Below are positions 1 to 41,700 of a stretch of 41,700 nucleotides of DNA, one piece after another. The position numbers and the translations under genes were made by a program. The notes beneath the pieces are model-generated. The model was not told the origin of the DNA and searched no databases. It saw only the letters and a list, made by a program, of their open reading frames with translations. The number at the start of each line of letters is the position of its first letter. Position 1 is the first letter of the stretch. The stretch is from an uncultured Clostridia bacterium (lineage in GTDB: Bacteria > Bacillota > Clostridia > Christensenellales > Aristaeellaceae): contig CANQKI010000008.1 in assembly GCA_947624355.1 (NCBI GenBank), forward strand, positions 1 through 41,700, read 5' to 3'.

Positions 1-3
1 CCA

Positions 4-60
4 TGTATATTCCCTCCTTGGTGTTGTCTCTATTCTACACCTTCTTGGAGCTTTACACAA
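4..60 (-). promoter_or_regulatory. Promoter and RBS of a gene running off the left edge
   Basis: On the minus strand, -35 TTGTGT (60-55) and -10 TAGAAT (37-32) are 17 bases apart. They are followed by AAGGAGGGA (19-11) and an ATG at 4-2, so a leftward gene begins here but only its first codon lies in the window. It is divergent from the fragment at 109-510. Confidence 0.6.
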
Positions 61-108
61 TTTCCGGGACAGACTCGCAAGGAACTGTTTACAGCAATCT
101 CCGATGCT

Positions 109-510
109 TTGGCTGAAGAAAACGTGGATGCTGTCACGGTGGACAAGCTGATCGATACGGCGTATATGACCTCTGACTGGCCGCTGCATATGCGGTCAAG
201 ACTCAGGGAAGATCAAGGTAATCCGATGACCAATGATACGAAAATTGACTGTCCGGAGTACATCGTTTTCCAACTGAATCAAGGCGATCGTTGGGAACTG
301 AAAGAGGCAGATGGTCTGAAATCGGCTCAACAGGCAATTACCAAACAAGCCTTCCATTACAGGCAGACAAAAGCTGTTATCGTACTGAAGGGCTTGAAGA
401 AAATGCCGTATACGCTGTTTGCAGCGTCCGACGACGGGTTGATTATCGTCACTCCAAGCGAGGCGAACGCTCACAAAAAGCTCTATGTAAGTTGGAATAA
501 GACCAAGTGA
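109..510 (+). CDS. Hypothetical protein, possibly truncated at its 5' end
   Basis: I do not recognise this protein. The frame is open all the way to base 1, and codons from about 61 already read like protein (FPGQTRKELFTAISDAL). The only start-like codons are TTG at 109 and an internal ATG at 226, the latter with a weak AAGG upstream. A 94-residue product from 226 (MTNDTKIDCPEYIVFQLNQ onward) is equally possible. Either way the product is soluble, with no membrane segment or catalytic motif visible. Base composition is AT-richer than the core genes to the right and resembles the nuclease gene at 3183, which hints at acquired DNA. A good terminator follows the stop at once, so the 3' end is probably genuine. 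The leftward promoter at 32-60 lies inside the open frame, suggesting that the 5' part was lost in a rearrangement. Confidence 0.45.
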   Translation: MAEENVDAVTVDKLIDTAYMTSDWPLHMRSRLREDQGNPMTNDTKIDCPEYIVFQLNQGDRWELKEADGLKSAQQAITKQAFHYRQTKAVIVLKGLKKMPYTLFAASDDGLIIVTPSEANAHKKLYVSWNKTK

Positions 511-515
511 TTCTC

Positions 516-562
516 TTTGGGAGGAACCTTGCAACGCAGGATTCTTCCCAAATTTTGCTTTT
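516..562 (+). terminator. Rho-independent terminator
   Basis: TTTGGGAGGAA (516-526) pairs with TTCTTCCCAAA (542-552) with one G-U pair. The loop contains a further short CCT/AGG pairing, and TTTTGCTTTT follows. It terminates the fragment ending at 510. Confidence 0.65.
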
Positions 563-716
563 ATACCCCTTTCGGATATGCACCGATCCGAAGACGTTCT
601 TCGTCACTATATACAATTGGAATGACCCCGCGTCCCCGTTCGTCGATTCTTCTTACGATTCCGGTTGCCCTCACAGTCGGCGTTTCCCTGCTTGGTTTCG
701 CTCTTGGATTTTTCAT
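561..716 (-). pseudogene. AbrB/SpoVT-like DNA-binding domain remnant
   Basis: The minus-strand frame contains RATGIVRRIDERGRGVIP, which closely resembles the start of SpoVT/AbrB swapped-hairpin regulators (recalled pattern KATGIVRRIDDLGRVVIP). After VIP the family normally continues with KEIRRTLRIREGD. Here the residues are IVYSDEERLRIGAYPKGV and then a stop, so the domain decays and ends after about 37 codons from a GTG at 674-672, or 51 codons from an ATG at 716-714. Neither start has a strong ribosome-binding site. A remnant is more likely than a functional transition-state regulator. It lies in the AT-richer left edge next to another apparent fragment. Confidence 0.4.
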
Positions 717-797
717 AGCAGGGGGGTATGCACTGGAAGACAAGGGAAAGATTTGGCGGGAAGGACGGTTTCTGGAAAAAAGCCGGGCATTTTTCAC

Positions 798-1205
798 TTA
801 CGCCAGGATTTTCCGCGCGAAATCCGCGGCGGCTTTTTCGTCGTTTGCGTCCGGCCTGCCCTTGTGAAGCATCAGGAACGCGCCCCGGCAGGAAAATTCC
901 TCTTTCGCCAGGGGAATGCCCTTTTCCGCAAACAGCTTTTCCACGTATTTGCGGGTGGATTTGACGGCGGCGGACGTGCTGAAATTCACGGCCTTGCCGA
1001 CGTTCACGGGGATATTTTTAATAAATTTCTTTACTTCCTCGTCCGCATCGAATGCATAGGGCGCACTGCCCAGGAACAGGACATCCACGTCCTCCGTCAG
1101 GGGCTCCGCCACCGTTTTTGCTTCCGTGCCCACGGCCTTAGCGATGGCCTCCGCAATCTTTTTCGTGTTGCCGCCCCTGGAATAATACCGTACTGCCGCT
1201 TTCAT
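798..1205 (-). CDS. Flavodoxin domain protein
   Basis: This 135-residue protein has the flavodoxin fold from its first strand. MKAAVRYYSRGGNTKKIAEAIA is the beta-strand plus FMN phosphate-binding loop (SRGGNTKK). DVLFLGSAPYAF is the third strand with the isoalloxazine-contacting loop, and VNFSTSAA is the fourth. It is cytoplasmic and probably carries electrons as an FMN-containing shuttle or small quinone/nitro reductase. The partner is not visible. It starts 12 bases after the stop of the other flavodoxin gene, with GAGGTG eight bases before the ATG, so the two form an operon transcribed from 1785. It is short but not obviously truncated. Confidence 0.85.
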   Translation of the reverse strand: MKAAVRYYSRGGNTKKIAEAIAKAVGTEAKTVAEPLTEDVDVLFLGSAPYAFDADEEVKKFIKNIPVNVGKAVNFSTSAAVKSTRKYVEKLFAEKGIPLAKEEFSCRGAFLMLHKGRPDANDEKAAADFARKILA

Positions 1206-1217
1206 CGGATGCGCACC

Positions 1218-1700
1218 TCACAGTCCCAGGGTGCCGATCCACTTTTGCCACGCGCCGCTGTCCTGCCGGCCGTGCACGACGATGCCTTCTTCCATCGTCG
1301 CCTTGTCGCTCACGCTGGCCTTCAGATCGGCAAGGCTGTGCTCGAACCCGCTGCTGCCGGAAGTGGCAAAGAGGATGATCCGCTTCCCCGCAAAATCGTA
1401 CTTTTCCAAAAAGGTGTTGACGATCCTGGGCGCGGTGTACCACCAAATGGGGAAACCCAGGAACACCACGTCGCTGTCCGCCACGGGGGCGTTTCCGTCG
1501 GCCATTTCGGGGCGGGCGGCAGGGTCCTTCATTTCAACGGAACTGCGGGAATTGGGGTTCCGCCAGTCCAGGTCCGCCGGGGTATAGGGAACTTTGGGAC
1601 AAATCGCATAAAACGTCCCGCCCGTGATTTCCGCAATTTTCTTCGCCGCGTCCCCGGTCACGCCGCTGGCGCTGAAACAGGCCACCAATACTTTGCTCAT
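1218..1700 (-). CDS. Flavodoxin family protein
   Basis: This 160-residue flavodoxin belongs to the group with the FLGFPIWWYTAPRIVNTFLE signature, residues about 80-99, which contacts FMN and occurs in many Clostridia. The N-terminal loop CFSASGVTGDAAKKIAE replaces the classic T/S-x-T-G-x-T phosphate loop. FATSGSSGFEHSLADLK is the later strand and loop. It probably acts as a flavin reductase or electron carrier in the cytoplasm. GAGGAGG lies seven bases before the ATG. It is the first gene of a two-flavodoxin operon with a strong promoter, and two flavodoxins in one operon suggest an iron- or redox-stress response, although no regulator site is evident. Confidence 0.9.
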   Translation of the reverse strand: MSKVLVACFSASGVTGDAAKKIAEITGGTFYAICPKVPYTPADLDWRNPNSRSSVEMKDPAARPEMADGNAPVADSDVVFLGFPIWWYTAPRIVNTFLEKYDFAGKRIILFATSGSSGFEHSLADLKASVSDKATMEEGIVVHGRQDSGAWQKWIGTLGL

Positions 1701-1756
1701 TTTTCTGCCTCCTCATCTATTTCCGTGCAGGATTCCATCCCGCGCTTTTGATATTC

Positions 1757-1785
1757 CGATTGTATGCGTCCTTCCAGTTTCTGTC
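1757..1785 (-). promoter_or_regulatory. Sigma-A promoter of the flavodoxin operon
   Basis: On the minus strand, TTGACA (1785-1780), 17 bases, then TACAAT (1762-1757). This is close to consensus and lies 57 bases before the ATG at 1700. Confidence 0.75.
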
Positions 1786-1815
1786 AAGCCCTTCACAGAA
1801 GATTTTTCCGTTTCA

Positions 1816-1845
1816 TTGCCATTCTTTGCCTTCCTATGATATAAT
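1816..1845 (+). promoter_or_regulatory. Promoter of the aldo/keto reductase-like gene
   Basis: TTGCCA (1816-1821), an 18-base spacer, then TATAAT (1840-1845). It is divergent from the flavodoxin promoter. The start point is predicted at about 1852, exactly where a perfect hairpin begins. Confidence 0.65.
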
Positions 1846-1851
1846 AATTTA

Positions 1852-1874
1852 GGATTTTTGCATCGCAAAAATCC
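1852..1874 (+). promoter_or_regulatory. Perfect hairpin at the predicted mRNA 5' end
   Basis: GGATTTTTGC (1852-1861), loop ATC, then GCAAAAATCC (1865-1874): a perfect 10-base-pair stem. No T-tract follows, so it is not a terminator. It could stabilise the 5' end of the transcript or, as DNA, be a repressor palindrome overlapping the start site. Confidence 0.55.
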
Positions 1875-1940
1875 GGGTCGCCGGGCCGCGGATGCGAGCA
1901 CGGCGACAAACATCAATGAAAAGATCAGGGGGATGAACCC

Positions 1941-3092
1941 ATGAAAATGCGGCTGCTTGGCAAAACGGGGCTTCAGGTGAGCGAGATCGGTTTCGGCGGC
2001 GAATGGCTGGAACGGCACCCGGAGGAGGAGTCCGTGGAACTGATGCGCTATGCGTCGGCCCAGGGCATCAACATCATCGATTGCTGGATGCCCGACCCCA
2101 AGTCCCGGGACATCATCGGCAAGGCCATGCAGGGCTGCCGGGAAAAATGGATTGTGCAGGGGCATCTGGGCTCCACCCAGCAAAACGGCCAGTACGTGCG
2201 CACCCGGGAAATCGGGGCCGTCAAAACCGCTTTTGAGGACCTGCTCACACGCCTCCGGACGGATTACATCGACCTGGGCATGATTCACTATGTGGACACG
2301 GAAGAGGACTGGGCGGCCATCCAGCATTCTCCCTATCTGGATTACGTCCGGGAGCTCAAGGAAAAGGGCGTTATCCGCCACATCGGCCTCAGCACCCACA
2401 ACCCCCGGATCGCCCAGTTGGCCGCGAAATCGGGCTATGTGGAAATGATCCTGTTCAGCGTCAACCCCGCTTTCGATATGGCCCCCGCCGGAACGGACCT
2501 GGACGACCTGCTTTCCGAAAATTACCGGTATCAGGACGGTCTGTCCGGCATCAACCCTGACCGGGCGGCGCTGTATCGCCTGTGCGAGGAGGAGAACGTG
2601 GGCATTACGGTCATGAAGGGCTTTGCGGGGGGCCGGCTGTTTGACGAAAAACGCTCCCCCTTCGGCGTTCCCCTGACCCCCATTCAGTGCATCCATTACG
2701 CCCTGACCCGTCCCGGCGTGTCCTCCATCCTGTGCGGCTACGACAGTAAGGAACAGGTGGACGAGGCCGTGCACTACGAAACGGCAACCCAGGCGGAAAA
2801 GGATTACGCCTCCATCCTGGCCAGCGCTCCCTTCCACGCCAGCCACGGGGAATGCACCTACTGCGGCCACTGCAAGCCCTGCGCGGCGGAGCTGGACATC
2901 GCCATGATCAACAAATTTTACGACCTGGCGTCCATGCAGCCTGCCGTGCCCGCCACCGTGAAATCCCACTATCTGCTGCTGGACCGTCACGCTTCGGAAT
3001 GCATTGCCTGCCATGCCTGCGAGCCCCGCTGCCCCTTCGGCGTGCCCATTGCCGAAAGGATGCGGAAAGCGGCGGAACTGTTCGGAAAATAA
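1941..3092 (+). CDS. Aldo/keto reductase-like protein with two C-terminal [4Fe-4S] clusters
   Basis: This 383-residue oxidoreductase has an aldo/keto reductase TIM barrel (residues about 1-290) followed by a ferredoxin-like tail. The barrel shows LGKTGLQVSEIGFGGEW, DYIDLGMIHYVD and IRHIGLSTHNP. The tail has CTYCGHCKPC (Cys305, 308, 311, 314) and CIACHACEPRCP (Cys354, 357, 360, 364), each suited to one [4Fe-4S] cluster. The usual catalytic Tyr and Lys are not where expected: the GxNxxDTAxxYG region reads GINIIDCWMPDPKSRD, and the strand that normally ends in TK reads KWIVQGHLG. From memory, a clostridial Fe-S subfamily shares this pattern, so the barrel may use another chemistry. The substrate is unknown. 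GGGGGATGAACCC precedes the ATG. No terminator separates it from the next gene 90 bases on. Confidence 0.9.
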   Translation: MKMRLLGKTGLQVSEIGFGGEWLERHPEEESVELMRYASAQGINIIDCWMPDPKSRDIIGKAMQGCREKWIVQGHLGSTQQNGQYVRTREIGAVKTAFEDLLTRLRTDYIDLGMIHYVDTEEDWAAIQHSPYLDYVRELKEKGVIRHIGLSTHNPRIAQLAAKSGYVEMILFSVNPAFDMAPAGTDLDDLLSENYRYQDGLSGINPDRAALYRLCEEENVGITVMKGFAGGRLFDEKRSPFGVPLTPIQCIHYALTRPGVSSILCGYDSKEQVDEAVHYETATQAEKDYASILASAPFHASHGECTYCGHCKPCAAELDIAMINKFYDLASMQPAVPATVKSHYLLLDRHASECIACHACEPRCPFGVPIAERMRKAAELFGK

Positions 3093-3182
3093 GATATGCG
3101 GGAAGCAAGAAAGCAAAAATCACAATAAACGATTTATCCAGAAGCATATTTTGAAGATGTCTGATAGCGGGGAGGAACAACC

Positions 3183-5546
3183 GTGAAAAAGATTGATAAA
3201 ACTGATACGCTCTTAAAAATTCTAAGTGAACGGCGCTTTACGGTGGATTACTTTCAACGGGAGTATCGCTGGGGTCGGAAACAGATCGAACAAATGCTTT
3301 CTGACCTTCAGAATACGTTTGAAGAATACTATGACGCCCATGATGCGCGAATTGATGTTGACGGATATGGTTTTTATTACATGGGGTGCATTATATGTAC
3401 GGGCGGTTCGATGAGCAAAATTATCGATGGTCAGCAGCGATTGACATCGTTGACACTTCTTTTAATTTATCTCAAAAATCTTCAAAAAGAGTTGGGAATT
3501 CCCGAAGATGATCAAGTTAAGCTTGATAGTATGATTTATGCTGCTCATTACGGTATAAAAAGTTACAACATTGATGTTCCGGAACGGGCAAAATGCATTC
3601 AATGGCTGCTTGAGGGAGAGGGAAACTATGTCCCGGACAATGAGAGTGCACAGAATATGCTGGATCGTTACCGAGACATTGCGGATTGTTTTCCCGATGA
3701 GTTAAAGGGAGAGCCGCTCCTGTTCTTCATTGATTGGCTTATACATAAGGTCTTGCTTCTTGAAATTGATACGCCCTCTGAAGATGAAGCCCATACTATT
3801 TTCCTGACGATGAATGATCGCGGCCTTAGTTTGAACAGCGCGGAAATGATGAAAGCTTATGTGATTCAGCATGTGGCTGAATCGGATCGTGTTGAAGTCA
3901 ACCACCAATGGCAGGATAACATCAACAGAATTAAGAATGCATCTTCCTATAATTCCAGCGGCACGGTCAATACAGAGGATGTGGAATTTATTTCCATGTG
4001 GCTGCGCGCCAAATATGCTGAAACGCTGCGTGAAGGAAAACGCGGCGCGAAAGATGAGGATTACGAATTGTTGGGCGACAAGTTCCATACGTGGGTAAGA
4101 AATAATGCGATAGAAAAAATGTCGCTTGCAAGGCCCAAAGATTATAAATCGCTTATTATGACAGAGATGACACAGATAACCAATTTGTATCTTCGCCTTA
4201 AACAATTTGGTTCTGTGCTAACCCCTGAATACGAGGAAGTTTTCTATAATGCCAATCGTGACCTGACCTATCAGATCATGCTTGTCCTTTCGGCAGTCAA
4301 AAATGATGATTCGGATGATGTGGTAAAGAAAAAAATACAACTGACAGCCAAATTTGTTGACGATTTTGCGTCCATTCGCATTTTCAATTCCAGAAGGGTC
4401 AATTGGAATACCAATAAGTATTTCCTGTTCAAGATTATGCGCGATATCAGAAATCAGGACTGCAAAACCATCGGTATGGTTTACATCCGTGCTTTGCGCC
4501 AAATGGACGCAAACCTGGATGGAATCACAGAATTCCGTTTGGATCAGTTTTCTGGGCGTTATATGCTTCACCTGCTTGCGCGGTTTACATCCTATGTAAA
4601 TGTTCTTATGGGAAATCCATCGCATTTTGACGAGTACATTGATAGAAAGCGTCAGGGAAACACATACGATATTGAGCATATCCTTCCGAATAAGTACGAA
4701 GATTATTCGGATGATTTTGGAGATTACAAGGATTTTCAGTTGTCTCGTCAGTATATCGGAAATTTGATTCTTCTTACCCGCGATAAAAACAGAAGTTATC
4801 AAGATATGAAATATGGGGAGAAGATGCAACATTACGCCAGCGATAATATCCTGGCACAAGCTTTGAATCCGATAACTTATCACAATCATCCACAATTTTT
4901 ATCGAATGTTGCTCAACGTTACGGCTTCAGGCCAATTGAACACTTTCAAAAGCAAAGTATTGCTGAACGGGCAGAAATTTACCTGCAAATGGCAAACGAT
5001 ATTTGGAACCCAGCCGATATTAAGAATCTGGCCGGCGGCTGGTCAGATGAAGAAGAAAAAGCGTTCATCGGGATCATAAAAGGGCAGGAGTTTACCGTCG
5101 GCTATGCGGATCGCAGCTGGCCGGATGCATTAAAATACGGCTTCCTTTCCGCAAATGCAGGTAGAAGCGGCCGCTCCTTGTATAACGTGCAAGTCGGCGA
5201 TACTGTATTTTGCCATATTGCAGGAAGCGGCTTTGTTGGAATCGGTGAATGTCTTGCTACAGCCGTGCCAATGGCGACGTTTTCTGTCGATGTAAATAAC
5301 GCACAGACGCCAATAGCGCAAGCACCATGGATTTCCGAAGATGCAAAAAATATGCTTGATCCAGATAAGGAAATCTTTATCCGCGTTCAATGGAAAAACT
5401 ATGTGGCAGATCCGGCAGACGGATATTGGGAAAGAGGAATGAAGAGCGTACCGCTTGTTGCTTATACGTTAACAGATAAGACAACTTATCGGAAAGTTAA
5501 GGAACATTTCGGATATCAAGAAAATACGTCAGAACAAAACGCTTAA
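3183..5546 (+). CDS. DUF262/DUF1524 nuclease with C-terminal PUA/EVE-like domain (putative type IV restriction)
   Basis: This 787-residue protein resembles GmrSD-type modification-dependent restriction enzymes. The N-terminal DUF262 (ParB/sulfiredoxin-like NTPase) region has FQREYRW at 24-30 and IDGQQR at 81-86. The DUF1524 HNH-type nuclease has YDIEHILPNKY around 496-506 and YIGNLILLTRDKNRSY around 525-540. From about 625 the tail includes WPDALKYGFLSANAG and VGDTVFCHIAGSGFVGIGE, which looks like a PUA/EVE-fold module that could read a modified base. I infer recognition of modified phage DNA followed by cleavage. It starts with GTG after GGGGAGGAA. The gene is clearly AT-richer than its neighbours (roughly 43-47% GC in lines I counted) and stands alone without a methylase, which suggests recent transfer as a defence gene. 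Confidence 0.85.
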   Translation: MKKIDKTDTLLKILSERRFTVDYFQREYRWGRKQIEQMLSDLQNTFEEYYDAHDARIDVDGYGFYYMGCIICTGGSMSKIIDGQQRLTSLTLLLIYLKNLQKELGIPEDDQVKLDSMIYAAHYGIKSYNIDVPERAKCIQWLLEGEGNYVPDNESAQNMLDRYRDIADCFPDELKGEPLLFFIDWLIHKVLLLEIDTPSEDEAHTIFLTMNDRGLSLNSAEMMKAYVIQHVAESDRVEVNHQWQDNINRIKNASSYNSSGTVNTEDVEFISMWLRAKYAETLREGKRGAKDEDYELLGDKFHTWVRNNAIEKMSLARPKDYKSLIMTEMTQITNLYLRLKQFGSVLTPEYEEVFYNANRDLTYQIMLVLSAVKNDDSDDVVKKKIQLTAKFVDDFASIRIFNSRRVNWNTNKYFLFKIMRDIRNQDCKTIGMVYIRALRQMDANLDGITEFRLDQFSGRYMLHLLARFTSYVNVLMGNPSHFDEYIDRKRQGNTYDIEHILPNKYEDYSDDFGDYKDFQLSRQYIGNLILLTRDKNRSYQDMKYGEKMQHYASDNILAQALNPITYHNHPQFLSNVAQRYGFRPIEHFQKQSIAERAEIYLQMANDIWNPADIKNLAGGWSDEEEKAFIGIIKGQEFTVGYADRSWPDALKYGFLSANAGRSGRSLYNVQVGDTVFCHIAGSGFVGIGECLATAVPMATFSVDVNNAQTPIAQAPWISEDAKNMLDPDKEIFIRVQWKNYVADPADGYWERGMKSVPLVAYTLTDKTTYRKVKEHFGYQENTSEQNA

Positions 5547-5568
5547 AAAAGTGTTTCCCAATCAACCG

Positions 5569-5607
5569 CAAAATGGGAGAGCGTTCATCGCGCTCTTCCG
5601 TTTTTTG
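5569..5607 (+). terminator. Rho-independent terminator after the nuclease gene
   Basis: GGGAGAGCG (5575-5583) pairs with CGCTCTTCC (5591-5599), one G-U pair included, around loop TTCATCG, followed by GTTTTTT (5600-5606). A run of A on the other side may let it also stop minus-strand transcripts from 5671. Confidence 0.85.
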
Positions 5608-5670
5608 CATTGGGGAACTTTGCCTTCCTTATTTATCTAAACGCGAGAAGCTGGCCGGAGACCTTCTCTA

Positions 5671-7023
5671 TTATCCCTTCTCTGCCTTCGCCTGTTCCAA
5701 TGCCTTTTTGTAGGGCATCAGCATCCCCTCGGTCATTTTGCTCCCGGCCTTTTTCTGGACGGTCTTGCTGCGCATGAGCATTCCCACGCCGTACATGGCC
5801 AGGATGCGCCCCCGCTGCTTCTGGGGGAAATCGTACTGGTCATGGGCCTTATAGAACTTGTGGTCGGCGCGCATCATACCCCGCATGGTATAAATGAGAT
5901 CGCGGAAAATCTTCATGCCGCCCACGCCCAGGAAATTGGCGGGCTGGGTGTAGCCGTTTTCCAATGCCCAGTCCAGGGCGGCGGCCAGGCGGTCCACGGC
6001 GCGGTCGGTATCCTGTTCGTCCGTGGCCACGCCGCACAGGTAATTGCCGCCCACCTCGGCCCGGCCCTCGATGATCATGCGCAGATTGGCCTCCCGGCCG
6101 TAATCGCCGCTGACCAGGTAGCCCATGGGCATCCCCATGGTCACGGTGCGGTGGCCGTTGCAGAACTGCCGGTCGTCATAGCGCTTGAAAGCCGCGCCCA
6201 TGCTGTGGTCGCTGACGGTGAAGGCGTACACGATGGCTTCCGCCGTCTGGATTTCGTTCCGCAGGAAGGTATCGAACCCGTCGTCGTAAACGCACTGGCC
6301 GGACACCGCGCAGTGGAAGCACCCCAGGCAGCCGCCCCGGAAGGGATATTCCCGGATGTTGACCACCCGGGTTTTGCGGGGCAGCACGGCCCGGAACCGG
6401 GCGATCATGTCCCGCAGTTGCCGGTCGTCCTCCCGGCAGTCGGTAACGATCACCACATTGCCAGGTTTTTCCCCGCCGTCTGTCCCGGGCACGGTGACGG
6501 GCACGCGCCGCCCGGCGGGCAGCTTTTCGGGCAGGGGCTCGTACAGATCATGATCCACGCTCCACAGGACGCGGTCAAAGAACGCCTCCGCCTCCTGCCG
6601 GCCCTTTTCCCGGGTCAGGTCGTCCATATCGGCAGACAGGCCGTGAATCACCCGCATGCCCATGTCCTGGGCATTTTCCTCGATGTAGCGGTGGGCCGTC
6701 ACGTCGTAAAAATGCTTGCTGGTGGTGATCTGCGTCATCCATTTGCCCGAAAGATCGACGCCGGAAACCTTGACAAGCTCCACAAACCGGTGCAGCTGGC
6801 TGGGGGCGATGAACGTGTACACGGGGTAGCAGAAAAGAAGCAGCTCGGCCTTCTCCAGGGCCTGGAGGGCGGGGGCAAAATCCTTTTCCAGGGCCTTGAT
6901 CCGCGCCCCCACATGCAGCGTTTCAAACTCCTGCTCCGGGTGCATGATTTTCAGGTATTCCACCGTTTGCAGCGTAATGCTGTTATTTCCCTTGGGGCTG
7001 CCGTTGAGCACCAGAATCCGCAT
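5671..7023 (-). CDS. Tandem flavodoxin-fold FMN reductase/iron-sulfur flavoprotein
   Basis: This 450-residue protein has two NADPH-dependent FMN-reductase-like domains. Domain 1 (about 1-190) opens MRILVLNGSPKGNNSIT, the flavin phosphate loop, and has LLLFCYPVYTFIAPSQLHRF. Domain 2 (from about 215) contains GNVVIVTDC and then CLGCFHCAVSGQC, a Cys-x2-Cys-x2-Cys-x5-Cys motif matching the compact [4Fe-4S] site of archaeal/clostridial iron-sulfur flavoproteins. YAFTVSDHSMGAAFKRYDDR follows. The usual family member has a single domain of 180-230 residues, so this is a duplication or fusion that could pass electrons between two flavins through one cluster. The ATG at 7023 has AGAAGG upstream and is preferred to a longer open frame reaching 7467. 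It is a single gene with its own promoter at 7088. Confidence 0.88.
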   Translation of the reverse strand: MRILVLNGSPKGNNSITLQTVEYLKIMHPEQEFETLHVGARIKALEKDFAPALQALEKAELLLFCYPVYTFIAPSQLHRFVELVKVSGVDLSGKWMTQITTSKHFYDVTAHRYIEENAQDMGMRVIHGLSADMDDLTREKGRQEAEAFFDRVLWSVDHDLYEPLPEKLPAGRRVPVTVPGTDGGEKPGNVVIVTDCREDDRQLRDMIARFRAVLPRKTRVVNIREYPFRGGCLGCFHCAVSGQCVYDDGFDTFLRNEIQTAEAIVYAFTVSDHSMGAAFKRYDDRQFCNGHRTVTMGMPMGYLVSGDYGREANLRMIIEGRAEVGGNYLCGVATDEQDTDRAVDRLAAALDWALENGYTQPANFLGVGGMKIFRDLIYTMRGMMRADHKFYKAHDQYDFPQKQRGRILAMYGVGMLMRSKTVQKKAGSKMTEGMLMPYKKALEQAKAEKG

Positions 7024-7059
7024 GGCGGCGACCTTCTTTCGATCGTATTGATACCACCG

Positions 7060-7088
7060 ATTATACCGCAAAACGCTTTTTCCGGCAA
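7060..7088 (-). promoter_or_regulatory. Promoter of the two-domain flavoprotein gene
   Basis: On the minus strand, TTGCCG (7088-7083), 17 bases, TATAAT (7065-7060). It is back-to-back with a rightward consensus promoter whose -35 starts at 7096. Confidence 0.7.
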
Positions 7089-7095
7089 TATCCGT

Positions 7096-7124
7096 TTGAC
7101 AGGAGGTAAATAACGTATTATAAT
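7096..7124 (+). promoter_or_regulatory. Consensus sigma-A promoter reading into a gene-free region
   Basis: TTGACA (7096-7101), exactly 17 bases, TATAAT (7119-7124). This is a full consensus match, yet no convincing protein gene lies downstream on this strand before the convergent gene at 7533. Confidence 0.7.
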
Positions 7125-7130
7125 GGGGTA

Positions 7131-7535
7131 TACAACGATAACGCACAAACGCTGCGGGAAAGCAAAACCGGAGGCGGGCAATGCCCGGGGCCTGTTTTGT
7201 TTTGAAACCGCAAATTTCATTGCCGATCAGGACGGCGTCGTTTCCCAAGCGGCGAAACCGTCTGTGCGGGCCCGCGGCCGGCTCTGCCCCCTGTCCGGCC
7301 AAGGGCCCCGATACCGCGCCGGCCAACCGGACGGAGTTCCCGGATGGGAGCTCTGTCCGGTTACCGCACGTCTGAGCCTGCGGCTCATCCGCGCTACTTA
7401 AGTAAATTGCTTGTGCTCGTTCCGGCGTGGCTTTGCCCCGCCTCCACAATGCTGCTTCTTCCTGCATTCCCGGAGGGAAGATGCTCTTTAGAAATAATGA
7501 AAGGCGGCCATGATTCGGCCGCCTCTGATTTTTTA
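7131..7535 (+). ncRNA. Candidate structured non-coding RNA of unknown class
   Basis: The stretch after the consensus promoter holds several strong stem-loops. AAAAC...GTTTT encloses GGGC-AAT-GCCC (about 7163-7203). GACGG-CGTCG pairs with CGGCG and CCGTC (7231-7262). GGCCGG pairs with CCGGCC (about 7275-7300). A 17-pair hairpin runs 7325-7341/7346-7362 with loop GGAT, with two G-U pairs. TGAGCC pairs with GGCTCA (7373-7387). It could end at the terminator at 7502. The frame open from 7123 has its ATG inside the promoter and reads like non-protein. I find no tmRNA, RNase P, SRP or 6S signatures. It may be an sRNA of about 70 or 400 bases, or decayed DNA that keeps its hairpins. Confidence 0.35.
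7502..7534. terminator. Terminator shared by convergent transcripts
   Basis: AGGCGGCC (7502-7509) pairs with GGCCGCCT (7517-7524). On the plus strand CTGATTTTTT follows. On the minus strand the hairpin lies directly after the stop of the serine hydrolase gene (7533), with a poorer T-tract. Confidence 0.7.
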
Positions 7536-8906
7536 TGCCTGGTTTTCCAGAACGCAGGGCTCCTGGGAAAAACCGGCGCCCTGCAGGGTAAGATGCAGCT
7601 GATTTCCCGCAAAGGCGCAGGCACCGCGCAGGGTGAAGGGGGCCTTCAGCGCCCGGCCCAGCACGTGCAGTTCATTCTTCTGCCAGCCGTATGCGCCCAG
7701 GTACGCGCCATCCTCCGTCCGCAGGGGCGTTCCCTTTCCGAAGACGCAGTTCGCATTGCGGCCGTTTTTCCAACGGATATGCCATTCCATTGTACTTTCC
7801 GTTTCCCGGATTTCCAGGGTCATATTGTCCCCCTGGTAAACGCCGGTCACGTCCTTCCCCGTGCCGTCGTCCCGGGGCCAGGGGTAGGAAAGGGCCGCCA
7901 GCCGCTCCTTTAATTCTTTCTGCTCCGCCGCCGTGCCCGGGGCCATGCCCGCCGCCGGGAACAGGTATTCGTGCAGCAATTGCATTTCCCGGCCCATGTC
8001 CTCGATGCCCGCCGTGACGGCCACGGCCATGTTGAGGTCGGGAGAAATCATGCAGAGCTGGCCGAACATCCCGTCGCCCCGGTAACGGTTGCCCCGGGTG
8101 CGCCAGAACTGGTAGCCGTAGCCCTGGGCCCATTCGTTGTTGGGGTCGGGAGCGCCGTTGGAATTGTCGATCTGGGCTTTCGTGGCCTTTTCCAGCCATT
8201 CCGGGGGCAGCACCTGCTTTCCCTGCCACACGCCTTTTTGAAGCAGGCACAGGCCGAAGCGCAGGATGCTGTCCGAGGACAGATGCAGCCCGAAGCCTCC
8301 GCAGCACACGCCCTCGGGGCACATATCCCAATCGGGCCTGGGAATACCCAGGGGCGCAAAGAGCCGGGGCATCAGATAATCCCGGATGTTCATGCCCGCT
8401 TTTTTCTGCACCATCTTGGAAACCAGGTAGGTGCCGTGGCTGTTGTAATGGAAATGCGTACCGGGGGCATGGTCACAGTCCCAGGCCAGGATGTCCCTTG
8501 CCCAGTGTTCGCTGTCCACGTTGTCCGATTCTGGGCGAAGGCCGCTGCCCATGCAGAGCAGGTGATGAAGCGTGACCTTTTTCAGGTCCTCCGACGGGTT
8601 TTCGGGCGCGTCCTCCCGCAGCACGTCCAGCACCCTATCGTCCCACCGGAGCAGCCCCTCCTGCACGGCAAAGCCCGCCGCGGCGGAGGTGAAGGATTTG
8701 CTCAGGGAAAAGAGCATGTGGGGCGTCCGGTCATCATAGGGGGCGAAGTTCATTTTGCAGGCCAGTGCGCCGTTTCGCAGCACCAGAATGCTGTGATGCT
8801 CCAGGCCCGATTGCTGGACGGCGTCCAGATATTGCAGCAGCCCTTTGGAGGAAAGCCCCGCTTCCTCAGGGCAGGCGGCGGTTTTCCAGGGTTCGGTCAT
8901 ACTCAT
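7533..8906 (-). CDS. Serine hydrolase, beta-lactamase/penicillin-binding family
   Basis: This 457-residue protein is of the class C beta-lactamase-like (PF00144) group. MLFSLSKSFTSAAAGFAVQEG carries the SxxK nucleophile motif (SLSK). HFHYNSHGTYLVSKM carries the YxN motif, and DGMFGQLCMISPDLNMAVAV precedes the last strand. About 100 C-terminal residues after the hydrolase domain (DVTGVYQGDNMTLEI onward) form a beta-rich tail typical of such esterases. No signal peptide is seen, so it is probably a cytoplasmic esterase or D-amino-acid peptide hydrolase and not a resistance enzyme. It is the last gene of a four-gene operon, ten bases after the CotH gene, with AAAGGAAG before ATGAGTATG. Confidence 0.9.
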   Translation of the reverse strand: MSMTEPWKTAACPEEAGLSSKGLLQYLDAVQQSGLEHHSILVLRNGALACKMNFAPYDDRTPHMLFSLSKSFTSAAAGFAVQEGLLRWDDRVLDVLREDAPENPSEDLKKVTLHHLLCMGSGLRPESDNVDSEHWARDILAWDCDHAPGTHFHYNSHGTYLVSKMVQKKAGMNIRDYLMPRLFAPLGIPRPDWDMCPEGVCCGGFGLHLSSDSILRFGLCLLQKGVWQGKQVLPPEWLEKATKAQIDNSNGAPDPNNEWAQGYGYQFWRTRGNRYRGDGMFGQLCMISPDLNMAVAVTAGIEDMGREMQLLHEYLFPAAGMAPGTAAEQKELKERLAALSYPWPRDDGTGKDVTGVYQGDNMTLEIRETESTMEWHIRWKNGRNANCVFGKGTPLRTEDGAYLGAYGWQKNELHVLGRALKAPFTLRGACAFAGNQLHLTLQGAGFSQEPCVLENQA

Positions 8907-8916
8907 GCGCTTCCTT

Positions 8917-10890
8917 TCATTTTTGGTTGACGGTTTCCAGCAGCGCCTGCACAGCGCCGAAATACGTCTCCACCTCGGCGTCCGTGAGCTTCATGTGCTT
9001 TTGCAGCAGCCCTACGATTTTCATGGGCCGCACCCGGGCGTAATACTTCACCGCGTCCACGTTCTGCCGCCAGGCCTTTTCGGTGAAATTCTTGGATTTC
9101 CAGCGTTCCAGGTGCCGGGGCAGCAATTGCCCCACCACTTCCTCCCAGGGGGCGAAGGCTTTTTCCACATCCGGCCACTGGAAGGAAAGCTCCAGCACCT
9201 CCGCGAACCTTGTCAGGAACCGGGCCTTCATTTCGGGCACGTTCAGCAGGGCGGCCAGAGGCTCGTGGCGGAAGCCGTTGATTTTGTCCGTGACTTTTTT
9301 GATGTAGTATTCCATGGGCGTTTTGTCCAGGGACAGAAAGCCCGCCTCCACGTCAAACAGCAGATATTTCCACTTGCCCCCCGGCACCCGGTACACCCGC
9401 ACGTTGGTGAAATCCCCGTTGCCGATGATGATTTCAAAGGCGGCGTGGGTAAAGAGGCTGTCGATATCCAGTTCATCCTGCACCCGCTGCAGGTTTTCGG
9501 GCACGTTCAAATCGGCCGTCTTGCAGAAATCGCACAGGGCCAGCCAGTCCGTATTGTCGCCGTTTTGCAAAAATTCGTCCCGCCCCGTCCTGGCCAGAAT
9601 GTCAATATGGTCGATGGCGTCCTCGTCCGTGACGCCCTCCCACTGGGCGATGAAGTATTTGTTGATCTTTTCCCGCAGGTTGTAGTGGCCCCAGTATTCG
9701 CCGTTGATGTAGACCTGGATGGCCAGGGCGTCCTGATAGAGGATATTAAGCGGCGCGGCCAGGGAGGAAATGACGGGGTCCCGCAGGCGGGTGGAAAAGG
9801 CGTCCGAATTGGCGGAGCGCAGCAGCAGGGATTTATAGCTGTCGTAATCCCGATTGGGAAAAGGGTTGAAGTTGAACCGTTCGGGGCCGTAAGCCTTGCG
9901 GGCGTAAACGGCGATGGATTTCTGCGCGTTCTGCCGGGCAGAATGGCCCGCCGCCGTGAAGGTGCCCAACTGGTTGATTTCGCACACCCCGTCCAGGTTG
10001 AAATATTCGATGTTGGCAGGGTATTCCCATTCCCGCTCGTAATTCGGATAATCGGCGTTATTGCCCTTCACCAGGGCCCCGGTCTTTTTATCGAAGAGAT
10101 ATTTTTCGTCCGAAATCAGGGAAATGACGGACACGGGCCGTTCCTCCCCGATGAAATAGGTGGCGCTGACCGTTTCGGAGGGCACCAGGTTTTCCCCGAA
10201 GGCCCGGACCCGCAGCACCCCCGTTTTTTCAAAATTCACGCCGCCCTCCGGCCATGCCTTGCTCTTTTCGTCCGGGGTGGAGCCGTCCAGGGTATAGCGC
10301 AATGTAATGCCCGGCGCGGCCTGGCAGACGGCCGTCACCGGGCCGTCGTAAAAGCCCCCCGCCGTCAGGATCACGGGTAGGTCGGCCCGGGCGGGATACG
10401 CGGTATTTACATTCTTCTTGCCCGGCGTGGCCTCGGCAAAATAGCCGTACGCATTGCCCCCGTCCGGCAGGCCCCAGGAGACGTTTCCGTATTGCGGGGG
10501 GATCTCGGCGGCCAGCAAAACGGAGCGGCCGTCCGGCGCGGTAAGCGTCAGGTCGTCCCCCGAAGCGGATATTTTGAAGTTGGCGTAATAGGTGCCGTCC
10601 TTACCGGGGCTCATATCTTCCCCCGTGCAGTAAACCAGGAGATACGCCCCGGCTTTCAGCTTCGTTCCTTCGGGAAACGCCCATTTCGTCAGGTTCTTCC
10701 CGCTGTCGGACAGGAAACAGCCCGAAAGATCGGCCGTTTCGCTCCCGGCGTTATACAGTTCCACCCAGTCATAGGCCTCGCCGTTTTTGTATACGCCGTT
10801 GGAGGCCATGACCTCGCTCAGCATGATCTCGGCCCGACCCGTCAGGCACAGGCCCGTCATCAGGCAAAGGAAAAAAAGAAATTTCTTCAT
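8917..10890 (-). CDS. Secreted CotH-family protein kinase with lamin-tail domain
   Basis: This 657-residue protein has a signal peptide (MKKFLFFLCLMTGLCLTGRA). A lamin-tail domain follows (about 22-165: EIMLSEVMASNG, WVELYNAGSETADLSG), then a chitobiase-C-like beta module (LRYTLDGSTPDEKS). The large C-terminal part is a CotH kinase domain with GHYNLREKINKYF, the counterpart of the ATP-binding GxYxLxE motif, and NGDFTNVRVYR with LFDVEAGF, the counterparts of the catalytic Asn/Asp and metal-binding residues. CotH kinases phosphorylate Ser on coat proteins in spore formers. In gut Clostridia, secreted lamin-tail CotH proteins also occur in cellulosome-like or wall contexts. It is second from last in the envelope operon and starts 20 bases after the small gene. 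The substrate is unknown. Confidence 0.9.
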   Translation of the reverse strand: MKKFLFFLCLMTGLCLTGRAEIMLSEVMASNGVYKNGEAYDWVELYNAGSETADLSGCFLSDSGKNLTKWAFPEGTKLKAGAYLLVYCTGEDMSPGKDGTYYANFKISASGDDLTLTAPDGRSVLLAAEIPPQYGNVSWGLPDGGNAYGYFAEATPGKKNVNTAYPARADLPVILTAGGFYDGPVTAVCQAAPGITLRYTLDGSTPDEKSKAWPEGGVNFEKTGVLRVRAFGENLVPSETVSATYFIGEERPVSVISLISDEKYLFDKKTGALVKGNNADYPNYEREWEYPANIEYFNLDGVCEINQLGTFTAAGHSARQNAQKSIAVYARKAYGPERFNFNPFPNRDYDSYKSLLLRSANSDAFSTRLRDPVISSLAAPLNILYQDALAIQVYINGEYWGHYNLREKINKYFIAQWEGVTDEDAIDHIDILARTGRDEFLQNGDNTDWLALCDFCKTADLNVPENLQRVQDELDIDSLFTHAAFEIIIGNGDFTNVRVYRVPGGKWKYLLFDVEAGFLSLDKTPMEYYIKKVTDKINGFRHEPLAALLNVPEMKARFLTRFAEVLELSFQWPDVEKAFAPWEEVVGQLLPRHLERWKSKNFTEKAWRQNVDAVKYYARVRPMKIVGLLQKHMKLTDAEVETYFGAVQALLETVNQK

Positions 10891-10910
10891 ACGGCCTCCT
10901 TCCGGGGTGG

Positions 10911-11195
10911 TCAGAAATACAGAGGGTTTTCTTTCTTTTTCTTATCGGGGTCGATGAATTCGACCTCCATCCGGTCAAACTTCACGGATTCCACAAAATG
11001 ATCGGGCAGGAACCGGGTCTGGGAAAATTCGTTCCAGTCCCGCTCGTGCCGGGGCAGCACCATGGGCCGGGGCACGTCCAGTTCATGGCAGGCCTTTTCC
11101 AGGGCGTCCTGCCATTCCTCCGCGCTGCAGGGCACGGTGACGCTGCTGCCGATGTGATTCTTTTTCATGAGCCGGACCCAAATGCCTGCCGCCAT
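10911..11195 (-). CDS. Conserved hypothetical protein, 94 residues
   Basis: I do not recognise this gene. It begins MAAGIWVRLMKKNHIGSSV and ends in a Lys-rich stretch (DPDKKKKENPLYF). It is soluble, with many charged residues and a central EEWQDALEKACHELDVPRP helix, and has no signal peptide or metal motif. The ATG at 11195 has GAAGGCGGG a few bases upstream and is chosen over a longer frame beginning inside the previous gene. It lies 13 bases after the deacetylase stop and 20 before the CotH gene, so it is translated as part of the envelope operon and may assist one of these enzymes. Confidence 0.75.
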   Translation of the reverse strand: MAAGIWVRLMKKNHIGSSVTVPCSAEEWQDALEKACHELDVPRPMVLPRHERDWNEFSQTRFLPDHFVESVKFDRMEVEFIDPDKKKKENPLYF

Positions 11196-11208
11196 CTTTT
11201 TCCCGCCT

Positions 11209-12549
11209 TCAGTTGTTATTTTCGGTCGGTACGGAATAATACACATGATTGGGCTCCATTTCCACGCCGTAATGGAGGAACAAATCCTCCACCCGCACGC
11301 ACAGGTACCCGTTTTCCCGCAGCCATTCCGCCGCCAGCTTGCCCGATTCCGGGGTGTTGTCCTTGATATCGTGCATGAGGATGATGGAGCCGTCTTTGGT
11401 TTCGCTCTTCACCACCCCCAGCACCCCCTGGGAGGATTTGCCCGTCCAGTCCTTGGTATCCACGTCCCACTGGATAATGGGCAGGTTCACATGCGCCTGA
11501 ACGAAGGGCTCGTCCAGGCCGTACGGGGGCCGCAGCATCCGGGGGGCCTGGCCCGTCAGGGCGGTGAGGGTGTTGTAAAAGCGCTCGGTGTACGCCTGGA
11601 TGCGGGCGGGGGTGGACTTGGTGGTGTCTGTGTGCTTGAAGTGGTGGCTCTGCAGGGAATGGCCCTCGTCGTTTTCCCGGAGGGTGATGTCCTCGTATTC
11701 GCCGATGCGGTCCCCCACCAGGAAGAAGGTGGCCTTGGCCCCCACCCGGCGCAGGTTGTTGAGCAGGGTAGCCGTGGTGCCGTAGGCCGGGCCGTCGTCA
11801 AAGGTGAGGGCCACCATTTTATACATGCTGTTGTCCGTCTGCAGCACGCCGTAATCCGTCAGCATGCCCGCCATGGCCCGGTAGGGCACGGAAACCCGCA
11901 TGAGGGACGGGTGATCGGGATACAGCGTCCGGGCCTCCCAATACAGGGTGAGGCACGCAGGTTCCAGGGCAAAGGCGGTGTTGAGCAGGGCGTCCCGGGC
12001 GCACAGGGCGTTCAGCGCCTCCGTATCGCAGTTTTCGCCGGGGAAATAATGGCCCAGGCCTTCGAACACCGCTTCGGCCAGCAGATCCCAGCCCTCGCTG
12101 TCCTCATCCATGAGGTCGGTGAGAAAAATCCGCTCCCCCGTTTCCATGTCATACACCCGGGACGCGCAGGGGGACTGCTGCTGCTTCCGGTTATAGCTTT
12201 CCCGGGCCAGCACCAGAAAGCTCATGGCCGAATGGCCGGACACGCTGTGCACGATGTGGATATCCAGCCGGGCGTTGCGCTGGGGGTTGGAATTGGATTT
12301 CATGAGGGGCGCCCGCTCCGCCTCAAAGGCGTCTGCCAGGGCGTTGATTTCATTGTCCACCTGGGATTGACAGGTGGTAATCTGATCCTTGGAAACGAAC
12401 TTTTTGTCGTTCTCCAGGGTATGCTCCGCCGCCTTGTATTCGATCCCGAACCAGTCGGGCAGGCGGCTTGCCTTTTCCGCCCGGACGGGCCCGGGCAGAA
12501 GCAGCGCAAAGACGGCGAGCAGAAGCAGGATTTTTCTTAAACGGCGCAT
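11209..12549 (-). CDS. PdaC-like secreted polysaccharide (peptidoglycan) deacetylase
   Basis: This 446-residue exported protein has a signal peptide at 1-24 (MRRLRKILLLLAVFALLLPG, ending at VRA). A region resembling DUF4163/DUF3298 follows (about 30-235: RVYDMETGERIFLTDLM, RVSVPYRAMAGML), and then a NodB homology domain. The NodB motifs are TFDDGP (249-254, metal and base), HSLQSHHFKH (297-306, metal His), RPPYG (340-344), DVDTKDW (362-368) and ILMHD (390-394). This is the architecture of Bacillus PdaC, which removes acetyl groups from peptidoglycan and can confer lysozyme tolerance. It is the first gene of the envelope operon. GGAGGCC lies before the ATG, and a good promoter is at 12614. Confidence 0.92.
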   Translation of the reverse strand: MRRLRKILLLLAVFALLLPGPVRAEKASRLPDWFGIEYKAAEHTLENDKKFVSKDQITTCQSQVDNEINALADAFEAERAPLMKSNSNPQRNARLDIHIVHSVSGHSAMSFLVLARESYNRKQQQSPCASRVYDMETGERIFLTDLMDEDSEGWDLLAEAVFEGLGHYFPGENCDTEALNALCARDALLNTAFALEPACLTLYWEARTLYPDHPSLMRVSVPYRAMAGMLTDYGVLQTDNSMYKMVALTFDDGPAYGTTATLLNNLRRVGAKATFFLVGDRIGEYEDITLRENDEGHSLQSHHFKHTDTTKSTPARIQAYTERFYNTLTALTGQAPRMLRPPYGLDEPFVQAHVNLPIIQWDVDTKDWTGKSSQGVLGVVKSETKDGSIILMHDIKDNTPESGKLAAEWLRENGYLCVRVEDLFLHYGVEMEPNHVYYSVPTENNN

Positions 12550-12585
12550 TTTCCAGGCCTCCGAATATCTACCAGATGCGCCTTC

Positions 12586-12614
12586 AGTATAGCATAAGAA
12601 CAAGAAAATGTAAA
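12586..12614 (-). promoter_or_regulatory. Promoter of the envelope operon (deacetylase to serine hydrolase)
   Basis: On the minus strand, TTTACA (12614-12609), 17 bases, TATACT (12591-12586), 37 bases before the deacetylase ATG. Confidence 0.75.
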
Positions 12615-12626
12615 TGCCGGGCGGCC

Positions 12627-12655
12627 TTGCCACGGGCGGCAAAAGCGGGTATAAT
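12627..12655 (+). promoter_or_regulatory. Promoter of the endonuclease IV-like gene
   Basis: TTGCCA (12627-12632), 17 bases, TATAAT (12650-12655). The spacer partly covers an imperfect GCCACGGGCGGC palindrome. Confidence 0.7.
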
Positions 12656-12684
12656 CGGTTTGTCTGCAAAGGAGCGTGATATGC

Positions 12685-13533
12685 TTGATTCGTTTCGGTC
12701 CCGCCGGAAATTCCGATTCCTTTTACGCCCAGGGCCACAAACACAGTTTTGAGGCCCCCGCCTGGCTGCGGGGTATGGGCCTGTCCGCCTATGAATACTC
12801 CTTCGGCCGGGGCGTGCGGTTGACGGATGAAACCGCCGCGCTCATTGCCGCGGAGGCCCGGGCCCACGATATTGCCGTCAGCGTGCATGCGCCCTATTTC
12901 ATCAACCTTTCCAACCCGGACCCCGAAAAGCGGGAAGCGTCCTTCCGCTATATCCTGGACAGCGCCCGGATGGTGGACGCCCTGGGCGGCGACCGGGCGG
13001 TGGTGCATGTGGGGGCCGTGATGAAAATGGAGCGGGCCGAGGCCCTGAAAAACTGCCGGAACGGGCTGAGGGAGGCTTATGCGCGCCTGGACGACGCGGG
13101 GCTTGCCCATATTCATCTCTGCCCCGAGACCATGGGCAAGTACAGCCAGATCGGCGATCTGCAGGAGACCCTGGATTTCTGTCTGCTGGACGAGCGGCTC
13201 ATTCCCTGCCTGGATTTTGCGCACCTGCACGCCCTTGCGCAAGGCGGCCTTCGGGAAAGCGCGGATTTTGAAAAAATTCTGGACGCCGCGGAAAAGGTCC
13301 TGGGCCCGGACCGCGCCCGGCGGATGCATGTGCATTTTTCCACCATTGAATTTACCGCTGCCGGAGAAAAGCAGCACCATACCTTTGCCGAGCCCGCTTT
13401 CGGCCCGCGCTTTGAATGCCTGGCCCCGCTGCTCAAGGCCCGCGGTTACGCGCCCCGGATCATCTGCGAATGCAAGGGCACCATGGCCGAGGACGCGGCC
13501 GAAATGGCGCGGATTTTTGCCGCGCTCCTCTGA
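12685..13533 (+). CDS. AP endonuclease family 2 (endonuclease IV-like) TIM-barrel protein
   Basis: This 282-residue xylose-isomerase-like barrel starts MIRFGPAGNSDSF from TTG at 12685, ten bases after AAAGGAG. The ATG at 12681 is out of frame and the GTG at 12676 is too close to the Shine-Dalgarno. Endonuclease IV landmarks are present: HAPYFINL (68-75), VVHVGA, HLCPETMGK (catalytic Glu), LDFAHLHALAQGG and HVHFS, giving the His/Asp/Glu ligands for a trinuclear zinc site. It would cleave DNA at abasic sites. It is divergent enough from classical Nfo (VHVGA in place of HPG) that a sugar-phosphate isomerase-like role cannot be excluded. It lies 58 bases upstream of the flavin reductase-rubredoxin gene. 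Confidence 0.85.
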   Translation: MIRFGPAGNSDSFYAQGHKHSFEAPAWLRGMGLSAYEYSFGRGVRLTDETAALIAAEARAHDIAVSVHAPYFINLSNPDPEKREASFRYILDSARMVDALGGDRAVVHVGAVMKMERAEALKNCRNGLREAYARLDDAGLAHIHLCPETMGKYSQIGDLQETLDFCLLDERLIPCLDFAHLHALAQGGLRESADFEKILDAAEKVLGPDRARRMHVHFSTIEFTAAGEKQHHTFAEPAFGPRFECLAPLLKARGYAPRIICECKGTMAEDAAEMARIFAALL

Positions 13534-13591
13534 TTCAAAGGGCGTGCGCCGGGGTATCATCCATACAAACAATGAACGGAGGCGTGTTTTC

Positions 13592-14230
13592 ATGGACAAC
13601 AAGGCGTTTTTCCAGCTTTCCTACGGCGTCTATCTCCTCTCCGCCGCCGAGGGCGGCAAGCTGAACGGCTGCATCGTCAATACCGCCTGCCAGGTGACCA
13701 GCGCCCCGCCCCGGGTCTCCGTCACGGTCAACAAGGAAAACTACACCTGCGGCATGATCCAAAGGACGGGCGCTTTCGCCGTCAATATCCTCACCGAGGA
13801 CGCGCAGCTGCCCTTTATCGGCCGCTTCGGCTTTGCATCGGGCCGGGACGTGCCAAACAAATTCGGCGGCATGGAGGTCACCCGGTCGAAGCTGGGCAAT
13901 CCGGTGCTGCTGTCCTCCCCCGAAGTGGGCGCCGTGCTGGACTGCCGGGTCGTTTCCACCCTGGACGTGGGAACGCACATCATCTTTGTGGGCGAAGTGG
14001 AGGACGCCATTGTCACCGGCTTTGGCACGCCCATGACCTATGCCCATTACCACGCCGTGAAAAAGGGCGTGACGCCCCCGAAAGCCTCCGCCTATCAACC
14101 GCCCGAGGAAAAGTCCGCCGCCGGCCCCCGCTGGCGCTGCACGGTGTGCGGCTATATCCACGAGGGTCCCACCCCGCCCGATAAATGCCCCGTCTGCGGC
14201 CAGGGCGCGGAAAAATTTGAAAGCGTCTGA
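13592..14230 (+). CDS. Flavin reductase-rubredoxin fusion protein
   Basis: This 212-residue protein has an N-terminal FMN-binding split-barrel (flavin reductase-like, about 1-150: LNGCIVNTACQVTSAPPRVS, GAFAVNILTED) and a C-terminal rubredoxin-like knuckle pair, CTVCGYIHEG (Cys183, 186) and CPVCG (Cys199, 202), holding one Fe. This is the layout of clostridial high-molecular-weight rubredoxin, NAD(P)H:rubredoxin reductases that feed flavodiiron oxygen/NO reductases in anaerobes. The spacing between the two Cys pairs is shorter than in classical rubredoxin, so it is rubrerythrin-type. ACGGAGG precedes the ATG. No flavodiiron partner is nearby. The first composite repeat element starts six bases after its stop. 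Confidence 0.9.
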   Translation: MDNKAFFQLSYGVYLLSAAEGGKLNGCIVNTACQVTSAPPRVSVTVNKENYTCGMIQRTGAFAVNILTEDAQLPFIGRFGFASGRDVPNKFGGMEVTRSKLGNPVLLSSPEVGAVLDCRVVSTLDVGTHIIFVGEVEDAIVTGFGTPMTYAHYHAVKKGVTPPKASAYQPPEEKSAAGPRWRCTVCGYIHEGPTPPDKCPVCGQGAEKFESV

Positions 14231-14236
14231 GCTTTT

Positions 14237-14996
14237 GGGGACTCCCCGTCCCCCAAGCCCCCCGGCCAGGGGGCTTCCTGGGGCGCTGCCCCAGACCCCG
14301 CCAGGGGGATGATCCCCCTGGACCCACGGCTGCGGAACGTTGTTGGCGATTGCTTCAAAGGTGTGTGCCGCTGGAGCTGGTTTGGGTGGCGTGATAAGAC
14401 GCCGGGGCAGCACGAAAGCCAGAAAACCCCTCGGGAAGTGAGCAAGCTCCCTCCCGAGGTTTTTTTCTGTCTTTCTCCGGAGGGCAAGCCCTCCGGGCGG
14501 CGGCCCATGGCCGCCCTGCCCCCGGCGAACGAACAGCGATAAAGAATCTTGTCGCGTGCGGAGTATCGTTGTGAAGCGTGACTTGTTTCCCGTTACGCTT
14601 GTAAATCGTTTCGCTGATTCCGATACAAGCGGCAATAAAGCAGCTTGCCGTGTACGAAACATGGGTAACATTTCAGTTACGGAATACAAGAGCCATGAAG
14701 AACACCCATGCAGGTCCAGGGCACGGCGGCGGTACGCCGCCAGCCCGGATACGCTTGCGTATCCGGGGAAAAGCCGGGAAAAACCGATCAGGAAGAGCTT
14801 GCTCTTCCCTGGAGGTTTTCCCGGCTTTTCATTGTGCCCCTGGGCCGTCATGCTGCCGCGTACTCAAACGCAACAGCGGCATACAGTTTGATTTACAAGT
14901 TCAACCCCGTTCCGCAAATGTGGGGTCCAGGGGGATCATCCCCCTGGCGGATGGGTCCGGGAGGCGCGGAGCCTCCCGGAGGCCCCGGCTTTTTTT
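14237..14996. repeat. Composite hairpin element, copy 1 (module order D-C-B)
   Basis: This gene-free 760 bases carries the window's intergenic repeat family. Its left end (GGGGACT...GTCCCCC, then CCAGGGG...CCCCTGG, then GGCTGCGGAACG and a GTGTGCCGCTG block) is repeated inverted at its right end (about 14873-14950). Internally it has module D (about 14400-14528, stem CCTCGGGAGGGAGC), C (about 14560-14690) and B (about 14700-14855, with CCGGATACGC/GCGTATCCGG and GGCGGC/GCCGCC hairpins). The modules run in reverse order and orientation to copies 2 and 4. The left end begins six bases after the stop of the flavin reductase gene. No transposase or credible ORF is present. Confidence 0.85.
14957..14996 (+). 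terminator. Terminator-like hairpin at the end of copy 1
   Basis: CCGGGAGGC (14957-14965) pairs with GCCTCCCGG (14971-14979). A run of seven T at 14990-14996 follows after ten bases, so termination may be weak. It insulates the alpha-galactosidase promoter from upstream reading. Confidence 0.45.
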
Positions 14997-15006
14997 GCGA
15001 AACGCC

Positions 15007-15035
15007 TTGCGCTTTTCCGGGGTTTTCTATATAAT
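15007..15035 (+). promoter_or_regulatory. Promoter of the alpha-galactosidase gene
   Basis: TTGCGC (15007-15012), 17 bases, TATAAT (15030-15035), just outside copy 1 of the repeat. Confidence 0.65.
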
Positions 15036-15078
15036 GAACGTGCAGATCAACCGGAAAGACCGTAAAGGAGGAAACCGT

Positions 15079-16212
15079 ATGCTGGTAAACAGGCCGCCCA
15101 TGGGCTGGAACACATGGAACACCTTTGGCTGGAACATATCGGACAAGCTGGTGCGGGAGAGCGCCGACGCGTTCGTCGATCTGGGCTTCAAAAAGGCCGG
15201 GTATGAATACATCGTGGTGGACGACTGCTGGAGCAAGAAGGTCCGCAACGCGGAAAATTTCCGTCTGGAGGCGGACCCGGACAAATTCCCCGAAGGCATG
15301 AAGGCCGTAGCGGATTACGTGCACGGCAAGGGGCTGAAGTTCGGCATGTACTCCTGCGCGGGCCAGCGCACCTGCGGGGATTTTCCCGGCTCCTTCGACC
15401 ATGAATTCCTGGACGCGGAGACCTTCGCATCCTGGGGCGTGGATTTCCTGAAGTACGATTTCTGCTACAAGCCCGCTTTCATTGAAGGGCAGCTTTTGTA
15501 CCGCCGCATGGGCATGGCCCTTCGCGCCTGCGGCCGGGACATTCTCTATTCCGCCTGCAACTGGGGCAGCGACAACGTATGGCAGTGGATCCGCTCCACG
15601 GGCGCGCACATGTACCGCTCCACGGGCGATATTTTCGACACGCCCGAATCCTATCGCAAGATCGCGGCCAGCCAGCTGGACAAGCTGGGGGCCTCGGCCA
15701 ACAACTGCTTCAACGACGTGGATATGCTGACGGTGGGCATGTACGGCAAGGGCAATGTGGGTTCCAAGGGCTGCACCGACGCGGATTACCGCAGCCAGTT
15801 CGCCCTGTGGTGCCTGTTCTCGGCCCCGCTGATGCTGGGGTGCGATATCCGGTCCATTAACGAGCAGTCCCTGAAACTGGTCACCAATCCCGACCTCATC
15901 CGCATCGACCAGGACGCGGAGGCCCGGCCCCCCATGTGCCAGACCGAGAACGGCTGGGACGGCACCAAGCACATCCTGATGAAGCACCTGGACGACGGCA
16001 GGTACGCCCTGGGCCTCTTCAATTTCGAGGAGCACGACCAGGAAATTTCCGTCACCTACAGCGATTTCGGCCTGCCCGCTTCCGCCGGGTACGACGTGAG
16101 CTGCCGGGACGTGCTGGGGGACGACGGCGAAAAGGTGTACCGGGAATACATGCGGGCGAAAGTGCCCGCCCATGACTGCAAGGTGTACATCTGCACCCTG
16201 GTGAAAAGATGA
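15079..16212 (+). CDS. Alpha-galactosidase, glycoside hydrolase family 27
   Basis: This 377-residue GH27 enzyme starts at ATG 15079 after AAAGGAGG. It shows the family opening PPMGWNTWNTFGWNI (6-20) and YIVVDDCW (44-51). KYDFCY carries the nucleophile Asp127. FNDVDMLTVG carries the acid/base Asp215, with Val replacing the usual Pro. CLFSAPLMLGCDIR is the last barrel strand, followed by a beta-sandwich tail. It has no signal peptide, so it acts on imported alpha-galactosides such as melibiose or raffinose oligosaccharides in the cytoplasm. It has its own promoter and overlaps the next small gene by four bases. No sugar transporter or LacI/AraC regulator accompanies it. Confidence 0.95.
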   Translation: MLVNRPPMGWNTWNTFGWNISDKLVRESADAFVDLGFKKAGYEYIVVDDCWSKKVRNAENFRLEADPDKFPEGMKAVADYVHGKGLKFGMYSCAGQRTCGDFPGSFDHEFLDAETFASWGVDFLKYDFCYKPAFIEGQLLYRRMGMALRACGRDILYSACNWGSDNVWQWIRSTGAHMYRSTGDIFDTPESYRKIAASQLDKLGASANNCFNDVDMLTVGMYGKGNVGSKGCTDADYRSQFALWCLFSAPLMLGCDIRSINEQSLKLVTNPDLIRIDQDAEARPPMCQTENGWDGTKHILMKHLDDGRYALGLFNFEEHDQEISVTYSDFGLPASAGYDVSCRDVLGDDGEKVYREYMRAKVPAHDCKVYICTLVKR

Positions 16213-16397
16213 CCTGCGCCCGCTGCGGCCGGGACATTTCCCGGGACGAGGCGGCCCTGTGCCGCAAGCTCATCAACCGGGGCACCACCACCTTCTTCTG
16301 CTTTGAATGCCTGGCAAAGGATTTTAAGCTCCGGGTGGAGGACCTGAAGGAAATGATCGTCCGCTTCCGGGAGGCGGGGTGCACCCTGTTCAGATAA
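16209..16397 (+). CDS. Small zinc-ribbon protein
   Basis: This 62-residue protein starts with the ATG that overlaps the alpha-galactosidase stop (ATGA), a sign of translational coupling. MTCARCGRDISRDEAALCRK gives a CxxC, and FFCFECLAKDF a second CxxC, so it probably binds one zinc. The C-terminal half is helical (VEDLKEMIVRFREAG). I know of similar short cysteine proteins in clostridial genomes but of no function. A structural or nucleic-acid-binding role is a guess. An imperfect hairpin (GGCTTCC 16409-16415 with GGAAGCC 16432-16438) follows its stop and may be a weak terminator. Confidence 0.75.
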   Translation: MTCARCGRDISRDEAALCRKLINRGTTTFFCFECLAKDFKLRVEDLKEMIVRFREAGCTLFR

Positions 16398-16480
16398 CAA
16401 TCCAAAGCGGCTTCCGGGAGCGAATTGCCCTGGAAGCCCATTCTATATCCTTATCTTTTTTCATGCACCGGAGGCTTTTC

Positions 16481-17134
16481 ATGAAAACCATCCTGATCGT
16501 GGACGACGACGCCGATATCGGCAACCTGCTGGAAGAGGCCCTCCGCCGGGCGGGGTACGGCACGCTGCGGGCCTATTCGGGCACGGAAGCGCTGCTGGTG
16601 CTGGAAAAGCAGCGGCCTGACCTGATTCTGCTGGACTTGATGCTGCCCGGCCTGGCGGGCGAGGACGCGCTGCCCCGGATGCGCGGCATTCCGGTCATTG
16701 TGCTGAGCGCCCGGGCGGGAACGGAGGATAAGGTAGCCTTATTGACCTTAGGAGCGGAGGATTACATTACCAAGCCCTTTGATATCCGGGAAGTGCTGGC
16801 CCGGGTGGCGGCGCGGCTGCGGGCCCCGGCGGCGGTGCGGGACGAATGCGTGCGCGGGGACATTGCCCTCGACGCGGAAACCCGTACCCTTACCGCGCCC
16901 GGCGGTCAGGCGCACCTGACCCGGACGGAATGCGCCGTGCTGCGGCTGCTGATGCAAAACAGCGGCCGGGTCATCACCCGCTCCCGGCTGCTGGACGAAA
17001 TGGGCCTGGATACCCCGGACGGCACGGAGGCGTCCCTCAAAACCCATGTGAGCAACCTGCGCAAAAAGCTGCGGGATATCGGCTGCCCGGACTGCATCGA
17101 GGCGGTGTGGGGCATCGGTTATAAATTCGATTGA
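16481..17134 (+). CDS. OmpR/PhoB-family response regulator
   Basis: This 217-residue regulator has an N-terminal receiver (acidic DDD at 8-10, phospho-acceptor Asp52 in LILLDLMLPG, and Lys in YITKPF) and a C-terminal winged helix (LTRTECAVLRLLMQNSGRV ... VSNLRKKL ... GIGYKFD). CCGGAGG precedes the ATG, and a longer open frame upstream is rejected. It starts a run of regulator, ABC ATPase, permease and histidine kinase, a layout common for antibiotic or lantibiotic sensing and efflux systems. Direct repeats just after its stop (17135-17153) look like its own operator on the transporter promoter. Confidence 0.92.
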   Translation: MKTILIVDDDADIGNLLEEALRRAGYGTLRAYSGTEALLVLEKQRPDLILLDLMLPGLAGEDALPRMRGIPVIVLSARAGTEDKVALLTLGAEDYITKPFDIREVLARVAARLRAPAAVRDECVRGDIALDAETRTLTAPGGQAHLTRTECAVLRLLMQNSGRVITRSRLLDEMGLDTPDGTEASLKTHVSNLRKKLRDIGCPDCIEAVWGIGYKFD

Positions 17135-17153
17135 TCTTAACCGAATCTTGACC
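17135..17153 (+). promoter_or_regulatory. Putative response-regulator operator (direct repeats, 11-base period)
   Basis: TCTTAACC (17135-17142) and TCTTGACC (17146-17153) repeat with an 11-base period, as expected for OmpR/PhoB dimers binding head to tail. They lie immediately upstream of a weak promoter for the transporter genes. Confidence 0.5.
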
Positions 17154-17164
17154 TTTTTCCCGCC

Positions 17165-17192
17165 TTGTTTCCCGACCCTTTTGCGGTATCCT
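17165..17192 (+). promoter_or_regulatory. Weak promoter of the ABC transporter-kinase genes
   Basis: TTGTTT (17165-17170), a 16-base spacer, TATCCT (17187-17192). The poor match fits a promoter that needs activation by the regulator bound at 17135-17153. Confidence 0.45.
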
Positions 17193-17224
17193 GCAGGCAT
17201 CGGGAAACAAAGGAGGTTTCTGCA

Positions 17225-18145
17225 ATGGAAAACGCACTGACGGCAACCGATCTAAGCAAGGTTTACGGGCGGAAACAGTTCCGCGCCCTGGACGGGTGCA
17301 GCGTGAATGTGCCTGTCGGGGTCATTTACGGCCTCATCGGCCCCAACGGCGCGGGCAAGACCACCCTGCTGCGGGTGGTCTGCGGCCTGCAGCGGCCAAG
17401 CGGCGGCGGGTACAGCCTGTGGGGCGTGCCCCACGACGGAAAAAACATCGGCCCCGTCCGGCGGCGGCTGGGCGCGGTGATCGAGGCCCCGGCCCTGGAC
17501 CCGCACATGACCGCCCGGGAAAACCTGCGCAGGCAGTACCGCATCCTGGGCCTGCCCGACGAGGGGGACATTCCCGACCTGCTGGCCTTTGCGGGCCTTG
17601 GGGACACGGGAAAGAAGAAGGCGCGGGATTTTTCCCTGGGTATGCGCCAGCGGCTGGGCATCGCCATGGCCCTGGCGGGCGGGCCGGATTTACTGCTGCT
17701 GGACGAACCCCTGAACGGCCTGGACCCCCAGGGCGTCATTGACGTGCGGGAAATGATCCTGCGGCTCCGGGCCGAGCGGCGCATGACCGTGCTCATTTCC
17801 AGCCATAACCTGGGTGAACTGGAAAAGATCGCCACCCATTACGGCTTTCTGGAAAAGGGCCGCACGGTGCGGGAAATCACCGCCGCCGAACTGGAAAAGA
17901 GCGGGGAAAGGCGGCTGCGCGTCACGGTCAGCGATGTGAATATCCTGGCCCGGGCGCTGTATGCCCGGGGAATCGATTACCGGGTGCTGTCCGGAAACGA
18001 GGCGGCGGTGTACGGCGCGGTCACGCCCGTGGAGCTTTCCGCCATCCTGGCGAAAGAGGGCTGCGAAATCCTTTCCCTCGAGGAAAGCGGCGAAACCCTG
18101 GAAAGCTATTACGTGAACCTGATGGGAGGCGAAAAGCATGCGTAA
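17225..18145 (+). CDS. ABC transporter ATP-binding protein (bacitracin/lantibiotic type)
   Basis: This 306-residue ATPase has Walker A GPNGAGKTT (39-47), signature FSLGMRQRLGIA, Walker B LLLLDEPLNGLDP and switch His in LISSHN, followed by a C-terminal extension (about 215-306) usual in BcrA-like drug and immunity exporters. It would power the membrane partner encoded by the next gene, which overlaps it by eight bases. AAGGAGG precedes the ATG. Regulation by the flanking two-component pair is inferred from the operator and gene order. Confidence 0.92.
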   Translation: MENALTATDLSKVYGRKQFRALDGCSVNVPVGVIYGLIGPNGAGKTTLLRVVCGLQRPSGGGYSLWGVPHDGKNIGPVRRRLGAVIEAPALDPHMTARENLRRQYRILGLPDEGDIPDLLAFAGLGDTGKKKARDFSLGMRQRLGIAMALAGGPDLLLLDEPLNGLDPQGVIDVREMILRLRAERRMTVLISSHNLGELEKIATHYGFLEKGRTVREITAAELEKSGERRLRVTVSDVNILARALYARGIDYRVLSGNEAAVYGAVTPVELSAILAKEGCEILSLEESGETLESYYVNLMGGEKHA

Positions 18146-18953
18146 CGTCTTTTTTGCCGACCTGATGACCTGCAAGAACCCCTGGTGGCTCTATTGCGGC
18201 GGCGCGGCCGGGCTGCTGGCGGCCCTCAATCAATATCAGGACAAACTCCGCTACGGCGACGTATGCCCCATGGACGAAACGCTGACCACCGTTTTTCCGT
18301 TCGCGGGCTTTCTCATCTGCCTCTTCTGCGGCCTGTTCGCGGGCAGTGAAGCGGAAAACGGCGGCCTGCGGCGGCAGGTGATTGCGGGCCACAGCCGGGC
18401 GAAAATTTACCTGGCGCACCTGCTTTTTACGCTGCTGGCGGGCGTATCCGCCGCGGCGGTCTATCTGCTCTTCAACATCGTTCCCGGCCTGCTCCTGCTG
18501 GACGCGCCCAAATCGTCCCTGGGGCCGACGGTGGTGCGGCTGTGCCTGGGCACGCTGACCCTGGCCGTCTTTGCCGCCCTGTTCCACATGATCGCCATGC
18601 TGGCCGGGAACCGGGCGCGGGCGCTGCTTTTGTGCATCCTGGTGTTCCTGGGCATGCTGATGCTGGCCGCCCTGATTGAGGGCCGCCTGGAAGCGCCCGA
18701 ATCCATTTCCGCGTATACGATGACGGTGGACGGCGTGCAGGAGGTCGCTTCCGAGCCCAATCCACGTTACCTCTCCCCCGCCGCCCGGCAGGCGTGCCAG
18801 TTCGTGATGATGCTGCTGCCCGCCGGCCAGGCCCTGCAATTGACCATGGGCGGGCTGCCCTGGCCCTGGCTGGCGGCCGGCTGCTCCCTGCTGGTGACGG
18901 CGGGGGCCACCCTGGCGGGAATCTTTCTCTTCCGGAAAAAAGACTTGAAGTGA
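18138..18953 (+). CDS. ABC-2 type transporter permease
   Basis: This 271-residue membrane protein has about six hydrophobic segments (near 20-30, 52-68, 94-117, 131-151, 160-175 and 242-263). The opening MRNVFFADLMTCKNP and the segment SEAENGGLRRQVIAGHSRAKIYLAHLL match the cytoplasmic coupling region of BcrB/NatB-like permeases. It forms the export channel with the upstream ATPase, whose gene it overlaps. A loop at about 185-225 (EAPESISAYTMTVDG) is probably extracellular. The substrate is unknown: peptide antibiotic efflux or self-immunity is most likely from context. Confidence 0.85.
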   Translation: MRNVFFADLMTCKNPWWLYCGGAAGLLAALNQYQDKLRYGDVCPMDETLTTVFPFAGFLICLFCGLFAGSEAENGGLRRQVIAGHSRAKIYLAHLLFTLLAGVSAAAVYLLFNIVPGLLLLDAPKSSLGPTVVRLCLGTLTLAVFAALFHMIAMLAGNRARALLLCILVFLGMLMLAALIEGRLEAPESISAYTMTVDGVQEVASEPNPRYLSPAARQACQFVMMLLPAGQALQLTMGGLPWPWLAAGCSLLVTAGATLAGIFLFRKKDLK

Positions 18954-18963
18954 GGCGAATGCC

Positions 18964-19848
18964 ATGAGCGGCTGGCTGGGCGCGGCCCTTTCTCTGATGA
19001 CGGTTCTGGCCCTTTCCCTGGCGGGCAAGCTGTTCGTTCTGCGGCGGGATATGGCGATGCTGGCCGACGCCCTGGGCGCGCGGCTGGAGACCGATACCAA
19101 CGCGCTCCTGACCCTGCCCTGCCGGGACCGGGCCCTGCGCCGCCTGGCCAGCCGGCTCAATGACGAGCTGCAGACGCTGATCCGCGCCCGGCATCGCTAT
19201 CAGCAGGGGGACGCGGAGCTGAAAGCCGCCATTGCCGGTATTTCCCACGACCTGCGGACGCCGCTCACCGCCATTCTGGGCTATCTGGACCTGACCGAAC
19301 GGGAAACCAAAAGCGAAAACGCGGCCCGCTATCTCGCCGTCGTGCGGGAGCGGGCCAACGCCATGGCACGCCTCACGGAGGACCTGTTTTCCTACACCCT
19401 GGCCGCCGCCGGGCAGGAGGGCGCGGCCCGGCAGGAAGTGAGCCTGAACGCCGCGCTGGAAGAAAGCCTGGCCGCCGCCTATACCGTTCTGACGGAAAAG
19501 GGCATTGCACCCCAGGTGCGCATGCCCGGTCGCCCCGTAACGCGCCGCCTGGACCCCGCCGCCCTGAACCGCGTTTTCAGTAATCTTCTAAGCAATGCCG
19601 CCCGCTACAGCGACGGCGATCTGGAAATCACGCTGACCGAAGCCGGGGAAATCACCTTCTCCAATGCCGCGCCCCATCTGACCCCCGTCCAGGCCGCCCG
19701 GCTCTTTGACCGCTTCTATACCGTATCCGCCGCCCCAAGCGCCGCGGGTCTGGGCCTTTCCATCGCCAGGCTGCTGACTGAGCGCATGGGCGGCGACATC
19801 GGCGCGGAATACCGGGATGGACGCCTCACCGTGCGGCTGCGTTTCTGA
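18964..19848 (+). CDS. Sensor histidine kinase
   Basis: This 294-residue kinase has one N-terminal membrane segment (about 5-26) and almost no extracellular part, as in intramembrane-sensing kinases that respond through an ABC partner. The dimerisation box is ISHDLRTPLTAILGYLDL, with phospho-acceptor His95. The N box is FSNLLSNAARYSDGD. The F and G2 boxes are RLFDRFYTV and AGLGLSIARLLTERMGG. The typical G1 DxGxG is degenerate (TLTEAGEITFSNAAP), as often seen in this subfamily. GTGAGG lies before the ATG. It pairs with the regulator at 16481, from which it is separated by the transporter genes. Confidence 0.9.
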   Translation: MSGWLGAALSLMTVLALSLAGKLFVLRRDMAMLADALGARLETDTNALLTLPCRDRALRRLASRLNDELQTLIRARHRYQQGDAELKAAIAGISHDLRTPLTAILGYLDLTERETKSENAARYLAVVRERANAMARLTEDLFSYTLAAAGQEGAARQEVSLNAALEESLAAAYTVLTEKGIAPQVRMPGRPVTRRLDPAALNRVFSNLLSNAARYSDGDLEITLTEAGEITFSNAAPHLTPVQAARLFDRFYTVSAAPSAAGLGLSIARLLTERMGGDIGAEYRDGRLTVRLRF

Positions 19849-19853
19849 TGCGG

Positions 19854-20736
19854 GGCCCTTCTTGGGGGACTCCCCGTCCCCCAAACCCCCGGCCAGGGGG
19901 ATGATCCCCCTGGACCCGCGGCTGCGGAACGGGGTGGGCGTGAAATACGAGCAATGTGCCGCTGTTGCGTTTGGGTACGCGATAGTGTGACGGTCCAGGG
20001 CACCAAAAAAAGCCGGGAAAACCGCCGGGGAAAAGCAAGCTTTTCCCGATCGGTTGTTCCCGGCTTTTTCCCGGATACGCAAGCGTATCCGGGCTGGCGG
20101 CGTACCGCCGCCGTGCCCTGGGCCTGCGCGGGTGTTCTTCATTGCGTTCGTGTTGTGCTGCTGAATCGCCATCCATGTTCCGCACGCGGCAAGCTGCTTT
20201 GTATCCGTTATCCGAAGCGCTTTGTACGCAAAGCAAAAGCATGCAGTGCTTTCTTTCAATGCTTTACTCCCGTTTTTATCAGGATAAACGAAACGTCTTG
20301 CGGGTACAGCGGAAAACAAGTTATGTTTCGCAACAACGTTTTGCACGCAGCAAGCAGTTTTCTGACCTCCGGCAGCAGGTTCAACGAAACACTTTACGAA
20401 CGCAACGGGAAACACGTTCCACTTCTCAACGACACTTGCACGCGACAAAATGCTTTGTCGCCACCCCCCCGCCGGGGCAGGGCGGCCATGGGCCGCCGCC
20501 CGGAGGGCTTGCCCTCCGGAGAAAGACAAAATGCCCGATCCGTAGGGCGTGCTTGCACGCTTCTCGGTCGGGCTTTTGGCTTTCGTGCTGCCCCGGCGTC
20601 TCCTAACGACACCCACAACAGCTCCAGCGGCACACAAGTTTGATATAAGCGCCAGCTCCGTTCCGCAGCCGCGGGTCCAGGGGGATCATCCCCCTGGCCG
20701 GGGGCTTGGGGGACGGGCAGTCCCCCAAGAAGGGCC
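19854..20736. repeat. Composite hairpin element, copy 2, with 78-bp terminal inverted repeats
   Basis: Bases 19854-19931 and the complement of 20736-20659 agree at 76 of 78 positions, counted by eye, and are closed by GGCCCTTCTTGGGGGACT at each tip. Inside are module B (about 19992-20140, nested stem GCCGGGAAAACC/GGTTGTTCCCGGC, then the CCGGATACGC and GGCGGC hairpins), module C (about 20174-20462, containing a 96-base-period repeat) and module D (about 20473-20605, stems GCCCGA/TCGGGC and GGAGGGC/GCCCTCC). It starts five bases after the histidine kinase stop. It contains no transposase or credible protein gene. The size and ends recall a MITE-like non-autonomous element. Confidence 0.9.
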
Positions 20737-20755
20737 GGGGGCTGAAGAAGCCCCC
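20737..20755. repeat. Extra GGGGGCT hairpin beside copy 2
   Basis: GGGGGCT (20737-20743) pairs with AGCCCCC (20749-20755), the same kind of tip hairpin found at the ends of copies 3 and 4, here abutting the right end of copy 2. It may be the remnant of another element end. Confidence 0.5.
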
Positions 20756-20764
20756 GGGGGCCCC

Positions 20765-20793
20765 TTGCCTGCAAAAGAAAAGCGTGCTATGAT
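20765..20793 (+). promoter_or_regulatory. Promoter of the glycerophosphodiesterase gene
   Basis: TTGCCT (20765-20770), 17 bases, TATGAT (20788-20793), just outside copy 2 of the repeat. Confidence 0.65.
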
Positions 20794-20822
20794 AGGCATG
20801 AAACGAACAAGGAGGGAGCGGC

Positions 20823-21542
20823 ATGGACACCCTGCATCTGAACGATCCCCGGGTGAAGATGGTGGCGCACCGGGGGCTGAGCGGTTTTGAAACGGAAAAC
20901 ACCTGCGCGGCCTTTGCGGCGGCGGGCTGCCGCAGCTATTTCGGCATCGAAACGGACGTGCACCGCACGCTGGACGGCCAATTCGTCATCATTCACGACG
21001 ACAACACCCGCCGGGTGGCCGGGGAAGCGCTGGAGGTGGAAAGCACCGATTTTGAGACGTTGAGCCGCCTGCGCCTCTTTGACACGGACGGGAAGACCGT
21101 ACGGCGGGACCTGATTCTGCCCACGTTGGAGGAATATATCCGGGTCTGCAAAAAGTACGGAAAAAATTCCGTGCTGGAACTGAAAAATCACTTTGCGCCG
21201 GAGGATATCGACCGCATCATCGCCGTCATCCGGGACGAGGGCTGGCTGGAACGCACGATTTTCATTTCCTTTGACCTGCCCAACATGGTCTGCGTCCGGG
21301 AAAAGCTGCCCGGACAGAAGGCGCAGTTCCTCACATCGGAATACACGGGCGATCTGGAAGATACGCTGAAAAAATACCGGCTGGACCTGGACATCTACTA
21401 CCGTGCCCTTCCCCCTGACCGCGTCCGGGCCCTGCATGAAGCGGGAATCGAAATCAACGTCTGGACGGTAAACGACCTATCCGACGCCCGCCGCCTGGCC
21501 GATTGCGGCGTGGATTACATCACCAGCAATATCGTGGAATAA
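20823..21542 (+). CDS. Glycerophosphodiester phosphodiesterase
   Basis: This 239-residue GDPD-family enzyme hydrolyses glycerophosphodiesters to glycerol-3-phosphate and an alcohol. The motifs are in place: AHRGLSGFETENT (HRG at 16-18), GIETDVHRTLDGQFVIIHDD (Glu43, Asp45 and His58 for metal and catalysis), LELKNH, and INVWTVND near the C-terminus. It has no signal peptide and is of usual length for the bacterial cytoplasmic form. AAGGAGGGAG precedes the ATG. It is monocistronic between copy 2 of the repeat and a strong terminator. Confidence 0.93.
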   Translation: MDTLHLNDPRVKMVAHRGLSGFETENTCAAFAAAGCRSYFGIETDVHRTLDGQFVIIHDDNTRRVAGEALEVESTDFETLSRLRLFDTDGKTVRRDLILPTLEEYIRVCKKYGKNSVLELKNHFAPEDIDRIIAVIRDEGWLERTIFISFDLPNMVCVREKLPGQKAQFLTSEYTGDLEDTLKKYRLDLDIYYRALPPDRVRALHEAGIEINVWTVNDLSDARRLADCGVDYITSNIVE

Positions 21543-21550
21543 GCCAGACA

Positions 21551-21600
21551 AAAAAAGCGCCCGGCCGATGGGAAAAAGCCTGTCGGCCGGGCGTTTGCGT
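21551..21600. terminator. Bidirectional terminator
   Basis: CGCCCGGCCGA (21558-21568) pairs perfectly with TCGGCCGGGCG (21583-21593). A-run 21550-21556 gives a T-tract on the minus strand, while TTTGCGTTATTT serves the plus strand. It separates the convergent genes at 21542 and 21604. Confidence 0.85.
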
Positions 21601-21603
21601 TAT

Positions 21604-22632
21604 TTATCCGTTTAACTGAAATGCCTGCCAGCACTGGGTGTGGAATTTCCGGCGCAGGGGCAGCAGCTTCACGTTTTCCCGGGTGGGGCACACCCGGTTG
21701 CTGAGCAGGATGGCCCAATAGCCCGTCCGGGGCTCGATGGCAATGGAGGTGCCCGTATAGCCCGTGTGGCCGAAAGTACCCAGGGGCATGCCGCCCATAA
21801 AGCTCAAATCTTTGCCTATCACCTGAAAGCCCAGGCCCCGGCCATCGTCCCCGTCCGGGGTATAATTGCGGACGGCCGCCTCCATGGTCTCCCGGCGGAG
21901 CAGGGGCGCGCCCATGGCCGCCAGCATCCGGCAGAAGATTTCGCAGTCGTTCAGGCTCATGAACACCCCCGCATTGCCCGATACGCCGTTTTGGAACCGG
22001 GCGTTTTCGTCGTGCACCACGCCGATGAGCGGCCGCCCGGTCTCCGGGTCGGTCCCGGCGGCGGGGAAGGGGCAGGGGCCGTAGGCCGTTTCCCGAAGAT
22101 TCAGCGGCGCAAAGACCATTTCCGCCGCGATCCGGTCCAGGGGCTTCCCGTGGGTCTTTTCCAGTATTTTGGCCAGCAGAATGAGCCCCATGCAGGAATA
22201 AAGGGGCCGCCTGCCCGGCACTTCGGCCAGGGGATAGCGCAGAATACAGTCCGTGATTTCGCCTGGGGCAATCCCCGCCCGATCCAGCCGGAAGGTGGGA
22301 ATCAGCCCGGCGGTATGGGTCATGAGCATTTTTACCGTAATGCCCTTTTTGTCCTCCGGCGCGTCAAAGAAATCCCCCAGGGTGTCCGTCAGGCGCAGGG
22401 CGCCCCGTTCGATATCCTGCAGTGCGATCATGGTGGGCCCGATGATTTTGGAGACGGAGGCCATATCGTACCGGGTGTGCCGATTCGTCGGCGCGCCGCC
22501 GGGCAGCGGGATTTCCCCCACGCAGGCCTCGGCCAGCACGGTATCGCCCCGGCCCAGGGCGGCGCAGGCGGAAGGATAGCAGCCCGTATCAAGCCCCTCT
22601 TGCAGCAGGCGCTCCACCAATTCCTGCAGCAT
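21604..22632 (-). CDS. Serine hydrolase, beta-lactamase family
   Basis: This 342-residue PF00144 protein is a second, unrelated-looking copy of the fold. YDMASVSKIIGPTMIALQ carries SVSK with the nucleophile Ser. PLYSCMGLILLAKIL holds the YxN-position Tyr but with Cys in place of Asn. GHTGYTGTSIAIEP is the KTG-like HTG motif. It is cytoplasmic, probably a peptidase or esterase acting on wall-derived or D-Ala compounds. The ATG at 22632 (GGGGGAGAG upstream) is preferred to a GTG seven codons earlier that overlaps the peptidase stop. It is the last gene of the purA-peptidase-hydrolase series. Confidence 0.9.
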   Translation of the reverse strand: MLQELVERLLQEGLDTGCYPSACAALGRGDTVLAEACVGEIPLPGGAPTNRHTRYDMASVSKIIGPTMIALQDIERGALRLTDTLGDFFDAPEDKKGITVKMLMTHTAGLIPTFRLDRAGIAPGEITDCILRYPLAEVPGRRPLYSCMGLILLAKILEKTHGKPLDRIAAEMVFAPLNLRETAYGPCPFPAAGTDPETGRPLIGVVHDENARFQNGVSGNAGVFMSLNDCEIFCRMLAAMGAPLLRRETMEAAVRNYTPDGDDGRGLGFQVIGKDLSFMGGMPLGTFGHTGYTGTSIAIEPRTGYWAILLSNRVCPTRENVKLLPLRRKFHTQCWQAFQLNG

Positions 22633-22649
22633 GGTTTCTCTCCCCCGTT

Positions 22650-23669
22650 TCACGCGTTCAGGCAGGCCAGGATCAGCCTGCAGGTATTTTCGATGCCCTT
22701 CAAATGCGTGCGTTCATAGCCGTGGGAGGCGAACACCCCCGTGCCGATCAGGGCATAGCGCACGTCGTTGCCCGCCCGCAGGGCCGCGGCGGCGTCCGAG
22801 GAATAGCCGGGGTACACGTCGGCGGCGTAATCAATCCGGTTTGCCTTGGCCAGGGCGATAAGCTCGCTGACGAACCCGTAATGATAGGGCCCGGCGGAAT
22901 CCTTCACGCAGATGGAGACCTTGGTTTCGTCGCAGGCCAAATCGTCCCCCACGCAGCCCATATCCACCGCCAGCATATCCTCGATGCCCTGCGGAACGGC
23001 AATGGACGCGCCGTGGCCCACTTCCTCGAACACGGTGAACAGGATGCACACCCGGCGTTTGAGGGCGACCTTCTTTTCGCTCACCATCCGGGCCAGGGCC
23101 AGCAACATGCCCGCGCTGGCCTTATCGTCCAGGTGCCGGCTCTTGAGAAAGCCGGATTCCGTCAGCGTCGTCCGGGGGTCCCAGGAAATATAGCAGCCCG
23201 TTTCAATGCCCAGGGCCTCCACGTCCGCCTTGCTGCGCACAATCTCGTCCAGCACGATTTCCAGGGTGTCCTCATTGCGCGGGTCGCTGCCCATGCCGCC
23301 GAATACATGCTGGCTGGCCTTGATGTGCTGCACCGTGCCGGGGTACGCCCGGCCGTCCCGGGTATGCACCAGGCAGTTTTCCGTTTCCACGGTGGCGTCC
23401 TGCCAGCCGCCGATGTGGGTGTAGCGGATGCGGCCATTGCCCTTAATAGAGCGCACCATGGCCCCCAATGTGTCCACATGGGCAGAGAGCAGGATGCCCC
23501 GGCCCTCGCCGCCCAGTTCGCACAGCACGCCGCCCTTGCGCAGCCGCTCAGACGCAAACCCCAGGCGCGTCAGCTCTTCCGTCAGGTATTCCTCCGCCGC
23601 GCCGGTGAACCCGGTGGGGGAAGGAATGGAGAGCAGTTTCCGCATGTATTCCAGCGCGTATTTTTCCAT
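22650..23669 (-). CDS. M42-family metallo-aminopeptidase
   Basis: This 339-residue dinuclear-metal peptidase starts MEKYALEYMRKLLSIPSPTG. The metal-site motifs are SAHVDTLGAMV (His), SRHLDDKASAG (bridging Asp), FEEVGHGAS (catalytic and metal Glu), AVDMGCVGDD and GVFASHGYERTH (last His). M42 enzymes form tetrahedral TET-like particles in the cytoplasm and trim peptides from the N-terminus, so this gene probably serves peptide catabolism. It starts 22 bases after the purA stop. GGCAGG precedes the ATG. Confidence 0.92.
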   Translation of the reverse strand: MEKYALEYMRKLLSIPSPTGFTGAAEEYLTEELTRLGFASERLRKGGVLCELGGEGRGILLSAHVDTLGAMVRSIKGNGRIRYTHIGGWQDATVETENCLVHTRDGRAYPGTVQHIKASQHVFGGMGSDPRNEDTLEIVLDEIVRSKADVEALGIETGCYISWDPRTTLTESGFLKSRHLDDKASAGMLLALARMVSEKKVALKRRVCILFTVFEEVGHGASIAVPQGIEDMLAVDMGCVGDDLACDETKVSICVKDSAGPYHYGFVSELIALAKANRIDYAADVYPGYSSDAAAALRAGNDVRYALIGTGVFASHGYERTHLKGIENTCRLILACLNA

Positions 23670-23691
23670 ATGTAACGCCTGCCTTTCCGAA

Positions 23692-24966
23692 TTATCGGTA
23701 AATGATCTCGTCCCGCTTGGGGCCGTTGGACAGCATGGTGATGGGGCACTCGATTTCCTTTTCAATGAATTCCACATAGGCCCGGCAATTTTCGGGGAGC
23801 GCGCCGTATTCCCGAACGCCCCGGATATCCTGTTTCCAGCCGGGCAATGTAACGTACACGGGCGTCGCTTTCTCCAGCAGCGGGGTCACGGGGAAATCCC
23901 GCGTCTGGCAGCCCTCAATTTCATAGGCCACGCATACCTTGATTTCGTCCAGGTAGCCCAGCACGTCCAGGTTGGTCATCACGCAGTCCGTGGCCCCCTG
24001 CACCATGCAGCCGTACCGGGTCGCCACCGCGTCAAACCAGCCCACCCGCCGGGGCCGGCCCGTTTTCGCGCCGTACTCCCCCGCGTCGCCGCCGCGTTTA
24101 CGCAATTCTTCCGCTTCGTCCCCGAACAGCTCGGTGGTGAAGGGCCCCGCCCCCACGCAGGAGGAATAGGCCTTTGTGACCGCAATGATTTCCTCGTACG
24201 CCGTGGGCGGCACCCCCGCCCCCACCGCGCCGTACCCCGCCAGGGGCGAGGAGGACGTGGTGAAGGGGAAAATGCCGTGGTCCGGATCCCGCAGGGTGCC
24301 CAGCTGCCCTTCCAGCAGGATGCGCTTGCCCTCCTTCACCGCTTTGTGCAAAAACTGCGTCGTGTCGCACACCATGGGCCGGATGCGTTCCGCCAGGGCG
24401 GCGTATTTTTCCGTCAGCGCGTCCACGTCCAGCGCGGGCCTGCCGTACAGCTTTTCCAGCAGCACGTTCTTTTGCGCCGCCGCGTTCTCCAGCCGTTTGC
24501 GCAGCAGATTCTTATCCAGCATCTGGCACACCTGGATGCCGATCTTCATGGCCTTGTCCCCGTAAAAGGGCGCGATGCCCGATTTCGTGGAGCCGAAACT
24601 GCCCTTGCCCAGCCGCTCTTCCTCGTAGCAGTCAAAGGCCACATGATATTCCGTCAGCACCTGCGCCCGGTCCGAAATCAGCAGTTTGGGCGCGGGCACC
24701 CCCCGCGCTTCCAGCATTTCCAGTTCTTTCAGCAGCGCTTCGATGTCCAGCGCCACCCCCGGCCCGATCACGTTCGTCACATGCCCGTGACAGACCCCGG
24801 AGGGCAGCAGATGCAGCGCGAATTTCCCGTAGGGATTGATGATCGTGTGCCCCGCGTTGGCCCCGCCCTGAAAGCGCACCACAATATCGCTCTTCTCGGC
24901 CAGCATATCCGTGATCTTGCCCTTGCCTTCGTCGCCCCAGTTGGCCCCTACAATGGCGCGTACCAT
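23692..24966 (-). CDS. purA: Adenylosuccinate synthetase
   Basis: This 424-residue protein catalyses the GTP-dependent joining of IMP and aspartate on the way to AMP. The N-terminal GDEGKGK phosphate loop, FQGGANAGHTI with the catalytic His, FGSTKSGIAPFYGDKA and the TGRPRRVGWFD GTP-site region near residue 300 are intact, and the length is normal. AGGAGG lies before the ATG. The 503-base gap to dapL upstream holds repeat copy 3 and a further GGGGGCC hairpin, so purA may be read through from dapL or have a promoter I could not recognise. The downstream M42 peptidase and hydrolase genes follow closely. Confidence 0.97.
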   Translation of the reverse strand: MVRAIVGANWGDEGKGKITDMLAEKSDIVVRFQGGANAGHTIINPYGKFALHLLPSGVCHGHVTNVIGPGVALDIEALLKELEMLEARGVPAPKLLISDRAQVLTEYHVAFDCYEEERLGKGSFGSTKSGIAPFYGDKAMKIGIQVCQMLDKNLLRKRLENAAAQKNVLLEKLYGRPALDVDALTEKYAALAERIRPMVCDTTQFLHKAVKEGKRILLEGQLGTLRDPDHGIFPFTTSSSPLAGYGAVGAGVPPTAYEEIIAVTKAYSSCVGAGPFTTELFGDEAEELRKRGGDAGEYGAKTGRPRRVGWFDAVATRYGCMVQGATDCVMTNLDVLGYLDEIKVCVAYEIEGCQTRDFPVTPLLEKATPVYVTLPGWKQDIRGVREYGALPENCRAYVEFIEKEIECPITMLSNGPKRDEIIYR

Positions 24967-24988
24967 GCTGTTTTCCTCCTGTCTTTTT

Positions 24989-25006
24989 GGGGGCCTCTTC
25001 GGCCCC
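24989..25006. repeat. Solo GGGGCC hairpin in the purA leader
   Basis: GGGGCC (24990-24995) pairs with GGCCCC (25001-25006) around TCTTC, identical to the tip hairpin of repeat copy 4. It lies between copy 3 and the purA ribosome-binding site and could be a transcribed leader structure. Confidence 0.55.
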
Positions 25007-25037
25007 TTGGGTGCTGTCGTGTATTGCTGCGTTTCTC

Positions 25038-25460
25038 GGGGGCTTTTTCAGCCCCCGAACCCCTGAACAAGGGGCAGTGCCCCTTGACCCATTTTGCGGA
25101 ATATCGTCGGCGTAAAGCCCAAACAATGCGCCGCTGGAGCGTTTTGGGCGAACGGGCGGGGCTTGGAAAACAAACGCTGTTTGCCTGCTTTTTTGAAAAC
25201 GATTCTTTGCGGTTCCGGGGCACCAGGAAAGCCAGGGAAAACCTGTGGGGAAAAGCTTGCTTTTCCCCCCGGTTATTCCCAGGCTTTCCCCGGATGCGCC
25301 CGCGCATCCGGTCCGGCGGCTTTGCCGCCGTGCCCCGGAACGTTCACGACGTTCCCACAGCAACAGCGGCATATTGCCTGAAGTAACCGTCCACGTTGTC
25401 CCGCAAATGCGGGTCCAGGGGGATCATCCCCCTGGCGCGGGGGGCTGCGTAAGCCCCCCA
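25038..25460. repeat. Composite hairpin element, copy 3 (short form, module B only)
   Basis: The ends are GGGGGCT/AGCCCCC (25038-25056) and a GGGGCT/AGCCCC hairpin at about 25440-25456. Each is followed inward by a CCAGGGG- or CAAGGGG-type palindrome, a TTTGCGG block and a GCCGCTG block. Only module B lies between (about 25213-25345): nested GGGAAAACC stem, CCGGATGCGC/GCGCATCCGG, GGCGGC/GCCGCC. One end lies about ten bases from the dapL stop. Sequence differs from the other copies mostly in paired positions with the partner also changed. Confidence 0.85.
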
Positions 25461-25469
25461 ATACTGCCC

Positions 25470-26678
25470 TTACAGCAGCTTCAGGATCCGCTCCACGGCC
25501 TGGCGGGTGTTGTCCCGGGTATTAAAAGCGGTGAGGCGGAGATAGCCCTCGCCCGCGGGGCCGAAACCCGCGCCGGGGGTGCACACCACCTGAGCGCGGC
25601 GGAGCAGGGTATCAAAGAAGTCCCAGCTAGGGGTGCCGGCGGGGGTGCGCATCCAGACGTAGGGGGAATTGACGCCGCCGAAGGCCTCATAGCCCGCCTG
25701 GCGGAGGCCCTCCAGAATCACGCGGGCGTTGCCCAGGTAATAATCCAGGTTGGATTGCACCTGCTGCCAGCCTTCATCGGTATACACGGCGGCGGCGGCC
25801 CGCTGGACGGGGTAGGACACGCCGTTCAGTTTGGTGGACTGGCGGCGTTTCCAGAGGCGGTTGAGGGAATCGCCCTCATATTGCACGGTTTTGGGGATCA
25901 CGGTATAGGCGCAGCGGACGCCGGTGAACCCGGCCGTCTTGGAGAAGGAGCAGCACTCGACGGCGCATTTTTCGGCCCCGGGAATTTCATAAATGCTCAT
26001 GGGCACGTCCTGATCCCGGATAAAGCCCTTATAGGCCGCGTCGAATACAATGAGAACGTCGCGGCGCAGGGCCCAATCCACAATGCCGGAAAGCTGGGAG
26101 CGGGTCAGGGCGGTGCCGGTTGGGTTATTGGGGGAGCAAAGGTAGAGCACGTCCACGGGCGCATCGGGCATTTGGGGCACGAAGCCGTTTTCCGCGGTGC
26201 AGGGCAGGTATACGGCCCGGCTCCAACGCTCGTTTTCGTACTGCCCCAGCCGGCCGGCCATGGCGTTGGAATCCACGTACACGGGGTAGACGGGATCGGT
26301 GACGGCGATAATGGCGTCGGGGGCGAAAAGCTCCTGCAGCGCGCCCACGTCGCTCTTGGCCCCGTCCGAAATAAAGACTTCGTCCTGATCGATCTTCACG
26401 CCCCGGGGCGCGTAATCGTGGGCGCGGATGGCGTCAATGAGGAAATCATAGCCGTAATCGGGTCCGTAGCCGCGAAAGCCCTCGGGGGTGCCCATTTCCA
26501 GGGCCGCCTCGCTGAAAGCGCGGCACACGGCGGCGGGCAGGGGCAGCGTCACGTCGCCGATGCCCAGGCGCAGCAGCTTCGCCTCCGGATTTTCCGCAAG
26601 ATATTGCTGCACCCGGTGATTGACCTCCTGAAACAGGTATCCGGCGGGCAGTGCCGCCAGGGCACGGTTGATCTTCAT
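25470..26678 (-). CDS. dapL: LL-diaminopimelate aminotransferase
   Basis: This 402-residue class I/II PLP aminotransferase starts MKINRALAALPAGYLFQEV. LRLGIGDVTLPLP, GYGPDYGYDFLIDAI, DPVYPVYVDSNAMAG and CSPNNPTGTALT are the DapL landmarks. SFSKTAGFTGVR holds the PLP lysine. It converts tetrahydrodipicolinate directly to LL-diaminopimelate for lysine and peptidoglycan, a route typical of many anaerobic Clostridia. GGGAGG precedes the ATG, with a promoter at 26767 just beyond the cysS terminator. No other lysine gene is nearby. Confidence 0.95.
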   Translation of the reverse strand: MKINRALAALPAGYLFQEVNHRVQQYLAENPEAKLLRLGIGDVTLPLPAAVCRAFSEAALEMGTPEGFRGYGPDYGYDFLIDAIRAHDYAPRGVKIDQDEVFISDGAKSDVGALQELFAPDAIIAVTDPVYPVYVDSNAMAGRLGQYENERWSRAVYLPCTAENGFVPQMPDAPVDVLYLCSPNNPTGTALTRSQLSGIVDWALRRDVLIVFDAAYKGFIRDQDVPMSIYEIPGAEKCAVECCSFSKTAGFTGVRCAYTVIPKTVQYEGDSLNRLWKRRQSTKLNGVSYPVQRAAAAVYTDEGWQQVQSNLDYYLGNARVILEGLRQAGYEAFGGVNSPYVWMRTPAGTPSWDFFDTLLRRAQVVCTPGAGFGPAGEGYLRLTAFNTRDNTRQAVERILKLL

Positions 26679-26738
26679 GCTGACCTCCCAATATTACGCA
26701 ATGATGCAGATTGCCGGGCCATCGCCCCGCGATTTTAC

Positions 26739-26767
26739 ATTTTATCAAAAACCCGGATAATATGCAA
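26739..26767 (-). promoter_or_regulatory. Promoter of dapL
   Basis: On the minus strand, TTGCAT (26767-26762), 17 bases, TAAAAT (26744-26739), giving a leader of about 55 bases, too short for a lysine riboswitch. Confidence 0.65.
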
Positions 26768-26771
26768 TCGC

Positions 26772-26822
26772 AAAAAACGAAATCCGCCGGGGCCTGGATA
26801 CGGCCCCGGCGAAAATTTCGTT
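26772..26822 (-). terminator. Terminator of the cysE-cysS operon
   Basis: GCCGGGGCC pairs with GGCCCCGGC (26810-26802 with 26794-26786), extended by an AAAT/ATTT outer helix and followed on the minus strand by GTTTTTTGC. It begins inside the end of cysS. Confidence 0.85.
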
Positions 26823-28218
26823 ACATTTTTTGTATTTTCTGCCCCTGGGGCGTATCCTCGATGGCATAGCCCAGCTGCCGGATGGCGTCCCGCAGTTCAT
26901 CGCTGCGCTTCCAGTCCTTGTTTTTCCGGGCGGCGGCGCGCTCGTCGGCCAGGGCCCGCACATCGTCCGGCAGCTTTTCCTCGTAGGGCTTGATGAGCAG
27001 GCCCAGCACGTCGCAAAGCTCCTGCAGCGTCTGCAGCACGCCCTGCACGGCGGCCCTGGCGCTGCCCGCGTTCAGGTTCACATTGCCCTCCCGGACGATT
27101 TCAAACAGTGCGCCCATGGCGTCGGCGGTATTGAGGTCGTCGTCCATGGCAGCGTCAAAGCGTGCGACGGAATCCCGCACCCGGGCGAGCATGGCTTCCT
27201 CCTCCGCCGTCAGGGGCTTTTCCTTCGCGTTCTGCAAAAGGAACGCCATATTGTCCCGGGCGGTATAGAGGCGCTGGAGGGAGGCGTGTGCCTGGGCGAT
27301 CATGTCCCGGCTGAAATTGATGGGGCTGCGGTAATGGGCGGAGAGCATGAACATCCGGACGTCCTCGGCCTCGTATTCCTTCAGAATGTCCCGCACGGTG
27401 AAGAAATTCCCGGCGGACTTGCTCATTTTCTCGTTGTCGATATTGATGAACCCGTTGTGCATCCAGTACCGGGCGAAGGGCTTGCCGGTGGCGCACTCGC
27501 TCTGGGCCACCTCGTTTTCGTGGTGGGGGAAGAGCAGGTCCTTGCCGCCGCAGTGGATATCAAAGGTTTCGCCCAGGTATTTCATGCTCATGGCGGAGCA
27601 CTCGATGTGCCAGCCGGGGCGGCCCATGCCCCAGGGGGATTTCCAGGCGGGCTCCCCGGGCTTTTGCGCCTTCCAGAGGGCGAAATCGGCGGGATTGCGC
27701 TTCACCTCGCCCACCTCGATGCGGGCCCCGGCCTCCAGGTCCTCCAGGTTCTGGCCGGAGAGCTTGCCGTACCCCGGGTCTTTCGCCGTGTCAAAGTACA
27801 CGTCGCCGTTCACTTCATAGGCATAGCCCTTGTCCTGCAGCGTCTTGACCAGGCGGATAATTTCGCCGATATGCTCCGTGGCCCGGGGATGCACGGTGGC
27901 GGGGCGGATGCCCAGGGCCCCGGCGTCTTTGTAGTATTCCTGGATGAACCGGTCGCCTAATTCCTTGACGGTGATGCCCTCTTCGTTGGCCCGGCGGATC
28001 ATTTTGTCGTCGATGTCGGTGAAGTTCTGTACGAAGGTCACGTCGTACCCCCGGTGGGCGAAGTACCGCCGCAGCACGTCGAACACGATGAAGGGCCGGG
28101 CGTTGCCGATATGGAAATAATCGTACACCGTGGGGCCGCAGGCGTAAATGCCCACCTTGCCGGGAACCAGCGGCACAAACTCTTCCTTCTTCCGGGACTG
28201 GCTGTTGTAAATCTTCAT
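26821..28218 (-). CDS. cysS: Cysteinyl-tRNA synthetase
   Basis: This 465-residue class I synthetase charges tRNA-Cys. KVGIYACGPTVYDYFHIGNARPF contains the zinc Cys and HIGN. SAMSMKYLGETFDIHCGGKDLLFPHHENE holds the remaining zinc ligands, and NEKMSKSAGN is KMSKS. The C-terminal DALR-type helical region and DWKRSDELRDAIRQLGYAIEDT are complete. GGAGGTG lies before the ATG. It follows cysE by 18 bases and shares its Cys T-box leader, so both rise when charged tRNA-Cys falls. Confidence 0.97.
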   Translation of the reverse strand: MKIYNSQSRKKEEFVPLVPGKVGIYACGPTVYDYFHIGNARPFIVFDVLRRYFAHRGYDVTFVQNFTDIDDKMIRRANEEGITVKELGDRFIQEYYKDAGALGIRPATVHPRATEHIGEIIRLVKTLQDKGYAYEVNGDVYFDTAKDPGYGKLSGQNLEDLEAGARIEVGEVKRNPADFALWKAQKPGEPAWKSPWGMGRPGWHIECSAMSMKYLGETFDIHCGGKDLLFPHHENEVAQSECATGKPFARYWMHNGFINIDNEKMSKSAGNFFTVRDILKEYEAEDVRMFMLSAHYRSPINFSRDMIAQAHASLQRLYTARDNMAFLLQNAKEKPLTAEEEAMLARVRDSVARFDAAMDDDLNTADAMGALFEIVREGNVNLNAGSARAAVQGVLQTLQELCDVLGLLIKPYEEKLPDDVRALADERAAARKNKDWKRSDELRDAIRQLGYAIEDTPQGQKIQKM

Positions 28219-28236
28219 ACTTAAAGCACCTCCGTG

Positions 28237-28932
28237 TTATTTTCCTTCGGTTTCCCTGTCTTTGCAGTTTGTGACCGGGCAGCTTGCGCATTCCAATTTT
28301 TCCGCCTGGTCGGTGAGCCGCTTTTCCAGGCGGCACAGGCGCTGGTAAAGGGCCTGCATCCGATCCAGCATGGGGTCGGGCAGGTCGCCGTGGTTCAGGT
28401 CGATGTCCGGGCGGCCGGGGGGCCCCTTGACGATGCGGCCCGGGTTGCCCACCACCGTACACTGGTCGGGCACGCTCTTTAATACGATGGCCCCGGCCCC
28501 CACCTTTGCATGATTGCCGATGGTAATGGGCCCCAGGATCTTGGCCCCGGCCCCGACGGTGACGCCGTTGCCCAGGGTGGGGTGGCGCTTGCCCGTATCC
28601 TTGCCCGTGCCCCCCAGGGTGACGCCCTGGTAGAGGGTCACGTCGTCGCCGATCACCGCCGTTTCGCCGATGACCACGCCGCTGCCGTGGTCGATAAACA
28701 GGCGTTTGCCGATGACGGCCCCGGGGTGGATTTCGATGCCCGTCATCTTCTTCGTCCGGGCGGCAATGAGCCGGGCCCGGAAAAACCGCCCTTTTTCATA
28801 CGCCCGGTGAGCCCGCCGGTGCCGCCGCACGGCCCGGAACCCCGGGTAACAGAAGAAGACCTCCAGCCGGGAATGGGCCGCCGGGTCCCGGGCCAGGACG
28901 GTATCCAGGTCCTCCTTCAGCGTTTCAAACAC
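28237..28932 (-). CDS. cysE: Serine O-acetyltransferase
   Basis: This 231-residue left-handed beta-helix enzyme makes O-acetylserine for cysteine synthesis. IEIHPGAVIGKRLFIDHGSGVVIGE has the catalytic Asp-His pair. LYQGVTLGGTGKDTGKRHPTLGNGV is the acetyl-CoA/serine loop, and hexapeptide coils run to VVGNPGRIVKG. The C-terminal tail has CASCPVTNCKD, an added cysteine cluster not usual in short CysE proteins, which could bind metal or sense redox state. GGAGGAGCG precedes the ATG. It is the first gene after the T-box leader and is followed by cysS. Confidence 0.95.
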   Translation of the reverse strand: MFETLKEDLDTVLARDPAAHSRLEVFFCYPGFRAVRRHRRAHRAYEKGRFFRARLIAARTKKMTGIEIHPGAVIGKRLFIDHGSGVVIGETAVIGDDVTLYQGVTLGGTGKDTGKRHPTLGNGVTVGAGAKILGPITIGNHAKVGAGAIVLKSVPDQCTVVGNPGRIVKGPPGRPDIDLNHGDLPDPMLDRMQALYQRLCRLEKRLTDQAEKLECASCPVTNCKDRETEGK

Positions 28933-28949
28933 GCCGCTCCTCCTTCACA

Positions 28950-29161
28950 CAAAAAGCGCGCCGCTCCTTTCAGAGAACGGCACGCCGTCTGATCCACTCT
29001 TACTTTTCCTGGGGCTGCCTTAACGCGGCGTACGGCAGGGCATACTGTTTTTCCGCCCTGCGGCTCCCGGGGGCACTGTCCGCGCCGCGGGGCGCGCTTG
29101 CAGCCGACGGCGCGCCCTCTCTTCCGCGGCGGAAACCGGACTTTTTTCCCGTTCCTCGCCT
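28950..29161 (-). promoter_or_regulatory. Cys-specific T-box leader with terminator/antiterminator
   Basis: Reading leftward from the start at about 29161: a GGGAAAAAAGTC stretch resembling the 5' side of stem I (AGTA motif region), AGAGAG (29122-29117), and a distal-loop-like GGCTGCAAGC (29105-29096). A candidate Cys specifier TGC lies at 29075-29073. AGAG (29000-28997) pairs with CTCT (28975-28972) around TGGATC (28996-28991). UGGA is complementary to the U73-CCA end of tRNA-Cys. A competing 12-pair terminator with TTTTT runs 28985-28951. The following TCA departs from the usual ACC, so the T-box is atypical. Cys T-boxes before cysES are known in Firmicutes, which supports the call. Confidence 0.65.
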
Positions 29162-29167
29162 GGGTTC

Positions 29168-29196
29168 ATTATATGCGGGAGCAAAGGAAATGTCAA
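29168..29196 (-). promoter_or_regulatory. Consensus promoter of the cysE-cysS operon
   Basis: On the minus strand, TTGACA (29196-29191), 17 bases, TATAAT (29173-29168): a full consensus match. It is constitutive and strong, so control is expected at the T-box. Confidence 0.85.
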
Positions 29197-29212
29197 CCCT
29201 CAACGGAAAGGA

Positions 29213-29241
29213 TTGACAAAGAATTTTCTTTCTTATATAAT
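29213..29241 (+). promoter_or_regulatory. Consensus promoter of the ABC-2 exporter operon
   Basis: TTGACA (29213-29218), 17 bases, TATAAT (29236-29241): a full consensus match, divergent from the cysE promoter with only 16 bases between the two -35 boxes. Confidence 0.85.
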
Positions 29242-29294
29242 GGTTTTCTCATGCATTTTCTCCGCGACCGATTTTTCAATTTGCGGGAGGCCCC

Positions 29295-30260
29295 ATGCCC
29301 TACATTCATGTGGAACAACTGAACAAAACATTTGTCCTGCGAAAACGCCGGGAAAAGGGCCGCCTTTTCCGGGAAAAGACCCTCGTCCACGCCCTGAACG
29401 ACGTATCCTTCGATATCGGCCGGGGGGAACTGGTGGGTTACATCGGCCCCAACGGCGCGGGGAAATCCACCACCGTGAAAATCCTTTCCGGCATCCTGAC
29501 CCCGGAATCGGGGGACGTGACGGTGGGGGGCATGGTGCCCTGGAAGGAGCGGAAGAACCATGTGCGCCGCATCGGCGTGGTGTTCGGCCAGCGGATGCAG
29601 CTTTGGTGGGACGTGCCCATTCTGGATTCCTTCAACCTCCTCCGGGACATTTACCGCATTCCCGAACAGGATTATCAGAAGCGGCTGCGTGAACTGACGG
29701 ACGCCCTGGAATTGGGGGACCTGCTGCGCACGCCCCTTCGGCTCATGAGCCTGGGGCAAAGGATGCGGAGCGAGCTGTGCGGGTCGCTTTTGCACCGGCC
29801 CGAAATCCTGTTTCTGGACGAGCCCACCATCGGCCTGGACGCGGTAAGCAAGCTGGCACTGCGGGATTTCCTGCGCCAGGAAAACAGGCAGAACGGCACC
29901 ACCATCCTCCTGACCACCCACGACATGGAGGATATCGCCGCCCTGTGCCCCCGGGTCATGGTGCTGGGCCACGGAAAAAAGCTCTATGACGGGGCCCTGC
30001 CCGAGCTCCTTTCCCGGTACGACACCCTCCGGGTGATGACGGTGCGCTACGGCATGGATACGCCGCTTCCTGAACTGCCTGAATGCTGCCGCGCCGAACG
30101 GGACGGGGACGGCTACAAAATCACCTACGCCCCCGCCGAAATCCCCACGGCCCAGCTGCTACACATTCTCCAGGCCGCCGGGGATATCCGGGAGCTGACG
30201 GCCCAGCCCCAGAACGTGGATCACCTTATCGCCGCCATGTACAGGGAGCTGGATTTATGA
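29295..30260 (+). CDS. ABC-2 exporter ATP-binding protein
   Basis: This 321-residue ATPase has Walker A GPNGAGKST, a Q loop (VVFGQRMQLWWDVPILDSF), signature MSLGQRMRSELCGSLLHRP, Walker B ILFLDEPTIGLD and switch His in LLTTHDMEDI. The QLWWD pattern after the Q loop and the insertion RKRREKGRLFREKTLVHALND near the start match the group that works with two DUF990-like permeases, as here. GCGGGAGG precedes the ATG. The stop overlaps the first permease start (ATGA). The substrate cannot be read from the sequence. Confidence 0.92.
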   Translation: MPYIHVEQLNKTFVLRKRREKGRLFREKTLVHALNDVSFDIGRGELVGYIGPNGAGKSTTVKILSGILTPESGDVTVGGMVPWKERKNHVRRIGVVFGQRMQLWWDVPILDSFNLLRDIYRIPEQDYQKRLRELTDALELGDLLRTPLRLMSLGQRMRSELCGSLLHRPEILFLDEPTIGLDAVSKLALRDFLRQENRQNGTTILLTTHDMEDIAALCPRVMVLGHGKKLYDGALPELLSRYDTLRVMTVRYGMDTPLPELPECCRAERDGDGYKITYAPAEIPTAQLLHILQAAGDIRELTAQPQNVDHLIAAMYRELDL

Positions 30261-31051
30261 TCAAAAGTTATTTCAGCGCCTTCCGCATGCGGTGGAAAAT
30301 GGAAACCCAGTACCGGGGCGCGGCCCTGGGGGGCATCCTGTGCCAAATTTTTTTCGGCCTGATCCTGGTAGCCCTCTACCGGGCCCTGTACGCGGGCAGG
30401 CCGCAAACGCTGCCCCTGAGTGCCGTGGTTTCCTATGTGTGGATTCAGCAGTGCTGCTTCCGCATTGTCACGTCCGCCGAAAGCGGCATTTTGGACAGCG
30501 TCATGACCGGGCAGATCGCGTATGAGCTGTGCCGCCCCCTGAATTTGTACGGCTATTATTTCGTGCGGGACATGGCCTACAAAATCGTGGGCTGCGGCAT
30601 GCGGGCCTTCCCCATGCTGGTTTTCGCCATTCTGCTGCCCGAGGGCTGGGGCATTTCGGCCCCGGCTTCCCTGCCGGGGTTTGTGCTCATGCTGCTGGCC
30701 CTGTTCCTGGGCCTCCTTTGCGCCTGCGCCCTGGACAATATCTGCATGGCCGCCACCATGAAAACCCTGGACAACCGGGGCGTTGCGTCCATGCTGAACC
30801 TGCTGGCCCTGTCCCTTTCGGGGAACATCCTGCCCCTGACGCTGTTCCCGGACAGCTGGCAAAAGGTCATCACCCTGCTTCCCTACGCCCAGATGCTGGA
30901 TGCCCCCATCCGCCTCTACACCGGGGAATGGGCGGTGGCGGCGGCGCCAAGGGTGCTGCTGGTCCAGGGGGTGTGGGCCGTGCTGCTCATCGCCTTCGGC
31001 GCGTTTCTGTGGCGGCAGAACCTACGGCGCGTGATCGTACAGGGGGGCTGA
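30257..31051 (+). CDS. ABC-2 type permease, first subunit
   Basis: This 264-residue membrane protein with about six hydrophobic segments starts MIKSYFSAFRMRWKMETQYRG, with ATG overlapping the ATPase stop. ESGILDSVMTGQIAYELCRPLNLYGYYFVRDMAYK is the hallmark of ABC-2 (DUF990) permeases, where the cytoplasmic GxIAYELxRP segment contacts the ATPase. The C-terminal WAVLLIAFGAFLWRQNLRRVIVQGG is the last helix. It works as a heterodimer with the next gene product. Confidence 0.88.
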   Translation: MIKSYFSAFRMRWKMETQYRGAALGGILCQIFFGLILVALYRALYAGRPQTLPLSAVVSYVWIQQCCFRIVTSAESGILDSVMTGQIAYELCRPLNLYGYYFVRDMAYKIVGCGMRAFPMLVFAILLPEGWGISAPASLPGFVLMLLALFLGLLCACALDNICMAATMKTLDNRGVASMLNLLALSLSGNILPLTLFPDSWQKVITLLPYAQMLDAPIRLYTGEWAVAAAPRVLLVQGVWAVLLIAFGAFLWRQNLRRVIVQGG

Positions 31052-31056
31052 AGAAA

Positions 31057-31854
31057 ATGGACACCATCCGGCTGTATTTCCGCTCCATGAAGATGCTGCT
31101 CAGAAGCCATTTGCAGTATCCCGCTTCCTTCATTCTGCAGCTTTGCTCCCAGGCCGTCATGCTGGGGGGCGAACTGCTGGCCGTGCTGCTGATTATCGAC
31201 AGGTTCGATTCCCTGAACCAGTGGTCGGGGGGCGATCTGCTCTTTTTCTTCGGGGTCATGAGCGTCACCTTTTACATCATGGAATGCTTCGCCCGGGGGG
31301 TCACTTCCTTCGGGCCCCTGGTGCAAAAGGGCACCCTGGATATCTTTCTTCTGCGGCCCCGGGGCGTGCTGACCCAGGTGATCTGTTACCAATTGGACCC
31401 CCGCCGCCTGACGGCCATTCTGGTGGGCGTGGCCGCCATGGTCATGGGCGGCAGACAGTCCAATGTCACCTGGACGGCCCTCAAAGCGCTGGCATTGGCG
31501 GAGGCCATCGTCTTCGGCGGGCTGGTGGTGCTGGGGCTCTTCTTTATCGAAGCCATGTTTTCCGTCCGCTCGGTCAAGTCCATCGAGGTGGTGAACGCCC
31601 TCACCTACGGGGGCCGGAGCGCCTGCCAGTACCCCATCGACATTTACCCCGAGCCCCTGAAAATCCTCTTTACCGCCGTGGCCCCCTTCGCCCTCACCAT
31701 CCACCTGCCCGTTTCCTATATTCTGGGCAAGAACCTGTTCGGCTGGCCGGATGCTGCGGCTTTCCTCTGCCCTCTGGCCGGCGGGGCGTTTTTCCTGATT
31801 ATGTATGTGCTGCTTCAGTTCGCCTTGCGGTATTACCGCTCCACGGGGAGTTGA
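31057..31854 (+). CDS. ABC-2 type permease, second subunit
   Basis: This 265-residue partner of the preceding permease starts five bases after its stop (MDTIRLYFRSMKMLLRSHLQYPASF). FGPLVQKGTLDIFLLRPRGVLTQV parallels the coupling segment of the first subunit. About six membrane segments are predicted. YGGRSACQYPIDIYPEPLKILFTAVAPFALTIHLP is a motif I recall from DUF990-type permeases. It completes the exporter. recO follows with four bases between. Confidence 0.88.
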   Translation: MDTIRLYFRSMKMLLRSHLQYPASFILQLCSQAVMLGGELLAVLLIIDRFDSLNQWSGGDLLFFFGVMSVTFYIMECFARGVTSFGPLVQKGTLDIFLLRPRGVLTQVICYQLDPRRLTAILVGVAAMVMGGRQSNVTWTALKALALAEAIVFGGLVVLGLFFIEAMFSVRSVKSIEVVNALTYGGRSACQYPIDIYPEPLKILFTAVAPFALTIHLPVSYILGKNLFGWPDAAAFLCPLAGGAFFLIMYVLLQFALRYYRSTGS

Positions 31855-31858
31855 TTTC

Positions 31859-32581
31859 ATGCCTTCCGTCACCACCCAGGCCATCGTCCTGCGCCGGGCC
31901 GATTACCGGGAAAACGACCGGATGCTCACCCTGCTGTCCCCCGGCATGGGCCGGATAGAAGCCCTGTGCCGGGGCTGCAAGCGGGTGGGCAGCCCGCTGC
32001 TTTCCGCCAGCGAATTTTTCGCCATGGGGGAATATGTGTTCTACGCCGGCAAGGGCCGCATGACCGTTACCTCCTGTAACCTGACCGAGACCTTTTATCC
32101 CCTCCGGGACGATTACGAGCGGCTGAAATACGCCACCTACATCCTGGCCGTGGCCGAGGCCGCCGCCCAGCCCGGGGAGCGGGCGGTGGAGCTCTTTACG
32201 CTGCTGGCAAGGTCTCTCGGCCGCCTGGCCTATGGACAGCGGGACAAGGGGGCCGTCACGGCGGCGTTCCTTCTGCACTTCGCCTCAATCAGCGGCTATC
32301 GCCCCCGGCTTCATCACTGCGTCCGCTGCGGGCGGGAAATGGCGGACGACGAAATCTACTGGTTCGACGGGCAAAACGGCGGCCTCCTCTGCGCCGCCTG
32401 CCATGAGGCCCTGGGGTACGCCCAGCCCATAACGGCCGCCCAGGTGCGCTGGATGCGGGACGTGCTTTCCGTGGGCATCGACAAAACCTCCCTGCCGGAC
32501 CATGACGCCCCCGACCCCCTCCTTTGCGGGTACGTGGGCCAGCGGCTGGAAAAACCCGTGCCCGTCAAGGGGCTTTTCTGA
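31859..32581 (+). CDS. recO: DNA repair protein RecO
   Basis: This 240-residue recombination mediator loads RecA with RecR. The N-terminal OB fold (MPSVTTQAIVLRRADYRENDRMLTLLSP ... GRIEALCRGCKR) is typical. The central helices are followed by a zinc site, CVRCGREM ... LLCAACHE. The length is normal. GGGGAG lies before the ATG. It seems co-transcribed with the exporter genes, to which it has no known link, and is followed by a strong terminator. Confidence 0.95.
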   Translation: MPSVTTQAIVLRRADYRENDRMLTLLSPGMGRIEALCRGCKRVGSPLLSASEFFAMGEYVFYAGKGRMTVTSCNLTETFYPLRDDYERLKYATYILAVAEAAAQPGERAVELFTLLARSLGRLAYGQRDKGAVTAAFLLHFASISGYRPRLHHCVRCGREMADDEIYWFDGQNGGLLCAACHEALGYAQPITAAQVRWMRDVLSVGIDKTSLPDHDAPDPLLCGYVGQRLEKPVPVKGLF

Positions 32582-32588
32582 ATCGGTC

Positions 32589-32620
32589 AAAAAACTTCCG
32601 GATATTGCAGGAAGTTTTTT
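32589..32620 (+). terminator. Terminator after recO
   Basis: AAAAAACTTCC (32589-32599) pairs perfectly with GGAAGTTTTTT (32610-32620). It can act in both directions. Confidence 0.88.
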
Positions 32621-32661
32621 CATTTCATCAAAAAAATATTCGGAAAACCCGTCCGCGCCCC

Positions 32662-32690
32662 TTTTCAAGCAGAGGAAGAACTGTTATAAT
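32662..32690 (+). promoter_or_regulatory. Extended -10 promoter of the nucleoside ABC importer
   Basis: TTTTCA (32662-32667), 17 bases, TATAAT (32685-32690), with an extended TG at 32682-32683. The predicted start is about 32697. Confidence 0.65.
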
Positions 32691-32698
32691 ACAAATGG

Positions 32699-32712
32699 AA
32701 CGCAAAAGCGTT
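32699..32712 (+). promoter_or_regulatory. Short hairpin at the predicted 5' end of the importer mRNA
   Basis: AACGC, loop AAAA, GCGTT: five perfect pairs starting within a few bases of the predicted transcript start. This arrangement resembles the hairpin at 1852-1874. Confidence 0.4.
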
Positions 32713-32739
32713 TACAACGCGAGAGGAGACCTGATTCCC

Positions 32740-33903
32740 ATGAAAAAGCTGATTTCCCTCCTGCTGGCCGCCTGCATGCTGCTGGGCCTTGTGTCCGCGG
32801 CTTCCGCCGAAAACACGGAATGGAAAGTGGCCATGATCACCGACTACGGCGACATTACCGACCAGTCCTTCAACCAGACCACCTATGAGGCCGCCAAGGC
32901 CTTCTGCGAAGCCAACAACATTCCCTTCACCTACTTTAAGCCCACCGGCGACAGCACCGCCGAGCGCGTGGCCATGGTGGACGCCGCGGTGGACGGGGGC
33001 TACAACGTTCTGGTGATGCCCGGCTATGCCTTCGGCGGCACCATCGTGGAAACCTCCGAGCTGTACCCCGACGTGAAGTTCATCGCCCTGGACGTGGGCG
33101 CGGGCGACATCCTGGAGGCCGCCCTGGGCGCTTCCTACGACTATAACCCCGATAACTGGACCGTGACCGATCATTACTATGCCGACAACGTGTTCAGCGC
33201 CGTGTATCAGGAAGAGCTGTGCGGCTACATGGCCGGCTATGCGGCCGTGAAGCTGGGCTACCGTCACCTGGGCTTCCTGGGCGGCATGGCCGTGCCCGCC
33301 GTGATCCGCTACGGCTACGGCTTCGTACAGGGCGCGGACGCCGCGGCTGTGGAGCTGGATGTCGCCAATGATGTGACCGTTGAATACGTATACGGCAACC
33401 AGTTCTACGGCGACGCCGACATCACCGCCTACATGGACAACTGGTATCAGACCCTGGGTGTGGAAGTGGTGTTCGCCTGCGGCGGCGCCATCTATTCCTC
33501 CGCTGCCGAAGCGGCCGTGAAGGTAGAGAACGGCAAGGTCATCGGCGTGGACGTGGACCAGGCCGCCCTCATCGACGGCGCGTATAAGGAAGGCCTCACC
33601 GTGACCTCCGCCATGAAGGGCCTGGGCGCCACGGTGGACACCCTGCTCACCGCCACCTGCATCGAAGGCATCTTTGACGAGAGCTATGCCGGCAAGATCG
33701 AGACCCTGGGCCTGGTGACCGGCGACGATCCCGCCGCCAACTATGTGCAGCTGGGCACCACCCAGTGGAGCGATTCCTTTACCGAGGATGATTACAAGGC
33801 GCTGGTGAAGGCCATGTTCGACGGCACCGTCACCGTGTCCAACGCCACGGACGCCGCTCCCGCCACCACCATCACCCTCAACGAATACGGCAACGTGAAG
33901 TAA
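32740..33903 (+). CDS. BMP-family nucleoside-binding protein of an ABC importer
   Basis: This 387-residue secreted binding protein starts MKKLISLLLAACMLLGLVSA with cleavage likely after SAASA. VAMITDYGDITDQSFNQTTYEAA is the BMP/Med opening, FIALDVGAGD the next strand, and the C-terminal half (VVFACGGAIYSSAAEAA, VIGVDVDQ) is typical of purine-nucleoside binders such as PnrA and BmpA. The LAAC near residue 9 is too close to the N-terminus for a normal lipobox, so the protein may not be lipid-anchored, which is unusual for this family in Gram-positives. AGAGGAG lies before the ATG. Two hairpins separate it from the ATPase gene and should raise its level over the membrane parts. Confidence 0.93.
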   Translation: MKKLISLLLAACMLLGLVSAASAENTEWKVAMITDYGDITDQSFNQTTYEAAKAFCEANNIPFTYFKPTGDSTAERVAMVDAAVDGGYNVLVMPGYAFGGTIVETSELYPDVKFIALDVGAGDILEAALGASYDYNPDNWTVTDHYYADNVFSAVYQEELCGYMAGYAAVKLGYRHLGFLGGMAVPAVIRYGYGFVQGADAAAVELDVANDVTVEYVYGNQFYGDADITAYMDNWYQTLGVEVVFACGGAIYSSAAEAAVKVENGKVIGVDVDQAALIDGAYKEGLTVTSAMKGLGATVDTLLTATCIEGIFDESYAGKIETLGLVTGDDPAANYVQLGTTQWSDSFTEDDYKALVKAMFDGTVTVSNATDAAPATTITLNEYGNVK

Positions 33904-33912
33904 TTTTCCCGT

Positions 33913-34009
33913 CCCGGGGATGGATACGCTTCGATGCGTTTCCTCCCCGGGCTTTTGACAAAAGCCCCTCGTTCCATCGCCTTGGGTGAAACGGGGGTTT
34001 TTGTCAAAA
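33913..34009 (+). promoter_or_regulatory. Intercistronic hairpin pair, probable partial terminator or mRNA stabiliser
   Basis: Stem 1: CCCGGGGA (33913-33920) with TCCCCGGG (33944-33951), with an inner ACGC/GCGT helix. Stem 2: TTTTGACAAAAGCCCC (33953-33968) pairs with GGGGGTTTTTGTCAAAA (33993-34009), interrupted once. The U-run inside stem 2's 3' arm could stop some polymerases. Such structures commonly keep a binding-protein mRNA more abundant than downstream transporter genes. Confidence 0.65.
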
Positions 34010-34080
34010 TCCGGCGAGGCGATCGCCGGAGCGGGCGCTTTGTTTCCACATTTAACGCCGTCGCATGGGAGGTATGCCCC

Positions 34081-35610
34081 TTGGAAAATCCTTACGCCAT
34101 TGAAATGCTGAACATCACCAAGCGCTTTCCCGGCATCGTCGCAAACGACAATATTACCCTTCAGCTCCGCAAGGGCGAAATCCACGCCCTGCTTGGGGAA
34201 AACGGCGCGGGCAAATCCACGCTGATGAGCGTGCTGTTCGGCCTGTACCAGCCCGAGGAGGGCGTCATCAAAAAAGACGGGAAAGAGGTTTCCATCAAAA
34301 ACCCCAACGACGCCACCGCCCTGGGCATCGGCATGGTGCACCAGCACTTTAAGCTGGTGGAGTGCTTCACCGTGCTGGACAACATCATTCTGGGCATGGA
34401 ACCCACGAAAAACGGCTTCCTGCAGAAGGCCGAGGCCCGGAAAAAGATCGTCGCCCTGTCCGAGCGCTACGGCCTCCACGTAGACCCGGACGCCCGCATT
34501 GAGGACGTGACGGTGGGCATGCAGCAGCGCACGGAAATCCTGAAAATGCTCTACCGGGACAACGAAATCCTCATTTTTGACGAGCCCACCGCCGTGCTCA
34601 CCCCCCAGGAAATCGACGAATTGATGCAGATCATGCGCAACCTGGCGGCGGAGGGCAAATCCATCCTGTTCATTTCCCATAAGCTGGCCGAAATCATGGC
34701 CGTGGCCGACCGCTGCACCGTGCTGCGCAAGGGCAAATACATCGGCACCGTGGATACGAAGGACACCACCGTGGAGGCCCTCTCCGCCATGATGGTGGGG
34801 CGGGACGTGAAATTCCATGTGGATAAGGAGGACAAGACTCCCGGCGACGTGATCCTTAAAATCGAGAACATGACCGTGGCCTCCCGGATGCACCATAACA
34901 ACGCGGTCAAAAACGTGTCGTTGGAGGTGCGGGCCGGGGAAATCGTGTGCATCGCGGGCATCGACGGCAACGGGCAGACCGAGTTCGTATACGGCCTGGC
35001 GGGGCTGGAGCCCCTGGTGAGCGGCAAAATCACCCTGTGCGGCAAGGATATCACAAAGGCCTCCATCCGCAGCCGTTCCGTATCCGGCATCAGCCACATT
35101 CCGGAGGACCGGCACAAGCACGGCCTGGTGCTGGATTACACGCTGGAAGACAATATTGTGCTGCAGCGCTATTTTGAACCGGAATTTACGAAGGCCGGGT
35201 TCCTGCGGCGGAAAAACATCCGCAGCTATGCCGAAAAGCTCATCGACCAGTACGACGTCCGCTCGGGCCAGGGGCCCGTCACCGTGGCCCGCAGCATGTC
35301 GGGCGGCAACCAGCAAAAGGCCATCGTGGCCCGGGAAATCGACCGGGATCCCCAATTGCTCATCGCCGTGCAGCCCACCCGGGGCCTGGACGTGGGCGCC
35401 ATTGAGTACATCCACCGGCAGATCGTGGCCCAGCGGGACGCGGGCAAGGCGGTGCTGCTGGTGTCCCTGGAAATGGACGAGGTGATGGACGTGTCCGACC
35501 GGATCCTGGTCATGTACGAGGGCGAGATCGTGGGCGAACTGGACCCCAGGACCGCCACCGCCGAAGAAATGGGCCTGTACATGGCAGGCGCCAAGAGAAA
35601 GGAGCAATAA
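34081..35610 (+). CDS. Nucleoside ABC importer ATP-binding protein (double ATPase)
   Basis: This 509-residue protein is of the sugar/nucleoside (NupO/RbsA-like) class with two ATPase halves. Half 1: GENGAGKST, VTVGMQQRTEILKML, ILIFDEPTAVLTP, FISHK. Half 2 is degenerate: GIDGNGQTE as Walker A, SMSGGNQQKAIVAREI as signature, IAVQPTRGLDVGA. This pattern is normal for the family. It starts at TTG 34081, eight bases after GGGAGG (MENPYAIEMLNITKRFPGIVAND). It energises import through the two permeases that follow, the first three bases downstream. Confidence 0.93.
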   Translation: MENPYAIEMLNITKRFPGIVANDNITLQLRKGEIHALLGENGAGKSTLMSVLFGLYQPEEGVIKKDGKEVSIKNPNDATALGIGMVHQHFKLVECFTVLDNIILGMEPTKNGFLQKAEARKKIVALSERYGLHVDPDARIEDVTVGMQQRTEILKMLYRDNEILIFDEPTAVLTPQEIDELMQIMRNLAAEGKSILFISHKLAEIMAVADRCTVLRKGKYIGTVDTKDTTVEALSAMMVGRDVKFHVDKEDKTPGDVILKIENMTVASRMHHNNAVKNVSLEVRAGEIVCIAGIDGNGQTEFVYGLAGLEPLVSGKITLCGKDITKASIRSRSVSGISHIPEDRHKHGLVLDYTLEDNIVLQRYFEPEFTKAGFLRRKNIRSYAEKLIDQYDVRSGQGPVTVARSMSGGNQQKAIVAREIDRDPQLLIAVQPTRGLDVGAIEYIHRQIVAQRDAGKAVLLVSLEMDEVMDVSDRILVMYEGEIVGELDPRTATAEEMGLYMAGAKRKEQ

Positions 35611-35613
35611 GCC

Positions 35614-36729
35614 ATGGAAAAGAAACGCGCTTCTCTCCTTCGCAATCCCGGCGTGCAGACCCTGCTGTCTTCCCTGCTGTGCATTCTGCTGGGCCTGGTG
35701 ATCGGCTATATCGCGCTGCTCATCATCAATCCCGCCGGGGCCTGGGGCGCCATTACGGCCATCGTCAAGAATTTCTGGAATTACGGCCGCACAAATCTGC
35801 AATTGCGCTATCTTGGCAATACCCTGGTCAAGACCGCACCGCTGCTCATGTGCAGCCTGTCCGTGCTGTTTGCCTATAAGGTGGGCCTGTTCAATATCGG
35901 CGCGGCGGGGCAGTATGTGGCCGGGGCGGGGGCTGCGCTGTACTTCGCCCTGGCCCTGAAAATGCCCTGGTGGGTATGCATGATCGCGGCCATCCTGGCG
36001 GGTGCGGTGCTCGGGTGCATTTCGGGGGCCCTCAAATCCTTCTGCAACGTGAACGAGGTCATTTCCTGCATCATGCTCAACTGGATCGCCCTCTACACCG
36101 TCAACAGCCTGCTCAATCCCGTCAAGAACCCCACCAGCCCCTACACCATGGGCCTGACCAGCGTCAATCCCGAAGCGGTCATGCCGTCCCTTGGCATTGA
36201 AAAGCTCTTTACCAATAACCGCTATACCACCCTGGCCATTCCCCTGGCCATTGTGATAGCGGTGCTCATCTGGGTGCTGCTGAGCAAGACAAAGCTGGGC
36301 TACGAACTCAAGGCCACCGGCCTCAACAAGCACGCGGCCAAGTATGCCGGCATGCGGGAAAAGACCAATATCATCCTCACCATGGCCATCGCCGGCGGCC
36401 TGGCCGGCCTGGGGGCGGCCATGATGTACCTGACCGGGTTCGAGGAATGGTCGGTCACCCAGTCCTCCGTGCCCGCCATGGGCTTTAACGGCATTGCCGC
36501 CGCTTTCCTGGGCGGGCTGCACCCCATCGGCGCGATCTTCTCCTCCTTCTTCATCCAGCACATCACCAACGGCGGCGGTTACGTGGATATGACCATGTAT
36601 TCCTCCGATATTTCCGATTTCATTTCCTCCATGATTATCTACCTGTGCGGCTTCGTGCTGTTCTTCCGGCAGTTCATGAGCAGCCGTCTGGCCCGCCGGG
36701 ACGAAGCGCGGAAAGGGGGCAAACAATAA
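35614..36729 (+). CDS. Nucleoside ABC importer permease, NupP-like
   Basis: This 371-residue membrane protein with about eight to ten helices starts MEKKRASLLRNPGVQTLLSS. NTLVKTAPLLMCSLSVLFAYKVGLFNIGAAGQ is the BPD-transporter-2 core, and GFNGIAAAFLGGLHPIGAIFSSFFIQHI the coupling region near the C-terminus. It makes the pore with the next subunit. AAAGGAG precedes the ATG. The TAA and next ATG share one base (TAATG), so the two permeases are translationally coupled. Confidence 0.93.
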   Translation: MEKKRASLLRNPGVQTLLSSLLCILLGLVIGYIALLIINPAGAWGAITAIVKNFWNYGRTNLQLRYLGNTLVKTAPLLMCSLSVLFAYKVGLFNIGAAGQYVAGAGAALYFALALKMPWWVCMIAAILAGAVLGCISGALKSFCNVNEVISCIMLNWIALYTVNSLLNPVKNPTSPYTMGLTSVNPEAVMPSLGIEKLFTNNRYTTLAIPLAIVIAVLIWVLLSKTKLGYELKATGLNKHAAKYAGMREKTNIILTMAIAGGLAGLGAAMMYLTGFEEWSVTQSSVPAMGFNGIAAAFLGGLHPIGAIFSSFFIQHITNGGGYVDMTMYSSDISDFISSMIIYLCGFVLFFRQFMSSRLARRDEARKGGKQ

Positions 36730-37670
36730 TGCTGCTGCTCATTCAATATACGCTGATTTTCGCGTCCGTGCTGCTGCTGGTGGCCCTGGGCGGGTGCTTT
36801 TCGGAGCATTCCGGCGTCATCAATATCGGCCTGGAGGGCATTATGGTGTTCGGCGCCCTGGGCGGCGCGCTGATGATGAAATACCTGCCCGCCGACGCGC
36901 CCGCCGCCGTGATTATCCTGCTCTCCATCGGGGCGGCCATGCTGGTGGGAATTATCTATTCCCTGCTGCTGGCCGTGGCCGCCATTAACTTCAAGGCGGA
37001 TCAGACATTGGTCGGCACCGCCATGAACCTGCTGGGCGTCGCCGCCGCCACCGTGTTCGTCAAGGCCATCAACACCGCCGAAAATCCCAACAACGTGTCC
37101 TCCACCATTCAGTACATCAACGCGAAAAAGGCGTTCCTCGTCAATATCGGCGGGTTTGAATTCAACTGGTTTATGGCCCTGGCCGTGGCGCTGCTGCTCC
37201 TTTCCTGGGTGCTGCTCTACAAGACCCGGTTCGGCCTGCGCCTCCAGGCCTGCGGCGAGCATCCCCAGGCCGCCGATTCCGTGGGCATCAACGTATATAA
37301 AATGCGGTACGCCGGAGTCATGCTCTCCGGGCTCCTGGGCGGCGTGGGCGGCCTGGTGTACATCACCGCGGGCGTGAGCGAATGGAAATTCGAAAACGGC
37401 GTGGCCGGTTTCGGGTTCCTGGCCCTGGCCGTCATGATCTTCGGCCAGTGGAAGCCCTTCCGCATCGCCCTGGCCGCGCTGCTCTTCGGCCTGTTCCGCG
37501 CCCTGAGCAACGTGTATACCGGCTTTGATTTTCTGGCTTCCCTCAACCTGCCCAGCACCGTCTACAATATGCTGCCCTATATCATTTCCCTGATCGTTCT
37601 GGCCCTGACCAGCCAGAAATCCGCCGCCCCCAAGGCCGAGGGCATTCCCTACGACAAGGGCTCCAGGTAG
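36729..37670 (+). CDS. Nucleoside ABC importer permease, NupQ-like
   Basis: This 313-residue second permease starts MLLLIQYTLIFASVLLLVALGGCFSEHSGVINIGLEGIM, where SGVINIGLEGIM is the conserved opening of this subunit. FGLRLQACGEHPQAADSVGINVYKMRYAGVMLSGLLGGVGG is the cytoplasmic coupling segment. About eight helices are predicted. It completes a four-gene importer (binding protein, ATPase, two permeases) for nucleosides or related compounds. Repeat copy 4 begins eight bases after its stop. Confidence 0.93.
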   Translation: MLLLIQYTLIFASVLLLVALGGCFSEHSGVINIGLEGIMVFGALGGALMMKYLPADAPAAVIILLSIGAAMLVGIIYSLLLAVAAINFKADQTLVGTAMNLLGVAAATVFVKAINTAENPNNVSSTIQYINAKKAFLVNIGGFEFNWFMALAVALLLLSWVLLYKTRFGLRLQACGEHPQAADSVGINVYKMRYAGVMLSGLLGGVGGLVYITAGVSEWKFENGVAGFGFLALAVMIFGQWKPFRIALAALLFGLFRALSNVYTGFDFLASLNLPSTVYNMLPYIISLIVLALTSQKSAAPKAEGIPYDKGSR

Positions 37671-37678
37671 GGACCTTT

Positions 37679-38380
37679 GGGGGCCTCTTCGGCCCCCAAA
37701 CCCCTGAACCAGGGGATTGAATCCCCTGGACCCGCATTTGCGGAACGGGGTTAGCAATTGCTTCCAAGTTGTGTGCCGCTGTTACATTTTGCACGCGATA
37801 GCAAAACGGTCCCAGGGCAACCAGAAAAGCCGGGAAAACCGCCGGGGAAAAGCAAGCTTTTCCCGATCGGTTGTTCCCGGCTTTTCCCCGGATACGCAAG
37901 CGTATCCGGGCTGGCGGCGTTCCGCCGCCGTGCCCTGGGCCTGCGCGGGTGGTTCTTCGTTTCGTTCGTATTGTGCGGCTTAATCGCCACCATGTTTTGC
38001 ATGCGGCGAGCCGCTTGACAAGCGTCGTGTGTCGGAATAACGAAACGCCTTGCAAGCGCAGCGGGCGGCAAGTCCCGCTTTGCAACAACGTTTTGCGCAC
38101 AGCGAGATACTTTTTCGTTATCCGTTCGCCGGGGCAAGGCGGCCTTTGGCCGCCGCCCGGAGGGCTTGCCCTCCGGAGAAAGACAAAATGCCCGATCCGC
38201 AGGGCGTGCTTGCACGCATCTCGGTCGGGCTTTTGGATTTCGTGCTGCCCCGGCGTCTCCTTGTGATGCCCTCAAGCAGCAGCGGCACACTGTTTGATTT
38301 ACACGTCCACTCTGTTCCGCAGCCGCGGGTCCAGGGGATTCAATCCCCTGGTTCAGGGGTCCGGGGCCGAAGAGGCCCCC
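37679..38380. repeat. Composite hairpin element, copy 4 (module order B-C-D)
   Basis: Inverted ends of about 75 bases: GGGGGCC-TCTTC-GGCCCCC (37679-37697) and its complement at 38363-38380, each followed inward by ACCCCTGAACCAGGGGATTG, then CCCCTGGACCCGC and GCGGAAC. Module B (about 37805-37950) shares some 58 consecutive identical bases with copy 2 (from 37828 and 20011). Module C (about 37990-38120) has a partial and a full unit of the 96-base repeat, and D spans about 38126-38262. It starts eight bases after the stop of the permease gene. It has no transposase or credible ORF. Confidence 0.9.
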
Positions 38381-38448
38381 GCTCGACCCTTTGACGGATT
38401 TTTGCAGCATTATTTTTGAGCGCACCGGTGGAAAAAATGCCCGGCAGC

Positions 38449-38457
38449 TGGTATAAT
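38449..38457 (+). promoter_or_regulatory. Extended -10 promoter of the pyrophosphatase gene
   Basis: TGG-TATAAT (38449-38457) with a poor -35 (TGGAAA at 38429-38434, 17-base spacer). It lies about 70 bases beyond repeat copy 4. Confidence 0.55.
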
Positions 38458-38502
38458 AGCCATGCGCGGCGAAGGCCGCGGAAAAAATCGGGAGATGATG
38501 AA

Positions 38503-40116
38503 ATGACCACCTACGTTTGCGGGCACCGGAACCCGGACACGGACGCCATCGTATCCGCCATGGCGTATGCCGCCCTGTGCAATGCCCTGGGGGACAACGG
38601 CTATATTCCCGTCCGGCTGGGGCCGCCCAACGACGAGACGTCTTTTCTGCTGCAGAAATTCGGGTTTGAAGCGCCCCTGCAGATTTCCAACGTGCGCACC
38701 CAGGTGCGGGATATCGAAATCGAGCATCCGCCCATGGTGAACCCCGGGGTGCCCATCAGCCACGTATGGGAAATCATGGGCGAGAACCAGGAATACAGCG
38801 CCGTGCCCGTGGTGCACGAGGACGGCTCCATTTACGGCATCGTCACCACCCGCCTGATTGCCGAAAGCGATATGCGCACCATATCCGAACCCCGGCTGGA
38901 TCAGGCCCCGGTGTACAATATCCTGAACGTGCTGGAAGGGCACATCCTGAACGAAAACGACGACGCGTTCGACCTGATTTCGGGCAACGTGATCGTGGCC
39001 CTGCCTGCGGCGGGCGGATGCCTGCGGGGCGCAAAGGCCGGGGACATCGTGCTCTGCGGCCAGCAGGCGGACGCGGTGGAGCAGGCCCTTAATCTGGGCG
39101 CGGGCTGCGTGATTCTGTGTCAGAGCGAACTGGCGGCCAAATACAAGGGCCTGCGGTCAAGCACCTGCGTCATCACCACGCCCTTTGACGTGTGGCGGGC
39201 GGCGCGGCTGCTGCATTTGACCGTGCCCGTGGGCCGCATCACCAAATCGGATCACTTGGTGTGCTTCCACCTGGACGATTACCTGGACGACGTGCGGGAA
39301 ATCATCCTCAAAAACCGCTACCGCTGCTTCCCCGTGCTGGACCAGGACGAGCGCGTGGTGGGCCTGCTCAACCGCCATCACCTCCTGCGGCCCAACCGCA
39401 AGCGGGTGGTGCTGGTGGACCACAACGAGGTTTCCCAGTCCATTCCCGGACTGGACCAGGCCGAAATCGCGGGAGTCATCGACCATCATCGCCTGGCCGA
39501 CGTGCAGACGGGGTATCCCACCTTCATGCGCAACGAGCCTGTGGGTTCCAGCACCACCATCGTGGCCACCATGTTCCAGGAAAACGGCCTCATGCCGGGG
39601 GAAAAGCTGGCGGGGCTCATGGCCGCCGCCATCGTCAGCGACACGGTGATGTTCAAATCCCCCACCGCCACCCCCCGGGACCGGAAAATGGCCGAGCGCC
39701 TGGCCAAGATCGCCGACATCGATCTGGAGGCCCTGGGCCGGGAGGTGTTTTCGGCCAGCTCCTCCGAAAAGCCCGTGGAAACGCTGCTCAATACGGATTT
39801 CAAGGAATTCCATATTGCCGAGCACAATATCGGTATCAGCCAATTGACCACCATGGACACCGCCGCCCTCCTGGCCCGGCGGGACGAATTCATGGCCGCC
39901 ATGGAAGCCATGAAGGAAAAGAAGGGGTACGATCTGGTGCTGCTCATGATTACCGACGTGCTCAAGGAAGGCACCGAGCTGCTTTTCCTGGGGGACCGGG
40001 AAACCGTCAAACAGGCCTTCGGCCTGCGGGGGCAGATCGGAAACCAGGTGTTCCTCCAGGGCGTGGTTTCCAGGAAAAAGCAGGTCGTGCCCGCTCTGGC
40101 GCTTCTGTGGGGCTGA
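38503..40116 (+). CDS. Manganese-dependent inorganic pyrophosphatase with CBS and DRTGG domains
   Basis: This 537-residue family II pyrophosphatase has a DHH core (CGHRNPDTDAIVSAMAYA at 6-23, VLVDHNE, GVIDHHR). It is split by a regulatory insert of one CBS motif (about 70-130), a DRTGG domain (about 140-240) and a second CBS motif (about 250-305). The DHHA2 lobe has SSTTIVATMF and the C-terminal SRKKQVVPAL, whose Arg-Lys-Lys binds pyrophosphate. CBS-DRTGG pyrophosphatases in Clostridia are inhibited by AMP/ADP and activated by diadenosine polyphosphates, so PPi hydrolysis is likely tied to energy state. CGGGAGATG precedes the ATG. Confidence 0.95.
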   Translation: MTTYVCGHRNPDTDAIVSAMAYAALCNALGDNGYIPVRLGPPNDETSFLLQKFGFEAPLQISNVRTQVRDIEIEHPPMVNPGVPISHVWEIMGENQEYSAVPVVHEDGSIYGIVTTRLIAESDMRTISEPRLDQAPVYNILNVLEGHILNENDDAFDLISGNVIVALPAAGGCLRGAKAGDIVLCGQQADAVEQALNLGAGCVILCQSELAAKYKGLRSSTCVITTPFDVWRAARLLHLTVPVGRITKSDHLVCFHLDDYLDDVREIILKNRYRCFPVLDQDERVVGLLNRHHLLRPNRKRVVLVDHNEVSQSIPGLDQAEIAGVIDHHRLADVQTGYPTFMRNEPVGSSTTIVATMFQENGLMPGEKLAGLMAAAIVSDTVMFKSPTATPRDRKMAERLAKIADIDLEALGREVFSASSSEKPVETLLNTDFKEFHIAEHNIGISQLTTMDTAALLARRDEFMAAMEAMKEKKGYDLVLLMITDVLKEGTELLFLGDRETVKQAFGLRGQIGNQVFLQGVVSRKKQVVPALALLWG

Positions 40117-40167
40117 TGGGCCCGGGCAGGAAAAAAGCAAAAGATAGGAACGGAGCTTCCCGACGTT

Positions 40168-40797
40168 ATGAAAATATCTTTCCAAACAAAGCCGCGCATG
40201 CTCCGCCGGGTCGCGGTGCTGTTTCTCGGCGTGATCACAATGGGCCTGTGCGTGGCGGTGTTCGATCAGCTGGGGTTCGGCGCGGATCCCTGCTCCGCCA
40301 TGAACCTGGCCGTGAGCCGGCTGATTGGCTGGGGTTTCGGAACGTATCAGCTGCTTTTCAATATCGCGCTGCTGGCGGTGGTGATTCTGCTCAAGGGCGC
40401 CGGCCGGATCGGCCTGGGCACCCTGGCCAATATGGTGCTGGTGGGCTATGCCGCGGACGCGGGCGAGTGGATTCTGAACCGCACTCACCCCCTGACGGGG
40501 GAAACGCTGGCCGTAAAGCTGGTCGTATTCGTGCCCGCTATCGCCCTGTTCCTGGTGGCGCTGGCTTTTTACATGGTGGTGGATCTGGGTGCCGCGCCCT
40601 ATGACGCCGCGCCCCAGCTCATCGCCGCCAGGCAAAACCGGTTCAGCCCGGCCGTCGTCCGGGTGGCCTGGGACGTGGCCGCCATTGTCATCTGCCTGCT
40701 GGCCGGCGGCACCGTGGGCCCGGTTACCCTCGCCATCGGCTTCCTGCTGGGCCCGGTTATTTCGGCCATTGCCCGGCGGTTCCGGCAGTATTTCTGA
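40168..40797 (+). CDS. YczE/YitT-like integral membrane protein
   Basis: This 209-residue protein with five to six helices starts MKISFQTKPRMLRRVAVLF. LGVITMGLCVAVFDQLGFGADPCSAMNLAVSR is characteristic of the YczE group, and a second related segment, YMVVDLGAAPYDAAPQLIA, suggests an internal duplication of a GxGxxPxD-like motif. The function of this group is not established, and transport or membrane-protein support are guesses. It has a weak ribosome-binding site (GGAACGGAG, rather far from the ATG). It lies 51 bases after the pyrophosphatase gene and 55 before the phosphatase gene, so the three may be one operon. Confidence 0.85.
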   Translation: MKISFQTKPRMLRRVAVLFLGVITMGLCVAVFDQLGFGADPCSAMNLAVSRLIGWGFGTYQLLFNIALLAVVILLKGAGRIGLGTLANMVLVGYAADAGEWILNRTHPLTGETLAVKLVVFVPAIALFLVALAFYMVVDLGAAPYDAAPQLIAARQNRFSPAVVRVAWDVAAIVICLLAGGTVGPVTLAIGFLLGPVISAIARRFRQYF

Positions 40798-40852
40798 CGT
40801 TCCCGGCGCGGCCGGAAAGCAGACGCCCATTCAAAACCGCAAGGAGGGCCCT

Positions 40853-41329
40853 ATGATCCGGATTCTGTTCGTCTGCCTGGGCAATATCTGCCGCAGTCCC
40901 ATGGCCGAATTCATCATGAAGGACAAGGTACGGCGGGCCGGACTGGAAAATGCGTTCTACATCGAGTCTGCCGCCACCAGCACGGAAGAGCTGGGCAACC
41001 CGGTCTATCCCCCGGCCCAAAGAAAGCTGCAGGAGCACGGCATTTCCTGCGCGGGCAAGCGCGCCCGGCAGATGCAGCGGGCGGATTACGGCCGTTTCGA
41101 TCTGCTGGTGGGCATGGATATGGAAAATCTGCGGCATATGCGCCAGATCGCCGGGGGCGATCCGGAAAACAAAATGCGCCTGCTTCTGGAATTTACCGCT
41201 CATCCCCGCGCCGTGGCCGACCCCTGGTATACCCGGGATTTTGACGCCGCCTGGCGGGACATTGAAGCGGGATGCGAAGGGCTGCTGCGGGCACTCGGCC
41301 GTATTGACAAAAACCAGGGAAATCCGTAA
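40853..41329 (+). CDS. Low-molecular-weight protein tyrosine phosphatase
   Basis: This 158-residue enzyme starts MIRILFVCLGNICRSPMAEF. CLGNICRS is the CX5R phosphate loop with nucleophile Cys8 and Arg14. DPWYTRDFD near residue 123 carries the general-acid Asp in the DPWY form common in Firmicutes. It is cytoplasmic and removes phosphate from protein Tyr or Arg. AAGGAGG precedes the ATG. No kinase partner is close. The stop codon lies in the -10 box of the next promoter. Confidence 0.95.
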   Translation: MIRILFVCLGNICRSPMAEFIMKDKVRRAGLENAFYIESAATSTEELGNPVYPPAQRKLQEHGISCAGKRARQMQRADYGRFDLLVGMDMENLRHMRQIAGGDPENKMRLLLEFTAHPRAVADPWYTRDFDAAWRDIEAGCEGLLRALGRIDKNQGNP

Positions 41330-41332
41330 AAT
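41304..41332 (+). promoter_or_regulatory. Promoter embedded in the end of the phosphatase gene
   Basis: TTGACA (41304-41309), 17 bases, TAAAAT (41327-41332). The first three bases of the -10 are the phosphatase stop codon. Confidence 0.75.
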
Positions 41333-41374
41333 AGAAAAGAAGGAGAGACAGGCGCCTATCGAAAGGAGCTGCGC

Positions 41375-41700
41375 ATGAACACCTTTCCCCTGATCCGTTC
41401 GCTGAAATCCGCCGTCGCGGGCACGGTGCTGGTGGCCGTGCCGATGCTTTTGCTGTCTTTTTCGCCGCTGACGGGGATTTACGCCGCCATGCTTTTCCTG
41501 ATGGTCTATCCCCTGGCGGTGTGCATTGTGGGGGCGGTGTGCGGCCTGGCGCCCATGATTGTGGACGCCCTGGCCGGGATTTACGCCCTGGGGATGCTGC
41601 TGGGCCTGAAAGGCGCGGGGATTGGGGCCGTATATCTGCTGCCCATTCTGGCCGGTTTTTTGCTGCTCGTTCATTTCCGCGTTCCCTTCTGGAAAGGGTG
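41375..41700 (+). CDS. Integral membrane protein, 3' end outside the window
   Basis: The first 108 codons are present. It starts MNTFPLIRSLKSAVAGTVLV after GAAAGGAG. Four hydrophobic segments follow one another (about 12-30, 34-56, 58-76 and 84-100) with very short loops. The style recalls YybS/DUF2232-type or other small multi-pass Firmicutes proteins, but I cannot assign it. It has its own strong promoter at 41304. Confidence 0.8.
   Translation, partial: MNTFPLIRSLKSAVAGTVLVAVPMLLLSFSPLTGIYAAMLFLMVYPLAVCIVGAVCGLAPMIVDALAGIYALGMLLGLKGAGIGAVYLLPILAGFLLLVHFRVPFWKG

Follow-up and report, generated by a model that had tools for sequence, protein, structure and literature searches.

BOX elements of Streptococcus pneumoniae, as far as the published account used here extends, are modular and tightly folded sequences of 67-637 bp with paired ends that occur in more than 100 copies, are over-represented between convergent genes and are thought to be mobile in trans; target duplications are known for them, and an IS has been proposed as their partner (PMC3049150). 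REPs are described as 20-40 bp long and tagged with GTAG or CGTC (PMC3733652). Typical MITEs are shorter than 500 bp and AT-rich, and direct repeats are found at young copies, according to the portion of the literature consulted (PMC10969869).

The element described here lies at positions 19854-20736 of the window, i.e. the whole stretch of 41,700 nucleotides that was analyzed, from an uncultured Clostridia bacterium of the Aristaeellaceae. It is gene-less and multi-copy and has a fixed plan, in which inward-reading end modules enclose one or two folded cores. No published description of this family was found in the open-access literature. The element appears to work like a MITE, and its plan most resembles that of BOX and its placement that of REP dimers. 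Like BOX, when compared by description, it is similar in plan: it is modular, variable in size, folded, present in many copies and biased toward convergent genes. Unlike the BOX elements of the cited account, it has modules of its own, is G+C-rich, reaches ~890 bp, has a three-hairpin core and is genus-wide, and neither a target duplication nor an IS partner was found for it. With REPs and BIME dimers, as the source presents them, it shares palindromes that carry a fixed, unpaired tag, an arrangement in inverted pairs and a position 3' of genes, between unidirectional or convergent genes (PMC3733652). It differs from REPs as described there in its length (~440-890 bp), in the ACCC that follows each end hairpin and in the absence of Y1 transposases from most genomes of the genus; the tag in the aligned end modules is ACCC/GGGT, not GTAG or CGTC. 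Prokaryotic MITEs, so far as the cited account covers them, are likewise gene-less, multi-copy and intergenic, with stable stem-loops, and have terminal inverted repeats that this element shows on some copies (PMC10969869); the copy at 19854-20736 departs from them in its greater length, its high G+C content and the lack of a constant direct repeat. The copies of sister species (~443 bp) lie within the MITE length limit of ~500 bp and the two-core copies of the own genome (~650-890 bp) exceed it, while the G+C content of the core is 0.50-0.71 among the matches listed. The element is therefore called MITE-like and is not assigned to any named family. The small repeats known from bacteria would thereby gain a family of mobile palindromes that is genus-wide, large, modular and G+C-rich.

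Architecture, copy number and range

When the outer 78 bases of the block are inverted and compared directly, they agree at 76 positions, just as the original prediction had it; in the control, 200 shuffles in two-base blocks, agreement averaged 20 of 78 positions and never exceeded 31. The 87-base arms (19854-19940 and 20650-20736) are identical at 82 of 87 positions, and further inward the two halves align as inverted arms of ~270 bp with 73.9% identity. The claim that the block contains no gene also held. Its longest frame (19954-20643, 229 aa) matches nothing in Pfam and is interrupted by a stop or covered over less than 80% of its length in 28 of the 31 full own-genome copies, and on these grounds a protein-coding gene was rejected. 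Likewise, with no conserved frame and no Pfam match, the internal transposase gene of an insertion sequence was not found. The same end architecture had been predicted for three more intergenic regions, and it is present in each of them (Table 1).

Each end module consists of two inward-reading hairpins, both followed by ACCC; the pairing in the end-module alignment is circular because its members were chosen for the presence of hairpins. Inside lie one or two cores of ~135 nt, in which a closing stem surrounds three hairpins, one long and bulged and the other two shorter. The cores of two-core copies are oppositely oriented, and sister species have one core at nearly all element loci. A lone hairpin at 24985-25010 (GGGGGCCTCTTCGGCCCC), ~40 bases before the one-core copy of the window, resembles the outer end hairpins. 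The genes immediately upstream of the element at 19854-20736 (17225-19848) encode a transporter of the ABC-2 type together with a small histidine kinase; the kinase (18964-19845) has relatives in records of Enterococcus, Lachnoclostridium and Mediterraneibacter.

Table 1. Element copies in the window and the parts of the copy at 19854-20736
Feature	Position	Strand	Details
Whole two-core element	19854..20736	+	ends 76/78; among 31 full copies >600 bp in own genome
Left outer hairpin H1, then ACCC	19862..19884	+	
Left inner hairpin H2, then ACCC	19893..19913	+	CCAGGGGG...CCCCCTGG
Core domain 1	19990..20128	+	core model 125.9 bits, E 5.6e-31
Core 1 closing stem	19992-20003/20113-20124		encloses hairpins 20012-20064, 20073-20090, 20096-20112
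Variable middle	20129..20464	.	~360 or ~190 bp between halves, depending on copy
Core domain 2, inverted	20465..20601	-	core model 101.4 bits, E 1.6e-24
Core 2 closing stem	20470-20480/20588-20598		hairpins 20481-20497, 20500-20519
Right inner hairpin H2	20677..20697	-	then ACCC on minus strand
Right outer hairpin H1	20706..20728	-	
Extra hairpin directly outside right end	20735..20757	-	no left counterpart
Second two-core copy	14234..14977	-	cores 14397-14531 (+), 14709-14847 (-)
One-core copy	25036..25459	+	core 25210-25345 (+); short form usual in sister species
Third two-core copy	37677..38380	+	cores 37807-37945 (+), 38122-38258 (-)

Whole-genome and related-genome searches returned many copies. 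In the own genome, BLAST with the element gave at least 152 matching pieces and the core model matched at least 114 places; 31 full copies longer than 600 bp were aligned, three of them from the window. The window itself is element-rich, with four copies in 41.7 kb, whereas nine 20-kb stretches from elsewhere in the genome have one copy between them.

The element is restricted almost wholly to one genus. All 29 genus genomes examined match the core model (G043 and G017 with one weak match each), and five of them (G000, G003, G010, G011 and G019) match at 109 to 114 of the 114 places scored, the upper limit per genome, so that these counts are lower bounds. BLAST with the window copy was run on 25 genus genomes, the own one included, and on 16 others in the order: 23 of these 41 genomes were matched, all within the genus, with G015 and G017 unmatched in the genus and none of the 16 others matched. 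Searched with the core model, 297 order genomes gave matches in the own genome, G001, G209 (E 2e-21) and G228 (E 4e-4), and 391 class genomes gave the own genome and two weak matches (G575 and G500). Outside the genus, these two samples, to which stricter filters were applied and in which few places were scored, contain one strong match, at a contig edge, four weak ones and no others. The strong match (L186, 5-139) is in G209, from another family of the order, and adjoins an FtsX-domain gene; transfer and misbinning are both possible.

Insertion sites and termini

The element sits at sites where sister species lack it, as compared between species with one genome per species. In 24 of 26 species, genes one and two of the ABC-transporter operon (29295-31854 in the window) abut, with a spacing of -4 to 8 bp; in G019 a 497-bp gap with a core separates them. 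Genes two and three are at most 18 bp apart in 19 of the 24 species measured; G006 has 436 bp with a core there, four other species have coreless inserts, and G041, which is outside the 24 measured, has the same insert start as G006 and then runs off its contig. At the junction occupied by the element in G019, G005 (L301) has an unrelated 351-bp insert without a core. Two species carry a different insert of ~400 bp at one and the same junction of the operon (L292, 2290-2666; L294, 2290-2712). This insert has a short frame for a hydrophobic peptide, which we take to recall type I toxin peptides.

For 17 sites of G003, 31 orthologous loci were collected in G041 and G006. The core is absent from 27 of them and present at the same site in four (L313, L314, L332 and L338); L319 holds a partial copy below the threshold. 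Twenty loci, three of them filled, aligned on both flanks. Five of the empty loci, from four of the sites, close to within 12 bp. Seven loci carry 136-189 bp instead, six of which hold another small palindromic element, with the seventh seen in part. Comparison of filled and empty sites gave no target duplication of constant length, the overlaps at the tight empty sites being 2, 3, 3 and 4 bp.

Copies in the own genome begin a few bases from stop codons. Convergent genes surround 26 of the 37 copies for which both flanks were called, compared with 15 of 151 neighbor pairs drawn from nine 20-kb stretches (p 3e-13), as called with a home-made gene caller and with one flank more than 1 kb off in two pieces. 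Among 54 copies of relatives with both flanks called, 40 lie between tandem, 10 between convergent and 4 between divergent genes, and the strand of the core shows no preference relative to the genes (<< 23, >> 17, >< 10, <> 4).

Termini were found on some copies. Of 61 relative copies, 18 have the motif RRRCRCTTTAAG beside one or both sides (both in 5) and the other 43 on neither; one of 61 control windows has it. Two further terminal types occur at 7 of 61 copies each, with 0 and 1 in the controls. None of the three terminal types was seen at the window copies. In G003, RRRCRCTTTAAG has 61 matches, compared with 4 when the motif is reversed as a control. No more than 400 bp separates 47 of the 61 from a contig end, so young, near-identical copies appear to break the G003 assembly. 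Thirteen contig-edge ends in this genome are near-identical, and GAACACTTTAAGT is common to all of them just outside. The end modules of G003 are evenly spaced, with 37 of 46 inverted pairs at 378-401 bp, and core domains within one genome reach identities of up to 0.985-0.993. The element breaks short-read assemblies.

One IMG/VR contig (L208) has a full copy at 1804-2257, with both terminal motifs, among phage head genes. The cluster encodes a phrog_1357 major head protein (E 2e-61) as well as an internal virion protein of phrog_511, and its Pfam capsid matches are below the cut-off. The phage copy is a possible route between species. Sequence patterns of the own-genome form matched no viral contig, and two contigs found by a 19-base pattern (L381 and L382) have no core.

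We judge it probable, at roughly 0.8, that the element is non-autonomous, MITE-like mobile DNA built of palindromic modules. The original prediction of a non-autonomous mobile element is supported by copy number, by filled and empty orthologous sites, by recent near-identical copies, by termini on some copies and by the phage copy. Counting against this reading are the 43 of 61 copies without the terminal motif, the lack of a constant target duplication, the length and G+C-richness of the own copies, which are atypical for MITEs, and the transposase: an autonomous relative with the same ends beside a transposase was not found around the interior terminal matches of G003, the single relative examined. 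The transposase would be supplied in trans and act on the termini, copying or moving the element. Two convergent modules may have given the two-core version of the own species, which would survive chiefly where it is least harmful, between convergent genes. Insertion would be tolerated behind stop codons, and transcription arriving from either side may be stopped by the strong hairpins.

Fold, compensatory change and strand

The fold of the core is conserved by compensatory change while its sequence varies. The 883-nt copy folds better than its shuffles with a z of -20.9 (20 shuffles), and the 423-nt copy with a z of -9.0 (100 shuffles). A sequence-based alignment of 40 cores shows double changes in 32 of the 41 pairs predicted; in the closing stem, for example, the own genome has CCAGGGCAC/GTGCCCTGG and relatives have GCTTCTGGCCC/GGGCCAGAAGC. 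In 96 cores aligned to the model, an alignment that, unlike the former, leans toward the core model, 97.3% of 3882 cells are paired, 36 of 41 pairs are altered on both sides, and double-changed cells number 404 against 82 after shuffling, with none of 500 shuffles reaching 404.

Compensatory changes are usually taken as proof of a functional RNA. A host-serving structured RNA, or a family of bidirectional terminators at the 3' ends of genes, duplicated and then kept by selection on the RNA, would account for the very stable fold, for the strong covariation in the core and for the start of own-genome copies near stop codons with their preference for convergent genes. It would also fit the excess of G-U over A-C in three core helices (70 vs 16), where the helix register is less certain. 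In the five other core helices, however, the two are near equal (G-U 21, A-C 14), as they are in the helices predicted from both strands (G-U 124, A-C 131). Over all plus-strand predicted pairs of whole elements the count is 553 to 256, which is biased because the folding program permits G-U and not A-C. The consensus fold energies of the two strands are near equal (-579.2 and -578.8), sister species have no core-strand preference at the 54 loci, and the element is inserted into operon junctions and present in ~100 copies at species-specific sites, all of which argues against selection on an RNA and makes this explanation unlikely. The earlier suggestion of a family of large structured RNAs thus stands for the structure, given the covariation, and not for the RNA, since the transcript-strand signal is not clear. 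A known RNA family was rejected, there being no Rfam match in the window at the gathering score.

The strand evidence leans toward DNA without settling the question, and the palindromes of the MITE-like element may act, or stay matched, at the DNA level and not as a one-strand RNA. The arms could be kept matched, e.g. by template switching between them. Reverse-complemented loops on the same arms are a known mark of template switching in the part of the literature consulted (PMC8604942), and such loops are frequent on identical arms here. Among pairs with fully changed loops, hairpin 2 has exact reverse complements in 73 of 126 close pairs and 320 of 1028 distant ones, the apical loop in 22 of 50 and 571 of 1094, and hairpin 3 in no close pair and 32 of 68 distant ones; the pairs are not independent and the outcome is mixed across hairpins. 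As in the palindromes homogenized by template switching, within the accounts drawn on, the arms are perfect, double changes lack intermediates and loops occur in both orientations (PMC8604942, PMC8794818). Those described cases are single loci in yeast and in RNA genes, whereas here a whole mobile family is concerned and the loop evidence is mixed. Counting against action at the DNA level are the G-U excess in three of the eight core helices, the overall 553 to 256 and the negative outcome of a test of whether the two tips of a copy are especially alike, which used 21 of 31 copies (inner and outer hairpins mixed; the remaining 10 did not match the pattern and were left out).

A more far-reaching version of this account, which we regard as doubtful although worth stating, is that the mobile element is conserved in its folded DNA core and not in its termini or genes. 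The stems would be kept perfect by template switching during replication, giving covariation without RNA function. On this version, the core travels with at least three terminal types (RRRCRCTTTAAG, AAATTGGGATTT and CTCACGCATGAAT), the RRRCRCTTTAAG type is common to unrelated small palindromic elements, and one palindromic element is exchanged for another at sites between species. If the DNA-level reading is true, the family would allow one to test in nature whether mobile DNA without a functional RNA product can accumulate compensatory changes.

Other modes of movement and small palindromes

The fixed ACCC after the hairpins (GGGT before them on the other strand) recalls the tags of REPs and could point to a REP-like element that travels as single-stranded DNA through the action of a Y1 transposase (RAYT or IS200-type) reading a hairpin and a tetranucleotide. 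Y1_Tnp, however, is present in 10 of 29 genus genomes and absent from the other 19 and from the own genome, and four of the six genomes with more than 100 core matches are without it. Identity with REP/RAYT was rejected because the domain is missing from the own and most genus genomes, and movement of this kind is very improbable.

That the element is an invertible segment, turned around in place when its long inverted ends recombine, is scarcely credible: four of five same-site core copies are inverted (L259, L313, L314 and L338, but not L332; the set adds L225/L259 to the G003 orthologue loci), yet the four rank 26, 13, 30 and 5 of 34 in relatedness, so that separate insertions or recurrent use of a site fit better, and in-place inversion was rejected because same-site copies are mostly not closest relatives, the exception being the partial copy L319, which ranks 1 and is not inverted.

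The RRRCRCTTTAAG terminal type also ends small palindromes with GAGAGTTG or AGGTAGG. These purine-rich palindromes of ~140 bp, with AGGTAGG or GAGAGTTG arms, share their terminal motif with the element's young copies and were seen at L312 (2291-2438), L327 (2268-2408), L333 (2786-2923) and L353 (2660-2805) as well as in L361, L363, L367 and L368. They occupy the same gene junctions in other species.
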